Assembly: GCA_905160935.1 (NCBI GenBank)
Contig: CAJHZI010000266.1
Coordinates: forward strand, 569,001-633,000
Origin: Enchytraeus crypticus
Lineage: Eukaryota; Annelida; Clitellata; Enchytraeida; Enchytraeidae
Direction: 5' to 3'
Length of the DNA: 64,000 nucleotides
The number at the start of each line of letters is the position of its first letter. Positions within the stretch are counted from its first letter, which is position 1. A model generated the notes under the pieces. The model saw nothing but the letters and a program-made list of their open reading frames with translations. It had not been told where the DNA came from and made no database searches. The position numbers and the translations under genes were made by a program. Below, one piece after another: positions 1-64,000 of this stretch.

Positions 1-1495
1 GATTCAACTGAATGACAGGATTGACGGTTAGGGCAGGGACTATCTGACATCAGATTGAATTGACATCTGATTTGAATTAAATAGGCTACTTGTTGGACAT
101 TTGGATTTACACTGTATTATTTTTTCTTAAATCTGTCAGCATGAAATAGTGTTAGCATGTTTCCTTATCAGGACACAATCTGCTGTCTCTGAGAAAGTGA
201 AGCTGTGTCTTTGATCTTCGCACTCACCGGTTTGCTTCCGTATTTCTTCTTTACTGTTATTATAAACAAATATCTAATCTCATTAGATATTTTTGCTCGT
301 TGACGCTCAATTCTCTTTAGAACAATGTATAACAGCCACACAGTCATTTTGTGTAGCTGTTAGTGGCAGTGAGGGTGAATGAGAGGAGGAGCGGTGAAAA
401 TGGAGGGGGTGGGGGCGATTGTAGGAGTTTTGTGAGCGGTTGAGTCAAGTGGGTAAAGAAGAGAGTAATGTCTCATGGGAGGATGTGTGCAGTAGGTGTG
501 ACTGTGACTATCTTGACATCATCATTAAATTTGTATTAACAATTCGATCGCCTTCATTTTGAACAACCATCCACAGCTTTCACCTCCTAAATTCCCAATA
601 GCTACTAGAAGCAGGGCAGATTGTCTTTTCATTATCATATGATCTTCACGCACAACACTCGATGATTCTGTCATATTTAAGCCATCCGAGCTCAAGAAAA
701 AATCATATATGAATTATGAATGAATAAACATAAATATGCTCAAATAAATGAACGAACACGAATTAGCACACATAGCTCTAAGCTCAAACTTTGAGCAATT
801 TGCGCACTTAAATTTTGGGCTTGATAAAAATTTGACATGAAATCTTGGGGGGGGGGCACATGCTCCCCCTGCCCCCCCTCTACGCCACTGGTTCATTGCG
901 TTCTGAGCTAAATATAGGACAGCACGTCGACGATTTTATTTTCCTCTATTCACTTCAGTCGTTTTCAAGTGTCATAGCTTCTTCTTCCCTTGCAATGTTT
1001 TCTCCAGACATTATTGATTGCCCTGCGCTAAGTTATTCTACATCTGGATCTTTCTTTCTCTTCAATTGGATCGGTTTCATATTAATTGCTGTGTTTGAAT
1101 ATCTATCTTCGGACATAAGTGCCACAAGAACCTCGTTCTTCTCTCGGATACTGATCCATCTATAACTCTGATCGAAACATTTCAAGCACTGTTTCGTTTC
1201 TGATATGATCTTAATAATAGATATTCAAGATTCTTCCAAGACAACGTTATTGAAGAGATTTTAGTATGTGTTTTATTTTGTTTGTATTTTCCCCAGATGT
1301 CAAATTGTCACATGCATTGCTTAAAGTGACTGCATACATTTTCGTCTTGAAAGGGTCAATTTGATTCTTCCTCCAAATATCAAATAATTATATTTTATTT
1401 TGTGAAAAGTAGCGCATACTTTGCGATTTCGCACTTCAATTTTAAGATGATCCATTTTGTGTTATCACATTTGCATACTTCGCAGATAAATAAAA

Positions 1496-1580
1496 CTAAG
1501 GCTTTGTTAATAAGCATAAGGCTTTGTTAATAAGCGTAAGGCTTTGTTAATAAGCAAGGCATTGTTAATAAGCACTAAAG
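1496..1580. repeat. 20-bp tandem repeat, about 4 copies
   Basis: Unit TAAGGCTTTGTTAATAAGCA repeated with few changes; the last copy is ATTGTTAATAAGC. Confidence 0.9.
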
Positions 1581-2194
1581 TGGCTTAAATTACTAACTTC
1601 TATTTAGCTTCACTCTTAAGATTCCTCGAAACTAAACATCGTTAAATCGCCCATGGGAGCTTGAACCAGTGTCATAACGAGGAGATTGTGATTGTAATCC
1701 TCTAAAATTATGCTCGTAAATCTCAGAAAAATAAGAAGATAAAGCTTCATAATAAACAAAACTTCTTGCAGCTTATTCATAATAAAGTTGCTATGACATA
1801 TGTAAGTTCAGCGGCTAATTCCACAGCATAAGGTACTTTCAAAGACTGTCGGGCTGATATTCGAACCTATGGTCTATTTCTTCACTAGATAAGCCTGTCA
1901 CCAAGGCGCACTTTCACCCTGCACTGATGATAATTAAACACGCTTAAGAATATCGTATGATTCAATGGAGAAATTGCTTTTATTTGTTTATTACGAATAA
2001 TTTCAAAATTCTAATGATTTATTTGGGCCAGTGTAGAATAGATTTTGAATAAAAACTGATCTTGCTGTCAGAGAGATTGAGGTCATTTTGAATAAAGGAT
2101 AATGAACTACTAAATCATATAAACTTATATTTTCCTTATGAAACCAGGCCAAAACAGCGACAAAGGCTTTTAAATCAGTCCTGTATTTTTGAGC

Positions 2195-2395
2195 AGGCAT
2201 TTGTTTATCATGCTATGACGTTTAGAGCAGTCATTGGTTTATCATGCTATGACATTTAGAGCTGTGATTGGTTTATCATGCTATGATGTGTAGAATAGTC
2301 ATTGGTTTATCATGCTATGATGTTGATAGCAACCCTTGGTTTATCATGCTATAATGTGTAGAACTATCATTGGTTTATCATGCTATGACGTTTAA
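2195..2395. repeat. ~39-bp tandem repeat, about five copies
   Basis: TTGGTTTATCATGCTATGA recurs about every 39-40 bp with an intervening TTTAGAGC-like stretch. Confidence 0.9.
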
Positions 2396-4830
2396 GAGCT
2401 GCTCTGATGTTGAACATGGAAACTACGTTGGCTGCTCATTGTCAGACAGCCACGTAATTAGATTGTCCAGATACGGAAGAAGTTTCAAAGCACACGTTGA
2501 CAGCTTCCCTTTCTCCCAAAGCCTCAATACTCCAGTTTCCAGTTAAAAATGACTTCCGCCCACCGGAGTGCGACAAGCCCAGGACAGATAATCTGATAAA
2601 CTGGACCGGAGTAATTTAGAAAAAGTCGCTGTTACGTACATTAAATTTATAAAAATGATCTCGAAATTATAAAGACCTATTTGAGGTTTAAGCCCCTAAA
2701 TTGTCGAACCAATGTTACACTAGAGAACTTAAACTGAAGTAAAATAAATATTAAAAAACTGAGGTTAATCCAAAAGTAATAATAATAATAATAAAATATT
2801 TAAAAATAATAATAATTATCATAATAATATGTCAATGAATTAGAGACATGCGCATCTCTAATAGGTCTTCCCCGATTTTGTAATCGGTAGTATAACAACA
2901 ATGATGTCATCAATTAAAGTGCTCCTCTCTCCTTTCAGCAATGACAACATCGAGCACAATTAAGAAAAAACACAAGCCAGTGAGCAAAAGAAAGGCCACA
3001 GATACCATGGTAAAATAAATAGATTATCTTCAATGGCTTCTCTTACGGGGAACCCGGACACAACACGGGGCTTTACCAGCTTTACTATTATTAATTAATT
3101 ATTCACTTATAGTTATTATAAATTTAATTCTTCATATCAATAACAATATTATTAATGCTATTATTAACACACTAATTAGAATCTCATAACAAGCCAGAAC
3201 TTCAAGAAAAGAAATTGAAAAATAAATATCTAAGATTTATTGTCGATTAAAAAAAAGAAATATTTAATCGACGAGAGCTTCAGAGAGTCCTTGCGGTCAC
3301 GTTTATCCTGTGAAGTGTCAATTGAGAACTTTGCAGGAACGCTGTTCGAAAAATCCCGAAGCGTCAGTTTCGATTGACAGGCGGTTTTTTAAGAATTTTA
3401 TAATCCTGAGCGAAGTTGTATGTAAGCGTAGCTTCAAGAAATATAGAGCATACTTCGCTTTAGTTTAAAGAAGTGTGTTGGATCTCAAACAGGAGCTCTA
3501 CCACAACAGATAGGCATAGCCGTTGACTAAGTTGTTTGTGTGCATATGTCGAAATTTTAAAATTTTGACACAATATATTTTTCTGTAGAAAAATTATTCC
3601 GATGGCTTGGAAGCAAGATATTTTTCGAGGGAAATCTTTCAAACCATTTGCCAAAAGAAACCAAGATGTTCTCATAGATGAGAAAGATAGTTGACTTTAT
3701 TGTTAAAAGAATTTTAGAGTTGTACCTCAATATCAATGAAATTTTAGGAATGTGTTATGTATATTATTTTTAAAAAGTAGGATGAAATTTGACTAATAGG
3801 CCTATTGCTTGGATTTCTTGCAGTTATTTTCTTTATACAAATTCATTAAATTAATGTGCTTTCAAAGACTACTCTACTCTTCTATTTGAAAATTTTCCGA
3901 ATTAAATCTTCTCTAGCTTTCATTTACTACTAGTTTGACAAAATTATAACGCTCTGCATCGAACAGCTTATCGACATAATTTAGAAAAAAGAAAGGTTTA
4001 TATATTTTTATTATCCACATAATTAAATCTATCGAACAGTCGTGAATTAACACTTAAGTGCTTCATTTAAATAATTATTCAGAATAATCTGGTCAGTTTG
4101 TATCGATCAGACTTTTTAGAAATACGGAACTCCATCTTCACATATACGGACCAGGGATATTATATTTGCCTGTTGTGATTTAGCTTTGCTCGATTATTAT
4201 GATTTGATAGTTAATATTTGAAGTTCATTAAGAGTCAAAGCAAATGGATGCAGATAACGGAAACATAAATTTTCAGAGCAGTAATGGACTGAGACTTAGA
4301 GAGAAACATGACCAAGACGGTCCAGGCTTTGAACAGACACGACATTTGAAGAAAATAGATATGTAAGACACCACACGAAACCAAAGTGGCTAAAGCAAAA
4401 TTTACATCTGTTTCTTGTTTGAGAGTATGCCAGTAAAGAGTAGAGCACTGGATTTAAACCCTGCACCTACTGATCCGCTGTCGAACAACCAACTTGTCAA
4501 CAAGCCATCGGCTCAGCCAAAATCTATCTCAATAGATAACATACTCAGTTACTCACACACATTTATCTCAAAAGATAACTTGATGTTATATATCGTAAAC
4601 TAAGCTACATGAGAAGTAAGCCACAAATCTCAAAGTGTGTAGTAGAAATATACAATACTTGATATTGATTTCTGCTTGACTACCATTTTCCATAGAAGAA
4701 TTGTGTATTTTGTTTTGTTGTTTTTTCAGTCGAACATTATGTGAGGTTAGTTAATAGAAACTTTTAAATAATAAAGACCTTAAAGTATTGAGGCTTATCT
4801 ATTGTTACATAAATAACGCCCATATAATAT

Positions 4831-5110
4831 TGGAAAAATTTCGACGAAATGAAATTATTTTCATATAAGTCGCACTAAGGGCTGGCCTGCTTTATTGACT
4901 CTTTTAAGTAACTTAACAATTTCATAATAATGTGAAAATTAGAACGAAATGCATTTATTTTTATATAACTCGTAAAAAAGGCTAGCTTGCCTTATTTACT
5001 CTTTTAAGTAACTTGACTATTTTATAATAATGCAAAAAATAGAACGAAATGCATTTATTTTGATATAACTCGTAGAAAAGGCTAACTTGCTTTATTAACT
5101 CTTTTATACG
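4831..5110. repeat. 100-bp tandem repeat, about 2.8 copies
   Basis: The marker CGAAAT recurs at a spacing of exactly 100 bp (4844-4850, 4944-4950, 5044-5050), and the whole unit (CATTTATTT...ATATAACTCGTA...GGCTAACTTGC...ACTCTTTTA) is conserved. Non-coding. Confidence 0.85.
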
Positions 5111-6404
5111 CTTAGCAGAGGCTGGTACAGTTTCCGTAGTAAGTTCACGGGGATGATTGAGAGCAAGGTATCGAGTACCCCACAGCATACATGGAAAGTG
5201 CTACCAGCTTCCGAGAAATAACCTTCGAGGATAAATCGTAACAGATGAGCAAGCATATGGCGAACTTAAAACCGTTAAATACACTGCTTATCAAAACCTA
5301 ACTCCGGGTTTTGCTGTAAAACAGTAGACAATAGGAACCGTTTTATTTAATGCATGCACATACAAATCTTCAGAGTAGGAATATTGTGTCTTGGCAATGA
5401 GATAATGTATCAAACATAAAGTGTACAAAACCACAACCAGTGTTAGAAGTGTTGATACAGAGTCTTCTTGATACGTCGCTAGCCTTGCCTTATGGCGAGG
5501 AACAGGACGTTAAATTCATATTGATTGATTGAATATGAACATGTATCTATTTTCTAATATACTGTAACACTCTATACGACTCAGCATAACCACCCTCATA
5601 TGAATTACTCCAAGCTGAGTTGACTTGATAAAAGCTCAAGCCTACAGTACTTAAAATTTAGTTTATTGTCTCAAAAAAGTATCACTGGTGAAGCCAGCTC
5701 TTGATTAGAATCCCATAGCTACTGATCAGTAATCTGGTAAAATATTAACGTGCTATCGGCTCAACATTCACACTGGAGATGTGCTTAAATCTACAGAAAT
5801 GACCTTATCGCACGCAACGAAATTTCAACTTTTCCAGCCATATCGCAACCTCATTTTCTGGAAAAGCGCAGTAATAGATAGCAGTCTTATCTTAGAGTTC
5901 AGAGAACGACGGCAATATTAATAATTCAGTCAAATGCGTCCCTACGGTTTAGTGCATAGTCTTCTAGAGCATCTTCTCACTCAAATCTGATGTTATATGG
6001 TCATTTATCAGCATTATTTAATGATGCGCTCCACTAAAATGAAAATAAATTAATCAGTAAAAATATTTCACTTTTTACTCAATACGATTTGAGGATAATG
6101 ATGTAATTGCATAAAGCAAAATTACGCATATTATTTGTAATGCAGAGTTGTGTGTGATACTTGTATGCATAATTGTGCGTATTATATGTATTCACCATAA
6201 TTATACATTAATGTTGTAAGCGTATTGCATGACGATAATTGATGTACATTCCGCAAGCTAACCAGGAGAATAAACAAATGTTCTTTTTATTAGCATACTA
6301 GGGTTTGCAACAACAAATATTCTATATCCTGTATATAGAATATACATAAGAATATAAAAATGTAGAATATACAGTACATGGACATGTACATATAGAATAT
6401 AGGA

Positions 6405-7470
6405 GAGAGATGTATTCTATCTCTTTTAGTGAACTGCCTAGTGGCAGATCCATGATATGTAACACCTCCACTCTCCTCTGTCTTCCGTTTTTCTCTTCAT
6501 GTCCATATACGAGTGGATCTTTAAATCATCTAGCATTCCTAATCTCGGCCTGCATCTGTTTCTCTTTCCTTCCATTCTGCCTACCACGACCTCTTTTAGA
6601 ATGTGTTAATAGCGTAGGGGTAGCGCAATAAGTTTTAAGTGACAGATCCTAAGGTGAATTGAACCCTCGTGGGTTCAAATCCCAGCAGCGCTGATCTGAG
6701 AGAAAAATCTCGGACTTCCACTGGAGTGTTTGCACGGGAAATGGATTAAATTGCCTAACGGTTTAAACAAGTGGGGTTAAAAGTGATAAACATCAACATA
6801 GTTGATCATTTCATTAAAATGCTTGTTGAATTTTTTAGTAAACTATTTTCACTTAGAATGTGTCCCATTCAATTCTTCTACCCATTTCTTAAAACATTTT
6901 AAAAATAAACTTTCTATCGTTTTCTACATCAACTCTTCTCAAGAGTTCTTCATTTGAAACTTTTTGGGTCCAGCCAATCTTTCCATTCTTTTCCATATCA
7001 ACAATTTCAACGCTTCTAATCTGGTGACATCTTCCTTCCATGATGTCCATATTTCACATCCATATAATAGCGTAGTCCATACCAAATTTTTCACTATTTT
7101 TATCTTTGTGGTTTTCTTTAGACTTTAAACAGACCTTAAAAATGGGAATGAACTCTTAAGATAAGAGTTCTTTCCCAATTTCAAAAATGGGAAGGAACTC
7201 TTAAGAAAAGAGTTCTTTCCCATTTTTAAGGTCTGTTTTGCTTGTGCAATCCTACTACAAATTTCTGTCTCGCATTTTCCATCGCCTGTTATGGTGTGAC
7301 CTAGATATTTAAAACTCCTTACCTGTTCCAATCTCGTACTATTTATTGCAATATTGACGCCACCTCTTTCCTTGGACACTCTCATCACTTTTGTCATTTT
7401 GGTATTAACCTTCATACCATTCTTCAATGCATTATCGTTCAGACTATTCATACTATATATAATATTCATA
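6405..7470 (-). mobile_element. LINE 3' end (RT C-terminal region), broken by a SINE
   Basis: On the minus strand, 7469-7125 encodes KVMRVSKERGGVNIAIN, then LEQVRSFKYLGHTITGDG and CETEICSRIAQAKQTL, the standard post-RT segment of non-LTR elements. Homology continues with stops to about 6864, resumes at 6595-6410 with RPRLGMLDDLKIHSYMDM, EDRGEWRCY and a stop, and ends in GAGATAGAATACA-type DNA. A SINE (6607-6852) lies between the two parts. A 40-50 bp segment is duplicated at 7137-7235. The same LINE 3' end recurs at 7485-7645, 42510-42640 and 42700-42925. Confidence 0.8.
6607..6852 (+). mobile_element. tRNA-derived SINE, family 2, with 11-bp target-site duplication
   Basis: The head contains a box A-like TAGCGTAGGGGTAGCGC and a box B (GGGTTCAAATCCC) like a tRNA. 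The body carries GATCTGAGAG, CTAACGGTTTAAAC and CAACATAGTTGATCA. TTAGAATGTGT is repeated at 6596-6606 and 6853-6863, exactly flanking the element and interrupting the LINE sequence TCTTAGAATGTGTCC. Other copies: 17465-17690 (minus), 40045-40235, 49010-49175, and a partial copy at 45785-45870. Confidence 0.85.
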
Positions 7471-7484
7471 TACTATATTGGAAG

Positions 7485-7645
7485 GGAAAAAAGGCAGGGG
7501 AAGGCCGAGATTAGGTATGTTAGATGATTTAAAGAACCACTCATATGTGGAAATGAAGAGGAAGGCAGAAGACAGAGAAGAGTGGAGGCCTTATATACCA
7601 TGGACCTGCCAGTAGGCAGTGCACTAAGAGAGAGATACAATATTA
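7485..7645 (+). mobile_element. LINE 3' end copy
   Basis: Plus-strand remnant of the same LINE 3' end as 6405-7470. It encodes RPRLGMLDDLKNHSYVEMK and AEDREEWRPYIPWTCQ followed by a stop, then GTAGGCAGTGCACTAAGAGAGAGATAC. It ends in a long (TA)n array. It lies head to head with the older copy, making an inverted pair of LINE ends around 7475. Confidence 0.75.
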
Positions 7646-7646
7646 T

Positions 7647-7667
7647 ACATATATATATACACATGTG

Positions 7668-7727
<60 letters not shown>

Positions 7728-7796
7728 CATAAGAACACATTTTTATATATTTTTTCATATTTTTTCTGATTGATCTATATACATGTAGGCCTATAT

Positions 7797-7847
<51 letters not shown>

Positions 7848-7857
7848 GTATATATAT

Positions 7858-7905
<48 letters not shown>
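7647..7905. repeat. (TA)n arrays
   Basis: Long TA tracts with short interruptions. Other arrays: 10776-11060, 11322-11373, 20889-21075, 42311-42372, 50523-50620, 51250-51297 and 53320-53370. Open frames made of alternating Tyr/Ile over them are artefacts. Confidence 0.95.
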
Positions 7906-7907
<2 letters not shown>

Positions 7908-8762
7908 CGGGAAAAAGCGTAAAGAGTGTCCAGTTACTTGAATTGCAAGGAAAGTACTACTTGAGACAATAAATATTTCTATAATAGTTATATTAACATG
8001 TCAATCAATTCCATAGCCTTATTGTTTCCTATAGCTTTTCAGATACAGTTTAAATTAGAATTTCTATTATACAGTATATCAGAAAAACTTTTGTACTCAA
8101 GTCACAAACAGCTTGTAATGAGTTCGATTATGTTTGCGAAAGTGAAATTTAAAATTATTATAAATTAGATCATCATAATTGAAATTAAAACATTTTCGTG
8201 AAAATTAAATAGATTTTTAAAAAAGCCAGATCCTTTACTATAAACGTTATTTTAAACGTTGTATTGACACTCGCAGATTTCATTGCAAAAAGTTCTCTTC
8301 TACATCTGCTTCTTTTCTTGGTAAATCTTAAAATTTGTAGCCTTCAAGCGATGAGTAATTTTTGTCAAATGTAGCTTTTAAAGTCCGGAAGTTGCCAATG
8401 TCATACGTTCTAATTAAAAATTTATAGGAAATAAAAAGCCGGAAAGATAGGCGGCGGCCATATAAGATGACAGGAAATGATTCTGTGTCAGGGGCCTTTG
8501 GACAAATTAAATTGTAGAAATGTAATTTACAACAAAATGTCACAGTCGAGGAGTTTCGAGAAATAAACTTTTCGCATTAATTTTTTTTAAACAGTATCTC
8601 ATAAGATACATGCCAATTTAATTCAGAATAATTCAACAGTAAAGATGTTTCTTCAGGCGTTTTAAATGATATAAGCGCAATATAGAAAAACAAAAAGAAC
8701 ATCCTGTATCACATTTAGGCACTGACTGTATAGTAGCATATCCCGACAAAGTATGTCATATT

Positions 8763-10772
8763 TTATACAAAGGTTTCGTTGTGGCAAATCGGTCGCATTG
8801 ATAGCAGCTTAACATCAAGCGCAGACATCCTTCCGCTTCCGGATCCACTGCTGGATGACATTTCCGCTGCGTTGTCGCAGTTCTTCCGTCGGTAATTTCT
8901 AATCGCTCCCTGTCTTTGTATGATGAAATTAATTCTACCATTTGAACCGTTCTGTGACACATTAGCCATGGAGACTACACTTCCGCCAAGAGTCCTAATA
9001 TCAGCCAACGATGACCATCTACCCACAGCCCCGAGATAGATTTTCCAAAATCTAGACTTCAATCGCGAACCTGGTGTTCCTATACGTCTAACACGACACA
9101 GAGTTTCCAGTAAGGTTTCGCGAAATCTTCTTCCGGTAATACAGTAGAGGAAGAAGTTGGCGCTGTAGTTGACGTAGTAGAGTTGGTTCCCGAAGGCGGC
9201 AGCGATCTGATATGCCGCGCTAGGAGGGGTGTTCCAGTAGGGCTTACCAACAATGAGGACGATGGTAGGGGCTACGCAGACTAGAAATGTCAGAGAGGCG
9301 CTGAGGCACATGGTGGTGGTCTGAACGACGCTTCTCTCTGCCCCCAGACTGGATAGATTCAAGCCGTGCCTCAAGCGCATTCTTCGAAGATTCAGTATGG
9401 CTCGAATTATGAAGATATTCGACACGAATATGGCGACAAACGGTATAACTACTACAATAGCGAAAACGATCCAAGGTCGAATATACAATTCAAAATATCT
9501 AAATCTTTCTTCGTATCCGCAAGTATCCTTAACAATGTAAAGAGTTGAGAGGTTAGAGCTTCCGTTTACAGCTTCGCAAGTTAATACTGTATCGTACACA
9601 ACACCGCGACTCCAGAATATGTGAAGATTTTTCGCTATGGCTACGACAAAGAGACTCGCAGCGTAATATTTCGCTCTCTGCTTCAGGCAGCAGGCCGTTT
9701 TTCGAAGTGGAAAGCAAATTGCGACAAATCGATCGAGAGTAAACTCTACTCGCAGCCAAATGGTAATGTCTCCGAAGACGTATTGTAGAAACTTGTCGAT
9801 TCGACAGAGTCTTGAGTCAACCTTCGTGAAATCGGATATGTTTTTAGAAGATAGCCATTCCGGTATGATGCCTGATAGCAGAGCCGCTGAGTCTATGATC
9901 GCCATTAGGCAGAGATAAGTGCAGGTGGTGGTACCTCTCATTCTTGGTCGAGTCATGACTAGCAGGATTAAAGAGTTACCTGTTGTTTAAGAAAACAACA
10001 ACATACAGTAAAGAAAACAACATACAGTAAAAAACAACATGCAGTAAAGAAAACAACAACATACAGTAAATAAAACAACAACATACAGTAAAGAAAACAA
10101 CAACATACAGTAAAAAACCACAACATACGGTAAAGAAAACAACAATAACATACAGTAAAGAAAACAACAACATGCAGTAAAGAAAACAACAACATACAGT
10201 AAAGAAAATAACAACAACATACAGTAAAGAAAACAACAACAACATACAGTAAAGAAAACAACAACATACAGTAAAAAACAACAGCATACAGTAAAGAAAG
10301 CAACAACATCATACAGTATGATTTATTGTATTGCGTTGATGGGAATTAGCAGCAACATTCATTTCCAATAAAGAGCTGATAAAAGAAATAAAGTTTTAAA
10401 TGAAATTAGCCATAGGAGCATAATTTTTAAACTTTCTCTTCCTTGAGAGTAAGCTGTGAGGCAATATCTAAATAATTTGGTAATATATATTACAATTTTC
10501 GTTATTTGAGGTGTAAGAAATGCTAAATCTTCGTTGTTATTAAAATAATTTAAACTATCAAATATATTATCATTGGCTTTTGCCTATCATTTTCCTTGAA
10601 TTCTTCCGTTAAACAGAAATTTCTAAATTTATTGAGCAATTGATTTCCTCACGAAATTAAAGTTACTTTTAACTTCAACAGGCAATTGGTTTTTAAAACT
10701 TCTTATAAAACACTATTTTCATCGCTGTACAAAAATTTTTGTAGAGTATCTGAACATGAGGCTCATCAAGGA

Positions 10773-10833
<61 letters not shown>

Positions 10834-10866
10834 TATATATATATATAGTAGTAATATATACAATAA

Positions 10867-10924
<58 letters not shown>

Positions 10925-10943
10925 ACATGTGTTTATATATATA

Positions 10944-10988
<45 letters not shown>

Positions 10989-11322
10989 TATATGCATATA
11001 TACACGTGTATATTATAATATAATGTGTGTATATACATGTATATATATATAAGTATAAATACAGTACTTATATATATATATACATCTGTATATCTCTTAA
11101 CGAAAAGATTGTAGTTTAGAAATAAAGTGTCTTATACAAATATCTAGTGGTACTCCTAATGAAACTTACAAAATGACATTAAAACTTGTTATCTATCAAG
11201 TTATTTAAGGCCTGCAGAATCATCATTTCAGCTACATATTATGTTCTGCTGTAATTCTAATTATCAAGATTCATAGTATTTTTATAACCATTTATTTGTA
11301 GTGATATTATGAACAACAAGGA

Positions 11323-11374
<52 letters not shown>

Positions 11375-12134
11375 TCTTTAAAACTGCAATTTTTAAGGTG
11401 CTGGATCTCATAGCCATATATCTATTCCAGTTCCTGTGAACACATGAATGCATGCTATCTTATCGACTAGCCTAAGGCTTAGAATTGGACACGAATTCAT
11501 AAGAATGCAGCATAAGTAGGGTAGAGCTGGTGGTGTACTGGCAAATTGTTCGAAAGCGGATCAGTAGATCCAAGGTTCAAACCCAGTGTTTCCCGTCATT
11601 GACATGCTATAGGGCAGGAAACTGACGTTAAACTTGGCTTTAGCTTCACAATTGGCTGGAGCCAGTGGCGAAGTCGGTAAGATACTCGACCGCGGATCAG
11701 TTGATGCGGGTTCAAATCCTGGGCTCGCCCGTCACTGACATCGCTTTCGAGTGAGGAAACTGACGTTAACCTTAGCTTTACCAGCTTTGCTTTACAATTA
11801 AAGACTGTTCACGTGACGGTTCGTGACTTGACGCTCTACGCACCGAGCTGTTGATACATTTACAAATTGCATTACCAACGAGTCCAATGCACAGAACGGT
11901 CATTCCCATGTAAATCCAGAGATCATCCGGAGTGTCGTTGTTGAACTTGGACTCTTTGGACTTGTTGTAGTCGGTCAGGCAGAGATAGGAATGATTTAAC
12001 AACTGCGCGTAATCCACCGAGTCCAGTGGAATCAGTTGACTTCCATCCGAGGTTCCTCCAGTATCCACGATGACGTCATCTAATGCACTCATTGTTATTC
12101 TACGATAAAAAACAGTGTTTTCTGAATATAACAT
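8763..12134 (-). CDS. Rhodopsin-like (class A) orphan peptide-type GPCR, two coding exons
   Basis: Two coding exons on the minus strand: 12134-11876 and 9979-8763, joined across a GT-AG intron (11875-9980). The join splits a Gly codon in TM1, restoring the TM1 'GN' signature, and gives about 491 residues with no internal stop. The N-terminus has sequons at about residues 47, 57 and 66. TM1 starts near residue 71. TM2 carries the conserved Asp (AIIDS). TM3 ends in LDRF, a DRY variant. A Cys before TM3 can pair with Cys in loop 2. TM6 lacks the usual CWxP and reads CVAP. TM7 has NYSANFFLY in place of NPxxY, followed by a basic helix-8 stretch. The C-terminus ends ETFV, a class I PDZ-ligand form. 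The pattern resembles FMRFamide-receptor-like receptors that are expanded in some invertebrates, but the ligand cannot be assigned. The start could be residue 1 or Met15 (12092); both have A at -3. The intron is tandem-repeat-rich next to the acceptor and holds (TA)n and SINE-like DNA. Confidence 0.88.
9989..10315. repeat. Minisatellite next to the GPCR exon 2 acceptor
   Basis: Imperfect repeats of AAAGAAAACAACAACATACAG, about 22 bp and roughly 15 copies. On the minus strand it reads as TTTTCTTTACTGTATGTTG, a pyrimidine-rich run directly before the acceptor of exon 2 (exon begins at 9979). Confidence 0.9.
11520..11810 (+). mobile_element. tRNA-derived SINE family 1, dimeric copy
   Basis: Two head-to-tail copies, about 11520-11650 and 11652-11810. 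The second contains a near-consensus box A (TGGCGAAGTCGG) and box B (GGGTTCAAATCC), then CGCCCGTCACTGACATCG and GAAACTGACGTTAACCTTAGC. The first is diverged but keeps the order. Further copies or fragments: 13235-13330, 30745-30815, 38700-38820, 39385-39470 (plus); 4425-4500, 23300-23430, 24845-24975, 27590-27715, 36430-36565, 49300-49365, 52510-52640 (minus). The dimer lies in the intron of the GPCR gene, up to the end of exon 1. Confidence 0.8.
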
Positions 12135-12194
12135 TGTGTACCTTAATTACTTGTTAATTTAATTAGAATTATTTATGTATTGTAATTTCCCCAT

Positions 12195-12458
12195 GTTGTA
12201 TCCGGGTTGTTTGAAGAATTGACCAACAGGTGACTGCTCACGTAGAAGGCGACTAAAGAACTAAGATCCATACCAACGTCAAAAAGGGCATTCGGTTGGT
12301 GAGCGCCTTGGCTCCAGAAATTTCTACAAAGGTTTAAATGAATGAAAAAGTCTCAAATAGGGGATTGGCTGGTGGTGTGGTGTAGGACAGAGAGGATTTG
12401 AAACAGTCTATTAGTATCCCGACCCTAGTTAAACTGGGATTCAAGGGAGGATAATGAT
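12195..12458 (+). mobile_element. SINE-like dispersed repeat, family 3
   Basis: About 265 bp beginning TGTTGTATCCGGGTTGTTTGAAG. It continues GAAGGCGACTAAAG, CATTCGGTTGGTGAGCGCC, GGCTCCAGAAAT, CTCAAATAGGGGATTGGCTG and AAACTGGGATTCAAGG, and ends in a (GATGAT)-rich tail. It lies only about 60 bp upstream of the GPCR start codon. Other copies: 29075-29350, 40578-40770, 46690-46900 (plus); 40855-41055, 52205-52490, 56890-56990 and 32870-32965 (minus). Confidence 0.75.
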
Positions 12459-13856
12459 GTTGAATAGTGTATTACAATTATTTGTAGTTATTTCCTCCAT
12501 CAATTAATCAAATACATTTTATTTTGAAATAAAAGTTAACAAAACGAATGAAAAGATTTATGGCGAATCGTCTATGCGGTATCTTAATTAAACAGGGATT
12601 CAAGTAAAGAAGATGATGATGGTTATGATGAGGATGATGATGATGATGTTATTCTGAAACATCATCACTATTAATCATCATTATTTGTTAATGTTTCCTC
12701 TTTATGGTTAGTGTTCTATTCAGTGGCAAGTTCATGGTACATATCTTAGTGTGACCAATAGATTGAGACATATATAGCTTCTGAAGTAGTATCCCTTTCA
12801 TTAAGTACTTCTTAGCTAGCCACCTCCTATGACTCCTGACATTTAAGGTACATCTATTCTATAGTAGCGTTGACAACACAGGAAGAGTTACATGGATCCA
12901 TCAACAAATAAAATACAGTCATCTCTTCTCTCTGTAGTGTTCTCTTAAGTTATGGGTTAGAGGCATATACTTTTATTTTGCGTTTATTTCCATTCTGAAA
13001 AGGGCACAGAACTAAAACACAATTTGATCCTCTTACTAAGGCCATAATTCCAACAAATCACAATTTAAATCTAAGCTTAGATTGATAAGAGGAATACTCA
13101 GATAGTTTCCCAATATCTTCCTTGATCTTGCATTGCAGTTTTTAAGAACACTACCAGTGTACAGTTGATATTGCAACAGGTTCGACCTACATGTTATTAA
13201 CTAGTAGTACAATATTTTAAATTTGAATGACATCTAATCAGTGTGTGTGGATTCAAATCCCGGGTTCTCCCGGCACTGATGTCGCTTTCGAGAGATGAAA
13301 TTGACGATTACATCGGCTTTATAACTTTATATTATATTATAATCAATGTACGAAAAGCTAAAAAAATAATTATAGCGATTTAAAACCTTTATTTCATCTT
13401 TGCCGTGTAAAATTAGGCTAACCTGAGCTTGTCTTAATTCTGCAACCACAAACAAGAATTTAGTGGCCACATCAGAAAAATTTCATTTCTTCGTTTATTA
13501 TCCTTAATTGGACTTCCATTTCCGTTTGAATCGCAATAATTTGCGGTGCGAGGACGGTGTCAATTGATCTCAAAAGTTCATTTGCTGCTAAATTATATCC
13601 CAAAATGCACCTAAACTGACTTTTATATCCAGTTGTTCAGTGTATCTTTTAGGTATATCAAATGAAAGGAAAAGTTAAGCAAGAATTTGTAATTTGAACT
13701 ATATAATCAATGTCTCGTCAATATTTTCTGAACCCTGAAATTAATAAACATAAATGCAAATAAGTTGATAAGTATATTTGAGTGGGGCAGCTCTACTATT
13801 CAGAATATCAGAGAGCGCAAAGTAATTATTTAATTGCAGTATTGTCTATCCTTTGA

Positions 13857-13857
<1 letters not shown>

Positions 13858-13941
<84 letters not shown>

Positions 13942-13975
13942 GAGAGCGAGAGGGAGAGGGAGTGAAAGAGAGAAA
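13858..13975. repeat. (GA)n array
   Basis: AG dinucleotides from 13860 to about 13955, slightly interrupted. A second GA tract lies at 17694-17790. Confidence 0.95.
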
Positions 13976-14999
13976 GAAAGGAATGTGTTACTCAATTCTA
14001 ACTTGCGTAAATCTCTATCGATCTGAATATACGAATTCAAGCATCAGAGAGATGGATATAATAAACAAAAGAGCCTGACCGATCCCTCTTCCAATTGTAA
14101 ATAAAAGCCTAATAAAAATACAATTTCATCATGAACATACACAATCTTAACACTATAAAATCACACACAGTCTATAAATGCAACTCTGGAGCAAAAGCTA
14201 CAAGCTTTTCTAAGAACAAGCAGACGTCGAAGTATCAAAAGTATCCATCTTTCAACTTCATGTTTGCAATATTCCGTGAGAGATTGGAATTTAAACTAAA
14301 TCTCTTCGCAAATTTTAACCATGAGATCAATGTTTCCCCTCACATGAGGATATTGCATAGAAAATCATAGAATATTTTCAAAGAAAAGCTTAATTTTCTC
14401 GAATTTGTAACGTTTACAACTCTCCATCATATTTTTGAAGAACTAATACTAAGATCTTTGTATTGCACTTAATCTCATATATTGAAACAACATTAAATCG
14501 TAATAAAGTTTGTGTCGGATTACAGCAACATGCTGCGTTCAGCGCCAGCGTTATAAGCCGAAGAGAGCAAAACAAAGCACGATAGTCTCCGAGAAATAAG
14601 TGGAGTAAAGAAAGAGATGAAGTGGACGCACTGTACTGGAGCTGCAGTATGAGAAACAATGAAAGGAAGTCTTCAGTAAAATCCGGTTCTTTTCAGGAAG
14701 CGATTCCATCGCAGGACGATGGGATAATTCATGCCACGGAGAGATCAGCTGGTGTTATATGATAGGACTCACTGTCGCTTGAACAATGATTAAATCTGAG
14801 CTTGCATTTGTAATCAATGTTGTCCTGGACAACAGTAGCACTCCAATTTTTTATTTCATATGTCATCAATTGAAAAATGCTCCACAAATGCTTTTAATGT
14901 GAAACACACTGATCGGTTTTGATTAATTTAAAAAAGTAGAATAAAATTTACTGCACAATGCTCAGATTTAAACAACGTTAAGTGTTTGGCGTGTTGCTC

Positions 15000-15370
15000 C
15001 GTGTTGTGCTCGGGTGTGGTTGGACCACTGCAGAATAGGGCAACCGCAAAAATCTGCCGCGTGTGCGTAAGATGCGACTAAAAGCAGGAGCTGAGGATGG
15101 CAAGAGGTGACCCACCTCACCATGAAATATTTTCCCCTAGGATTAAATGGTAATTAATCCACCTAACTGAGGAAGGCAACGGAAAACCACATCAGAAGCC
15201 ATATTTTTCCCAAGCTATAGGCTACATAAGGTACGGATAAGGCATAGACTTTGTGATGGGATTAACTTGTTGATCTAAGGAGTGCTCTTATGGAGCGAGA
15301 AAACAGACTTTGAGTATGAATATGTACCTTGAACCTGCCACTTGGCAGTGCACTGAAGAAAAAGAGGTGC
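15000..15370 (+). mobile_element. Dispersed repeat with AGGAAGGCAACGG motif
   Basis: Contains GTGTTGTGCTCGGGTGTGG, GATGCGACTAAAAGC, CTGAGGAAGGCAACGGAAAAC and GGAGTGCTCTTATGGAGCGAG, then GAACCTGCCACTTGGCAGTG from a LINE 3' end. Related copies at 18470-18610 and 25935-26000 (inverse) and 20330-20600. No coding. Confidence 0.6.
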
Positions 15371-17464
15371 CTGACATGACGCATTGTTGGAGCGTGGGCA
15401 GTAGAGTCATATGAGCTGGGTAAAAATCTCAGGCTAGTTAGTATCTAGTGAATATACTTCTAAGATATTAGAAAATTATTGCTAAAAGCAGCTGATTGTT
15501 GAGGCAACCATGTAACCATCCAATGAAGCCAAACACCCAAAGCATCCATACTCCAAGTACTATTCAAGTCGTCTAACTAAATTGTAATAAATATAAATCA
15601 TAATTATAAAAGCCTTGGTTAACATGTTCTAATACTGCGAAGTTCAAAGTTTTACTTCAGTTTCTAAAGATTTCCTCATTTTAAGAGCAAGTAAGACCTT
15701 AATCAATAATCTTGACATAAAATTAAGCGCCATTTGAAAGAAAATTTAATGCTCTGAATTTCGTTGAATATTATATTGCTGGATTAAAAGCAAATTTGCC
15801 TAAATATTCTTGACTTCCCAGTCGTTTTAAAGGTTTGTTGATTCGTCAACATGAATGAGATATTGCTCTTAAAATATGTTTTTACATATTTTTAAATAAC
15901 TTGTAATATTTATGAAAAGTAATACTTTTTCCGTTTCGATTATTTGTACAATGAAATTTAACTATAATATTTCTCTAATCTTTGACGTTTTTATCCTTCA
16001 AAAGAAAGGACATTATATTTGCTAAGTTGAGTAGGGATGTTCCCATATGATTATACAATGAAAGCTCAAGGTTGTTCCAACATAGGGGAAACATTATTCA
16101 TAATTTATTTAAAAAATAAATTTTAACAGAAACAATTCTCCTTGCTAGACAAAATTTCTCTTTAAAGAAGCGTGGGATTAGTTTTCTACCATTCACATGT
16201 ATTCCTTCTTTAAATAAAATCATTTATTCAGTTGAAGCATCTTGTATTGTGAAAGTAAGGAAATTTGAAACACAGTGTATTCGAAGATTAATCTTTCTTC
16301 ATTAAATTTTCAGTAGAGATGTTGAAACAATTTCATCTTACTGATGCCATTTGAATTCTATTTCTTTAAAACAAGTCCCTTTACGTTAGCCGTTTGAGTT
16401 ATGATGTTTCGTGTGATAATTATTTGTGGCAAGTTATCCGCTAGCTCAGAGATTTACTGAAATATGCAGATAATGTTAAGGACAGCAAGTCGTGAAGCCT
16501 TGCTGTCCTCACACCCACACAGTGATCTAATATTCTAACCACTTATTAGATACACATTTATGTATTCACTCATAGTTTCTCAGCTTTTAAAACTTTGTAA
16601 TGGACGTCATCAAGAAAATTAAGAATTTGTATATGGAGTCTACATCCTTTCCAATTCATAAGAATGGTTTCAAAAATGCACATTATCTTTTTACACATTC
16701 GCCCACCTATGTCTCATTAATTATTATTCAATTAAGAGCAATTGGGATAAAATGATCAAACATGAACCCCTGAATGCCTATCAAATATGCAACATAGAAT
16801 GGCAAATAGAATGATTTCTTTTTCATATTCCATGCCAAAGATAGCATATATATACAAGCATTACCGGCCTTCAAACGCCCAGAGACGGAACAATGGACTA
16901 AAATGTCAAAATATGAGGGCTAAATGTGGGCTTGATACTAGCTCTGTATAGCTTCTATGAGGTTGAAAGTTGAGTCTGGTCACTGAATGTATGAGAGCTT
17001 AGCCTTCTCCAAAATTTCGTCCCTGCAAAACCTCCATAATTTACAATACTAATTCAAATAATATCATACAAAATTATACATTGCTTTTCCCGAAGATGGC
17101 AAATCATAGTAGCAAGTAACTGTACCTCTCTCATTGACCTCGGTTCATCACTAATGCATTATTTAAAACAACTTTAAGTTACTTCTTTTTCAACATGCTT
17201 TTCAAATCTATTCTTTTCGACAAAAATGAGCAGTTTTCCAACCTGACGGGTTTATGAAGCTGGATTTTAAGCCTGGCCTCAAACTAATCTCTCAAGAGTC
17301 CCAGCGGATTAGCAGATTTTAGCAAAGAGAAAGTTCCTTACATTAACATTGACTCCAATTACTGCAGTATTACTGAAATACAACTAAAGATAATCTTTGT
17401 CGAGTATCGTATTTCGAATAAATGTGACTCAATCCAAGACACAGATAAAAGTAAACACGCATTA

Positions 17465-17688
17465 TAGTGAAATGATCAACTATGTTGATATCTATCACTT
17501 TTAATACCACATGTTGAAACCGTTAGGCAATTTAGACCATTTTTCGTATAGCCAGTCCAGTGAATGTCCGAGAATTTACTCTCAGATAAGCGCGGCTGGG
17601 ATTCGAACCCACGAGGATTCAATTCACCTGAGGGTCTGCCATTTAAAACTTCATGACGTTACCCCTACGCTATTGAGACATTCCAGAT

Positions 17689-17690
<2 letters not shown>
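17465..17690 (-). mobile_element. SINE family 2 copy followed by a (GA)n tract
   Basis: Inverse orientation: GATCAACTATGTTGA, CCGTTAGGCAATTTA, GATAAGCGCGGCTGGG and an inverse box B (GATTCGAACCCACG), then an inverse box A near 17660-17680. A (GA)n microsatellite at 17694-17740 abuts its 5' end. Confidence 0.75.
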
Positions 17691-17741
<51 letters not shown>

Positions 17742-18699
17742 AAAGCGAAAGAGAAAGCGAGAGAGAGATAGAGAGTGAGAGAGAGAGAGTGAAGGAGAAT
17801 GTGAGACAATTACGTTAACTTCATTTAAAAAATAAAAATATTATATAATCGCAGTAGAAATTAGCACAACAACAAAATCCTAAATGATGACGTCAACACT
17901 GTTGAATGAACTGATGCGGATAATATTAGATGATGCGGATAATTTAAGACTAAGGACCAATGGAGTTGCAGGTGAATCCAATAGAGGCTAAATCGATGAT
18001 AAGATCTATTCGATACTAAATGAAAAGTGGTAACGATACAATGAAAGGAATCCGCGAAAAAACCGAATGATGAGAGTGTTATGTAATAAAGACATGCATC
18101 AGTGAGAAATAGAGTGAAGACGTATCGAGAGGCATTGACAAGGATGTAAAATTATAATATGCATGTATAGTGAGGTGCAGCTACATGTATTTGGAAAAGG
18201 ATTTTGATAAAATAAACGTAGAACTATAAAGCTAACTTTGACATCTGTTTCGGTACCTTAAGTAAACTGATAGAGAGGGTTAGGTGGAGATTTATACTTG
18301 TGATTTCTTGTCAATAAGACAAGCACTCTAACAACTCGATCACTAGTCATTACCCCCCTCCTTCTCTCTCCCTCTCTCGATTTTCACGCTCGATAAAGAG
18401 CACTCCATAGATAAACAAGATAAATGCACAAAAGGTTATATTTTAACCTTCCCATAGCCTAGAGTTTAAAGTAAAATCTGGTTTTTGAGGTGGTTTCACG
18501 TTGTCTTCCTCAGTTCTTGCTTAGTCTCCTCTTACGATACATGCAGTTAACATGCAGAGTTAAGTCGGTCCATTCTTGTCGCGTACACAACACGGGACTC
18601 AGGACATTAGACTGGTCAGTGTAAATACCGGAAAACTTCACTGAAAGGTCGAGCATCGGTATTGGTAAATAAATCATCCAAGTTCAGAGAATGTTAAAA

Positions 18700-19100
18700 C
18701 TCAAAGAACTGATACAGTGTGACACTGCATGCTGAGTGTCAAATTGTGTCACAGAGTGCCACAGCGTACCAGTGTGTCATATTGTGTCACTGCATATTGA
18801 GTATCACAATGTGTCACAGAGTGTCACGGAGTGCCACAGCGTACCAGCGTGTCACAGTGTGTCATTGTATACTGAGTGTCACATTGTGTCACAGTGTGTC
18901 ACATTGTGTCACTGCATACTGAGTGTCACATTGTGTCACAGTGCGTCATAGTGTATCATTGTGTGTCGCTGCATGCCGTTTGTCACTGCGTGTGACTGTG
19001 TGTCTCATTGTGTCACACTATGTCACAGTGTGTCAGAGTGTGTGACTTTGTATTACATTGTTTCACACTATGTCACAATGTGTCACTGCATGCTGTGAAT
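18700..19100. repeat. TGTCACAG-based minisatellite
   Basis: Short GTGTCACAGTG words arranged in longer higher-order units (CTGCATGCTGAGTGTCACATTG). Non-coding. Confidence 0.85.
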
Positions 19101-20886
19101 GGATACATATTGATACAACGAGATACCACATTCATAATCTCTGTTTTCTGGTTCAGAATATTTTGCTTTGATTTGTCGCTTGCCTAGATCGATAATCCTT
19201 TTTCAGCATGGCATTGAATTTCTATCATCAATAAGGCTTAAATCTACTGGTGAATTCTATATCGTGACAGGCCAGTTTAATGTCTAAGTGATAAAGAAAT
19301 TATTAAACAAAATCATGGCCTTGCTCGGCATCCTATTGAGAGTCCTCTTAATAATTCCAGGAAGTGTGAAGATTTAAACCTAGGTCAGGCGGTAGATTGG
19401 CGCGAAAGGTGAAGATAGGGTGCGATATATTTTAACAATAACATTAACAAAATAATTGGATTTGCTAATGTCTTCTGCTGGACATCGGTGAAACGTTTGG
19501 TTATTCAAAACCAAACCACGGGGCAGAATGTAGGAGTACAAAAACCATGCGCACCAAATCAAGGAATCCAGTCTAAGAAAGGTACTAAAGGAATAATGGC
19601 TTACTTGTTTGTCGCTGTCCAATCAGAGTGTGGAACAGAAATATCAAACAGAAAAGGTATAACAGATTATTAGATTATGACTATTTCCTGGTATAGACCT
19701 TTTATGAAAGTTCTTTACTTTGAAAAAAACATCTTGTATATTGTATCATTCGCTGGAGGCGCCACTGTGCACTTAACAGCTGATTGTTTTACGTAAGTCA
19801 TTTATAACGTAAGATATCCCATAGATGCAAGGTATCCTGTCTTGAATTCTTTTCTAGACATGTTAAATCTAAATTATGACATTATTTTATAATTATTTGA
19901 TAAGTGATTGAAATATAATTTCCTTTCCAATTTAATGTCATTCTGCAAAATAGTCTAGAGATCGGGTTTCTTATATGGCATTGTCATAAAAGCTTCCGTT
20001 GTATAGGCACAAGTTACATACCATTAAAACTACACAAAATCTATCCGGTAACATTCTACAACAATAACCATTCTTTAGGAGAAAATAAAGAAAATTTCAG
20101 TCAGTATAAATTAGCTCGTCCAGGTTATTGTAGGGCAATTACTGGATAAGCTTTAGAATAGTCGGATGTCAGGTGAATTATGCTCGTATTCGATACGACA
20201 AATTGTGAAATCTTTTTTTAAAATATCCGTTCCAGTCACTAATCAACTAACAGTGAAAATTTTAGGAAGTTTCTGAGGAGTAGTGAATTTAAGTGGAAAA
20301 TCTTTGAAGTACAAATTTAGGTAAGAGTAAATAAGACAATGTGTTGAGGTAAATGTGCTAAAGTAGGTCTGCTAAGGTAAGTATTAATAAGGTACGCTAC
20401 CTTCGTCCATACCTCAATCGGAGATTAAGAAGGAATTTATGAAGTAAATGAAAATTTATCACAAAACCACTTAGTTTTCCCAAGCTAAGGGCTCTACTAT
20501 TGTCAACGCATGAATTTAGGTATATGATAACGCTTTAATCAACGGAGTGCTCTGTAGAGAGCGTAATAGCTTAACCTGGGTAGGAATATATGCCTCAGAT
20601 TAGCCTTTGACAAACTACAGAAATACCTTTGATTGAGTATAAATGGCATAACAAGGGAAAGGCTATAAATTATCGAAGACAAAAAAACTAGGATTCTTAC
20701 GTTTACATAATAGCTCTTCATTTCTGCTATTTAAATGTTGAAATATTTTATATAATTTGTCGATATTTAACTTAACTTTAGAGTTTGTCAATGCTATGAT
20801 ATTGTAGTAAATCCTAGTGTTTCGTTGCATGTAACAATAGAAGCTATTAAAATTAAATATTGGTCTAAACCAAACACCCAAACCTG

Positions 20887-20941
<55 letters not shown>

Positions 20942-20942
20942 G

Positions 20943-21024
<82 letters not shown>

Positions 21025-21033
21025 AAGTCTAAA

Positions 21034-21079
<46 letters not shown>

Positions 21080-21713
21080 CCTACACATACCTTTGAAACT
21101 TTAATCTAAACTGACACAAATTATTTATTATATAATTTTATCTGATTATACCTTTTAATGTTGTTATTCTTAGTAATTTCTAATTAATCTAATTTAATAT
21201 TAGCAGTAAAACTAGCAACGTAAACTTTTCACAACTAAAGCTATCTTAAATGTTACTAATTAACTATTCTTACAACTTTTACTTGACTAGAAGATTTAGT
21301 ATTATTTACAGAATCTACTACTGACAAAACTTGGTTACTAAGCACAAATACTTTCCCCTACGGCGCAGAACCAGCCTGTCGCGTCACTTGTCACTGACTG
21401 CCACACAGGACCGATAGAGGACGCATGATTACAGCATAGCACGACCTGTGTCGTAATGACAGAATGGTAATGCATTTTAAGCATACATTGCTCATGCAAG
21501 CTCGGAATGTTTACATTCTGACAAGCGGCAAGGCCCCTTATTATGTCAGTCATTATAAAGGGCAATATTGTTAAAGATGTGTTATTTAAAAACTTACTTT
21601 AATTCGTTAATGACTTTAACACGTTATTAAACTCAATGACTTTATTTCTTACTTAGACCTGTATTCTACAGCGCTCAGTTTACAAGCCTACATGGTTTGG
21701 ACACTTTCGTAAA

Positions 21714-21784
21714 GCGTGAGTGGTATAACGGTAGCATAGTTGCCTTCCAAGCAATTGATCCGGGTTCGACTCCCGGCTCACGCA
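21714..21784 (+). tRNA. tRNA-Gly (TCC anticodon)
   Basis: A 71-nt cloverleaf. The 7-bp acceptor stem GCGTGAG/CTCACGC is fully paired and followed by discriminator A. The anticodon stem GTTGC/GCAAT (one G-T pair) encloses loop CTTCCAA with anticodon TCC at 21746-21748. The T arm has the canonical GGTTCGACTCC box B, and box A is GTGGTATAACGG. A T5 run at 21790-21794 is the expected RNA polymerase III terminator. It is perfect, unlike the decayed SINE heads elsewhere in the window, so it is taken as a genuine nuclear tRNA gene. Confidence 0.95.
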
Positions 21785-22664
21785 CTTCCTTTTTAACGGA
21801 GCTAGCACTGAGTTAGGCATCTGGACAACAAAATATCACAATATGCTGGCTGTTGAAATGTCTTAACAAACACTTAAATAATGAATAAATCATTACTTAT
21901 GTATGGCTGAATCATGATTTAGTTATGTGATGGCTAAGATTTTTTATATAGTGCTCAATGTCGTCAGTGGCGACAATAGCATTCTTACTTGTGTTGTTGC
22001 TATTGTTGTGGCCGTTGTTGTTGTTGTATCAGAGAATTAAATTTAAAGAAAACTAATTTTTATTATTTAATCTCTATTAATTTTAAAAAGCATTTTAAAA
22101 AGTATCGGACTGCCAAGATGAGCACTTTACAATCTTTTGTGTTGCTTATTGCCTTCCTCTATAATTAGCACCTTTTCTGTGCAGATCTCTAATTAAAAAC
22201 CACATCTGATGGAGTCTTTAACAATTCACTGTCAGGTTCAGTGATCTACACCAGTGGCTTAAAAATATTAAAGCATAAATATTAATAAGTTCAAATATTA
22301 ATATTTATAAAAATTCTAATGAAAAACATAAAATGTATTACTTCCGTATTGCATTCATAGTAACAACAACAGCAGCAGCAACAACAACAGATAAAACAAC
22401 AATTAAACTGCTGCTGTCGACCATAGCAACATAGAGCACTATAAAACCAAATCCAATGACAAAACTATAAAGAGTGTAGATGATGCAATGAAATAAAGTC
22501 CTGAAAACCAGTAATAAAGATCTAGTTTAGCATTAGTACATGCATACAGTGAAGATGTAGATCAATTTTTAGTAACATACTGGAACTGTTAGGTTGTAGT
22601 ACTCGTTCTACACATCTGTTTGTCGCGAGCATTAGAGTACAATTTGTGATTGATTGTGACTGAT

Positions 22665-23045
22665 ATTTTATGTAGAACAAGGTAACTATTGTATGTAGAA
22701 CAAGGCAGCTATTGGATGTTGAACAAGGCAAGTATTGTATGTAGAACAATGCAGGTATTGGATGTAGAACAATGCAAGTATTGTATGTAGAACAAGGCAA
22801 GTATTGTATGTGGAACAAGGCAAGTATTGTATGTAGAACAAGGCAAGTATTGTATGTGGAACAAGGCAAGTATTGTATGTAGTACAAAGCAGCTACTGCA
22901 TGTAGAACAAGGCAGCTATTGGATGTAGAACATGGCAGCTATTATATGTAGAACATGGCAGCTATTTGATATAGAACAAGACAGCTATTGGATGTAGAAC
23001 AAGGCAAATATTGGATGTAGAACAAGGCAGCTATTGGTTAGAACA
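22665..23045. repeat. ~21-bp minisatellite
   Basis: Unit AAGGCAAGTATTGTATGTAG(AAC), about 17 copies with variants (CAGCTATTGGATGTAG). Open frames across it are a by-product of the period. Confidence 0.9.
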
Positions 23046-23069
23046 AACCAGCTTTAATTCGCAGTCTGG

Positions 23070-23170
23070 TAATGATGAGGGGTTATAACGCAACTGTTAA
23101 GAGTATTCGTCTAGGATGCAAGTAGCCTGGGTTCAAAGCCCATCTAAGCCAACATATGACGTTCCCTTGA
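23070..23170 (+). mobile_element. tRNA-like SINE head, family 4
   Basis: AAGAGTATTCGTCTAGGATGC and AGCCTGGGTTCAAAGCCC suggest tRNA A/B-box DNA. The same core recurs at 29430-29500 (GTGTTCGTCTCGGATGC, GGCCTGAGTTCAAAC). Weak and short. Confidence 0.5.
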
Positions 23171-23974
23171 CCCCTAGAAGATTAATCAGCTATCAGGGCT
23201 TGCTGCCACTTGATGTTATCATAGCAAAGATAAGATTCACGAAATGCTTTCTAATGCTTTCTGTACCCATTACTGTTAGTGTTATTAGCATCTATTGAGG
23301 TATCAAGTGATCAGATCGAGCATCAGTAGATTTGAACCCTACACCTACTGATCTGGAGTCGAACCAGTAGGAGCAGATTTCAAATTCTCTATTCGCCTAC
23401 ACAACTGGCTTGTTTTCTATGGGGAAGAAACTGTCGATAAATGTGTCATTAGCAATGTACAGATTTCATCGACGTATAAATACTGTTTCGTAGAGTAATG
23501 TAAGACCACATCTGATTTTTTTCTTATGCTGCATGACATATATGAAACATATACGCTATTATTACCTTTTTAGAGAATCACAGAATTCATCGACATTTTC
23601 TTTGATAACATTTCACGCCCGTGCTTCAGTATTGCTGATTGAGTAGCACTCAGTACCTACGGCATGAATATAAAACAATGTGAGGCATGCCGCTCTATGA
23701 GACATTTGAAGCGTTCTATTCGAGTCCAAGCGACACTATTATGTCAAGTGTGAATCATCCAATACCACCTTAACAAATCACCAATAATCACGTTTAGACC
23801 TAAACAAGAGCTCAGGACCAGAATTAACAATAAGGCTCTTCTGTAACTCGAATTGGAAATCATTTAATTTTGTAAACTATTTAATAATAGAATTACATGC
23901 CTGTCTGTGAAACAATTGATGCCCAATGAATTAAGCTTAATTTTTAAAACTAATTTGAAGTTATTTTTTTCATA

Positions 23975-24765
23975 AGACGAAATTAAATATTTAGGAATAT
24001 ATATTTTGAATGCATCTAAATTTAAATGTAGTTTTGATGCTGCCAAAATTAAATATTATAAATCTGCAAATGCAATATTGGCTAAATTAGGAACTTCTAA
24101 CAATAAGCCTGTAATTCTGAAAATAATATCAACCATTGCTCTACCATGTTTAACTTACGCATTGGAGGCTCTGTCCCTTAATAAAACAGAGCTAACTACT
24201 CTAAATAGTCCGTGGACTAAATCTTTTCAAAAGGTTTTTAATACATATGACAAAAATACTATAAAACATTGTCAGTTGTATACTGGGTATAAACCAATTT
24301 TGCACATACATGTATATGCATAAAGGTAATGTCCTTCTTATCGTCTCTGAGTATGTCGGAAAATATAATGCTAAGATAAGATAAGATAAGGTAATGTACA
24401 AGATAAGATAATGTACAAGTCTGTCTATGGGCGACTTAGACAAGCTGGCAGCTCACTTCCATACTAACGCTCTGGATTTTAAAAATAACTACAGAGATGT
24501 AATAAATCTCAACTTTCAACAGTGTTGAAAGAAAAAATTGGCATACCATGCCAATAAGTATTGTTGTGGAAATTTTGATAAATGTAACCTATGCGGTTTC
24601 AATATTGATGATATTGATGTGCTTATATTGCATGGGCTACTTTTCGAAATGCAGTCTATTGTTTTTCTTTATGTTCTATTTTCTTTGTTTTGCACATTTG
24701 CGATTATTTCTGTTTCTGTTTTGTGTGTGTTTTGGTTGCCCAAGTGGCAAATAAAAAGGTATGAA
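23975..24765 (+). mobile_element. LINE fragment (CR1-like RT C-terminal region and 3' end)
   Basis: The plus-strand frame from about 23975 reads EIKYLGIY, then AKIKYYKSANAILAKLG, IALPCLTYALEAL and FQKVFNTYD. This is the region following the RT thumb in CR1/L2-like LINEs. It is interrupted by short GATAA tandem expansions (24365-24412) and by stops further down. The 3' end reads GCCCAAGTGGCAAATAAA near 24735-24755, resembling the short terminal signals of CR1-like elements. It is then followed by a degenerate tandem of GATGGATAAGAAG type. Truncated and inactive. Confidence 0.7.
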
Positions 24766-27700
24766 GGATGGATAAGAAGGTATAAGAAGGTATAAGAAGG
24801 ATGGATAACGTTAGATAATAATCGGAAATAAATTATTGCTTTGCCCTTTACAGCGTTAGAGGTAAAGCTAGCACCTGGTTTAACGTAAGTTTCTAATCTT
24901 TAAAGCATGACGGAACGAGCACTGGGTTTGAACCTCACACCTACTGATCTGCAGCCGATCATCGAACCACCATGCTACAGGATGAGCTTTGGGTTAAGTA
25001 AGATAAATAATGAAACATTATGATATTGAGAGAACAAGCTAGATGAAGAGACAAATTTAATATCATACATGCCCTTGAGATGATATTTGTTGCGCTCTTT
25101 AATTCAGTGTTCCATAAATATTTACGTCTGTTAATAAGTAAATCTTGTGTCAAGAGAACTAATTGTTTTAATCTAGTCATAACTTACCAGTACAGTCATT
25201 TTTGAGCCCACTAACAAAATTACATATTAAATCATTATATATACTCGTATATTTATATCATTATTTTGCCGCAGGCAATATTGGCTAAGTTTGGACTAAA
25301 ATTTCTCAATTGAAAGCTCAAGTTATATGTTAACCAATTAATGAGGTCCTTTTCAAAACTTTCGATGATCAAACTGAGATCTAATTATAATTTAAAATTG
25401 TTAGACTTTCTTAAAGACCTCTATACAGTGGCGACCTCATCCGAGGTTTAACTTAGAGTTTAATCTTTAAACGTCCATTCTCGAAACTGAGACAATCAAA
25501 TTGAGATCCTGGTAGCTTATTAACGATACTAATATTAACGATAATAATTGTGACAGAGCTCAGATCATTAAAAAAATATGAAACTGCCGGATATCTAATT
25601 GATTTATACTTGCCTCCTTTTAGAAATGCACTGTAAAGTAGACCACATTTATGCCTTAAAAAATATAGTTTTTGGATTATAAAATAATTATAACTGCACT
25701 GTAGTGTTCTACTTTCATTCTCTCTTTCTTTCTTTCTTTCGTTCTCTATCTCTCTCACTCATTCTCACACACATTCACTTTTTCGCTCATTAGTGTGCAC
25801 TCAAATTAAACTCTACTACACAAATTCTTTTAAATTTAAATTCATGTGACTTACTTTGAGCATTCAGATGACCATTATATGTTGAAGTTTTGAAAACTAC
25901 GCCTTAAAAACGATTATTTTAAAATAATAAATCTGAGGTGATTTTCGTTGTCTTTCTCAATATCTACTCTTGGTAGCTCTAACGATACAATGCATGATGT
26001 ATCTCATAGATTGTATTACATTTTCTACATTCAGAGCAGTTGAAAATATGAGTTTTCGAGTTTTTCAACCAACTTGTTTTCTATGAATTAATTGGACAAT
26101 TGCTCCACTTGTTTGCCCTCTTCTGATGTCTTTGTAACGCCTGTGTATGGTCATTTTTATTTACTTTCCGTGGATTTTAAGGAAGTGTATTTGTGCTCAA
26201 AGATCCAAGAACATTGGATGTTATATTGAACTCAGGTGCGCAGGATCGTTAAAGCTTGATTCATTTCCCAATTAATTAAATTTTCTGCATGTTATACATG
26301 TATATGATTTCTATTGTTATTCAAATCAGTAGACCGAAATAGAAAAAATAGAGAACCAGGACACGCTAATCATCAACACAATAATTATTATTAATGAGCG
26401 TAGAATGGGATTGTTAGAATAGCAAATAAACAAAGTATTCGCTTATTTCAGTGATATTTGAAAAAAGGAGGAGATATAGCGTAATAGTTGGAACATTTGC
26501 CTGGGAAGAAATTGAACAAAATCCAAAGCCCATTTCGGTCAACAACCAACAAAAAATCTGAGCAATTTCATACAAGTATAGTAAAGCTGAATAAAATTAT
26601 TATATGGCACTGAGTACATTGATGTGATTGATTTTAGAAAGCTTTACGTAAGTCTATCCGTCAGTTAGTATTACTATAAGCTTTAATTATCTTGATATAA
26701 ATATTTGCTAACCTCTTTTATTTTTCAGTCTAGTTAACGGATTGCCATTTTCCAACTGGATTCCCATGAATTAGACCATATGAAATTAAAAACGTGCCTT
26801 ACGGCTGTTATTTTTTCGCAATTAGTGTCCATGAGTTACATTTTAGTTAATGAAACTTTCTAGACCTTTATGTTTTTGTGTATAGGTGTGGATTTGATTC
26901 TACTGTGATCTAAGCTGTTATTTAGGATGGTAGCGCTCTAATTGTTTCTCGAGTTGTTGGACTATTTTCGATCATCTAGAGCATAATTTCAATATTCATT
27001 ATCATCTTGATGCAATATTCGAAGCAATCTCAAACAGTTAAGAGAGGAAAGGGTTAGCTTTTTAGGATGCCTACAATGTAGAGAGACCACTTAAATTCTG
27101 TTCTTAAATTTTCTGAGATTTATCTTCAAACTTGATCGACAAATGCCACTCGGTTTAAATACAAATCGTCTTCCTAGGATCGGTAATTGCATAAAGCTTC
27201 GGTCCAATCTGGCACAATGACCGAAGGCTCAACCAACCGAAATATAATTAAATTTTTCACTAAGACAGTCTCCGCTGCACTCAGTCAACACTGACTGGCT
27301 TTGAACACACTCAAGGCAAAATTTCCTGTCATCTACGTTATCGTGAGGGCTGCATTATACGACTTCTCTCAAATGAAAATAGCTGAAATAAAAATAGAAT
27401 TTATTCAGAATGCTCTCTCGGGGATCGTTAACACTGATGGTTTAAAATGTCACCAAGTCATGTGTGTAACGTATAAATCAGATAGATGATAAATGTCATC
27501 ATATAAGTCTTCTAGTAAAGATAATGTTGGCAATGTCTTCGGTAGCGCTCTCACAATTCTGTAAGCAACGTTTAATGCGAACACAAGAATAACGAAGCTG
27601 TAAAGCCGATGTTAATGTCAGTTTTATCTCTCAAAGGCGATATATGTGAGGGGAGAGCCCAGGATTGAACTCATACATACTGATCCGCGGTCGGATATGG

Positions 27701-29074
27701 TACCGACATTTACACTTACTCCAACCTGCGAAAATCCACACGAGGCACATATATCATTCACACAGAGATCATGTACAACTTTGTATGTTGTCTTGCATGT
27801 ACAACTTTCTCCACATACCATCAGCGAAGAAAGACACAAAAATGACATCATCATCATCATCATCATCATTATCATCATCTTCTTCTTCTTCTTCATCATC
27901 ATCCTCTTTCCTTCAATTCCAGCTTAACTAGGAACTGAATACGAATTATTCCTTCTATTCCATTTTGTATAAAAAAAATCCACAAAATATCTTTAGCCTA
28001 GGCGCTTACTAACCGATTGCCCTTTCTGACGTTGATAATGAAAGACACAACGATATTAAGATTGTAAAGGTGTAGGAATTTCATAATTCCCTCTTTGTTC
28101 TTCTAAAATTCTTTAACATTGCCACTAACAAATTGAAATATCTCACGTATTTGGCATTTATCTCTTCTGTCCAGTGTTCTGCCAAATGACAGATAAAAAG
28201 TTACGCTTGAGAAAATATAACTTCCGTGACGATCTTCGTATTACCTTTCACAGTGCAGCCTAATCGCCTCTCATGATACGAGCAGTAAATGTTGATCTAT
28301 TCTTTAGTGATTAGGGTTCAATAAGTGTATGAGATATAAAATAAAACTAAAATGAAATAAAAGCAGTATTTCTAGGCGAGAATCAGAGTCCATGTGTTCC
28401 AGTTAGGTCAATAACTTTTAATAACATATTTGCTGAGGATGTAAAAACCTCAACAAAAATTTATTTTAGAATAAAATTCTTGCTGAGGTTAGGTGTGATA
28501 TTGAGGCAAATTGTATTACTAAGGCCCACTGTAGGAATAAACCATTTAAATTTGTTGAACTAGAGCTTAGTAAAACTACTCGTTAAATTTTTTCTAGTGT
28601 ACTTTTGGCAGAAGTAGTTATTTAATAAAAATTTGCTTTTTATTCCATGGCGAACAGCAAAAGAGTTCGTCAAAGTAGTTTAATATATCACAACTTTGAG
28701 GATATTTCAAATGTAATTATTTAATCCTCCTAAATGTCAAAGATTATCTCTGGATAAAGAGAAAATCTACAAGGAGAATGCAATTAAGATGTTCAATGTA
28801 AACGTTACTATTAATTAAGACAAACGTATTCATGGCTACTTTTAAAAATAAAAAATCTAATTTATTTAGTTTAAATTTTATAATTGCAAAATAACATTTA
28901 TTCCACTAAGCCAGTCACCTGCAGTTAGCATTCATGTCACAAATTGTAATAATAATTTGTAACTGCACCATAAGCATCAACATCATTTGTATATTTGAAA
29001 TAGCCAGGCCTTACTACGTTAACGTAAAATATTACAGAGAAATATTACAGATCATGTGAATATGCCAAGTTATC

Positions 29075-29350
29075 CGTGTTGTGTCCGGGCGTTTTGAAGA
29101 ATTGACGTGTCGTAGAAGGCGACTAAAGCACTAATATCCATACCAACGTCAGAAATGGCATTGGGTTGGTGAGCGCCTAGGCTATAGAAAATGCTACAAA
29201 AATTGTAAAGAATTGAAAAGTCTCAAATAGGGGATTGACTGATGATATGATGAAGTACAGAGAGGATTTGAGACAGACTATTTGTATACTGACGCTAGTT
29301 AAACTGGGATTCAAGGGAAGATGTTGATGATGCTGATGATGATGATGTGA
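29075..29350 (+). mobile_element. SINE-like dispersed repeat, family 3
   Basis: Nearly the full repeat in the order described for 12195-12458, ending in (TGATGA)n at 29320-29348. The shared tail microsatellite supports spread by retrotransposition. Confidence 0.75.
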
Positions 29351-30465
29351 ATATGCCAAGTATAAATATATACTTACATGCTTGTATTTATAAATTTACA
29401 CGTATTTATAAATATATCAATATATTAAGTGTTCGTCTCGGATGCAAGTGGCCTGAGTTCAAACCACAGGTCAGTCAACTCGCAACCCACTCCACGTGAG
29501 CACAGATTCAACGTACATAACTTAGGACGTGCTCAACAGACCTATTCATAAACATGAATATTGACGGCAGAATAAAATCTATCAGTCGGCCGAATTTAAC
29601 AGATAATTTAAAGAATCTAGGATATACTCGCTTCAACAGCAGCATAGTCAATTCGTCCTAACAGTCGTAACACAGCCAAGTAATTGATGTCTAAACGATG
29701 GTTAAACTAATACAACATACTCTCTGAAGTACAAGCATAGACAACAAAATCTTTTGCTAATTTTATAGGGATCTCAATAAAAACACGTTATGTTGTATTA
29801 TTTTGAAGGCTTTTAAAGAAATAAAATTAATTAGCTTTGTGAAAGGAATTATTTACCGATTTAAATTAAAATCAATATCTCCTTTCACTTATGGTAGAAT
29901 CCATAAATTACTGTTTTCAATTACCTTAACGATATGATGGTGTTTTATATCGATGCAATTCCTTCAAATCGTGATTAATCTTTATTGATATTAAGAGTGC
30001 ACCATATTTGCAGATATTTGAAAATAATCTTCCAAAGCTCTCTTAATGTCTTTGTGTATGTCGCACTGATAATTGTCTGGAATTCGAAAACTGAAAACTT
30101 TCTGACTTTTTCTCTTTAAACAAAGCAGCGAATAATCTTGAAAAAATGTAACATTCTCTAATAATATGCTACAAATAATGCATCCTGATACATGCAGGAT
30201 TTGTTTGCTATGTATGCAAAGGATTGAGCGGAAATGCTATAAACAAAACTCTATTTCGAAGTCAAATCGACTCCACGTTTCATTTAGTTTACGCATTCTT
30301 ACGCAACTTTTGAAGCAACAGAACGGGTCAAGAACTGAATCTTCGGAGGCCGTCTCAACCATGGTTGAAGAAGGACACTAATTAAATTTGCTTTTTGTCT
30401 AGGCAATTTCAATATTAACGATAAACTACTACAGATTTCTAAAGTCGGTAAGTTTATAAGACGAA

Positions 30466-32557
30466 TTAATCGATGGTAAGTTTTCTGAATGACTCTTGAC
30501 GTGGCAATGTTTTGGGTTTCTTGCTTTCATCCATTCTGTACCGATCGCTGGTGTGCTCCCATAGTCGAACCCTAAAAGCCGGATCAGTCAGTCTGCTCTT
30601 TATGTCATCTGCAGCAGACGATAATAAAATTAGAGGTAAATGTAATATATAAGTACATATGTACATGTATAAGTATATATATGCATGTTATTAAATCTTA
30701 AACAGAACTCCTTCAACTTATAAATTATCAAAAGAAATCCTGGATTCTTCCGTCACTGACAACGCTTTCGAGTGAGGAAACTAACGTTAATACATTGTAT
30801 TAGCTTTACTAGCCAATCAACGAGTTACACTGTCAGCAAGTTTATCAGACAGGTACCCTAACAATCGATGACTTAATCAATCAATCAATTGAAAGTCGAA
30901 TTTCATTACCTCACAGAAGGCGCAAATTTGTTTACTTTAGTCTTCCTTAGCTTATTTGGGCCGTATTTCTCCCACACCAACTTTTTTCGGGTTCTCTACA
31001 CTAAATTTTGCTCAGGTACATACATGTAGGTTCCCACAACCATTCATTTTATTGCTAAAATCCTATTATTGATTACATCAATTATATGTTTCATGCTTTG
31101 AATGAATCTGCGAAGCTATCTAAATTAATATCTCTATGACTAAATCTAAATTATGGTTACTCATTTTTTGTGCTAACGGATAGAAGCTTCTCCTGCACTT
31201 GACGTTAGGCATATTCAAATATGTTCAAATATAGTCATATAAAAATAAAGTTATACTTGTAAATGGGGACAATTGACATAAACTGAATTTTAAGATAAAC
31301 TATATTATAAATAGATCATATAAACTATATGACGAAAAAGTTATTGAATAGATTTCAACCTGTAATCTCATTCAGAGTTCCAGCATGCGGCCCCTTGTAA
31401 TCATCTGGAAGATACTCCTCTGGCCACAGTTCCATGGGAACAGCTTTGTAAAGGCTTTCCATGTTGTCGTGGGTATGTATCTGTTGGAATGAAAAAGCAT
31501 ATACATAAATAAATAAAATTAAAATAAATTATAAATATTTCAATATTTATAATTTCTTTAAATATTTCATCATTAGCTATCACCCGTATTGCTTGAGGCC
31601 AACTAAAGGATTACTAAATTCATAATTTTGTCTGCTAACATTTTGAAATAAAAGATAGATTTGTCGTAGTGTTAAATAGTCTCACCCTTAATGATTCATA
31701 ACTATTTCTATAATTTTATAAGTAAATTATTATTATTATTAATAGTATTATTCCTACTAAAATTGTTCCTAAAATTACCTTGCATATTGATAGCTTATTT
31801 CTCGTTTATGTTCAGCTTTATGAGAAAAGATTGTGCGTTAGAGATTTTAAAAAAAACTCTTGTAAGAGCTAAGATAATAAAAACAACAATAGCAGCAACG
31901 ATTAAAGCGCTACTGTCGTCATTGACAATGTCAAGCATTATTGAACCCAATCCAGTCCGATAAGCAAAAACAAGCGATTCAGACATGGCGCAAAACGCAA
32001 AATACGCAAATTGAGTCAAAAAGCGTGGAAACGAGAACGATTTCTATTAATTCATTAAATTCAGCTCGATATATTAAATCTAAAATCCCAAACGAAGCCA
32101 AATCTAACCTGTGTTTACTTTACTTTAAAATGATTTATAATTGGTGTCTGGTGGGCTACTATACCAATATAATGACTTTAGAGTTGTTAAACCATTATAA
32201 TTATTAATGCTACAAACAATAAATACATATCATAAAGGGACCTCGTTACGACTTAACGTATTTATTAGATAACAATGATTAGCATACTCTCTCCGTGTAC
32301 TTTGTCTTCATGAGAGGTTTCATGATGCCTAATAGCAGGTCCAGCACAGGTCCTGCGTTGTAGATGTGAAATGCCTTTATTCTTCCAGTGTTGCAATCCT
32401 AAATAAACATTAAAATATTTTGAAATGACTTTGAGATAAAGTTTATTTGGCATCTTTCAATGAAAATCTTAGATAAATGAATTACATTTGATAACTAAAT
32501 GAATGTTTGATCAAATTCGAATCCATATACACAAAAATTAAACATTACAGTACAGTT

Positions 32558-32590
<33 letters not shown>

Positions 32591-35500
32591 ATGTGTGTGT
32601 ACAAAAGTAACAGTAATATTACAAAAAGCAGCAAACAAAAACCACATATTTCCATTAGTTATTTGTGAATTTTATTAGTTAATTGTGTTAGTGTATTACA
32701 ATTAGGTAATCTGATATTTTGATTGGTTAAATATTAGCTTGTACGTTAAATTTAAAATCTGTTTCCGTATCCAGAATACCAGGGTGTCGTGAGGGCTTCT
32801 CACACTCACATTAACAGACCCGGCAACTGACAGATAACAGGAATCATCTTGGATATTCATCCAGTACTTATCATCACCGTCATCTTACCTTGAATTCCAG
32901 TTTGACGACACGTGCAATCTACATGTATTGTTGGTTTACTCTTTAGCAACCCGGACACAACACGTGGAACATTCATCTAATATTAGTAGCTGTTATTCAG
33001 ATAATCACAGGCCTAATGAGTAGCAGGCTGAAAAGCATGGCGTGGGAGTTAGTGTATATAAAATAATATAAATTAACCCTGATAAAATATAAGGAGTCAA
33101 AAACATTGAACGGCATTGCAAGTTGAGTTTAGAAGTGTTTTAAATATCATAATAATAATTCTTATTAAAAAGGTTTATCTTAACATTTCACATCGAAGAA
33201 CCAAACAACTGGCTTTCATGGAAAATATGATGATTTTTATTAATGACGATGATGAAGATGATGAAGATGATGATGATGATGATAATGATGATAACGATGA
33301 TGATGACGATAATGATTATGTGGGTTGAAGAGGACGCTGCATGAACAGTCTAGAATAAACACAAAATATCATCGAGTCCATACCTGATACAATCTGCTGT
33401 GCATCTTCGCTGTTTCAGGAGACATTCGCTTGAGAAATTTACTAGCGCCGTCTGTGAGATCAAAGATCACCTGTGCCCCATTGACCATAGCGTGCTCATT
33501 GTTCTCTTTCAGAAGTTCCTGCAGAGCCAAAGAAGCTCTGATTTCATTGGTGACAGACATCAGAGGGTTGTCGGTATTCACGACACCTGAGAGAGCATAG
33601 ATGAGACATTTTACGTCATTTTTATATATCCTATCATATACATAAAGGTTACAGATTCCCCAGCCGAAGACAATGCCAGGGAGATATTATGTGGATTTCG
33701 ACTGTTAGTAGTAGCCATCCATTCTATTCTATGGTATCCAAATATTTTTATAATATGGAGCTATTGAAATTATATTATTAATCTAAGTATGGATAATTTT
33801 GTTATATATACCAACTGAATCTATTGAAATTTTGAAAATATTTCAACATCATCTTCCCTTAAGAGAGAGATCTGTAACTTAATCTAAATATACACAACGC
33901 GCATACAACGAGACAGAACCAAATAAAACGGCCGTCAGAAATCCCAGTTTAGTTAGGGGCGTGTTTTAGAAAATAAAAATTTAAAGAATTAAATTTAAAA
34001 AAATAAAAGTATTCCAACTAGAATTAGGTAGTAGGTAGGCAATAGCTTAATAATTAAAGAGCTAGATAGTATTGAACAATAATTTAACACAAAAATTGTA
34101 GTTTACTATACAACATGTATGAACTACTCGAAAGCCGTTAATTATTTGAAGCTTTTCAATATTTGGGAGATTTTTAGAATCAGATGGTGAATATTAAACT
34201 GTGATTCAGTCAATGCTTGACTACATACAGCCTCTATAATTAGAATTCAAAAGAGACTTAATTCACAGTATACTTATGTATATTTCTCTTAAATCAGTAA
34301 GACTTAACGTTTTATAATTTCATTGTTTGCAACCTTGAGAGAATACGTCAAGAAAAATGAGAAATTGACATTTGGAACTTTGCATCACTTGAATGTGTTT
34401 TAAAAAGATGCAGCCATTGAAACTCGCTGAATGTTTACCTGTAGCGTATTGGTCCTTCAACTAATGCTCAGTAATTAGTGTACATTTGATACGTATTTTA
34501 TAAATTAAATTTTATAAATTAAATTTATAAACTAATTTCATAAAATTATTCATTGAAGTTACCTGGCCGAATGATTGTAATGTATCTTCCTTCCTTATCT
34601 GGCTTTGGCAGTGGTATAAACATTCTGCAGAAAACGCAACATATTTCATTTATGTATTGACTTCATTGAAATACATTATTCAAATGACATATTTGCATAA
34701 ATCATTAAGAAATATTCACGTCAAGCGCAAGACCGTAAAGTAGGTATTACAAATTTTTGAAATATGGCAAAATGTTTCCACCACACCTCCTTAATCTAAG
34801 TACGGAAAATGTAAATTTTTAAAAATATACTTCATTACAGTTTTAAAATTTTAATTAATCTTCATTACAGTAATTCCTCGGTCGTACTTAGTACATAAAT
34901 TTACCTCTAATACCACTTTTGAACTCGTAAGTTGCTACTTCTAATTGATTGATTGATTGATTGATTGCATGATCGTGATTACGTTAATTAAATTCAGTAA
35001 TTATTTTTAAAAATAAAAATAAAGTGCAACCAGTGCATAACTTTAAATTTGTCGAGGTAATTGGTTCAATAACTGATACAAGCCACGAGATAGTGAGTTA
35101 TCTCAATAAATAATTAAGGCAAATTTAGTGAATCATATACGCTATATCTTGAGTTCTTAATCAAAGCACTTAATTAATTGAAGTTAATTGGAAGATTTGG
35201 CTATCTTTAGATTAGCAAATTATTCCAAATTACTGATATTTTTCCTTCGACAAATTGTTATTTTTATAAGATTTTTAAAAGATTTTTGTAATTATTTAGA
35301 TTAGAAGGTAGGCTTAGTTTTCTACGATTTATTACTAAAATCGTAAATTGGCGTAGCCTTCGTTGCCTACTATATGATTTATGTCATTAAACTAAATTAC
35401 AGTAGACTTCAACAAACATTGAACAACGTATGTAATTATCAAGTTTAAACATTAATTTTTATGCACATTTTTAAGTATCACTTTATTTTGAATCTATGGC

Positions 35501-37413
35501 AGTTGATCGACCTTTGACCTAAATAAGCAATTTAATCAATTTCATGGTAATAAATGAAACAATTATATGAAAGCAATCAAAGAAAGTAAACACATGAAGT
35601 TTTTGACAGAAACGGCAATACAAAAATATGGAAGTAACAGGAATAAAATGTAAAATACACTAAATAAACTATAATACGGTAAAAATGAAAAAGCTCAAAT
35701 CATTAAACATATCGTTGAGGAGTGCCCTATAATCTACCTGCCGGGTGGTCTGTCTATATTAAGCTGCCTTAAAAGTGAAGCAGCTACCTGGACTAAAGCA
35801 CTAGCTAAATAAATTATCAAAAGTAGCCCAATATGAGTATCCCACTAACCCTTTCTCGATGAACGCAAGGATTCCGGGTTCCTGAGAATTCAGGTTCGTC
35901 GTCATACTCGGGTACCTCGAGTGCATATGAGCGATGTTCTCAACAATCTCTCGCGCCCTCAACTGACTGAATTTAGCCGTTCTCAAAATTTGCAGAAGAT
36001 AATCCGTATCTACATGTATAATTAGCACGAATAAAGAAAAATACAGCAAACCTTTTGATTGCGTGCAAAAACTGTATTAGACCTATGACGAAGTAATTAA
36101 TAAACTTTGTTTAACCACTGATTTCATTATATTTTGTCCACGTAACTATTTCACAGTTAAATGTAATCAATTAGCTTAACTAACGATGTAGCTAAATTAG
36201 GTGTTACAAATAAACCGCCAAAATATTTTGCTGAGACTTAATTAGTGGTTAAGTAATTTAAAGATATGGTTCTATCGATAAAGATTTATGAATAAGAAGG
36301 GTATATCTGATGGCGAAATCCAAACATGACAATTGTTAAGAATTTGCGATGATACCACAATTTATTTTCTTCCTCTCTGTTCTGAATAATTAAATACAAT
36401 TGCAAATTGCCCCATGAAATGTCATAACCGTTATGTTTAAAATCAGAAACTAAAGCCTAGCTTAGAGTCAGTTACCTGATTAAGAAATTATTTTACTGAC
36501 TGAGCTGGCACATAATTCGAACCATGTACCTACTGATTCGCAGTCGGACATCTGAACGAAATGTTACCGTTACATTCATTACATAGAATTAAGGCAGTCA
36601 GAAAAATTGTGCATATTGTGCAAAGGCCATACGCTAAACTACGCTAAAACGGATCAATCGATAAATAATTTTATAATAAAACAGATTAAATAGAGTAAAA
36701 AGACATGGAATTATTATCAGTTCGAATAAAATAGAAATAAAAATTCATACTACGACAAGTGGACTTAATTGGAATTATTACGATTATAATTACATGCCTA
36801 ATAAAGTTTCTTAAATCGTATAAATATATCATTTTACTGACTGGGAAAACGACGCACAGTAAGCAGCAAAATAATTTATGTACTTTGTAATTTATTTGCT
36901 AAATGCCATTTTACCAGTTGACGTTATATTACACCGCGGAAAATTTAATCATGCTGAAACTAACTAATCTAGTTTAAATTATGCTGAAACTTGGTTATCT
37001 AGTTTTAATTATGCTGAAAACAGCTTACCTAGTTTTAGTCATGTTGAACCTAGTTAATCCAGTTTTAATAATGCTGAAAACAGCTATGCTAGTTTTAGTC
37101 ATACAGAAACTAGCTAAGCCAGTTATAATTATGCTGAAACTAGAACTAGCTAAGCTAGTTTTAGTCATGCTGAAACTAGCCTATCAAGTTTTAATCGTGC
37201 TGAAACTAGCTAATCCAGTTATAATCATGCTGAAACTAGCTTACCTAATCTAAAAGTTATATGCGGCTGAGCTCTAATCCAAGCCCGCAGGTTCTGAACT
37301 GCCCCAAGCCTCTGGGACGGATCCTCGAATAAATCCCTCCTGGCTCTTTCCAGACTAGCTGCATCCAGTGTGCAGACGTAGTCCCTATCCTCTGGGTCAA
37401 CAGGAGGCAGCAT
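30466..37413 (-). CDS. CRAL-TRIO (SEC14-like) lipid-transfer protein, gene A, seven coding exons, complete
   Basis: Exons: 37413-37245, 36009-35850, 34624-34563, 33586-33384, 32398-32288, 31480-31360 and 30608-30466. All have GT-AG borders and matching phases, giving 969 nt and 322 residues. Residues ~1-75 form the helical CRAL-TRIO N region (NLRAWIRAQPH, then DTDYLLQILRTAKF). Residues ~105-260 form the lipid-binding fold (GAQVIFDLT, then GRIKAFHIYNAG, then IHTHDNMESLYKAVP and EYLPDDYKG). The family includes alpha-tocopherol transfer protein, RLBP1, clavesins and many arthropod homologues. They are cytosolic carriers of small lipids, and some bind phosphoinositides. The basic R-x-K before the AFH strand sits where alpha-TTP has its phosphoinositide-contact residues (inference). 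The ATG at 37413 has a strong CCACC context. An acceptor-like TTTTTGCAG ends at 37461, so a non-coding 5' exon is likely. The first of three tandem paralogues on the same strand. Ligand unknown. Confidence 0.92.
36955..37245. repeat. 30-bp minisatellite at the exon 1 donor of CRAL-TRIO gene A
   Basis: Unit ATGCTGAAACTAGCTAATCCAG plus eight bases. The register base falls at 36964, 36994, 37024, 37054, 37084, 37114, 37150, 37180, 37210 and 37240, with one 6-bp insertion. The last unit contains the donor (minus-strand AG|GTAAGC) of exon 1. Confidence 0.95.
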
Positions 37414-40044
37414 GGTGGAGTAGTGAAAATACTGTACAATTCTATTTGAACTGTAAAGATCTGCAAAAATCAATTTGCATTAAAATAGTATATCACAATA
37501 GACCTAGGACTGCAATATTTTAAATCGTGAATATGTATGCAAGGAAATGTATAAAAATAGGAAATGCAGCTCTTAGTGCAGTTATCAAGGTGAAAAACTT
37601 AATAGCTATAAGGGGTAATTCTTGATTTTTAAAGAATTTCCCTGAGCACGAAAGTCAATATAAAAATAATTTAAATCAGGCTATGGTTATATTAATGTAA
37701 ACTAACTTTTATCTGACTAAATTAAGGAAAATTACGATAACAAATTTTAAATGATCTTTATCTATATTAGATACAAAATTGAATCTTGTTGCAACAATTC
37801 ACCAAACACATTTATGATAACTGAAAATGTAATAAAATTATATAAATTATGAGTGTATGTAAAAGTACATGTTGTTCAATATACATGTGCAATACATATG
37901 TAGTACATCTAACTATGCCTACATGCGTGTAGTTTAGAATAATTCTAGCAATAAGCATAATATCAGTTAATATAACTAAAGAAGCAAACAATTTTTTTAT
38001 CAGTTGCAGTTAACCTACAGGAAGGCCTATTGAAACTATGTAATAATTGAAGCAATGACAAATCAATCATTAGCCTCTATAATCTATAGACCGAGGGTTA
38101 TCACCTTTGTGGTATCGTGAATGTCTCACTACATGGGGGACTACCATTGGTCCATTTAAAGTTTTTATTTTACTGATAAAAGTCGAGCAAAAGCAATACG
38201 CATGATGTAGGTAGCGGGATCCCTGACCCTCATTTCTGAGTAGTACTTTCTGTACTTTGTTGCGAAAACGTCCTCTAGGAATCGGCTGAGAATTTGCCTT
38301 CAAATGGGACACTTCGATTATGACCCCCAATTGTTTTTTGAGACATCCTCCTGCAGTTTAACGCTAATTAACAGCGAATCGCCAAAAGCAATCACTGACC
38401 TGATAGCCACACGGAGATAAATTGCCAACGCCTGAAGTTCGATTTGTACCTATGCGGTACGGCTAAATCAAGAAGCTATCTGTGTTATCTCAATTACTGG
38501 TAATAGCTTTTTATCAGCAATAGATTAAGGCGATATATTATACAGACTAGATAACAGTATTATCACCTTTATAATTTAAGTATTCTCGTCTGGACTATAA
38601 CAATATTCTAGATTTAGGGGTTTAAATTGATACTTTTGTAAAGATACTACTTCCAAAATTCGAACTTCTCTTAACATTTAACCCCGAATAGGTTCGAAAA
38701 CTGACTTGTTATATTTATCAGTATGTACGGGGTTCACAGCCTTGGCTGACCCGTCACTGACATCAATTTCGAATGAAAAAACTGACGTTAACATTAGCTT
38801 CTTTAGCAGCTTTTATATGGGTTATTTTATAATGAAACAGTAGATTAGAATGAAATCAGTACCGATAATATGTGTCAAAGTACATGTATTTATTATTACT
38901 TCTTATTTTGATATTAAATTTTGACACAAGCAGCTCGTTCAGTTATACCTGCATATATATTTTTAATTTCAGGCTGACAGGCAAATGTGATGAGTTGAAC
39001 TTAGATTTCTAAGACCACACGTAAAATACTTCTAGATATCTAATGACAATTCAGATGATAACTGATGATAGGCTTAGAATAAAAGTCCAAATTAATGTTG
39101 CTGTCAGATATGAAAAAACATTATTGATGCTTGCCCTTATGAGTTAATATGGACCAACCCGCTACATCCATTAGCTAATTGATTCATTTTAACTTCGATT
39201 TTGTTGAATTTTATTTATAATATTATTATTTTTGCAGGTAAATATTTAAACAAAATTTGACAGTAGGGTCAATTTTAGTTCCCAATTCTTACTAGTGTGT
39301 GTAGGATAGCAGACTGGAGAATTTACTTTGCATTGAGCCGATAGCATGTTGGCATGTTGTTCAACAGTGAGCAGTATTGAATATTGAATGGTTCAAATTC
39401 AGTTCTCTCTCCGTCACCTACATGTTATGGAGCATAAAACTGACGTTAAATTTTACTTTAACTTTATTCAGTGACACTCTAAAATCTAATAATTTATTCA
39501 CGAATTTGTTGTTGAATATTTGAAATTTTAATATTTCGCTTAGTCCACTCATAATATTAATATGTCTTCACTCCACCATTCCTTGATCATGTAATTAAAC
39601 AGATCAATCATGAACTGAACGTAACATCATACCCTGGTACTGCACGTGTGCTGTAATTAATTAATCAATTAATTAATTACATGCAGATATAGAATAGTTT
39701 CGATAAGATATATCAGCTTACAAATTTTGCTCATTAATTAAAGTTGTCCTACTTAACTACACATATATTATTTTAAAAAAATTAATTAGTATTACCGTCG
39801 TCGTTGTCCTAAGGTGAGAATGCATTTAGCGATTTAAAAAAACTTGCAATTTTAATGCAACTGTGTTATTTTCAATAATTATTTTAACTTAAACTAAACA
39901 AATATCAACAAGGAACCTTGAAGTACATGTATATATGATCATATAGCGGATCAGGTTAATATTTCAATCAATCTCGAAATATTTCCTTATAAAGTTTTGC
40001 TCTCAGTCAATTTCGGGTATTAAGCGAAAATTTAAACTTACGAA

Positions 40045-40235
40045 ACGTTACATGACAGATCCTGTGGTGAATTGAACCCTCGTGGGTTCGAATCCCAGCC
40101 GCGCTGATCTGAGAGTTAAAATCTCGGACATTCACTGGACTGGTTATACGGAAAATGGACTAAATTGCCTAACGGTTTAAACATAAATGGATATTAAAAG
40201 TGATAGATATCAACATAGTTGATACTTTCATGTTT
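40045..40235 (+). mobile_element. SINE family 2 copy
   Basis: Box B GGGTTCGAATCCC at about 40085, then GCCGCGCTGATCTGAGAG and CTAACGGTTTAAACA. The tRNA-like head is shortened compared with 6607-6852. Confidence 0.75.
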
Positions 40236-40577
40236 GTTTACGCTTAGAAACTATGAACCATTTTTATTTTTTCTCTTTTATTAGTTTCCGTATCACCAGG
40301 TTAGTTGAGATTATCTATTGGAGTTGGGAGTACTGTAGACTTTCTTATTGTACCGAATTTAAACAAAAGCGAAATGAAATGATTAAGAATATTATTTAGA
40401 TGTCTTTCTGAATTTCTGGATTTATCTTTCTATCTTTTCTGATTCTGGATTTCTAGGTTTTGGAATGTGCACCACTTTGACCCTTCGTTTTGCTCACCAG
40501 CTTTGTATTTGTCTCAACAGTGTTAGATATTTACCTGAATGACAGTAGCATGCTAATTGTTGTTGCGTTAATAATTT

Positions 40578-41060
40578 CTATGTGTTGTGTCCGGGTTGGT
40601 GAGGACTAGACAAACCGTACACTGCACGTATCGCAAAAGGCGACAAAGCACTAAGATCCAAACCAACGATAGAAACAGCATTCGGTTGGTGAGCACCTAG
40701 GCTCCAGAAATAGCTACACAATGTCCTAAAACGAATGGAAAATACCCCATCCCACAGAGAGGAATGGAGGTCTCATGTATGCGCGTTGTGTACATGCACA
40801 TTTTGATTCGGTTTCTAAGAAACAAAGAAATGATCATGGTTCTCTATCTCTCACCATCACCATCATCATCATCCCTTAATTCTAATTTAACAAGAGTGGG
40901 GATTATTAAATTCTACAGCCATTTGTGGAGCCATGGCGCTCATCAACCGAATGGCATTCTGACGTTGGTTTCGATCTTAGTGCTTTTCGCCTTTTACGAC
41001 ACTTGCAGTCCGCGGTTTGTCTATTCTTCAGCAACTCGGACACAACACTAGTGTGTTGTT
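40578..41060. mobile_element. Inverted pair of family 3 repeats
   Basis: A plus copy (40578-40770) is followed by a minus copy (40855-41055) about 85 bp away, both in the intergenic space between CRAL-TRIO genes A and B. The CCGGGTT/AACYCGG heads lie at the outer ends, so the pair could fold into a hairpin. Just outside, 41042-41095 adds a palindromic doublet (see findings). Confidence 0.65.
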
Positions 41061-41906
41061 GTCCTTAATGACAACAACACTGGTGTGTTGTTGTTATTAA
41101 TTACTAACTCAATTTGTAAACTTTACGTTAACCAGATCTCTCAAAGGCCTCACCACATCAACTGCGAGTGTTTTAATGGTAGTTATGAATATAAAACAAT
41201 TCGTAAAAATAAAACTCAAAAGTCAAAATAGAAAATCCCAAATTTAATTAAATAATTGAAGTATATAATCAAAGTTTATTTTGTTTACAATAAACAACAG
41301 TTTACAAAATTAACTAAATACTCATAAATATGTATTGTGCTCTTAAATACGATGAAGATGTGTAAAATACGTTAGAAAATAAGAAGTGTCTTAAAACATT
41401 TGGCTTATGGTTTACATAAGCAAAGACTGAATGGAAAATATTTATAAATTTAACTCAGTACGACATCACTGGACCGGTTTTTTGATTTTGGTTATTGGAT
41501 AGTGCTCCATATTTTAATCGACGACTGCAAAATATGTAATTGATTGATATTGTCCTTTGCTGCTTAATTATTATTATTTAATTCTAATTTTATTCAGTCT
41601 GACAAATTAAGCGTAAAAGTTGAAGAAATAAATATTGAATGTGGTTTCGAAATAGAAACTCTCCCAGAGGACTCTTATTGTAAATTTATTATGCATTAGG
41701 TCTTTAGATAAGGGTAAATATTTGACAGAATTAAATATATTTAGATATATTAAACTATATTTGAATTGATATAATTATATCTCGAACAAACAATTAACTA
41801 AAGTCAAAACTTTTACAAAATGAAGTCAATAATTTTATAAAAGCTTTTGCTTCTTTCTTTAAACACTCAATATCTTTGGTGTGGAATAGTTTTATGTGAT
41901 AACTAT

Positions 41907-42310
41907 TTAATCCAGGTTTAGTCTTCTAAACGACTCCTGTGGAGTGCTGTTGTCCTTCTTGCTGTAGTCTATCTTGTATTTCTCGTTTGTAACTTCCAGT
42001 AGTCTGGCACGGAATACAGGATCCTTCAGACGTCGCACCATCTCATCTGCGAAAACCATAGCGGATTACTTGAAGTACATATCGATCATATTCATCATCT
42101 ACATTTGAATACCAGTTTAATTAACTGCGGTCGGGATACGAATAGAACTTCTTTTCCATTGGTTTTAGAAATTGTTGCAGCAATTCTAAAGTCTAAGCGT
42201 GCACGAACACTGAATGCCCTTTCTGATTTTGGTAATCTATTTATTTACTTGTAAAAATGTAAAATATAATTTACTTGCATAATGATTTAGTTACTTGCAT
42301 TAAGTATATC

Positions 42311-42353
<43 letters not shown>

Positions 42354-45300
42354 AAAATATATATATATATTCATTATACATGTAAATAGGATTGTTTTCT
42401 CAGGGAATGACGCCCCTGTCCTAATAACTATGTTAGTCGCTGCTGAGGAAGGCATAGGGGGCCCATCTCGTCATAAGCAGAATCCCCCAAGAATAATGGT
42501 ATATCAAAAAGAATATCATAGATAATTTAAAGATCCACAAGTATGTGGATATAAAGAAGAAGATAGAGATGAGTGGAGGCGTTATATGCCACGAACCTGC
42601 CAGTGGGCGGTGCACTACGAGAGAGATACATGTATATATATATTGTATATATACAAGATAATATACATTATATATGATATTTATTAAGAAATAGAAAAAA
42701 GAATTGGATAGGACACATTCTAAGGGGGAAGGTCTATTAAAAGAGGTCATAGAAGGCAGAATGGAAGTAAAAAGAGGCAGGGGCAGGCCGAGATTAGGTA
42801 TGTTAGATGATTTAAAGACCCACTCATATGTGGAAATGAAGAGGAAAGTATAAGCCAGAGAAGAGTGGAGGCCTTATATACCATGGACCTGACAGTAGGC
42901 AGTGCACTAAGAGAGAGATACATAAACACAATTATATAATTACGGCTAATGTCCTTCAAAGAACCAGCTGATGGTCCCTTGTAGTCATCCGGTAAATATT
43001 CAATCGGCCAGAAGTCCATGGGAAAGAATTTGTAGAGGCTTTCCATTGTACTATGTACGTATATCTACAACAATCACAACATCGTAACAGAACATCCTTG
43101 TAAATCGTCAATCATCATCATCGCATCATCGTCGTCGTCGTCGTCGTCGTCATCATGATCATCGTCGTCGTTGTCGTCGTCGTCGTCATCATCATCATCA
43201 TCATCATCATCATCGACTACATTGTCGTCATCGTCTTCAATTACTTTTATCATAAATTTCTTGAACTATACCAGTTTGGGTGTCTGGTCTTCGTTTCACC
43301 TCAAGATGCCGATGAAATTGTATCAAATTTCTTATCTGAAATCTTATCTTATTACTTATCTGGAGATAACTAGTTTCTAATAATGAGTAGAAACTGCGCT
43401 AATTTACTGCTATTATCATTTTGCCTCTTCATTGTTACACTCTTCTTATTTAATTAAAGCTGCGTTACAAACTTATACAAACTGATCCGAAACTACATGT
43501 AAATCATGATGTTACAGTTTGAAAGAGTTGAATGTGATTGCTCTTCTTCGGCTCATCATTCAATTAGCCATGCAGCGTATGACTGTGTTGTCATACAGCT
43601 GATGACTTTGGTGACATACATCTTATGATCTTGGTGACAATCTTGTTACTTTGGTGACAAAAAGCTTATGACTTCGATGACATAAAGCTTATGACTTTGG
43701 TGACATAAAGCGTATGACTTTGGTGATATAAAGATTATGACTGCAGTGACATAAAGCTTGTGACAGTGGAGTCATAAACTTATGACTGTAAAAGACAAAG
43801 CTTACCCTATCTACAAACTTCTTCTTGAAGAAAGTTTTCATCAACCCGACAATAACCTCAACGAGAGCTCCAGCGTTATACAAGTGAAATCCTTTCATGC
43901 GACCAATACTGCACTCCTGTGCATTAATAAACACAACTATATTAGTTTTAAGTCTTTTATTTAAAGTTTGTGTCGTAGTAAATATTTATTTTGCTGCGTT
44001 TCAGAAAGAAGAGTTAATATAAAATGCAATGTCTTGCTTGGATAACGATAGATGGTTTTTCTTTATGGAAATGTTTGTTATTTATTCATTATTATTATTT
44101 AATATTTGTATTGGCTTATTGTTATATTGGTTTTGGTTTAATCGTGCATTGATTTTTATTACTTAGTGCTTCTTATTTATCAAATTTGTCGTTAATTATA
44201 CAATATTTTCAATATTGAAATGACATTAATTAATTAAACTTTTATATTCATAGCTTGTTCAAAAAAAAATTAATCGTACTAATATCATAGAGACCAGTAC
44301 GAATTCAGCTTATTGTAGCTCTGTAAAGAAGAAAGGGCGAACTAAAACCATCGGGTGGAGGTTTGTTTGCAAAACATGCAGTTCTACTTACTGGCAACTT
44401 TAATTTATTTGTTTAGTTCGCAGAAATTTATTAGTTCTTATGTGACTATTTGAAATCAATGCTAAAATTGCGGTGTCGACCTTTTCTCTTTTTATTGCTG
44501 ATGTAAATAATGCTTTCTACGTTCAAGTCCTAATGAAAATGAAATTTGAAGAGCTTCACCCTCCCCCTCTCACTTCAGTTTCGAATATTTCTAAAACAGG
44601 ATGAAACAATTCAAAGACAATATAATCCTACCTAAGAGACATAGAGAAATTTAGACAAAATGATATTCAATCCGACTGTACAGCTGATTCTACTTAACTA
44701 ATTATTTATGTCTTGTCACTGTATGAAATAGGTAGTCATGCTTGTAAAAAGTTCGAGAAATTTGACAAAATAATACTAATTTAATACTTCTTTAACATAT
44801 TTAATACTTTTTTCTATTAATTTAAGAAAATTAAAATCAATTAATTGGAAATAATTATCTACCTGCAACAGTTTCGAGAAGTTTCTCTGTTCGCTGGACC
44901 CGGCTCGAGTGATGTGCTTCATGGCAACGCCAGTCATGTCGAACACAACGTGGGCCCCGTTAACTATTCCGTTCTCGTTGTCTTCATTCAGCAGTTCTTG
45001 TGAGGCCATACTAGCCCGCATCTCGTTCTCTATGGTCAACAGCGGGTCATCCAGGTCCAGGGCACCTAAACGTTTAACCAAGTGCAGGTCTTGGAGATGA
45101 GGCTTTGCAATGAACGATAGTATTGCCGGAGGTGCTAAATAGGCGCTAAATAAATGATAAATACAGAAATTTCACACTGCTAGAAGGAGCCTGCTAATGT
45201 GCATAAGCAGTAATCTAAGAGACAATGAGAATCATATATCAAATCAATTGATTTAGAGTATAAATCACGGATAATTAAATCGCGTATCATTAAACCGCAC

Positions 45301-47804
45301 ATAATTAAACGACGGATCATTCAGCCACAGATCATACAGCCACGGATCCTTAAATCAATCGATTAAAAATTTTTATAATTATTGAATTTCTTATAATAAT
45401 AGCTTTTAACACATTTGATAAAAGCAAAGTTAAGTGCATTAATAAAATTTCACTATAGACCTTGCACTATAGACTTTGTAGATATAGACCTTCTAGTTAT
45501 ATCACTTCTAAATCTACACAAATTATCTCATACTTCCCTTCGGAAGATTGAGATAATTAATATAGTTGTGATTGAACTTAAACATACATGTATAGCCTAT
45601 TCTTCTACTTAAATTAATTTCAGATTGAAGAGAGGTTAAGCAATAGTCGCTAGAGTATAGATATTCAATTAGTCGCTGGAGCTGGATAAATTTCACAACG
45701 TAATTACAATAGACTTTATGAAGACTAGACTATATAACTTTTTTGAAGTTATTCTTGAAATTAAAATGAAACAATCTTCCTTATATCCCAGGATCAATTC
45801 CCAGCGAGGCTGATAAGAGAGTAGAATCTCAGACATTCACCTTTCAGTGTACACCGACGCACCTGACGTCTTGAAGGAAAGCCCTTCGGGCTTCTGACCT
45901 TGACGTTAAACACACCTTTAAAAAAGGAAAGTAGGAAACAATAACCAATAATAAAGGAGAGAAAAAGAAATTACAAAATAGCAGAAACAGAAACAAAAGG
46001 AATAATTTCAGCCCAATTACGTGCGATGTGGCATGTGCGTAAATAGATTTAATAATATATAGTATACTTACTGTATCTCGCAAGAAAAAGCCTTTGACCT
46101 TCAGAATTGCTCTTTGGGAGTGGTATCAAATATCTGAAAAATTGAAAAACTCAGAGAATAGTTATAGTAACAAATTATGTTTTAGCTACAGAAAATATAC
46201 TCGCCTAGCAACGGCTATATTGGGAGTTGGTTTGCCAAATTTCGATACCACGAGCTGTAATTGATGATCAAGATTTATTTTAATTAGGCAAAACTTTTCA
46301 ATTGCACTGTTAATTTGTGTGACGTATGGGTTATTATGCCTGAATTAAACGGAAAAATAAAAATGAAAACTACTCAAGCAAATTTTCTAAACAACTTGAA
46401 GACTTAGCCGAATTTTAATTCTATCTTAAGAAATGTTGATAACGAATTAATTGTTCTATTCTCATGCCATTTAGAATGTCAGTTTCTACCCTCTTTCGAA
46501 AAAGCGTAGAATGCCAGGCTCATGGCTGTCGATGTTGACAGTGTACTGAGGATACTTGGTCCTCGCTGTGACCATTGTCTCTATGATCTGTCGAGCTCTC
46601 AGTTGACTAAACTTGGCGGTTCTTAGGACTTGAAGCAGAAAATTTGTGTCTGCAAATATGAAGAATAATACGATACTAATTAATTGCTCACGTTGCGTCC
46701 TGGTTGCGGAGAATAGATCAATCGTAGATATAAAATCGTAAATAGATCAATGTGTCTTAAAAGGCGACAAAGCACCAAGATCTAAACTAACGTCAGAAAA
46801 GATATTCGATTGGTAAGCGTATAGGCTCCAGAAATTGCTAGAAAATTTCGTAAAGCCAGACCCTAGCTAAACTTTGATTCAAGGGAAGATGATGCCTATG
46901 ATGCTAAGATACTAAATAACGCTCCTAGACTACAAACACACATCAAATATTCTTGTATGGAGAATCAAAATTCAATAATTCAGAGGTCTTAAATATGAAA
47001 AAGATGGGAAAATAAATCATTAAAAGAGGAATTAGAGTCCGGTTGTTCATCCGAAGGCGTCATCAGTAAAATTTTGAGTTGACTCTGCAACTACAAACAT
47101 TATCGAATCATGTGATAGATATTTACACATTATGTCAACAACGAACGAAAATCGAGTTTCAAAACAGTGCAAGTCCACAATTCATTTAGGACCTTACTTA
47201 TCTTCAGCACATGCCTTTTACAGTTTGTTCTTGGGGAATTTTTATGGAGTGTTGTGTGCTGTGTGGAAGTCTCTGATATCATCCTGGGATGAGAAAATGG
47301 ATATTAAATTATAATAATAATTATTGTTATTACTGCTACTGTTGTTATTATTTATATTAATTATTAATATTCTTATTAGTAGTATTATTATTACTAGTAT
47401 TATTTACATATTTTTTATAAAAAAAAATTTATAACATTGTAAGTGCAGGTATTGATTAATGTGGATTTTATATGATAGTTTACTATTAAACTATTCTATT
47501 ATAGTTCTCCTGTTATTTCTCTTTGTTAACAAAATTTCAAATTACAGACATGTGAGGATTGCAAAAACTCTACGATGATTTAGAATAATAGGTTTTACAA
47601 TACATGAAAATTTCTTATTATTAGTAATTCTTAATATATTTATCTACCTGTTCGAAAAGTAAAATGTGGTTGGGCCCTGATCCAAGCCCTAAGGGCCTGC
47701 ACAGCCCCCAGACGTTGCTTAGGATCCTCATTCAGTTCCCTGATAGCTTTCTCCAGGCTGTACTCAGTCAGCGTACACACGTAATCCTTGTCCTCCGGAT
47801 CCAT
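41907..47804 (-). CDS. CRAL-TRIO (SEC14-like) lipid-transfer protein, gene B, seven coding exons, complete
   Basis: Exons: 47804-47648, 46649-46490, 46133-46072, 45065-44863, 43916-43806, 43064-42944 and 42046-41907. All have GT-AG borders and compatible phases, giving 954 nt and 317 residues. Exons 2-6 have exactly the lengths of gene A (160, 62, 203, 111, 121 nt). It carries the same landmarks: an N-terminal helical region with ALRAWIRAQPH and FLLQVLRTAKF, a core with VNGAHVVFDMTG, GRMKGFHLYNAG, then MESLYKFFPMDFWP and EYLPDDYKG. The tail (PQESFRRLNLD) is shared with A and C. It is closer to gene C than to A in exons 5-7. The likely role is a cytosolic carrier of a small hydrophobic ligand. 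The ATG has G at -3 and +4. An acceptor-like TTAAG lies two bases upstream of it, so the first coding exon may be preceded by a non-coding exon. Tandem arrays touch exon 1 upstream and exon 5 downstream. Confidence 0.92.
42420..42925 (+). mobile_element. Two tandem LINE 3'-end copies
   Basis: Two successive plus-strand copies (about 42510-42640 and 42700-42925) of the LINE end ending in GCCAGTGGGCGGTGCACTACGAGAGAGATAC and its relative. The second begins RIGHILRGK-like and continues LKEVIEGRMEVKRGRGRPRLGMLDDLK, then stops at a TAA (42849-42851). Both lie in intron 6 of CRAL-TRIO gene B, opposite to the gene, and the second ends only about 20 bp from exon 6. Confidence 0.7.
43095..43232. repeat. 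(TCG/TCA)n trinucleotide array
   Basis: TCATCATCATCG and TCGTCGTCG tracts in the intron of gene B between exons 5 and 6. Similar arrays: 27843-27902 (TCA/TCT), 33243-33325 (GAT) and 58275-58515 (TTA/TCA). Confidence 0.95.
43575..43805. repeat. 22-23-bp minisatellite ending in the exon 5 donor of CRAL-TRIO gene B
   Basis: Unit ATAAAGCTTATGACTTTGGTGAC. CTTATGAC-type words begin at 43665, 43688, 43711, 43734, 43757 and 43779, and CTTACC (the donor) at 43801, spacing 23, 23, 23, 23, 22, 22. Older, more degenerate units extend to about 43575. Confidence 0.95.
45240..45358. repeat. ~17-bp degenerate tandem repeat in intron 3 of gene B
   Basis: ATCATTAAACCGCACATAATT-like and GGATCATTCAGCCACA-like units, roughly seven. 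Not adjacent to an exon. Confidence 0.7.
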
Positions 47805-47806
47805 TT

Positions 47807-47965
47807 CTTAATAGAATACACTACTTAAATATGCCTATTACTTAAATATACCTATTACTTAAAGAAACCTATTACTTAAAGAAATCTATTACTTAAAGAA
47901 ACCTATTACTTAAAGAAACCTATTACTTAGAGATACTTATTACTTGAAGTTAACTATTACTTAAA
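47807..47965. repeat. 17-bp minisatellite directly upstream of the gene B start codon
   Basis: Unit CCTATTACTTAAAGAAA. CTTA falls at 47807, 47824, 47841, 47858, 47875, 47892, 47909 and 47926, an exact 17-bp step. On the minus strand each unit reads TTTCTTTAAG, an acceptor-like motif, and the last reads TTAAG two bases before the ATG. Confidence 0.9.
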
Positions 47966-48354
47966 GATACTTATTGCCTATCGCTATCGTCTAAATGGTT
48001 TCAAATAACTGAAATCAGAAAGGTTTACTTTCATATTAGTACTTAATACCTGATAGGGTGTTAACTGATCTCTTTTTAAAAAATCTATACGATTTTATTT
48101 AAAGTATTGCTCATAGTATACTGTAATATCTTTAGAAGTGTAAACAGGTTAAATATTGACATCCAGCAATTTTTAAATCTCTACACTAATATATTTCTAT
48201 ATACAATTATGCAATACATGTATATTTTACATGTAAACTAGGTTAGAAGTTTATAAAGTACATGTTGTAGGATATCCTACGATTTCAGCGGCAACAAAAC
48301 ATTACCTGAGTCAGAAGCTCTTACTGTACTGGAGAATCTTACCTGGCAGCTGAT

Positions 48355-48860
48355 AAACAACTCAATAGCAGCAGCTGTGTGCAGAACAGCTGTTAAGCAG
48401 CAGCTGTGTGCAGAGCAGCTTGTGAGAAGCAGCTGTATACAGAGCAGCTTGTGAGCAGCAGCTGTGTGAGCAGCATGTGTCAACTGCAGCTGTGTGAGCA
48501 GTATTTGTGAGCAGTAGCAGCTGCATGAGTAGCAGCTGTGCGAGTAGAAGCAAGAAATATTACTCTGTGCAGAAGCAGTAGCAGCTATATCAGGTCCTAT
48601 TCGTAGCAGCAGAAACAGATTTAACAGTAGCCTGTATACAGCAGTAGCAGCAGCCATAACTGTAGCCTGTATACAGCAGTAGCAGGAGCTATAACTGTAG
48701 CCTGTATACAGCAGTAGCAGCAGATTTAATAGCGTGCATACAGTAGTAGCAGCAGCTATAACTGTAGCCTCTATACAGCAGTAGCAGCAGATTCAACAGC
48801 AGCTTGTATACAGTAGTAGCAGCAGCTTTAACAGCAGCTTGTATACAGCCGTAGCAGAAT
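48355..48860. repeat. CAGCAG-type minisatellites upstream of gene B
   Basis: Two blocks: AGCAGCAGCTGTGTG units (48355-48560), then GTAGCAGCAGC with AACTGTAGCCTGTATACAG units of about 48 bp (48560-48860). They lie about 0.55-1.05 kb upstream of the gene B ATG. The long minus-strand frames here are repeat translations, not genes. Confidence 0.85.
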
Positions 48861-49009
48861 GCCTTATTTACATATTTCTTTACTATTTGTAACTTATCTG
48901 ACTAGGAATCTGAAAAGTCGATCGAATATAGAGAAATCGCCTGAATGTTTAAGTCTAATGCAATGGCTAACAAAATCTTAATATTTAGAAGTATTTGTTA
49001 TAGGAAATG

Positions 49010-49175
49010 TATTGAACCCTCGTGGGTTCGAATCCCAGCCGCGCTGGTCTGAGAGTGAAATCTCGGACATTCACTGGACTGGTTATACGGAAAAGGGTCA
49101 AAATTGCCTGACGCTTTAAACATATGGTATTAAAATGTGATAGATATCAGCGTAGTTGATCATTTCACTCTAATG
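49010..49175 (+). mobile_element. SINE family 2 copy
   Basis: Starts at the CCCTCGTGGGTTCGAATCCC box B and continues through the GCGCTGGTCTGAGAG body to the CGTAGTTGATCATTTCACT end. 5'-truncated, with box A missing. Confidence 0.75.
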
Positions 49176-50522
49176 TGTATTATTGTTTTTTTTAATATTA
49201 TTGCTGAGCATGAATGGCGTTATTTCCGAATTGGGTACGTTTCAAGGCTTATAGTTGACTCTAATTAAAGGCCAATCCTATATGGCCAGTAGTATAAGTA
49301 AAGCTGGTAAAGCTATGATTAACGTCAGTTGCCTCACTCAAAAGCGATGTCAGTGACGATGTCAGTATTATTTCTTATTTTAATATTAAATATTAAGAGG
49401 CCGAAATACATATAATAGTGAATATAAAGTTAATTAATAATAACAATTATTTTAAAAAAATTATATTCAGTTCCTAGTTTAATAAACCAACTGTTGACTT
49501 CTGAGCAGCGTCTTCAAGCAGAATCTGAGAAATACACTGGGAAATAATCTCAAAACCAATATCATTCAGAAGCTAAGGCGTCAATAAGAATTGATAAAGG
49601 CAAGATATGGCCTTTTGAAGGAAAATAGCTGCTTTTTGAGCAATATAACAGTTTGCTTTCTTAAATGCTAGAGATAGGGACAATTTTTAGACTGTTCTTT
49701 TAAGAAGCTTTTTCTAGGCAAAAAATTTAATCTAGTATATTGTAATTTGTCCGCCATATGTAGCTAAAGCCGAGTCAATAAGTCAATATTTAAAATTAAT
49801 ATGTAAAATATGACGCAATATATACATTTGCTTAGGGCTAATTGTTTAACAGTAAACTGCAAAACCAATATAAATAAGTTAAGTTAGGAGAAACTGAAGA
49901 TTATCAATATTGAGTTAAATGTATTTCAAGTGTAGATTTTGAACTTTGGGATTGACGACTTGGAATACATTAACTTTATCATTCTTCATGCTGTATTACC
50001 TAACTGAAGATAAGTATCTTCACCTGTAAGCCTAATGCAACTTTTAAAAATCGTTGCAACTGGAATCTGAATCGAAATTAAATCATTTTACACTGATGAA
50101 AATTTGCAATATGTGGTACTTATGTATTAGCAGTGCATATAATATAGGCCTATTGTACATACCTTATATTTATTTCAAACTAACAAACTCTTAAAGTTTG
50201 CTAATAATATTTATGTTTAGTTAAATGGCTGATGTGCTAGTGATATTTAGCGTTATACATGTGTAATTGTTTATGTATCACTACTGTTTATTTGCTCATT
50301 CGCTTAATTCGACACAAATTTATACATGTTACAGAAACATGCATATAGCAGTAAGTAGAATAAATAAAAAATTGAAAGTGGCTAACATAAAAGAGTCTGA
50401 GCTCTCTGAAACAATACGATAATAATAACTCGCTAAAGTCAACTCGAGTCTGAATTAAAGAAATCTGAGAAACTATATTGTACGAATTATTCTGATCATT
50501 TTATAACTCAATATTAAAATTC

Positions 50523-50554
<32 letters not shown>

Positions 50555-50561
50555 ATATACA

Positions 50562-50623
<62 letters not shown>

Positions 50624-50624
50624 T

Positions 50625-51246
50625 CGTTTATTTTCGTTCAATCTGACAACCGCAGAAAGTTACAGCACAGAAATTCCAACAGACATAGCATAACAAATTA
50701 CAGATATAGCATAAACAGTTATAGGCTAGATATAAGAGAGATAAAACTAAAAATTGTTCTCGCTAACATTTACCACATGAATATTACAACATTACATAAA
50801 TCAATGGCTTATACTATTCATAATTGCCATATAGGGCGTACTGTACTATGAGTAAAGAAGAATCTTTTAGTATTCATTAAATTAACTAGCATCATCTAGA
50901 ATCATACGAGTAATGAAGTTTTTATCGCTCAGACTGCTTCGTTTTATGGGAAGGGAAAAGCATCTCTTAGCAGTATTTCTTCGGGTTGGGTAATTATGAT
51001 TGTTTTGTGGAGGTAACAAATGCGCCAGTAAATGTGCAGGGTTGTTACAGATTGCCTTGAAAAGATTTTTGTCAGCAAAGTTACATAGATCCTCAAAATT
51101 AGATTCTTTACTGTAGAATCCAGCTCTCCTTGCCTTCTTTAAAAAGGTTTCAAGACGGGTTCTCTCTTCAGCATTTGTAAAGCCCCACCAAAACTGGGAG
51201 GCATACAGAAGCTTAGAGAGTGTGGAGGCTTGAAAGACTCTCTATA

Positions 51247-51250
<4 letters not shown>
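50625..51250 (-). mobile_element. LINE fragment: reverse-transcriptase C-terminal tail and 3' UTR
   Basis: An open minus-strand frame from about 51245 to the TAA ending at 50882 encodes roughly 120 residues: LLYASQFWWGFTNAEERTRLE, RRAGFY, then NYPTRRNTAKRCFSLPIKR and LSDKNFITRMILDDAS. This is the conserved C-terminal region after the RT in CR1/Rex-like LINEs. It has no initiator Met, since it is a 5'-truncated piece. About 250 nt of 3' UTR follows. The fragment is bounded by (TA)n arrays on both sides (50520-50622 and 51250-51297). It is not the same family as the intact LINE at 58.9-63.4 kb. Confidence 0.75.
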
Positions 51251-51299
<49 letters not shown>

Positions 51300-52204
51300 T
51301 GAAAAATTTCAATTACATTCTGCCATATAAAATCGCATTACACATACGGTACCTACAATTAAATTAATAGTAACAATGGAGTCATATAACAATTTAATAA
51401 TAATAGGCCTAAATAATACAAAATTATTCAATAAAAATTAACTACATCTTCTATATACACGTAGGCCTATAGATTGAATATTTTAAATTAACATACATAT
51501 TCGATAATTATATTATAAGTGCATTAATAAATTTAAAAAGTTAAATAAAATCAGTACATAAAGATATTATTCTTTCTATAGTACATACGAAACAGTAGCA
51601 GTACAATAGTAGTACAATAGCAGTACAGTAGCAGTACAATAGTGTGTAATATTATGAAATAAGATATTGTAAACTAACTACCGATGACAAATATATTTTA
51701 TAAGTAATTATTGAAGTAGGTTTGGAATTGACAACAATTACACTTTCACATAAAATATGTTAGCACATATACATAAATAACATACTATAAACTTACATTA
51801 CCTGGTACAAGTAGATCTTCTTACAGTCTAACATTGCACCACTTTTAATATTGACTCATATGAACAACAAGCAAGGCGAATGATCTTCACCTGTACGTTA
51901 TGACGATCAGTCCAACTTTCCCAGAAGGGGTTTGAATTGATCAAGATGTATGCTCCCTAATATTTTTATTATGATATTCTTTCTAGTTTTAAACATACCA
52001 CATGCGAACTGACTTTAAGGTAGCTGCAGGAGTTTGTAGAATACCACTACTTCTGGCATATGACAATGAAAAATAATTGATCTTCTATTATTGTGAAATC
52101 AACTTATGAACTGTAAATCTTGTAGTTAATTAATAATTTATAGTAATAAAAATAATGATAGGAATAATAAAAATAGGATGATAAGAGTAATATATGCGCT
52201 TTAC

Positions 52205-52490
52205 TAAAGTCATTATCGTCATCTTCTTCCTTGAATCCCGGTTTGACTAGGACCGGGATACGATAGACTGTTTCAAATCCTCCCTGTCCTACATCATATC
52301 ATCAGTCAGTCCCCTATTTGTGACTTTTCCATTCGTTTAAATTTTTGTAACATTTTCTGGAGCCTAGGCGCACACTAACCTGATGCGCTTTCTGACGTTA
52401 GTAATCTTAGTGCTTTAGTCGCCTTCTACGACACGTGCAGTCACCGGTTGATCACGTCTTCAAACAACCCGGACACAACACAGATTTAGC
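52205..52490 (-). mobile_element. SINE-like dispersed repeat, family 3, inverse copy
   Basis: Inverse copy that starts with (ATCTTCTTCC)-type tail DNA and ends with CAACCCGGACACAACA. Almost full length. It lies next to a SINE family 1 copy at 52510, so two repeats are stacked. Confidence 0.75.
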
Positions 52491-52509
52491 ACAATCAAAT
52501 TGTGCTAAA

Positions 52510-52640
52510 TCATAATTAAAGCAAAAGCTAATGTTAACGTCAGTTTCCTCACTCGAAAGAGATGTCAGTGACGGGCGAGCCCAGGATTTGAATCTCGCAC
52601 CTACTGATCCGCTGTCGAGTATCTTAACGACATGTAGTAA
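52510..52640 (-). mobile_element. SINE family 1 copy
   Basis: Inverse orientation of the element at 11652-11810. It reads AACGTCAGTTTCCTCACTCGAAAG, the CAGTGACGGGCGAGCCCAGG segment, then inverse box B (GGATTTGAATC) and the box A region. Well preserved. Confidence 0.75.
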
Positions 52641-53326
52641 TTAACTGACTTGAGCCAGTTAAATATTGCATGTTATTTACACAATACTATATACTCTCTA
52701 ATCAGCTCAAAGTTATTGAATTGTTTTAATTTAAACAAAATTTATCCGAAGCATTTGGACAAAAATATTTCGCGTAACTGGTTTATTAATTTACTTCAGA
52801 GCAATCTCCCTAATAATTACAACCTCGTTATATCTCAGCTTGATGGTCATAACTGCTTTACCTGCGAAAGCCGGTAGTCAACTTTCTTAGGCCCTACAGT
52901 TTACTCTCGTTCTGAACCAGTTCAATAGCGACAACAAAAGTGTATACAAGTCCGAGTTTACAGAAATACCTGAATATTATAATAACATGTTCAGTGTTAG
53001 TTTCTCTGTTCAGTGTCTCTGTTTCCATACCGTAAGTACAATTCAAGACATAAATAATAATTTATCGACTTAGGCTTTTAAAGTCATAATGTTCACCGAT
53101 AAGATTTTAAACAGTTGAAAGAAAACACTGCATTTAGGAAAATGTTTTATACTCATATAAATGTGTAATATTAGTACAGTAAACAATATACAATACCTGA
53201 ACACGCCTAATGTGATTCCAGTGCAGGGTTGTTATCTTTTTTCATAAAATTCAGGTTATAACTCTAATGCAAGATCTCGTTTTATTTAAAATAGAAAGCT
53301 AATTCAGTAAAACAAATATATATACA

Positions 53327-53372
<46 letters not shown>

Positions 53373-53567
53373 GTACATGTAGGCCTATATTACCATTAAA
53401 CTGTGAATAATTTCTTTCGAAATGAAAAAATAGCGATTAAAATCAATTTCCGACTCTTTAATTTTTGGTCAACTGTTAATTTCTTCTTAGAACCTCTACT
53501 TAAATCAAATAATGTGATTTAAGCCTAATCACTTCATTTTTGGATAATCTTATCTCTCTCTTTAGAC

Positions 53568-54291
53568 CAGTGGCGGATCCAGGGAGGGGGCCCAGGGGGC
53601 CCGGGCCCCCCCCCCTCCCTTAGGCCCGACGATAAAAAATTGTAAACTATATTTTCATTGTTTCTATGACAATTCCTTGGTGTAAGTATGTTTTAAGGAC
53701 GTTAGGGGGTTAGGGGGGATACGAGAGGGAACTCGAAACGTCCGATTACCTTGAATTTTTTCATATAATGAAAGGGGCCCGAAAAATGTTGACCGTTTCA
53801 CTAGCTCTCAATTTTCACTTTAACCACTGTATAAGAGAAAAAAATGGTATAGGGCCTAAGTAAAATATGCGAACACTGTCCCGGATCAGTGGTACAAACA
53901 GCCTTGGTTGGGATCGAGGGGCTTAATCCCCACCTTTCGCCAAATTAAGGTCACTTTTGCAATTGGTTCAGATCCGCTGAGTTTCTTCAGAGGTGAAAAA
54001 ATTAACCTACTTTTTTCCTAAACAATTGTAGGATTTTAGGCAATTTAGGTTGTCCTCTCACTTTAGTACGGATGTGAGTGGGGGAGGGGTAAGATGCGGG
54101 AATACACTCACTCTATGCACTCTATGAGTCGAGCACAGTATGCTGAAACATTTTGTGCCCCCCCCCCCTCATACAGCATTTTATTGGGTTACATCACATG
54201 TCTCGAAGAAGGAGTTGTGTAAGCAAAAAATGTATACTCTCCAAAAAATATTTTCGGGCCCCCCCTTAAAAAATTCCTGGATCCGCCCCTG
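53568..54291. mobile_element. hAT-type MITE with 8-bp target-site duplication
   Basis: A 724-bp non-autonomous element. The left end reads CAGTGGCGGATCCAGG, and the right end is the inverse of CAGGGGCGGATCCAGG. The 8-bp direct repeat CTTTAGAC flanks it at 53560-53567 and 54292-54299. An 8-bp duplication with CAG...CTG ends is diagnostic of the hAT superfamily. The interior is non-coding, with G/C homopolymer blocks just inside both ends. No transposase frame is visible, so it would need an autonomous relative to move. Confidence 0.9.
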
Positions 54292-54934
54292 CTTTAGACT
54301 ATAGCTCATCGTTTTAGTTAGTTTCCCACCACTGCAGGTATTGAAAGCTGGACAATTAGTATATAACAAGCTTAATGGGTACTTGAAGAATTCTTGACCT
54401 ATACAGCTGGTGGGCCTTAGGCTAAGATTGTTCACATTTAATTTACATGTCATCCAATTGTTAAGTTTGCTGATGAAATCAAATAAAATTTTGACTTATC
54501 GCGTACAGTATCTCTATAACCTATGAAATTTTTCTAACAATACGATTCGTATGCACTGTTTTTAAAATACGTTGCTAAACTCTATCTCTCTCTTTCACAC
54601 TACCTCTCACTCTCTCGCTTTCTCACTCTCCAACTCTCCCTCTCTCTCTTTCACTCTCTCTGGTAATCGGCCAAGTGCAAGTCTAGGACACATATTGTTG
54701 CCAGCAATCTGCTTTCACCGTTCACATACACTGTAGAGCACTTTATTCATTACATTTTGTCTTTCCAAAAAGGATTATACCAATTCAGCCATTCTACGAC
54801 TTCAAAAACATAATCTAATCAATGGGTTTGATATAATATTGATTGATTAATATGAATTCTGATGGAATTTTATTTCCTAGGTTATTTCCCAGACAATAAA
54901 CGGATTCGGAGGTAGCCAGGGTTCAAGGCATTTG

Positions 54935-55780
54935 GGCTGCTCTATCCTTATTGGAAGCCCCTATACTGCAATGGTGTCTAAGTCCATGGAGGCTTTGGCC
55001 TCAAAAATCTCTGGCACTGTGCACTCGGAACTCCTCGCGAAGGCGTCTATCCCACAATAAAAGGCCCGGCTGCTGCTGTTTCGACTCTTCATAGTGGTGA
55101 CTGGTTGAAAGCCTTACCTTTATCATCCTGTTGCCTCCGCCTGGATGACGAGGCAGTCAGAGTAGCGGTTGGTCTTCGTCTGGGCTCTAGTCTTTGTGAA
55201 CCACACAACTGTGTCTGCGGAGCCTCGGTCAATGCTCTAGGCACTCACGGCTTTTCATGCATGCGGAGCGCCGGCAGAATCGACAGGCACCACTATCTGA
55301 GTGATCTGGTATGGCGTGCCCTAACTCGTGCAATTATTCCGGCTATAAAAGAGCCCCAGGGATTGAGCCGGTAGGATGGGAAGCGACCGGACGGTGTATC
55401 TCAAATTCCTTGGGCAGAAGGCAAGTGTATCAGCTGGGATGTCACTGTGACGGACCCATTCTCAGCAAGCAATCTCAGCCTTTCATACACTGCAGCTGGC
55501 TCAGCTACTGAAGCCGCATCCAATAGGAATTCACTTTACGCAGTCTCTAGTAGCTACATCTTCCTGCTAATTTCTTTTGAGACCTTGGGCGCCATCAATT
55601 CTGCCGCGTCTGACTTCATAAATGAATTAGGCAGGAGAACCAGCGCTATTACAGGCGAAAAACGCGAAAAAGCCTTTCTGTGGAAGCGCCCGTCTGTAAT
55701 GCTGTCTGCGTTCGTGGCACATTGGCGAATGCGGCCTCCCAGAGCGGAGAGGCCGCAACAAACATTTTTTAAACATTTCT
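54935..55780 (+). pseudogene. Decayed retroelement 3' domain: zinc motif plus restriction-like endonuclease
   Basis: The frame from 55054 to 55797 reads through except for one TAG at 55372. The translation contains SGDWLKALPLSSC, LRLDDEAVRVAVGLRLG, a CxC...HGFSC zinc-like cluster, RHHYLSDLVWRAL, KEPQGLSR, then DGKRPDG and SWDVTVTDP after the stop. The RH, (R)PDG and D-V elements match a PD-(D/E)xK restriction-like endonuclease layout, known from several invertebrate retroelement polyproteins. Upstream, a different frame (LIGSPYTAMVSKSMEALASKI, roughly 54945-55060) joins by a frameshift near 55060-55080 and looks like more of the same polyprotein. Two lesions plus the missing upstream RT mark it as dead. 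The precise clade (R2/NeSL-like or other) is uncertain. Confidence 0.7.
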
Positions 55781-57043
55781 TTTCATATTTCTTTTAATTA
55801 ATGAAGTCCTTCTTTTAACTTATTTTTGGCCCAGGGCCTATACAGCCAAGAGCATTAAAAATTATAATAATAATAACCTCCGACAATTTCTAAAGCTATG
55901 TCATGGCTGGTGTCCGGTCTTCGAGATTACAGGTTGCTGACAGGTTATTATGCATGTAGGTATATGTTAGCTATTCCTGAAACGAAACTTCATTACACTT
56001 CTCGATTGGCTCTAAATATATTATAATCCTGTGATCCTATATGGCAGGCTCTAGGTTTAAATTTATTCAAATAAAGTGCTAGAAGACACACTCCAAAACA
56101 TGCAGATATTTTATAATGCTTCAATAATTGTCGTTTTATTAGGTTTAACACAAGTCACAAAAAGTCATTTACACGTATATATGTACTGAAAAATGTATAT
56201 TTTGCGAAACATTATGTCCTGACTGTTGAATAAAATAACCAAACGAGCTTTGTGTTTTGAGCCGAGGAGAGCTGATAGCCAAATTCAGTAGTTTGTCTTG
56301 TCTCAATTTAATTAAAGGACGCTATAGGCCCTACGTAACGTCAACGTCATCTCTTGCAAATCTACCAGTTACGCGACGGGTCTAAGACACAAATTTTACA
56401 TCTATATAACCTCTCTGACTAGAAGAGGGCTGTAAGTGAGCAGCCTTCAAATTGGAGATATATAGTTTCCGCGAATCACCTGTAGGCCTAGAGGAAATCC
56501 GTGAAATGCAATGGGATGGAATGGAAGGAGGTGATCATTAAAAAGATAAAACGGAACTGGTAAAGGTCAGGTTATATACCTATCCATTCCCTTGCATTAT
56601 ACTGTAATACCGACCTGACATAATTTACGAGATGTAGGCCTACCTTATGACATTTTGTCTAGCAAAAATATTCACAAGATGATAAAATTAACATTAATTA
56701 GAGGCGACGTATGTAAACAATACTCTATGATCACACATAAAAATCTGCTTGTATCTTTTTTCATTAATTTACATTTATTGCTGTAATATAATTTATTAAA
56801 TTAACTTTTATATTTTTGAGAAACGTCTGCTTTCGTTGTATTTGAATGGATTGTGTACTTTTCAAGCACGCCATCATTCAATCAACGTTTCATCATCATC
56901 TTCTTCCCTTTAATCCCAGTTTAACTAGGATCGAACGTTTATACGAACGGACCTTCTCCAATCCTTTTTATCCCACGCCATGTCATATTTCCTTTTTTTT
57001 TATAGAAAATCAGCGTTTCAATCAATCGTTTCAATCGTTTCAT

Positions 57044-58395
57044 TCAATCAACGTTTAATTTTCTAAAAGATTCCTGAGGAACGTTGAGGTCTTTTTTACT
57101 GTAATCAATCTTATACTTCTCCTGCGTGTAATCCAACATCCTGGCGCGAAATCCAGGATCCATCAGTCTTCTCTTCAAATCGTCTGAATACAAATAATAA
57201 ATAAATGAAATTAATATCGGATAGGTTCTTTTAGGGCACATGTCAGTGCTATCGTGGCATTTGTGTCCTTTTTCAATTTTCTCATGTACTACTTGCGTAT
57301 GATGTAACCTAAAGTGAAATAAATTTGATTCAAGTCAATTCAATATAATTTAATATTGTAGTTGATCATAACAGTTTGAGAATATTAAATAATGAAATAG
57401 TAGTGTTTATTACACTTGTCTCTCAATCTGATTACAAATGGTCCACCGAATGTCTTGTCACATTGTTATCAAGCATGATCTTACCAGATCGTAATAGTCT
57501 AATATTATTAATAATAACTTAATAATAATAATAATGAGAAGAAGAAGAATATGTTACCAGATCATACCAGATTGTGATAAAGAATATCTGATCATATAGA
57601 GTTGCGCTATATCATGATTTCTCCCTAGTTTATAGGTCGATCACATGACTCTTCTAACAAAGTCTAAATCCTATAATTCTTCATTTCATCTATAAATGTA
57701 TACGAGCTGTCGACTCACTCAACCCGATCTGTAGTGATTGGCATCGCAGTCTTTGACTTCAAAGCAGACGATAAAAAGCACATAGATTTTTTATGTTGCT
57801 GTAAGTTTGTTTCAAATCGGCTTATTCGAAAATTGCTCTGGTAAAACTTCCTACTATATCAGGAGAAATTTTAATATATCAAGCAATATATGTCAATATC
57901 ATATCAATATATTAATATCAGCATTATATCAATGTCAGTAAACATACTGCGCAGTAATAATATAAAAAATACTAATAAAAACCATCAGCATTAATCATTT
58001 ATTTCTGAAATAAATCCAAAAAATACATTGATAATTACAACTATGTTTAATTATTAATTATTATTTATACTTACCACTGATGTCCTTAATCGATCCAGCT
58101 GATGGACCCTTGTAGTCGTCGGGTAAATATTCTTTTGGCCAAAAATCCATTGGAAAGAGTTTGTACAGGCTCTCCATTGTGCTGTGCACATGTACCTGTA
58201 TTATAAGGAGCATTGGAGATATAATTCACAATGAACATATTAAGTATTATACGGACGTTTATCTGAACTTTATTCTATTATTATTATTATTATTGCTATT
58301 ATTATTATTATTATTAATATTATTATTATTAATATTAATATTAATATTATTAATATTATTTTTATTTTTATTTTTATCATCATCATTATAATCAT

Positions 58396-58431
<36 letters not shown>

Positions 58432-58816
58432 TATTATTATTATCATCCTAATCATCATCATTATCATCGTAGTCATTATCATCATCATCGTTATTATAAT
58501 ATTATTATTATTATCACACTGCATTCATAGAATATTTTTGGGAATTTACTGCTTCTTAATCATGTAAGAAAATCGTTATAAGGAGAAGACTCTTAATGAT
58601 AAAATTAGCAAAATCACTTTAATATTAGGCAACACGTATGAATTCAGAAATATAGCATTTTTATATACATTCAATGTATGGCTATAAAGGCAAATTGCAG
58701 CTTACCCGTTCCACAAACTTTTTCTTCAGGAAGGTCTTCATCATACCGACTACTATCTCCAGGAGAGCTCCTCCATTATACAAATGAAATCCCTTCATCC
58801 TACCTGTGTTGCAGTC
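57044..58816 (-). CDS. CRAL-TRIO lipid-transfer protein, gene C, 3' part only (exons 5-7)
   Basis: Three exons are visible: 58816-58706, 58195-58075 and 57183-57044, ending in TGA. Lengths 111, 121 and 140 nt equal exons 5-7 of gene B. They encode GRMKGFHLYNGG, then VHVHSTMESLYKLFPMDFWP and YLPDDYKGPSAGS, then the C-terminal helix and the tail PQESFRKLNVD. This covers the second half of the lipid-binding fold. Exon 5 begins in phase 0 after a TGTAG acceptor, as in A and B. The four upstream exons are not found between 58817 and 64000 and should lie beyond the right edge. The intervening intron contains a complete Jockey-like LINE. No break is seen in the three exons, so the gene is probably functional, but this depends on sequence outside the window. 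Confidence 0.85.
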
Positions 58817-59186
58817 CTACAGAAGTGTGTGAAGATAATAATAGTAAAAATAAAAGGCTGTGTAAATTTTTTTTTTTTTTTAATTTAAAGAATTAAAACT
58901 GGTCTACAAAGACCAACCATTAATTTTGTCCGAACAGTCTAACAAGTACACATAACTAAAAATAATCCACTGACTACATTTAGATTTTACAACTTTAAAA
59001 TAAATCTAAACTTGTTGCTTTATAAGGCATAAATAATTAACAATTATAATAGCAAATTGCTGTACTAGACCAGTACTTGGACCATTCAAATTAATTGATT
59101 TGATATCAAATAATTCAATTCAATATTAATTTATTCTAGATTAATTATTAATTTGATTAAATCACGAAATTCGTTCTAATTTTTGA

Positions 59187-61883
59187 TTAAACTAATTCGA
59201 AGGGTTTCGTCCTCTTCAGTCTGCGCACACGATGTCGTTGATTAAGTAGTCTAAGAGCTTGAGGATTGATGTGACGACTGAGCCGATCTTGATGTCTTGA
59301 TGCCGCCTTTCTTATTTCTTCTGCTACCAGAGTTATTTTCAGATCACGATGAATATCAGCATTTCTGATGTACCACGGAGCATTTACAATGTTTCTTAAG
59401 ACCTTATTCTGGAACGTTTGTATGATTTTGGTATTTGATGATTTCGTGCAGCCCCACATTTGACATCCATAAAGCCAGACTGGCTTCAGAACCTGACAAT
59501 AAATTATAAGTTTATTATTTACCGAAAGTTTAGAATTTCTCCCAATGAGCCAGTAATACTGCCTATATTTGAGGTTGAGCTCATTTCTTTTCTTCTTGAC
59601 ATGCACTTTCCATCTCAACTTACTATCTAAATTCATGCCAAGGTATTTAGCACTATTTTCGTAGGGAACAACAGTACCATTGATAGCTAGCCTTTGCGGA
59701 TTCTTCATTCTTTTGTTCGTGAAGTTTACGTGAACAGACTTTTGTTCATTTAACTTTATCTTCCAAGATTTAGTCCACTCTAGAAATGTATTACATGCTG
59801 CTTGTGCTCTGGTCGTCGATGTGGCGAGATCCTTGCCAGTTGCGATTATTGCTGTATCATCTGCAAATGTGGCCATAGTAACTCCTCTCATAACTGGAAT
59901 ATCGCAAGTGTAGAGCAGGTAAAGGATTGGTCCAATCACGCTTCCCTGTGGAACGCCTGCATGTATTCCTTTGAGATCAGAATATTCATCGTCATATTTA
60001 ACTCTATATGATCTATTCGAGATATAAGATGTTAATATCTCTGTATACTGTTGTGGCAACTGCTGGTTGAGTTTATATACTAGGCCTTCATGCCAAACTT
60101 TATCAAAAGCAGCAGCTACATCTAGGAATAATGCCGTACAGACTTCCTTTTTCTCTAATGCATTCTCGATAACGTCAGTTATTCGATGTACCTGTTCTAT
60201 TGTAGAATGCTTTTGTCTAAATCCAAACTGAAAATCCGGGATTAACTTTCGTTCTCCGATGATCGGTTTCATCCGTTTCAGAAGTAACTTTTCAAAAAGT
60301 TTTGATATAACAGGTAGAAGAGAGATAGGTCTGTATGATTTGACGTCGTTAGGAGGTTTACCTGGTTTTTGTATCATAATTACCTCAGCAACTTTCCAGC
60401 TGTCTGGTACGTATCTCAGTCGAAAAGCAGCATTAATTATGTACGTCAACATGACTAACCCTTTCCGTGGCAGTTCTCTCAAAATGAATCCAGTGATCAG
60501 ATCGAATCCTGGAGCCTTTCTTGGACTTAAATTTGTTTTTATTTCTTGAGCCAATTCTTTAGGGGTAGTTAATGGGATAGCTTCAAGATTGCTATTAGGG
60601 ATGAGATGTAGTGATATATTATTCTGAACTGGGTTTGGTTGAAAAATCTCATACAGGCTTTCAGCAAAGAGGTCGGCTTTTTGCTTATTGCTTCTGGCCC
60701 AGGGCTCTGTTCCATTTCTGACAGGAGGAATTGAGACTATGGGTCTTTTAATTCGCTTTGTAGCTTTCCATAGAGAATAATCGCCGTGTTGAGTTGTCGT
60801 TAGGTTACTTAGATAAGAATCCATTGACTCATCTTTTAGTTTCTGTATTTCTCTTTTCAGGTTTTGGGTTCTATTGTTTAGAATAATTTTATCTCCTGGA
60901 TCTCTAGTCTGCTGCCACCTTCGTCTTGCCTTCCTCTTCTCAGTCACAAGCCGTCTAATTTTAATTGGATAATTATTACCCGCAGTAGGAAAATGTCTTT
61001 CTCGAGTGTTCATGTAAGCTGCATTCTGTATTATTCTAACAAATTTATCCACTTCGTCTTCTAGCTGCTCTGCAGTTTTCAGAGGAACTTTCAGGTTAAT
61101 ATTACTTTGCAGATCACATTTGAAACCCGTCCAATCGGTAGATTTATTTATCAATGTAGGTCGAGATTCTTTTTTGAATGTATTCTCGCTTAGTGTGAGA
61201 AGTACTGCAGAGTGGTCAGAGTCAAGATCATAGTTATCATCAACATGGAGGAAGTTTGCTGCAACTTTCCTGGTTATGAAGAAATCTAGCATATCAGGGA
61301 GTTTATTGGTATCAGTTGGCCAGTATGTTGGCTTACCTGCAGACTGGAAATTGCAACCCAGTTCTTTTATGGCCTTTAGTAATTCATTGCCTTTAGTTGT
61401 AGTAATTCTAGAGCCCCAGTCTACATGCTTAGCGTTGAAATCACCTCCAAGAATAAATCTCTCGCCAAGTTGTTGTAAAAGTACTTTATATTCAGCTAAT
61501 TTCAGATTATATCTCGGTGGGATATAGACAGCCCCTATAATTAGTGTTTGCTTCATTGATTTAATTGAAACTAGGGTAAGCTGCATTTCTGGCTTTTGTA
61601 AGTATCTTTCCTCATGATGACAGATTGTGTTTTTAACAATAATAGCACTGCCTCCTCTCGCCTGATTGTCTGGGTGAATGGTGTGGTAGAACTTGTATCC
61701 TCTAATTTTTAGGTATGACTCGCTTGTAAAATGTGTTTCAGTTATTAAACAGACATCTATTGATTGAATATGTAAGAATACCTCCAATTCTGTTTTTTTA
61801 TTCAAAATGCCATTAGCATTCCAGAGTGCTATTCTTAAGTCTGTTCTATTCACTATTAAGATTAAGACTTTGAGATGACGCAA
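59187..61883 (-). CDS. LINE ORF2: apurinic-type endonuclease plus reverse transcriptase
   Basis: About 898 residues without a stop. The endonuclease occupies residues ~17-230: WNANG at 21, ITET at 47-50, GGDFNAKH at 146-153, DMLDF at 197 and SDH at 222-224, all expected catalytic landmarks. The reverse transcriptase spans ~500-760: YRPISLLPV at 517, LDVAAAFDKVWH at 587-598, GVPQGSVIGP at 643-652 and the FADD active site at 673-676. A C-terminal region with repeated Trp/Cys residues (YGCQMWGC) follows. The protein nicks target DNA and reverse-transcribes its own RNA from the nick. The frame is +1 relative to ORF1 and opens after a TAG at 61898. The frame contains no ATG near its beginning (the first is about residue 100), so the start given is the non-ATG TTG at 61883. 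Confidence 0.9.
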   Translation of the reverse strand: MRHLKVLILIVNRTDLRIALWNANGILNKKTELEVFLHIQSIDVCLITETHFTSESYLKIRGYKFYHTIHPDNQARGGSAIIVKNTICHHEERYLQKPEMQLTLVSIKSMKQTLIIGAVYIPPRYNLKLAEYKVLLQQLGERFILGGDFNAKHVDWGSRITTTKGNELLKAIKELGCNFQSAGKPTYWPTDTNKLPDMLDFFITRKVAANFLHVDDNYDLDSDHSAVLLTLSENTFKKESRPTLINKSTDWTGFKCDLQSNINLKVPLKTAEQLEDEVDKFVRIIQNAAYMNTRERHFPTAGNNYPIKIRRLVTEKRKARRRWQQTRDPGDKIILNNRTQNLKREIQKLKDESMDSYLSNLTTTQHGDYSLWKATKRIKRPIVSIPPVRNGTEPWARSNKQKADLFAESLYEIFQPNPVQNNISLHLIPNSNLEAIPLTTPKELAQEIKTNLSPRKAPGFDLITGFILRELPRKGLVMLTYIINAAFRLRYVPDSWKVAEVIMIQKPGKPPNDVKSYRPISLLPVISKLFEKLLLKRMKPIIGERKLIPDFQFGFRQKHSTIEQVHRITDVIENALEKKEVCTALFLDVAAAFDKVWHEGLVYKLNQQLPQQYTEILTSYISNRSYRVKYDDEYSDLKGIHAGVPQGSVIGPILYLLYTCDIPVMRGVTMATFADDTAIIATGKDLATSTTRAQAACNTFLEWTKSWKIKLNEQKSVHVNFTNKRMKNPQRLAINGTVVPYENSAKYLGMNLDSKLRWKVHVKKKRNELNLKYRQYYWLIGRNSKLSVNNKLIIYCQVLKPVWLYGCQMWGCTKSSNTKIIQTFQNKVLRNIVNAPWYIRNADIHRDLKITLVAEEIRKAASRHQDRLSRHINPQALRLLNQRHRVRRLKRTKPFELV

Positions 61884-63063
61884 TCGCCTCAGCCTCTAGC
61901 GCGTTAAGTCTTTCACCAAATTTCTTAAAACTCTCCATCATGTCCTGAAACAGTAGCCTCAGATCAGACGTCTGGTTTACACTGGGAGTAGCAATTCCTT
62001 GCTGCCTATTGGTTGCCATGGAGTATGAGGTACCTCTCTGGACAAGAGATGGCTTCGAGGTAGTAGTAGTGCTCGTGGGTCTTTGTGATTCTTGTCTTCG
62101 TTTCTGAAGTTCTTTGGCGATGACACAACCTCTATAGCTTGCTGGATGGGCTTCACCGCAATTTGAACATTTGGCTGGCAGGTCTTGTGCCTTAGTACAT
62201 TGGGATGAGTCGTGATTTCCAGCACATTTGACACAGACAGAATCACGATAGCAGAAATTTTTGGTGTGACCAAACCTTTGGCATCTTTTGCACTGAGGGA
62301 TTATTTTATTTGTTCTTAATGCCTCAATCTTGACTCTCATGTGGCATAAGTATTGGATACTGAAGATCTTCTTGATATCCTCCGTCTTATCAAAAACGAG
62401 AGTGAACATGGGTAGGGGAACACTTCCTTGAGCTGTCTTCTTATGCCTAGGTTCAACCTGGATTATCTTGAAGTCTTGATTTAGCAATTCGTCTTTGATT
62501 TCATCCGGATCACAGGAAGAGTGCAGATTTTTAGCGACAACTCTGATAGGCCGGTCTAGCTTATTCTCGTAAGTATGCCACTGATACTTATTCTGCTCAA
62601 CTACATCTCTCAGTGCCCTGTATTCCTCTGAAGTATCCACATTTATTTTGACCTGGTTATTATTTAGACACGCAGCCTTGTATTTAAGATTTTTGCTTTC
62701 TAGCAATTTCTTGATCTGATCATACTGCTCAACTTTGCTGATGATTATTGGGGGTGGTTTTTGCTCTCTAACAGGTTTTGGCGCCGGGTCCATAGGTACA
62801 GTTAAAGTTGAATTACTGACTTCTCCCGCTGGATTTTCCGCTGGTTTTTCTGCTGTTTTTATCAAGTTTTCTCGCAGTTTCTTGCGTTTTTTCCCTCTGG
62901 GGTTCAGCCATTCCGTTTCACGGTTAACTATCTCCTCCTCCTCGGATTTAGTTGGACTGCTGTCCTTCTTGTATAGTTGTCTATAGAAGTCTAGCTCAGA
63001 CTCTAGATCTTCTATTTTTTTCAAAGCTCTTTGCAACGATATCTCTAATTTCACCTCAGCCAT
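61846..63063 (-). CDS. LINE ORF1: zinc-knuckle nucleic-acid-binding (Gag-like) protein
   Basis: 405 residues; the ATG has A at -3 and G at +4. A coiled-coil-like amphipathic segment lies at residues 3-30, followed by a basic KKRKK stretch near 58-63 and a proline-rich linker. A PRE_C2HC-type RNA-binding region follows at roughly 170-250. Three CCHC-type knuckles are visible at residues 258-271 (CX2CX4HX4C), 277-289 (CX2CX3HX4C) and 299-313 (CX2CX3HX6C). This is the ORF1 layout of Jockey-clade elements such as the X-element. It coats the element RNA and forms the retrotransposition particle. ORF1 overlaps ORF2 by about 40 nt and is followed at once by it, so the two are translated from one transcript. 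Confidence 0.9.
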   Translation of the reverse strand: MAEVKLEISLQRALKKIEDLESELDFYRQLYKKDSSPTKSEEEEIVNRETEWLNPRGKKRKKLRENLIKTAEKPAENPAGEVSNSTLTVPMDPAPKPVREQKPPPIIISKVEQYDQIKKLLESKNLKYKAACLNNNQVKINVDTSEEYRALRDVVEQNKYQWHTYENKLDRPIRVVAKNLHSSCDPDEIKDELLNQDFKIIQVEPRHKKTAQGSVPLPMFTLVFDKTEDIKKIFSIQYLCHMRVKIEALRTNKIIPQCKRCQRFGHTKNFCYRDSVCVKCAGNHDSSQCTKAQDLPAKCSNCGEAHPASYRGCVIAKELQKRRQESQRPTSTTTTSKPSLVQRGTSYSMATNRQQGIATPSVNQTSDLRLLFQDMMESFKKFGERLNALEAEAIASSQSLNLNSE

Positions 63064-63372
63064 GATGTTTAGATCAGTGCAACAGGTGGATGATCAGTGA
63101 CGCGTGCATAACGCTGCGCGAGCGTATAGGACAAAGGTCAACCGGTGTAAACAAAAGTTCGTTTAATTTCTGATAATTCTTCACGGAAAGCGATGAAAAT
63201 CAGCTAATATCCGTATGCCAAAGTAAATCTATATATAATCCATAAATGGGCAACCCAGAGGGATGAGAATGTGACTATAACTCGATAAATTTACTATCAA
63301 TAACTTAGCAATTTTACAAGTAAACCTCCTTGTTATTGTTTACCGTAGATCCAACAATTTTTAGTCCAACAT

Positions 63373-64000
63373 TGTGTAAATTTGATAAGTACTAAACAAA
63401 GAGCTGCGTGTTTTGAACCAGATTGACAAAATTGTAGAAAATTTTAAATATCGACTCAAGTCTTGTAATTCTATTGAACACATGATAAAGAACGCTGTAT
63501 TTCACTATAATTAGATAAGCTCTATCCTGCCAATATCTGATTTGGCGTCAAAAAATACCAATGTAGTAATAAGTATATGAAATAATAGCGCAATCATGAT
63601 AACAAAATATTTTCAAAAAATAACATAAAAAGAGGTCTAAAGTACACTATGCCGCAAAATGGCTAAATTGAAAACTATATAAGCTTAACATATAATTTGC
63701 ATACTTGTAAATAGTGGTGAGAAGAACTAAACCCCAAACTTCCCTTTTCGATACAGTTGCCTGAATTTCATCAATACGAATACATCAAAAAACCACTAAT
63801 CGATGTAGTGAGCAATATTTGATTTATTTGTCTACGCAACTTATAATGAAGGACCGGCATTTGACTAGTATAGTAGCTATGATGTCTCGTTTTAACTCCT
63901 GCAGTGTAGATTGTACACGTATTTAAGCACGAGCACTGGTTAATGATTGCAATATTACCGTGTGATGTTAGCAGTGAACAATTGGGAAAATTAGTACAAG
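63373..64000. other. Intron 4 of CRAL-TRIO gene C beyond the LINE
   Basis: AT-rich with no exon match to exons 1-4 of gene A or B. It starts with the right-hand TGTGTAAATTT repeat at 63373-63383, the presumed target duplication of the LINE. The remaining upstream exons of gene C should lie past position 64000. Confidence 0.6.

Follow-up and report, generated by a model that had tools for sequence, protein, structure and literature searches.

A degenerate 30-bp tandem array at a splice donor of Enchytraeus crypticus, and the frequency of tandem arrays at splice junctions in its genome

Intron 1 of gene A, a minus-strand gene in the 64-kb stretch of Enchytraeus crypticus DNA analysed here (the window), opens with a 30-bp tandem array that is in register with the exon 1 donor. 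This array is probably a minisatellite whose anchor is an old splice donor. In a sample of junctions drawn from the same genome, tandem arrays were several times more common on splice junctions than at matched sites, and for this reason gene A is most simply read as one case of a general tendency, of the kind described in amphioxus as 'mirage' minisatellites.

The 30-bp array at the exon 1 donor of gene A

Exon 1 of gene A (37245..37413, minus strand), delimited by its open frame and by matches to paralogs, is coding from the ATG and ends in phase 1. Its donor GT lies at 37243..37244 (minus strand, context TAG|GTAAGC) and is seen on the plus strand as CTTACC (37240-37245). Exon 2 (35849..36009, minus strand) has its start placed at 36009 and an approximate end, and homology supports the joining of exon 1 (37413-37245) to exon 2 in phase 1 (G|AT). 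The sole match of the gene A family in a PDB search was retinaldehyde-binding protein 1 (E 0.6), which we take to be a CRAL-TRIO protein, and the host family is thus weakly suggested to be CRAL-TRIO-like. The exon 3 pieces of gene A (13.8 bits, E 0.052) and gene B (18.1 bits, E 0.0025) did not reach the PF00650 cut-off (22.6 bits), scores which are compatible with CRAL-TRIO membership because single exons are short; the two places listed by the PF00650 search of the assembly both lie outside the window.

TRF delimited the array at 36944..37241 (minus strand; period 30, 9.7 copies, 73% matches, 4% indels, score 290). By stacking the units we recovered ten of them, anchored at 36951, 36981, 37011, 37041, 37071, 37101, 37131, 37167, 37197 and 37227, with spacings (six of 30, one of 36 and two of 30) that correspond to one 6-bp insertion. 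The original prediction, namely that a 30-bp register with a single 6-bp insertion runs into the exon 1 donor, was confirmed by both approaches and the register match survived software alignment, with the qualification that TRF itself starts the array at intron position +3 and, while supporting the register, does not extend it into the exon.

When set in the register of the donor, the consensus of the nine intronic units reads GATTAAAACTAG|ATTAGCTAGTTTCAGCATGATTA and gene A's own copy reads CTTTTAGATTAG|GTAAGCTAGTTTCAGCATGATTA. Between -3 and +23 the two differ at +1 and +3 only (all 20 positions from +4 to +23 equal the consensus), and it is these two bases that convert ATTAGC to GTAAGC. The array thus has its edge at the donor of a coding exon, and the register takes in the donor and three exon bases. 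Upstream of -3, exon 1 bears no significant likeness to the unit in a rough profile (7094 of the 19860 12-mers of the window score equally well), which does not support the exon 1 tail as a part of the array; the array begins at the donor and does not continue through the exon. When the array region was searched against the assembly as DNA (common words being skipped), only the gene A locus was returned.

We reason that the first 30 bp or so of intron 1, together with the donor, would have been duplicated in tandem, with slippage or unequal exchange then raising the copy number. The copy next to the exon would be kept as the working donor by purifying selection; the intronic copies would drift, most of them having lost their GT. 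Judged from the layout of the locus, splicing would most likely occur at the exon-side copy, because only this copy adjoins the whole exon.

A second donor-like site had also been reported, as an identical CTTACC at 37024-37029, and it is indeed there (GTAAGC, 37024..37029, minus strand). It belongs to the unit anchored at 37011, the only one of the nine intronic units with a GT, and lies 216 bp (7x30+6) from the gene A donor, to which its GTAAGC is identical; the donor 9-mer TAGGTAAGC recurs unchanged at +216. The in-frame TGA expected upon retention of intron sequence was found as well, since read-through past the exon 1 donor continues as ...FRLGKLVSA and then meets a stop. Thus, a second donor is present as sequence, and it could in principle act as a regulator, being used at times and lowering expression through its stop codon. 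The identical 9-mer and the stop met on read-through agree with such a role, but the other eight intronic units have no GT and folding gave no sign of a structure favouring the true donor, making this reading very improbable. In one 400-nt fold the true donor had a mean unpaired probability of 0.36 and the second site one of 0.43 (0.28 and 0.51, respectively, in local windows). Masking of the second site by RNA structure was thus not supported.

Paralogous genes and the age of intron 1

Exon 1 of gene A matches six further places (gene B in the window, genes C and D beyond it on the same contig, and one gene each on C555, C383 and C450). All seven genes also have exon 2, for which there is in addition a weak place on C321 with two stops. 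The position of intron 1 is common to all seven paralogous genes (the end of exon 1 being placed by eye for the distant three). Because they share it, intron 1 appears not to have been newly made by the capture of a repeat unit, and intron gain by tandem duplication was rejected on the same ground. An array like that of gene A is absent from the intron 1 donor of the other six genes. In B (exon 1 at 47652..47804, minus strand) and C, whose corresponding intron had been singled out for comparison, the position is shared and no array was found near the exon 1 donors. Hence the gene A array is, from the comparison of paralogs, most likely younger than the intron in which it sits.

Two origins had been put forward at the outset, an array that grew outward from the donor and a donor that is a captured repeat unit. 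The second is disfavoured for the origin of the intron, and survives only as a local overwriting, in which an array born within the intron would have reached the old donor by growth or conversion, leaving as today's donor a repeat unit changed at two bases. Such an event is suggested by the gene A unit, which departs from the consensus at +1 and +3 alone, two changes being enough to give GTAAGC (unit 37011 has both), and by the end of exon 1, which is TTAG in gene A and ACAG in B, C and D. However, it would require a splice site to be replaced with no loss of splicing. Growth outward from the donor fits better than capture, although it stays unproven, with GT kept in one of the nine intronic units.

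Other donors of the gene A family carry arrays unrelated to that of gene A. The D1 donor is followed from +5 by a 22-bp array of different sequence, a further gene D donor (D3) has a weak 22-bp array that spans the junction, and the C555 and C383 genes show CAAT/CAGT-like runs directly after the donor (by eye). In paralog B, a 23-bp array (43574..43789, minus strand) starts 18 bp after the donor of another exon (Bmid, GT at 43804-43805). An exon donor of this paralog reads GTAAGC. At none of the 14 acceptors placed in the family does an array edge meet the junction.

The four related minus-strand genes A to D form a tandem cluster (30469-47804 and C184:633001-653000, loci L019 and L020). At the expected end of gene D exon 2 (L020, 77860-77702 in window-style numbering) a canonical GT was not found by eye (GACCGACAGTAGG); the junction here is possibly altered or broken. 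Another array (47822-47975; 17-bp unit, 9.1 copies) lies upstream of paralog B, beginning 18 bases from its start codon.

Tandem arrays at splice junctions of the genome

The frequency of arrays at exon borders was assessed in 260 junctions (130 donors and 130 acceptors) of myosin-head and TCP1 exons that were chosen without regard to repeats. We used 80 of the 83 myosin-head places (two were dropped as too near the locus end and one as overlapping another match) and 50 of the 64 TCP1 places (a single-exon copy, six places of two long-frame copies and seven further places were left out), with splice sites placed by homology, open frame and a simple splice score, without transcripts. The gene A family contributed a separate set of 16 donors and 14 acceptors placed by eye, from which the A2 and D2 donors and the exon 3 acceptors were left out. 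Arrays with a TRF score of at least 100 and a period of at least 10 were regarded as strong, and 886 pseudo-sites with the same splice scores, taken from the myosin loci away from known junctions, served as control.

Strong arrays span 28 of the 260 junctions (9/130 donors and 19/130 acceptors), as compared with 2.9% of the 886 pseudo-sites, and at least one spanning case occurs in 16 of the 30 contigs, which bears out the expectation that arrays meet exon borders above chance. Resampling whole contigs gave a bootstrap range of 6.5-15.7% for spanning. An exon-side array edge was recorded at 38 of the 260 junctions and at 3.4% of the pseudo-sites. With the gene A family added, 28 of 290 junctions are spanned (7.9 expected) and 40 of 290 carry an edge (9.9 expected); the binomial values for these 290 assume independence, and junctions of the same gene are not independent. 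The excess is modest under a looser cut (TRF score of at least 50, all periods), with 29 spanning cases against 18.6 expected, and a first look at 114 junctions had given 8 spanned against about 4.9. The excess also varies between the families, from 11 of 50 TCP1 acceptors to one of 50 TCP1 donors. Among exon-side array edges between -120 and +230, 56 of 71 fall at -50 to +55, a concentration to be read with the fact that distant arrays are harder to detect in short stretches. On C332, three genes of muscle-type myosin heavy chain lie close together (near 750, 790 and 829-835 kb).

The background is itself rich in repeats. Tandem repeats make up 13.4% of the background bases in the myosin loci, with one merged array (score of at least 50) per 1192 bp, and between 2.7 and 3.4% of random positions show an array edge of the kind counted here. 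At such densities an ordinary intronic minisatellite could have come to end at the gene A donor by chance. This explanation we hold to be unlikely, given that array edges occur at junctions about four times as often as in the background and that the last unit of the gene A array agrees with the consensus at 20/20 positions from +4 to +23. The background alone would account for around a quarter of the edges at junctions (9.9 of 40).

The spanning arrays multiply the splice sites themselves. At L132 the exon end and donor are repeated (ATCATGGAG|GTAAGCTAGG, six copies including the gene's own), as they are at L048 (CTAAAG|GTATTTTAC, five copies), while at L131, L133 and L047 the acceptor and exon start are copied, four copies at L047 (C129:388227) being identical across 40 bases. 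Copies, counted within 400 bp at 26/40 identities or more, keep GT in 23 of 26 cases at donors and AG in 43 of 45 at acceptors, as opposed to one GT among the nine intronic units of gene A. Thus, gene A is a degenerate, edge-anchored case among boundary arrays, and its array looks older or has lost its decoys. That copies elsewhere mostly hold intact splice sites and exon sequence is what a source at the junction would be expected to yield; it counts against a local overwriting of the gene A donor, to which we give little credence. Our preferred reading of an array anchored on that donor is weakened by the loss of GT from most gene A units, the TRF start at +3 and the unlike exon sequence upstream of -3, which make gene A less than a clean spanning case.

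The junction excess would arise either because duplication starts more often there, or because arrays persist longer at sites that never lose the last of their copies. The median match is 88.5% in spanning arrays and 84% in 41 background arrays, a difference that fits both more duplication at junctions and longer survival there. For one spanning case (L036) the called donor is possibly a second copy, and a raised copy identity right at the splice site was set aside, as ungapped centring favours the middle. Frame-keeping units were rejected as a factor, periods that are multiples of 3 showing no excess (11/28 spanning and 17/41 background arrays).

A second type of repeat was recorded near acceptors, in the sense orientation. 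In 19 of 144 acceptors (among them L050, L076, L101 and L120, from the myosin-head and TCP1 sets) the 100 bp upstream contain at least three exact TTGA units, and in one of 144 they contain such a run of the reverse complement. At donors, TTGA runs were found in 1/146 cases and the reverse complement in 4/146, and random 100-bp windows contain them at 1.65% and 0.57%, respectively. The branch-point consensus is YTNAY, and as TTGAT fits it, (TTGA)n is a candidate for multiplied branch points and may act as such. Pairing of complementary tetranucleotides across introns, an idea that comes from fish introns, is not favoured, since no more than 4 of 146 donors are followed by TCAA runs.

Taken together, we tentatively propose, at somewhat less than even confidence, that in this genome tandem duplication, or its retention, favours splice junctions, about one junction in ten being enclosed by an array of copies of its own splice site, and that (TTGA)n multiplies branch-point-like signals upstream of acceptors, so that the spliceosome would routinely have to pick the right one among several near-identical sites.

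Known systems and further features of the window

The closest counterpart is found in amphioxus, where 'mirage' minisatellites of the Adh3, globin, troponin C and PGBD5 genes are described as tandem duplications of 5' and 3' exon-intron boundaries, with units ranging from tens of bp up to some 160 bp, AG/GT present in many copies, and regular splicing staying undisturbed (PMC3087553, PMC3902484). The spanning arrays of this genome fit the description given in those passages, in an annelid lineage and with a frequency measured here against background; the gene A array, unlike the amphioxus arrays so described, barely enters the exon and has most of its copies without GT. We found no report of boundary arrays outside amphioxus in the open-licence literature, within the portions of it that were available. 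If about a tenth of junctions carry tandem copies of splice sites, the genome would offer a natural setting in which to learn how the spliceosome selects one of several near-identical sites, boundary arrays would not be peculiar to amphioxus, and the settling of duplications at exon borders would call for an explanation.

Intron gain from tandem duplication was reportedly treated by Zhuo in 2007 and by Gao and Lynch in 2009. As presented in PMC4974935, for example, it resembles the present case in that the tandem copies include splice signals, and differs from it in that intron 1 of gene A is common to seven paralogous genes and not new. The arrays would also allow a test of whether they feed new splice sites and introns, as is proposed for boundary arrays in the passages on amphioxus globin genes (PMC3087553).

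Earthworm metallothionein genes have minisatellites in intron 1, with repeat regions of 10-19 kb and exon copies that are absent from transcripts (PMC12783039). Gene A shares with them a minisatellite array in intron 1 of an annelid gene, whereas units anchored on a splice site are not described in the relevant passages of that report. In amphioxus VCBP3, partial exons with splice sites are mentioned inside introns (PMC2632668, data not shown there), a likeness in that exon pieces and splice sites are copied into introns, and a difference in that the passage does not call them tandem arrays.

Features of the assembly outside the window also make an annelid or a near relative likely as its source. 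Contig C802 (15,205 bp) encodes a COX1 in which AGA and AGG read as Ser, ATA as Met, TGA as Trp and AAA as Lys, judged at positions aligned with mammalian COX1 or otherwise conserved. Such a code argues against vertebrates, ascidians, echinoderms, sponges and cnidarians, and the use of AGG, with conserved residues, would also argue against amphioxus. The erythrocruorin linker domain, an annelid feature, has matches at five places, and one myosin exon is marginally nearest to chains of scallop and squid. PF01341, tried as a tunicate marker, had no match, a result without weight because its controls were silent too.

Elsewhere in the window, two long minus-strand reading frames of 902 and 415 aa occupy 59187-63093. 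They look like parts of a non-LTR retrotransposon. 'ATRTQ'-like peptides recur in the translations at 32838-33023, 40701-41051 and 46486-46746, which hints at a short interspersed repeat.
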